Part shown: positions 1-9,981 of the stretch, piece after piece
How positions within the stretch are numbered: the first letter of the stretch is position 1
Layout: every line of letters begins with the position of its first letter
NCBI GenBank assembly: GCA_027023165.1
Contig: JALVWX010000113.1
Coordinates: 1-9,981 of the forward strand
From: Thermococcus sp.
GTDB taxonomy: Archaea > Methanobacteriota_B > Thermococci > Thermococcales > Thermococcaceae
Length of the DNA: 9,981 nucleotides
Reading direction: 5' to 3'
Notes under the pieces: generated by a model
Databases searched by the model: none
The model's input: only the letters and a program-made list of their open reading frames with translations
What the model was told of the DNA's origin: nothing
Position numbers and translations under genes: made by a program

Positions 1-832
1 CGTCGTATCTGTTGGCCTTCAGCTCGCTCTCTATCGCCTCCAGCATCTCCTCCACCGTCTCAACCTCAATCTGGTTCTCGACGAAGCTCGGAACGCTTCC
101 CTTCGTTCTGATTAGCGTCACCTCAGCACCGCGGAAGTCAGCTTCCTCCGCTATGGCAACTCCCATCTTTCCACTGCTCGCGTTGGTTATGTAGCGAATG
201 GGGTCTATGTACTCCCTCGTCGCGCCTGCTGTAACCAAAACGCGCTTGCCCTCGAGAGTCTTGGGGTGGAGCTTTTTGATGACGCGGTAGACTATCTCCT
301 CCATCGAGGCTACCTTTGCCTTGCCCTCCTCAAAGCGGGGCCCTATGAACTCAACGCCGAGCTTTTTGAGCTTCTCAATGTTTTCCCTTACGATTGGGTG
401 CTCATACATGCTGGAGTGCATGGCCGGGGCTATCATTATCGGTGTGTGGGAAAAGGCGGTGGTCACAACGGTAGTAACTGGAGTATCGTCAATCCCGCAG
501 GCGATTTTTGAGATGGTGTTGGCCGTCGCGGGGCAGACTAGGATTAAGTCTGCCTTGTTTTCGTGCTCTCCGGCAAGTTCAACGTGCTCAATGAAGCCCG
601 TTATTTCAGTCACGACGGGATTACCTGTGGCGAACTCCATGGCGTAGGGGTGGATTATCTTTTGGGCGTTCTGGCTCATGACCGCGTGAACTTCCGCTCC
701 ATGCCTTATGAGCTCCCTCGCGAGCTTGACACACTCGACTGCCGCTATGCTCCCGGGTATTGCCAGAACGATTTTCCTTCCAACGAGCTTTCTGCTCTTG
801 GTCGCGTAGATCAGTCTGACGTGGTGAAGCAT
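1..832 (-). CDS. coaBC: CoaBC: phosphopantothenoylcysteine decarboxylase / phosphopantothenate-cysteine ligase (3' end outside window)
   Basis: Bifunctional coenzyme A synthesis enzyme: the CoaB part joins cysteine to 4'-phosphopantothenate and the CoaC part, an FMN flavoprotein, decarboxylates the product to 4'-phosphopantetheine. About 277 codons are present and the frame is open at base 1, so the C-terminal part of the CoaB domain is missing from the window. The N-terminal flavoprotein domain shows AIPGSIAAVE near residue 24, IEHVEL with the presumed catalytic His at residue 83, CPATANTISKIACG and PAMHSSMY. The ligase domain begins near residue 195 with VLVTAGATREYIDPIRYITN followed by ASSGKMG. 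The ATG at 832-830 was chosen because a GGGGTG Shine-Dalgarno-like stretch lies just upstream and MLHHVRLIYATKSRK looks like the normal archaeal N-terminus. It appears to be transcribed separately from the gene at 900-1418. Confidence 0.95.
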   Translation of the reverse strand, partial: MLHHVRLIYATKSRKLVGRKIVLAIPGSIAAVECVKLARELIRHGAEVHAVMSQNAQKIIHPYAMEFATGNPVVTEITGFIEHVELAGEHENKADLILVCPATANTISKIACGIDDTPVTTVVTTAFSHTPIMIAPAMHSSMYEHPIVRENIEKLKKLGVEFIGPRFEEGKAKVASMEEIVYRVIKKLHPKTLEGKRVLVTAGATREYIDPIRYITNASSGKMGVAIAEEADFRGAEVTLIRTKGSVPSFVENQIEVETVEEMLEAIESELKANRYD

Positions 833-863
833 AGAAACACCCCAGTGAGGTTTTGGAGTAGGA

Positions 864-876
864 GGTTAAAACATTA
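864..876 (-). promoter_or_regulatory. possible TATA box for coaBC
   Basis: On the minus strand an AT-rich stretch reading ATGTTTTAACC lies about 35-40 bases before the coaBC start. This fits an archaeal TATA box with a leader of roughly 12 nt carrying the GGGGTG ribosome site. The match to the TATA consensus is weak. Confidence 0.3.
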
Positions 877-899
877 ATGAAAACAGGAGCTTGGAACGC

Positions 900-1418
900 T
901 CACCTTACCATGACGGAGTGGCCCTCTGGAAGGGCCTCGGGCAGGTACTCAAGGCGGAGTAGCAGGAGGTCGTCGGTTACGACGCGCTTTATAAGCTTCG
1001 TTGAGGCCATGTTGATCCGCCCAACGGTCAGCCTCATCACAGCATCCACAAGCTCTTGGGGAGAGCTTGGGAGAAGACCCACCGTTATTCTGCTCGGAGT
1101 GAACGGGTCCTTCCTGTATTCAAGGAGTATCACCACAGGGTACCTTCCGGAGGGGACTTCGACGGTTGCAAGGAACGCCTCGTGTATGTACCTCTCCTGC
1201 CCGCTCTTTTCGATTAGTGTAACCTCGGTCTGGCCGGCTACCTCGGCGAGCCTTAGAAGGCATTTGTAGAGCCGTTCCTCGGGTACAGAAGCCCTAAAAA
1301 CCGCACTCTCTCTGGGGGAGTTACGGTAGACCCACTCCAGGGATGCACCGTTCCAAATCAAGGCGTCCATAACATGATTAAAACGTTCCATAGGAACTTC
1401 AAATTCGAGCGTAAACAT
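900..1418 (-). CDS. conserved-looking hypothetical protein, 172 aa
   Basis: Not recognised as any named family. The product is soluble, with no signal peptide or membrane segment and a single cysteine (in LYKCLLRLAEVAG). It begins MFTLEFEVPMERFNHVMDAL, and its alternating hydrophobic strands and amphipathic helices suggest a compact alpha/beta fold, perhaps two ferredoxin-like halves; that is inference from pattern only. The ATG at 1418 has GGGGACC about 8 nt upstream and a convincing TATA box 40 nt upstream, so this start and a monocistronic transcript are likely. Stop is TGA at 902-900. Codon use is like that of its neighbours, so it is probably a real chromosomal gene, perhaps restricted to Thermococcales. 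Confidence 0.8.
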   Translation of the reverse strand: MFTLEFEVPMERFNHVMDALIWNGASLEWVYRNSPRESAVFRASVPEERLYKCLLRLAEVAGQTEVTLIEKSGQERYIHEAFLATVEVPSGRYPVVILLEYRKDPFTPSRITVGLLPSSPQELVDAVMRLTVGRINMASTKLIKRVVTDDLLLLRLEYLPEALPEGHSVMVR

Positions 1419-1457
1419 ACACTGGTCCCCAAGGCTTTTAACCTTATGTTTATTCCT

Positions 1458-1467
1458 CTTATATACT
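1458..1467 (-). promoter_or_regulatory. TATA box for the 172-aa hypothetical gene
   Basis: The minus strand reads AGTATATAAG, a near-ideal archaeal TATA box, preceded by the purine-rich TCCGGA as a possible TFB-recognition element. A start site about 26 nt downstream would give a leader of about 18-20 nt containing the GGGGACC ribosome site. Confidence 0.6.
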
Positions 1468-1532
1468 TCCGGACATTTACTCCTTATTAAGTTAACGGAT
1501 GGGCTAAGGGGAGTGCCGGCGCAGGATGGTGT

Positions 1533-2292
<760 letters not shown>

Positions 2293-2387
2293 CGTTCTCC
2301 TCCCCTGACCGGTTTTTGAATCCCTGACCTCTGGCTTCGAGCATGCGTCCGGGGAACCCTACTTAAGGTTTTGGGGTCGAGGATACC

Positions 2388-2396
2388 CTTATATGA
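2388..2396 (-). promoter_or_regulatory. probable TATA box for crcB-DUF190
   Basis: The minus strand reads TCATATAAG. Transcription about 26 nt downstream would start near 2365 and leave a leader of about 73 nt before crcB. Read on the plus strand, the same box is too close to the antiporter ATG at 2409 to serve it. A second AT-rich candidate, CCTTAAGTAGG, lies near 2366 and would give a shorter leader. Confidence 0.4.
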
Positions 2397-2408
2397 CATC
2401 GGAAGCAT

Positions 2409-3255
2409 ATGAATGTGACACCCATGCCCGGAGTTCCCTCCTTTGAGTTCGGCATAGATTCAATAGCACTTGCATCGCTCGTGGTTCTCCTGTCGGAAAT
2501 ACTCTCGATGTTAATCAAAAGGAAGACGAAGTTTCCCTACACCCCTTCTGGTTCTCTTCGGCATCATCGTCGATCCGGTTTTGACGCTCATACTCCCAAA
2601 ACGGCGAGGATGCTCTTCTACTACGTGCGCGCATTCGGCCTCTTTCTGGTTCTCTTCGCGGTCGGCTTCAGCCTCCGGCTCGTCGTCCCGAGGAGGCATA
2701 AGCTCGTGATGGGCATCCTGGACACGCTTGGACTCCTTGGAACGGCCCTCCTAAGCGGATGGTTCTTCTCGTGGGCGTTTCACGTTCCATTCCCCGCAGG
2801 ATTCCTCTTCGGGGCCGTGGTCTCGGGCACCGATCCGGCAACCCTGATACCTCTTTTCAAGCACCACAGGGTTCCAGAGGATATAGAGACGATGATCGTG
2901 ACGAAAGCAATATTCAACGGTCCGCTGGCCATAATAGGCCTTGTCTTGAGCGACCACGGGAAGCCTTTAAAAAACCCGTCCGGAGATTGACGAAGCCGTC
3001 GGGAGGAACGTGGAGTTCAGCGACGTCCTCTCCACTTTCTCGGTGATATTCATCTTCGTCCTGCTCGGTGGATCCAAAGGGGCGGTCGCGGCCAGCATGG
3101 CCACACTGCCCGTGGTCCTCGGGAGGGTGTACAACAGCCCGGAACTCACAAACTGGAGAGAACTGATACTCAGCGCCGCCCTGATGATGGTTCTACTCTC
3201 CATGCTCCTCGAGTCCGCCTGGGTTTCCGCCCTCAGGGGCAGGCTTCTTGACTGA
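2409..3255 (+). pseudogene. decayed NhaP-type (CPA1) Na+/H+ antiporter
   Basis: Pieces of a cation/proton antiporter are readable in two frames. Frame A (from ATG 2409) encodes IALASLVVLLSEILSMLIKR and FPYTP; frame B continues with LVLFGIIVDPVLTLILP (about 2548-2598); frame A resumes at KTARMLFYYVRAFGLFLVLF and runs through SGTDPATLIPLFKHH and VTKAIFNGPLAII to a TGA at 2990; frame B from about 2977 gives PEIDEAVGRNVEFSDVLSTF, FIFVLLGG, SKGAVAASMATLP and NWRELILSAALMM to TGA 3255. Shifts lie near 2544-2547, at the A4 run 2598-2601, and near the A6 run 2969-2974. About 280 residues remain of roughly 400-440: the middle helices and a block before SKGAVA are deleted. The essential TES-x-FND motif has become TKAIFNG, removing the ion-binding Asp. 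This loss is independent of the frameshifts, so sequencing error alone cannot explain it. The last 63 bases overlap the opposing gene at 3193. Confidence 0.9.
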
Positions 3256-3663
3256 ATCCTTCTTAAAGCTGAGGTAGTAGTGTATCTTCTCAACAACCTC
3301 GGGATTCTCCTTAAAGGGTATCCCCAGCTGTTTCCTCAGCCTTTTGTTCTCAGCGAGCATTCCGGAGAGCTGTATCGCCAAGTTCTGGTTGTCCATCGCA
3401 AGGTAGTATGTCCTAAACCTCAGGGGTGACCAGTTCCCCTCGAGGCGGTAGAGCTTCCTCTCAAGCTCCTCTATTTCCATTTCAAGTGCCTCGATATCTC
3501 CTTCGGCCCCTTCAGTGTAGCCGTGGAGGAGGATTATCCTAAGAACCTCGTCTAGCCTGAACCTGTATTCCCCTGCGAGCCGCTTTGTCTCCTCAAACAT
3601 CTCGTCGGGGACGTTGAAGGTTACCCGGCTCCACCCCCTCTTGGGCCTCACGACGATCTTCAT
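3193..3663 (-). CDS. probable ribbon-helix-helix plus coiled-coil protein, 156 aa
   Basis: The fourth and last gene of the riboswitch operon; no named family is recognised. Residues 12-52 (SRVTFNVPDEMFEETKRLAG, then a second helix DEVLRIILLHGY) have the beta-strand, helix, turn, helix pattern of ribbon-helix-helix DNA-binding domains. Residues about 55-75 (IEALEMEIEELERKLYRLEG) and about 92-112 are heptad-rich and should form coiled coils. The C-terminal 25 residues are polar and Lys/Pro/Gly-rich, and their coding DNA overlaps the relic antiporter on the opposite strand. ATG 3663 shares ATGA with the stop of the preceding gene, with GGGTGAGAGG upstream, so translation is coupled. A regulator or chromatin-associated protein acting on its own operon is plausible, but the RHH reading is by eye only. 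Confidence 0.78.
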   Translation of the reverse strand: MKIVVRPKRGWSRVTFNVPDEMFEETKRLAGEYRFRLDEVLRIILLHGYTEGAEGDIEALEMEIEELERKLYRLEGNWSPLRFRTYYLAMDNQNLAIQLSGMLAENKRLRKQLGIPFKENPEVVEKIHYYLSFKKDSVKKPAPEGGNPGGLEEHGE

Positions 3664-3959
3664 TTCCTCTCACCCAGCCTCTTCGTCAGTTCCCTGTTCT
3701 CTTCCCCAAGCTTCTTCCTGAAGGCCATCAAGAATTCCTTGTCTGCAATCGCCTTTCTCTCGAACTCCATAAGCTCAAGATACTCCTTCTCCAGCTCTTT
3801 GAGCCGCTTTTCGAGCCTCTCCTTCTGTTCAAGGAGAACCCTGAGCCTAAGCTCCTTAAGCGTCCGCTCAAGCCCCTCCGGGTCCCTAAAGCGCCCCTCT
3901 ATTTCCTTCCTGTGCTTCTTGATTTCCTTGAATTCCTCGCTCTTCACCCGTATCTCCAT
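3660..3959 (-). CDS. small charged coiled-coil protein, 99 aa
   Basis: Third gene of the operon. Almost the whole product is Lys/Glu/Arg/Leu-rich with clear heptads, for example ERTLKELRLRVLLEQKERLE and KRLKELEKEYLELMEFERKA, so a long helical coiled coil is expected. It may pair with the coiled coils of the next product; both are small, charged and translationally coupled. No catalytic or metal motif is visible. I prefer ATG 3959 (MEIRVKSEEFKEI), which has GGCGGGGAT about 6 nt upstream and overlaps the previous gene by 16 bases. A GTG at 3992 would add 11 residues but lacks a good ribosome site. The function is unknown. Confidence 0.75.
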   Translation of the reverse strand: MEIRVKSEEFKEIKKHRKEIEGRFRDPEGLERTLKELRLRVLLEQKERLEKRLKELEKEYLELMEFERKAIADKEFLMAFRKKLGEENRELTKRLGERK

Positions 3960-4636
3960 GGGAATCCCCGCCTTTTCTCCTTTTTCTCCCACCCAAGCGG
4001 CGCCACAACTTCAAGCCCCTTGAGGGCTTCAACCGCCTGCGGAGGTGCTTTCAGCTCTTCTGTAGTGTGCTCCTCATCAACGCGGTAGTCAAACTTGTCA
4101 ATAAACGATTTCAGGCGTTCGTCGAGTTCCCTAAGCTTCTCCAGCTGAACCCGCTTCAGCTCCTCGGCCGCGGTGGGATTCTTCCCCTTGAGCAGGGAAT
4201 ACAGCATCTCGTAGTGTCGCTTGCAGAGCACCGAGCCGGATTTCTCGTAATCTGGGAGAAGTTCACCAATCCTGTTAGCGAATGCCTCCACCGTCGTTCT
4301 CTCCTTCTCACGGAGGAGCGAGCAGAGAAAGCACTCGCCGTTTCCGGCGGGTTCTCCTCTCTCAAGCGATGAGATGTAAATCGAGAGCATGTGTTCGTAG
4401 ATTATGGAAACGCCGAGGGGACCTAGCAGAGGCTCCGAGTACGCTTTCCTGAGGGTTCTCCACGCGTGGTATGTGCAGAGGCCGAGGCTCTCCTTGAACT
4501 TGTTCCTCACTTCAGGGTCGTTCACGTGCTCGTAGAGTATCGTGTCTATCTCGCTCTCCTCGTACTCACTCAGCAGTCTGCAAACGGGGCAGCCCTCGCC
4601 CAGGGCCTCCCTTATGTGGACGCCTATCAGGTCCAT
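3944..4636 (-). CDS. DUF6062-like protein with two CxxC...CxxH modules, 230 aa
   Basis: Second gene of the operon. The protein is built of two similar halves, each starting with a CxxC knuckle followed by a helix and ending with CxxH: Cys16-Pro-Val-Cys19 with Cys54-Thr-Tyr-His57, and Cys102-Phe-Leu-Cys105 with Cys138-Lys-Arg-His141. The spacings are 34 and 32 residues, so an internal duplication is likely and each half should bind one zinc. The pattern matches what I recall of DUF6062, a family without a known function. The C-terminal part (about 150-190) is helical and charged, followed by a basic tail KKEKRRGFPWRYG. ATG 4636 was chosen over an in-frame TTG at 4642 because the GAGGCG ribosome site, fused to the stop codon of the upstream gene, is correctly spaced only for the ATG. 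Confidence 0.85.
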   Translation of the reverse strand: MDLIGVHIREALGEGCPVCRLLSEYEESEIDTILYEHVNDPEVRNKFKESLGLCTYHAWRTLRKAYSEPLLGPLGVSIIYEHMLSIYISSLERGEPAGNGECFLCSLLREKERTTVEAFANRIGELLPDYEKSGSVLCKRHYEMLYSLLKGKNPTAAEELKRVQLEKLRELDERLKSFIDKFDYRVDEEHTTEELKAPPQAVEALKGLEVVAPLGWEKKEKRRGFPWRYG

Positions 4637-4646
4637 TGGCAACGCC

Positions 4647-5513
4647 TCAAAGGAACCTCAGCATTGAGTCAACCACCGCCAGTGCCCTGTAGGTGTTCTG
4701 GAAGTTCGAGATTCCAAGCTCCAAGCTTCTCCTGAAGCCGCCGTTGGAGTTCTGGAGCCGGCGGATGAACCAAACGTGCCTCCGCGGGCAGGAGGGAGTT
4801 TCACCCTGCAGTTCGAGGCCTCGGGTTCCGTAAAACGTCGGCTCAAGGTACGGCGGAAGGCTATATGGAACTTCAGTGAAGCCACCCCAGTCTCCGCAAA
4901 GCTCACAGTTCCTGAAGTGCACGCTCTTTGGCGGCCTGTAGCCGAGGGCGTTGAGAGCGTGGAGGGCCTGGTAGGTCATCGTTGTCGTCGGCTGTTTAAC
5001 GCCGTAGCCGTTTCCGTTTCTAAAGCGCATGACGAACCTTCTGATGGCATCTTTTTCCCCGTCAGAGAAGCGATACCCGATGGCCTTCAAGGCCTTAACG
5101 ACCCAGTAGGTCGCTTCAAGCGGTGTGGCGGTTCCGAACTCCTCACTGCCCCCCAGTCCGACGGCGAATCTGCCCTCAAGCGGGTTGTATTTGGTGAAGA
5201 CAATATCCACATGCTCCCTCGCGATATCCCTCGCTCCCAGTATGGCCAGCCCCTCAAGGGCCATGGCAATTGCGACAACGGCCGTTTGGGGCTGTATCGC
5301 CTTCGAAAGAAACTCGATGGTTTTCTCTTTCTCCGGAACCTCCAATCCAAGGAGGTTGTAGAGCTTGACCGCGTAGTAGGTGTCGTTGACGTTGGTATCG
5401 TCGAGAACGCTCACAAAACAGTAGCCGCCGTCGTCGTGGCGCCTCTTCTCAACGTAATCAAGAACCTTCCCTGTCTCAATGTACCGTCCGATTTCCTCGA
5501 GCTTCGCGCCCAT
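4647..5513 (-). CDS. alpha-alpha toroid protein with prenyltransferase/squalene-cyclase repeats, 288 aa
   Basis: First gene of the operon, directly behind the fluoride riboswitch. About five repeats of the prenyltransferase-beta/terpene-cyclase type are visible, each a glycine-rich turn then a helix: DDGGYCFVS (27-35), EGRFAVGLG (113-121), GNGYGVKQP (167-175), DWGGFTEVP (208-216) and NGGFRRSLE (257-265), with helices such as NDTYYAVKLYNLLG and EATYWVVKALKAIG. The fourth repeat resembles the Rab/Ras prenyltransferase beta segment WGGF...P, but the zinc-binding His of the canonical DPFHT block is replaced (EPTFYGTRGL). Cys203-x2-Cys206 and Cys242-x3-His246 could form a different metal site. Prenyl transfer is therefore doubtful; a small-molecule or protein-binding toroid is an alternative. 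ATG 5513 follows GGGAGG at a 7-nt spacing. Start choice is firm, function unknown. Confidence 0.85.
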   Translation of the reverse strand: MGAKLEEIGRYIETGKVLDYVEKRRHDDGGYCFVSVLDDTNVNDTYYAVKLYNLLGLEVPEKEKTIEFLSKAIQPQTAVVAIAMALEGLAILGARDIAREHVDIVFTKYNPLEGRFAVGLGGSEEFGTATPLEATYWVVKALKAIGYRFSDGEKDAIRRFVMRFRNGNGYGVKQPTTTMTYQALHALNALGYRPPKSVHFRNCELCGDWGGFTEVPYSLPPYLEPTFYGTRGLELQGETPSCPRRHVWFIRRLQNSNGGFRRSLELGISNFQNTYRALAVVDSMLRFL

Positions 5514-5547
5514 TCTACCGCCTCCCTTCTTCAGCGGAGAACAGGCG
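5514..5547 (-). promoter_or_regulatory. ribosome-site expression platform of the riboswitch
   Basis: The Shine-Dalgarno GGGAGG (5526-5521) lies 7 nt before ATG 5513. The run AGGCG (5523-5519), which overlaps it, is exactly complementary to CGCCU (5547-5543), and the UUCU/AGAA pair (5541-5538 with 5530-5527) can extend this into a nested hairpin. CGCC is also part of the 3' strand of the aptamer pseudoknot, so pairing with the ribosome site and formation of the ligand-bound fold exclude one another. This predicts translation ON with fluoride. Pairings are seen in the sequence; the mechanism is inference. Confidence 0.6.
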
Positions 5548-5600
5548 TCATCAACCCCGGAGGGCGGTTTGGCTCAAGGCCCGGCGGACGCCATCGCCAT
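5541..5600 (-). promoter_or_regulatory. fluoride (crcB-motif) riboswitch aptamer
   Basis: Reading the minus strand 5'->3', the segment has the conserved blocks of the fluoride aptamer in order: GGCGATGGCGTCCGCC (5598-5583), a linker able to form a small GGC/GCC hairpin (5581-5571), AAACCGCC (5570-5563), and GGTTGATGACGCCT (5556-5543). Stem GGCG/CGCC pairs 5598-5595 with 5586-5583. The loop bases GGCGUC (5592-5587) pair perfectly with GACGCC (5549-5544), giving the defining 6-bp pseudoknot. A short stem ACC/GGU with CC/GG and one bulged G forms around 5568-5554. It lies on the sense strand between a plausible promoter and the ribosome site of the toroid gene, as a cis-regulator should. Fluoride riboswitches normally control crcB, ClC-type exporters or antiporters, so this target is unusual. 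Confidence 0.87.
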
Positions 5601-5617
5601 TCCCCATTCCAGGGATG

Positions 5618-5637
5618 CATTAAAAATCTTTATGGTT
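5618..5637 (-). promoter_or_regulatory. probable promoter of the riboswitch operon
   Basis: On the minus strand, ACCATAAAGATTTTTAATG provides one or two TATA-like cores about 20-35 nt upstream of the first aptamer base. A start near 5605-5610 would place the whole aptamer in the leader. The exact box cannot be decided by eye; an alternative, CGATAAAAAG, lies near 5650-5641. Confidence 0.45.
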
Positions 5638-5658
5638 CGACTTTTTATCGGAAGCCAT

Positions 5659-5678
5659 ACCTAAAAATTTAATTAGGT
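5659..5678 (+). promoter_or_regulatory. probable amzA promoter with a CCTAA/TTAGG inverted repeat
   Basis: The AT-rich core CTAAAAATTTAATTAGG is a plausible TATA region about 35 nt before ATG 5705, which would give a leader of about 13 nt holding the CGAGG ribosome site. Arms ACCTAA (5659-5664) and TTAGGT (5673-5678) form a perfect inverted repeat with an 8-nt spacer around the TATA core, and could be an operator. Confidence 0.4.
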
Positions 5679-5704
5679 TGACGCGTTCCAATCCCCGAGG
5701 AAAG

Positions 5705-6406
5705 ATGGAGTTCATGGCGTTCACCTACATCAACAACTTCATGGACAGGAAGGTTGTGGAAGACGTGGTTTTCAGCGTCGTCGATGAGGCGAACAGGTAC
5801 TTCAAGGAAAGCGGTATAGACGTCAGGCTCCTCTACATCGGGCAGCTCCGCCTTGAACCGGGCTATCTGATAAGCCTAAACACTCCAGAGGGAACCCTCC
5901 GCGTTTATCCGCTGGAGGCGATAATAGACGTTCTCCACGCCCGCCTCCTGGAGGAGATAGAGCGCGACCCTGGCGTAAAGATGAACAAGATCTTCGCCCT
6001 TACAACGTTTCCCCTCGTTTCAAGGAATCCCTATTTTGACTTCTACGAGCGCTTTCTGGGCATACAGGAGACGAGACTCGGGCTTAGGATAATGGTTCTC
6101 TCGATGAAGCCCTTCGAGCCGCCGGAGCTTAAGTCCCTCCTCCCAGCGGAAGGTTCAGGAGTGCCCCGGGATGAGCTTAAGAGGCACCTCACCACGTTCA
6201 AGGATCGCGTTCTGAAGGGACTGCTCCACGAGGTCGGCCACGGCTTTGGCCTGGAGCACTGCACCAACGAGTGCGTTATGAACCCCCCTGACAGCATTGA
6301 GGATTGGGACTCTCGGCCGGCCGGGTACTGCCACTCCTGCTTCATCGACCTCAAGAGGGCAGTTGAGTGGTCTGAGCTGAGCCTCGGGGGAGAAGAAAAG
6401 GACTGA
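5705..6406 (+). CDS. amzA: archaemetzincin (zinc metalloprotease)
   Basis: A 233-residue soluble metallopeptidase of the archaemetzincin family. The catalytic motif reads HEVGHGFGLEH: His175, His179 and His185 as zinc ligands and Glu176 as general base. It is followed by the family-specific second zinc site, Cys186, Cys190, Cys209 and Cys212, with Met192 as the Met-turn residue. Length and a single-domain architecture are as expected. The gaps Cys186-x3-Cys190 and Met192-x16-Cys209 are each one residue shorter than the motif as I remember it (x4 and x17). ATG 5705 was chosen over an in-frame TTG at 5678 because GAGGA stands just upstream and the TTG would lie within the promoter; ATG 5714 is another possibility. 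It diverges from the riboswitch operon and ends two bases before the converging 66-aa gene. Confidence 0.93.
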   Translation: MEFMAFTYINNFMDRKVVEDVVFSVVDEANRYFKESGIDVRLLYIGQLRLEPGYLISLNTPEGTLRVYPLEAIIDVLHARLLEEIERDPGVKMNKIFALTTFPLVSRNPYFDFYERFLGIQETRLGLRIMVLSMKPFEPPELKSLLPAEGSGVPRDELKRHLTTFKDRVLKGLLHEVGHGFGLEHCTNECVMNPPDSIEDWDSRPAGYCHSCFIDLKRAVEWSELSLGGEEKD

Positions 6407-6408
6407 AG

Positions 6409-6609
6409 TCAGCCGCCGGCCCTGGCGCGCATCATGCGCGTCATGAACCTCTCCACTTCACTCTCCTCGCCCTCAACCACCACCAGGTAGCGGGGCATCC
6501 CGTGGAACGGTTCCCCTTCCCTGAGTTCAAGGGAGATGAAGGCGCCTGAAGCAAGCGCTATCTCCCGAACCTCCTCAGGGGGGACCGCGGTTATGAACTC
6601 CCGCCTCAT
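6409..6609 (-). CDS. small conserved-looking protein, 66 aa, coupled to peroxiredoxin
   Basis: The product begins MRREFITAVPPEEVREIALA and ends with ESEVERFMTRMMRARAGG. A beta-alpha-beta-beta-alpha reading (strand FITAV, helix PEEVREIALASG, strands AFISLELR and RYLVVVEG, helix SEVERFMTRMM) suggests a small ferredoxin-like fold. It may be what databases call a TIGR04140-type protein, but I am not certain. Its ATG overlaps the stop of the peroxiredoxin gene as ATGA, with GGTGGGGG just upstream, so it is translated from the same message. The same frame stays open upstream to 6768, but that extension is only a shadow of the peroxiredoxin gene. No cysteine is present, so a direct redox role is unlikely. 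Confidence 0.75.
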   Translation of the reverse strand: MRREFITAVPPEEVREIALASGAFISLELREGEPFHGMPRYLVVVEGEESEVERFMTRMMRARAGG

Positions 6610-7064
6610 TCCCCCACCAGCTTCCTCGCTTCCTCGAGGACTTTGGCGGCGTGGCCCTTCGCGCGGACCTTTATCTTCTTCCAGACGATTTCCCCATCGG
6701 GGTTGAGAATGAAGGTGCTCCTTATCACACCCTCGTACTCCCTGCCGTAGCTCTTCTTCTTGCCCCACGCCCCGAGGGCTTTTATCAGCTCGGCGTTGGG
6801 ATCGCTGAGAAGCTTAACCTTAAGGCCGTGCTTCTCCTTAAAGCGCTGGTGGCTCTCCACCGAGTCCTTTGAAACGCCGATAACCTGAAATCCGAGCCTC
6901 TCGAACTCTGGCAGAAGCTCCGTGAACTCCTTGGCCTCGGTCGTGCACCCGGGGGTGTTGTCCTTTGGATAGACGTAGAGCACGGTCCATTTGCCCCTCA
7001 CGACGTCCCCCAATGCAACCCCCTTTCCGTCCTCGTCGAAAACCCTAACCTCAAAAATCCCCAT
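6606..7064 (-). CDS. bcp: PrxQ/Bcp-type peroxiredoxin, one-cysteine form
   Basis: A 152-residue thioredoxin-fold peroxidase that reduces hydrogen peroxide and organic peroxides. The active site YPKDNTPGCTTEA has the peroxidatic Cys40 and Thr37, and Arg115 in the IRSTFIL strand completes the catalytic triad. Cys40 is the only cysteine in the protein. Many Bcp enzymes carry a resolving Cys five residues later; here that position is Lys, so regeneration must use an outside thiol or partner. The N-terminus is short and lacks the usual G-x-x-APDF segment. ATG 7064 follows GGGTGATGA. Its promoter lies beside a near-perfect inverted repeat (7079-7098). The 66-aa gene is cotranscribed behind it. Confidence 0.93.
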   Translation of the reverse strand: MGIFEVRVFDEDGKGVALGDVVRGKWTVLYVYPKDNTPGCTTEAKEFTELLPEFERLGFQVIGVSKDSVESHQRFKEKHGLKVKLLSDPNAELIKALGAWGKKKSYGREYEGVIRSTFILNPDGEIVWKKIKVRAKGHAAKVLEEARKLVGE

Positions 7065-7078
7065 GTCATCACCCAGAT

Positions 7079-7104
7079 TAATTAGGCCCCCCTAATTATA
7101 AGCT
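7079..7104 (-). promoter_or_regulatory. peroxiredoxin promoter with overlapping palindrome (candidate operator)
   Basis: On the minus strand GCTTATAATTAG is the probable TATA box (about 7104-7093). Overlapping it and extending toward the gene is an inverted repeat with arms TAATTAGG (7079-7086) and CCTAATTA (7091-7098), 8 bp each, around a CCCC spacer. A protein dimer bound here would cover the TATA/initiation region and block transcription. The repeat is certain; its role is inference. Confidence 0.55.
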
Positions 7105-7116
7105 TTGCCTCCAGAA

Positions 7117-7159
7117 ACGTTATTTACCTCAAGGACCAATTAAGCTCTCAGGTGGTACC
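7117..7159 (+). promoter_or_regulatory. pyk promoter and leader
   Basis: ACGTTATTTACC (7117-7128) is a fair archaeal TATA box. A start about 26 nt later would leave a leader of about 11 nt with the ribosome site AGGTGG. The Thermococcales glycolytic motif (TATCAC-N5-GTGATA) is not seen in 7065-7159. Confidence 0.45.
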
Positions 7160-8596
7160 ATGAAGCTGCCCGCGAACAAGACGAAGATTATCGCCACGAT
7201 AGGACCCGCGTCGCGGAAGAGGGAGACGATTGAGGCAATGATAAAAGCCGGGATGAGCGTTGCACGCATAAACTTCGCCCACGGAACCCTGGACGACCAC
7301 GCCAAGACTATCGACATGATACGGAAAGCTGCGGAGAGGCTCAACAGGCCGGTTGCAATACTCGGCGACCTCCCGGGTGTCAAGATACGCGTCGGGGAGA
7401 TAGCGGGCGGTTCGGTCATCCTGAGGCGCTGGCAGACCGTCACACTCACCACTGAAGACGTCATCGGCAACGAGGGAGTCATCCCCGTCCAGTTCAAGGA
7501 CTTCCCGAAGCTCGTCTCAAAGGGGGACATCATCTACCTCAGCGACGGCTTCATAGCCCTCCGCGTCGAGCGCGTCAAGGAGAAAGAAGTGGTCTGCAAG
7601 GTTCTCGTCGGAGGAACGCTCTTCTCCCACAAGGGCATCAACATCCCCAAGGCAAGGATGGCTATCGATGCGATTACCGAGCGCGATCTTGAGCTTATAG
7701 AGTTCGCCATCGAACACGGCGTTGACGCAGTGGGGATAAGCTTCGTCGGCTCGGCCTACGACGTCCTCAAGGCGAGGCGCTTCATAGAGGAGCACGGTGG
7801 GGAGCTGTTCATCATCTCGAAGATAGAGCGCCCCGATGCGGTCAGGAACTTCGACGAGATACTCAACGCCTCCGACGGAATAATGATAGCCAGGGGCGAC
7901 CTGGGCGTCGAGATGCCGATAGAGAAGCTCCCCATCCTCCAGAAGAAGCTCATTCAGAAGGCCAACTGTGCAGGAAAGCCCGTCATAACGGCCACGCAGA
8001 TGCTCGAGAGCATGACCGAGGAGAAGCTCCCGACGAGGGCGGAGGTTACCGACGTAGCCAACGCCATCCTCGACGGAACCGATGCGGTGATGCTGTCAGA
8101 GGAAACCGCAGTCGGAAAGTACCCCGTTGACGCGGTTAGGATGATGGCGAGGATAGCGAAGACGACCGAAGCCTACCGCGACTCCCAGTGGTCGTCCAGG
8201 GTCGTGGATATGAAGATGAACGAGCTTAAGGGAAGGATCCAGAGAAAGGGCACCATAAAGGACGCCATAGCCAGGAGCATAATCGAGGCGCTCAACGCCG
8301 TGGACATAAAGTACATCCTCACCCCGACAAGGACGGGCCAGACGGCGAGGCTGATATCGCGCTTCAAGCCGAAGCAGTGGATTCTGGCCTTCGTGGAGCG
8401 GGAGCGCGTTGCCCACAACCTCATGTTCTCCTACGGCGTTTACCCCTTCGTCGTCGAGGACACGAGCGAAGAGGAGATACTGATGGTCATCCGCGGCCTC
8501 GGACTCGTCAGGGAGAACGACACGGTGCTCCTCACGAAGGGAACGCCCATAGGAAAGACCGCCGGAACCAACACGATAAGGATATTCTCCGTTTGA
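7160..8596 (+). CDS. pyk: pyruvate kinase
   Basis: A 478-residue enzyme that converts phosphoenolpyruvate and ADP to pyruvate and ATP, the last step of glycolysis, in the cytoplasm. Domains are in the usual order: barrel start (1-70) with TKIIATIGPAS and ARINFAHGT (Arg36, Asn38), lid domain B (about 70-165), barrel remainder (to about 340) with IISKIERPD (catalytic Lys221, metal ligand Glu223), IARGDLGVE (metal ligand Asp247), TATQMLESM and PTRAEVTDVANA, then the C-terminal domain ending NTIRIFSV. Length is normal and all catalytic residues are present. ARINFAHGT has Ala where many enzymes have Ser. ATG 7160 follows AGGTGG. It is transcribed alone, divergent from the peroxiredoxin unit. Confidence 0.98.
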   Translation: MKLPANKTKIIATIGPASRKRETIEAMIKAGMSVARINFAHGTLDDHAKTIDMIRKAAERLNRPVAILGDLPGVKIRVGEIAGGSVILRRWQTVTLTTEDVIGNEGVIPVQFKDFPKLVSKGDIIYLSDGFIALRVERVKEKEVVCKVLVGGTLFSHKGINIPKARMAIDAITERDLELIEFAIEHGVDAVGISFVGSAYDVLKARRFIEEHGGELFIISKIERPDAVRNFDEILNASDGIMIARGDLGVEMPIEKLPILQKKLIQKANCAGKPVITATQMLESMTEEKLPTRAEVTDVANAILDGTDAVMLSEETAVGKYPVDAVRMMARIAKTTEAYRDSQWSSRVVDMKMNELKGRIQRKGTIKDAIARSIIEALNAVDIKYILTPTRTGQTARLISRFKPKQWILAFVERERVAHNLMFSYGVYPFVVEDTSEEEILMVIRGLGLVRENDTVLLTKGTPIGKTAGTNTIRIFSV

Positions 8597-8640
8597 GGCT
8601 TTCCCTTTCAAAATTTCCCTTCAAAACTTTAAATTAAATT

Positions 8641-8650
8641 GGAAAAAAGG
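8641..8650 (-). terminator. T-run terminator after the TldE-like gene
   Basis: On the minus strand the message runs TTTCC-TTTTTT-CC starting just past the TGA at 8654. A T6 run is the typical intrinsic terminator of archaeal RNA polymerase. The facing pyk gene has only weak pyrimidine tracts (8600-8640) before this point. Confidence 0.5.
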
Positions 8651-8653
8651 AAA

Positions 8654-9979
8654 TCACTTCCCCGCTATCTTAACGTTCTCGAACTTTATGAACGGAGTCG
8701 TCATCGTGTTCATGAAGGGCATTACCGTCTGCTCCCTCGTTACCTCGCTCGCCTGTTGCAGGAGCTCGTAAACGTTTCCGGCGATGAGGAAAACGCTGGA
8801 ACCGACGACTTCCCCGTTTTCTATGAGGAAGGCCGGATTCGCTGTAACCGCGAAGTTTCCGTTGTCCGGGTTGCTCGAATGTGCCCCCTGGAAGCCGTCA
8901 ACGAGGTAACCGCGCTCGATTTCGCCTATCAACTCCTCAAGGGAACGCTTTCCGTTCTCGATGACGACGTTGTGGAAGCCTATGTTTATGCCACCGCTTC
9001 TCAAATCCCTCTTCCCGTTGCCCGTGCTCTCCGTTCCGTAAACCTTCGCCCAGTAGTTGTCCCAGACGAAGCCCTTGAAGATACCCTCCTCGATGAGGAC
9101 GTTCTTCCTCGTCGGAACGCCTTCGCCGTCGGCTATGGCCGGCTCAAGGGAGAGCGGGTGGAACGGGTCGTCGTAGATCGTCAGAACCTCGCTCGCTATC
9201 TTTTCGCCAACTTTACCAGCCAGAGGGGTGGTCTCCTTAACCAAGCGCTCACCACTGAATGCCGGGAGGAGCGCGTAGCTGAAGAGGCCTGCCACCGCCC
9301 ACGGGCCGAGGATTACGGGCACTTCCTCGTTTCTGCTGGCCTTAACGCTGTAGGCCCACTTGACCTTCTGGACGGCCCTCTCGACGATTCCCTCAACGTC
9401 GAGGTTGAGGTCCCTCTTAGCGTCGAAGTCAAAGATGCCGGGTGTAACAACGTCGCCCCTCCTGCCGACGAGCTCGAGGAAGAAGAACGCCGCTCCATTC
9501 TCCTGGAAGACGTCAATCCCGTGGGAGTTGACGATATGCCTCTCCTCCCAGCTGACGCCACCTTCTCCTCCAGCCACTACAGCGTTGGGGTCCCTCTCGC
9601 GGGCGAGCTTTATGCCGCGAACGAGCTTCTCGACGAGTACCTCCGGAGAGGCCTCTTTAAGCTCGTAGTTCGGCTTTGGCTTCTCTCTGTACTTCCCAGG
9701 CTCCGGGAGGGAAACCCACCTCTCGTCCGGGGAATTAAGGCGCGCCATCTTAGCGGCCTGCTCTATCGCCTCTTTAACCCTCTCAGGCTCGTCGCTGTCG
9801 ACTATCGCCAAACCGAGGCGCTTGTCCTTTATCCCGCGGATTATCGTTATCGCCCCGCTCCTCGTTGAGGCCATCGAGATCTCGTTGAGTTCAACGCCCG
9901 CGCTGACCTCCCTTGAGCGGTAAACGGCTATCTCAAGCTCGTCGAAAAGCTTCTCGCCGAAGCGTATGAGGTTCTCCAT
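8654..9979 (-). CDS. TldE/PmbA-type partner of the TldD metalloprotease
   Basis: A 441-residue protein of the TldD/PmbA family. Conserved blocks include MASTRSGAITIIRG near the N-terminus, VNSHGIDVFQENGAAFFFLE in the middle, DDPFHPLSLEPAIADGEGVP, and C-terminal GYLVDGFQGAHSSNPDNGNF with AVTANPAFLIENGEVVG. The HExxxH zinc motif that marks the catalytic TldD subunit is absent: the corresponding region reads LLPAFSGERLVKETTPLAG. It is therefore the TldE (PmbA) type, which in bacteria and archaea forms a heterodimer with TldD to make a peptidase degrading unstructured peptides. The tldD gene is probably just beyond the right edge. The ATG sits two bases from the window end, so its ribosome site cannot be seen and a longer start is possible. 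A T6 terminator follows the stop. Confidence 0.92.
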   Translation of the reverse strand: MENLIRFGEKLFDELEIAVYRSREVSAGVELNEISMASTRSGAITIIRGIKDKRLGLAIVDSDEPERVKEAIEQAAKMARLNSPDERWVSLPEPGKYREKPKPNYELKEASPEVLVEKLVRGIKLARERDPNAVVAGGEGGVSWEERHIVNSHGIDVFQENGAAFFFLELVGRRGDVVTPGIFDFDAKRDLNLDVEGIVERAVQKVKWAYSVKASRNEEVPVILGPWAVAGLFSYALLPAFSGERLVKETTPLAGKVGEKIASEVLTIYDDPFHPLSLEPAIADGEGVPTRKNVLIEEGIFKGFVWDNYWAKVYGTESTGNGKRDLRSGGINIGFHNVVIENGKRSLEELIGEIERGYLVDGFQGAHSSNPDNGNFAVTANPAFLIENGEVVGSSVFLIAGNVYELLQQASEVTREQTVMPFMNTMTTPFIKFENVKIAGK

Positions 9980-9981
9980 CT

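What the first reader, a model, noticed from the sequence alone, without database searches (positions are those of the whole stretch)
5541..5600. Fluoride riboswitch controlling a toroid-protein operon instead of a known fluoride gene
The minus strand carries all conserved blocks of the crcB-motif (fluoride) riboswitch: GGCGATGG, a GTCCGCC arm, AAACCGCC, and TGATGACGCC, with a perfect 6-bp pseudoknot (5592-5587 with 5549-5544). It sits in the leader of a gene for a prenyltransferase/terpene-cyclase-repeat protein followed by DUF6062, coiled-coil and RHH-like genes. Known fluoride riboswitch targets are exporters, antiporters and fluoride-sensitive enzymes; this gene set is not among those I know. 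It may be a new fluoride-response system, or the switch may sense for an unexpected physiological purpose.
Basis: partly seen in the sequence, partly recalled or inferred. Interest (0 to 1): 0.88.

Follow-up and report, generated by a model that had tools for sequence, protein, structure and literature searches.

The report
Fluoride switch before an uncharacterised toroid gene
A genuine fluoride-sensing RNA sits in front of a gene for an uncharacterised ring-shaped protein in a heat-loving archaeon, the same pairing recurs across its relatives, and in most of them part of the sensor can pair with the start of that gene, which suggests how the switch works.

Summary
Window 5607-5535 (-) is a fluoride riboswitch (RF01734, 45.4 bits, cut-off 34, E 3.6e-10) with P1, P3 and a 6-bp pseudoknot, 21 nt before the toroid start codon. 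The reading needs correcting. crcB, the fluoride exporter gene, lies 3.2 kb downstream on the same strand and was overlooked. T. kodakarensis work already noted, as a surprise, the switch before TK0513 rather than crcB (PMC4247193). Still, the toroid is the constant target: 88 of 90 toroid-bearing class genomes have the aptamer 12-44 nt before it, including seven where crcB lies elsewhere on the contig; none of the 82 with a crcB match has an aptamer directly before crcB. New here: in 67 of 81 unique leaders the P2 hairpin has a canonical form complementary to the toroid start codon and codons 2-5. Codons 2-4 are identical in 97.0% of same-residue comparisons between distant orthologues, against 37.3% from codon 7 on. 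I propose a translational ON switch in which the gene start invades P2. In the window itself this pairing is weakened. What the toroid protein does is unknown.

The parts
5618..5628 (-). TATA-like stretch (GATTTTTAATG) 20-30 nt before the first aptamer stem (5598); likely promoter of the riboswitch transcript
   Evidence: read from sequence; similar A/T stretches precede the aptamer in many of the leaders printed; inference, no TSS data for this organism
5535..5607 (-). fluoride riboswitch aptamer RF01734
   Evidence: cmscan 45.4 bits, E 3.6e-10, over the gathering score
5583..5598 (-). P1 stem (5598-5595 with 5586-5583) and its loop, which carries the 5' pseudoknot strand 5592-5587
   Evidence: the four P1 pairs kept in 80 of 80 unique leaders counted (one of 81 dropped)
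5544..5549 (-). 3' pseudoknot strand GACGCC, pairs with 5592-5587
   Evidence: 6 pairs kept in 80 of 80 unique leaders counted; one U-A pair is C-G in 6 and U-G in 2
5571..5582 (-). P2 hairpin insert (GGGCCTTGAGCC) between P1 and P3; in most relatives complementary to the toroid start codon region
   Evidence: in the window the pairing is weaker (-16.5 against a mean of -11.6 kcal/mol for synonymous recodings, 3.8% as good) and, with the P2 core alone, not the best site in the ORF (rank 29)
5554..5565 (-). P3 stem (5565-5562 with 5557-5554; one pair is G-U)
   Evidence: alignment
5521..5525 (-). Shine-Dalgarno sequence GGAGG of the toroid gene
   Evidence: read from sequence
4647..5513 (-). 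toroid gene, 288 aa, prenyltransferase alpha-alpha toroid domain; first codons ATGGGCGCGAAGCTC are the partner of P2
   Evidence: PF00432 E 2.1e-10; 90 of 115 class genomes have a match
3944..4642 (-). DUF6062 gene
   Evidence: PF19538 E 1.1e-16; found in 56 of 90 toroid loci
3660..3992 (-). coiled-coil ORF, 110 aa
   Evidence: found in 57 of 90 toroid loci; only a sub-threshold Pfam match
3193..3663 (-). RHH-like ORF, 156 aa
   Evidence: found in 67 of 90 toroid loci; no Pfam match
2409..3255 (+). broken Na+/H+ antiporter gene (PF00999) between the toroid cluster and crcB
   Evidence: matches residues 35-202 and 317-455 of the intact 456-aa homologue of L103, in two frames
1921..2292 (-). crcB/Fluc fluoride exporter gene, with its own TATA-like stretch upstream (CCTTAAGTAGGG)
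   Evidence: PF02537 E 5e-28; TIGR00494 above cut-off; CTTAAGTA also precedes crcB in 6 of the 16 other crcB leaders printed
1533..1916 (-). DUF190 gene next to crcB
   Evidence: PF02641 E 5.9e-39

Best explanation
This is a fluoride riboswitch that turns on translation of the toroid gene, the first gene of a fluoride-response locus of Thermococcales that usually also holds crcB and DUF190. SHOWN: the aptamer is real, and its position before the toroid is conserved across the order, including where crcB lies elsewhere. SHOWN by comparison: in most relatives the P2 hairpin of the aptamer is complementary to the start codon and codons 2-5 of the toroid gene, and codons 2-4 are frozen at the nucleotide level. 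INFERRED: without fluoride the gene start invades P2 (P2 loop as toehold) and forms a helix of about 11-14 bp that buries the AUG. Fluoride locks the pseudoknotted aptamer, P2 stays a local hairpin and the start codon is free. INFERRED: crcB in this window is made mainly from its own promoter. UNKNOWN: what the toroid protein does; my best guess is an enzyme or binder of an isoprenoid or diphosphate that helps cells stand fluoride.
For: RF01734 hit. Aptamer 12-44 nt before the toroid match in 88 of 90 toroid-bearing genomes, 86 of the 88 over the gathering score. In seven genomes crcB is elsewhere on the same contig (G049-G054, G064) and the aptamer stays with the toroid. No aptamer within 300 nt before crcB in any of the 82 toroid-bearing genomes with a crcB match; the only such case in the class is G042, which has no toroid match. 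Pseudoknot kept with changes on both sides. Codons 2-4 are the three most extreme of 163 conserved columns for codon uniformity: 97.0% identical codons against 37.3% from codon 7 on, over 1441 pairs under 68% identity. P2-start duplex -23.6 against -13.2 kcal/mol for synonymous recodings, 69 of 78 leaders in the best 5%. Start codons depart from the common form only where P2 does too (67/0/6/8, Fisher 9e-8). P2's best site in the whole ORF is the start in 65 of 78 leaders. No T-run between aptamer and ATG in the window, which speaks for translation. PMC8241225 (passage) cites Speed 2018 for the T. kodakarensis switch as presumably regulating translation.
Against: In the window the P2-start pairing is weak (rank 29 of ORF sites), and 12 of 81 leaders give no clear sign of it (9 with more than 5% of recodings as good, 3 without a P2); in 13 of 78 another ORF site beats the start. 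A plain ViennaRNA model with the pseudoknot strands blocked raised SD exposure by more than 0.1 in only 32 of 81 leaders at 37 C and lowered it in 6 (23 and 5 at 80 C), and moved the wrong way for the window (0.60 to 0.19). Pairing of P3 with the SD is not backed by covariation (634 of 2000 shuffles as good). The leaders are related, so counts are not independent events. PMC4247193 reports an 86-nt crcB RNA in growing T. kodakarensis cells, which could mean early termination or processing rather than translation control. Ligand binding and response were not tested here.
Confidence: 0.72

Rival explanations
1. The riboswitch is really the crcB switch: the toroid is a passenger at the head of one long operon, and fluoride acts on crcB by read-through.
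For: 73 of 90 toroid-bearing genomes have crcB within 8 kb downstream on the same strand, 14 of them under 200 nt from the toroid match; PMC4247193 says co-transcription remains possible under some circumstances.
Against: In seven genomes (G049-G054, G064) crcB is elsewhere on the contig and the aptamer stays with a toroid without internal stops. The first codons of the toroid are frozen to match P2. In the window about 900 nt and a gene remnant on the other strand separate the RHH-like ORF from crcB. crcB has a TATA-like stretch of its own, and T. kodakarensis has a TSS between TK0513 and TK0514 (PMC4247193).
Confidence: 0.15
2. The switch works by transcription: premature termination or RNA processing after the aptamer gives the short crcB RNA, and fluoride allows read-through; the start-codon complementarity is incidental.
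For: PMC4247193 saw an 86-nt crcB RNA in growing T. kodakarensis cells; predicted terminators overlap many crcB-motif RNAs (PMC2864571, passage).
Against: No T-run lies between aptamer and ATG in the window. The nucleotide-level freeze of codons 2-4 is not explained by termination before the gene.
Confidence: 0.2
3. The codon freeze reflects another constraint (a DNA element, an RNA-protein site, or ribosome loading) and P2 only happens to match.
For: In six leaders P2 has changed while the start codons kept the common form (L001, L003, L008, L009, L010, L090); P. yayanosii (L139) lost the aptamer's 5' half yet keeps ATGGGCTCGAAGCTT.
Against: The duplex is more stable than at least 95% of synonymous recodings in 69 of 78 leaders. 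The start departs from the common form in 0 of the 67 leaders that keep canonical P2. Loss of P2 in L012, L013 and L137 goes with different first codons.
Confidence: 0.15

Closest known systems
Fluoride riboswitch (crcB motif, RF01734)
   Same: Same aptamer: P1, pseudoknot, P3, conserved TGATGA block; an optional hairpin between P1 and P3 is also part of the motif as I recall it
   Different: Directly precedes a toroid-domain gene; P2 complementary to that gene's start in most relatives
T. kodakarensis riboswitch before TK0513 (PMC4247193, passages; Speed et al. 2018, not held)
   Different: In the window DUF6062, coiled-coil and RHH-like genes and a broken antiporter gene lie between toroid and crcB
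Translational fluoride riboswitches of bacteria (two named in PMC13273304, passages)
   Same: Control presumed at translation
   Different: Here a coding segment would invade the aptamer's own P2
Second Thermococcus fluoride riboswitch before a hydrogenase-like operon
   Same: Same aptamer core; start region also complementary to an aptamer strand
   Different: No P2; a second GACGCC copy lies between SD and start, facing the pseudoknot strand

Membership tests
Fluoride riboswitch RF01734 | covariance model score at or above the gathering score | tested here: met
   45.4 bits against 34, full length
Fluoride riboswitch RF01734 | pseudoknot between the P1 loop and the strand after P3 | tested here: met
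   6 of 6 pairs in the window; kept in 80 of 80 unique leaders counted, with changes on both sides
Fluoride riboswitch RF01734 | location in a 5' leader | tested here: met
   aptamer ends 21 nt before the toroid ATG
Fluoride riboswitch RF01734 | binds fluoride and changes expression | not testable with these tools
   reported for a T. kodakarensis riboswitch by papers citing Speed 2018, not for this sequence
CrcB/Fluc exporter (window 1921-2292) | family HMM above cut-off | tested here: met
   PF02537 97.9 bits, cut-off 32.9; TIGR00494 88.4 bits, cut-off 80.45
Prenyltransferase/terpene cyclase toroid superfamily | PF00432 above cut-off | tested here: met
   40.9 bits, cut-off 26.5
Class II terpene cyclase | DxDD catalytic motif (recalled) | tested here: not met
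   none in the consensus of 32 orthologues, read by eye
Zinc protein prenyltransferase beta subunit | conserved Asp/Cys/His zinc ligands (recalled) | tested here: inconclusive
   C32 and H246 are invariant in 32 orthologues but no ligand triad was established; the CxxC near 203-206 is lost in many of them; no structure could be predicted

The most novel reading that the evidence does not exclude
Thermococcales use fluoride riboswitches whose expression platform is the coding sequence itself. In the toroid type the first codons mimic one arm of P2 and displace it, burying the start codon. In the hydrogenase type a second copy of the pseudoknot strand, between SD and start, competes for the aptamer. 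The toroid protein, not CrcB, is the switch's dedicated client and is a new fluoride-response protein.
Probability: 0.42. Interest if true: 0.78.

Novelty: new variant of a known kind. Interest (0 to 1): 0.6.

Why it matters
It points to an uncharacterised protein that has stayed under a fluoride switch across a whole archaeal order even where the fluoride exporter gene lies elsewhere, so it likely has a direct part in fluoride resistance. It also gives a concrete model, testable by synonymous recoding, of how riboswitches act in archaea, where few natural riboswitches have been validated by experiment (passages in PMC8241225 and PMC11549558).

Tried and rejected
Pairing of the P3 5' strand with the Shine-Dalgarno as the OFF helix: consistent in most leaders but no covariation signal (634 of 2000 shuffles as good; 80 of 81 leaders used); kept only as a possibility. 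A first count had the SD register wrong in some leaders and was redone; a first script missed 9 of 90 leaders by too narrow a motif and was redone. A thermodynamic model with the pseudoknot strands blocked gave a mixed result, against the reading for the window itself. The idea that second riboswitches in Thermococcus also drive toroids: they precede a hydrogenase-like operon instead. A possible wider toroid-fluoride link rests on one case, Ca. Methanofastidiosum (G031, L164), where the toroid is the third ORF after the aptamer; too thin to use. A phylum-wide riboswitch search returned the same 115 genomes as the class search and added nothing. Solved relatives are only remote: squalene/hopene cyclase C-terminal domains and geranylgeranyltransferase type-2 beta, best E about 3e-4. 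Searches for prior report. TK0513 occurs in one held paper only. One search asked for any two of fluoride riboswitch, prenyltransferase and squalene; 386 papers held two or more and the eight listed have no occurrence of fluoride riboswitch, so it does not exclude a report. I found no report of the P2-start pairing in the passages I read, but no search was made for that pairing itself, and Speed et al. 2018 could not be read and may contain it. Papers were seen as passages or listings only, none in full.

Full report
OBSERVATION. The covariance model for the fluoride riboswitch matches window 5607-5535 on the minus strand at 45.4 bits, against a curated cut-off of 34 and with E 3.6e-10; every other match listed in the window is below its cut-off. 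The aptamer ends 21 nt before the ATG of the toroid gene, with GGAGG in between.

SURROUNDINGS. On the minus strand follow toroid (PF00432), DUF6062 (PF19538), a coiled-coil ORF and an RHH-like ORF. Beyond a broken Na+/H+ antiporter gene on the plus strand come crcB (PF02537) and DUF190. In one locus per toroid genome (90 loci, some cut by contig ends), DUF6062 is found in 56, the coiled-coil ORF in 57, the RHH-like ORF in 67, all three in 50. A full-length antiporter match is found in seven relatives (L103, L106, L112, L113, L116, L119, L126); the window matches only residues 35-202 and 317-455 of the 456-aa homologue, in two frames.

CONSERVATION. Of 115 genomes of the class, 90 have a toroid match, 92 a riboswitch match (88 over the cut-off; stricter filters were used) and 90 a crcB match. 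Of the 90 toroid genomes, 88 have the aptamer 12-44 nt before the toroid match (86 over the cut-off, two at 28.3 and 31.1 bits). The two without are G056, which from its contig length is P. yayanosii, with only a 3' remnant of the aptamer left and no crcB found, and G107, whose toroid is broken. In two it is on another contig (G008, and G055 with a fragment only), and in eight none was found, seven of them on short contigs of drafts. In all seven with crcB elsewhere the aptamer stays with the toroid. None of the 82 toroid-bearing genomes with a crcB match has an aptamer within 300 nt before it. In G049-G054 the RHH-like gene, and in three the coiled-coil gene, still follow the toroid.

LITERATURE. 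PMC4247193 (passages) says the T. [quoted passage not shown] Later papers (passages in PMC8241225 and PMC11549558) cite Speed et al. 2018 for an experimentally validated fluoride-responsive riboswitch; PMC8241225 names T. kodakarensis. That paper was not held. PMC11139923 (passages) lists exporters, Na+/H+ antiporters, pyrophosphatase, enolase and formate hydrogen lyase among the common riboswitch-associated genes; the passages seen name no toroid.

HOW IT MAY WORK. I took leaders from 90 loci, the window included (81 unique). P1 and pseudoknot pairs are kept in 80 of 80 (one leader, L138, dropped); at one pseudoknot pair U-A is replaced by C-G in six and by U-G in two. Between P1 and P3 most leaders carry a hairpin, P2, typically GGGCTTCGAGCCC, and the toroid usually begins ATGGGCTCGAAGCT, complementary to it over 11 or more bases. 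Codons 2, 3 and 4 are the three most extreme of 163 conserved columns for codon uniformity. In 1441 pairs of orthologues under 68% identity, codons 2-4 are identical in 97.0% of same-residue comparisons, against 37.3% from codon 7 on and 31.9% for Gly, Ser and Lys there. The P2-start duplex averages -23.6 kcal/mol against -13.2 for synonymous recodings; in 69 of 78 leaders with a P2 of useful length at most 5% of recodings do as well. The start is P2's best site in the whole ORF in 65 of 78. In the 67 leaders with canonical P2 the start is always canonical; in the 14 with changed or missing P2 it has changed in 8 (Fisher 9e-8; relatedness not corrected). I infer that the gene start can displace one arm of P2 and bury the AUG unless fluoride locks the aptamer.

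LIMITS FOR THE WINDOW. Here P2 is GGGCCTTGAGCC and the start ATGGGCGCGAAGCTC. The duplex is -16.5 kcal/mol against -11.6 for recodings (3.8% as good), but with the P2 core alone the start ranks 29th among ORF sites. The closest of the fetched loci, L001, has the same P2 and still ranks first. The window may be losing this feature. The thermodynamic test of SD release was mixed overall and negative for the window.

SECOND TYPE. Fourteen further loci (L141-L154) and the short L055 carry a second riboswitch without P2 before a hydrogenase-like operon; Pfam was run on the ORFs of L141 only (NADHdh, Proton_antipo_M, Complex1_49kDa), and three of the loci are too short to show more than the first ORF or part of it. 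In all 15 the spacer between SD and start holds a second GACGCC copy, and codons 2-4 face the sequence just 5' of the aptamer. Synonymous recoding is a weak test there (4 to 24% of recodings as good), but L153 keeps the pairs through changes on both sides (read by eye). This hints at a shared principle.

PROTEIN. At E 1e-3 the window's toroid found 121 proteins, 120 listed; the named sources are Thermococcus, Pyrococcus, Palaeococcus or unnamed Thermococci. The family has many invariant charged residues but no DxDD motif (32 of the 120 aligned). Its function is not known.

VERDICT. Real riboswitch; reading partly right; the toroid target was already noted in one species; its order-wide constancy and the start-codon pairing are what I add.

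Noticed in passing
L141-L154, L055: Second fluoride riboswitch in 15 genomes of the class, before a hydrogenase-like operon; a second GACGCC copy sits between SD and start codon and could compete with the pseudoknot strand.
   Followed up: partly
L164 5488-2613 (-): In Ca. Methanofastidiosum a fluoride riboswitch precedes a dynamin-like GTPase, a 101-aa ORF and a distant toroid protein, with crcB and DUF190 just upstream.
   Followed up: partly
window 2409-3255 (+): Broken Na+/H+ antiporter gene, full-length in seven relatives at the same place beside crcB; antiporters are a common fluoride-riboswitch gene class (PMC11139923, passage).
   Followed up: yes
   Followed up: partly
L088 (G103), L140 (G107), L023 (G023), L089 (G096): Toroid match broken or split (G103, G107, G023) or with one in-frame stop (G096) while crcB is kept; the aptamer is lost only in G107.
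   Followed up: no
window 8517-8426 (-): Sub-threshold hammerhead ribozyme match (18.3 bits, cut-off 34, E 2.7), antisense inside a long ORF that looks like pyruvate kinase (my recall, no search run); likely chance.
   Followed up: no
L001 111-1013: CRISPR array (CRISPR-DR6 repeats) near the end of the locus of the closest fetched relative.
   Followed up: no
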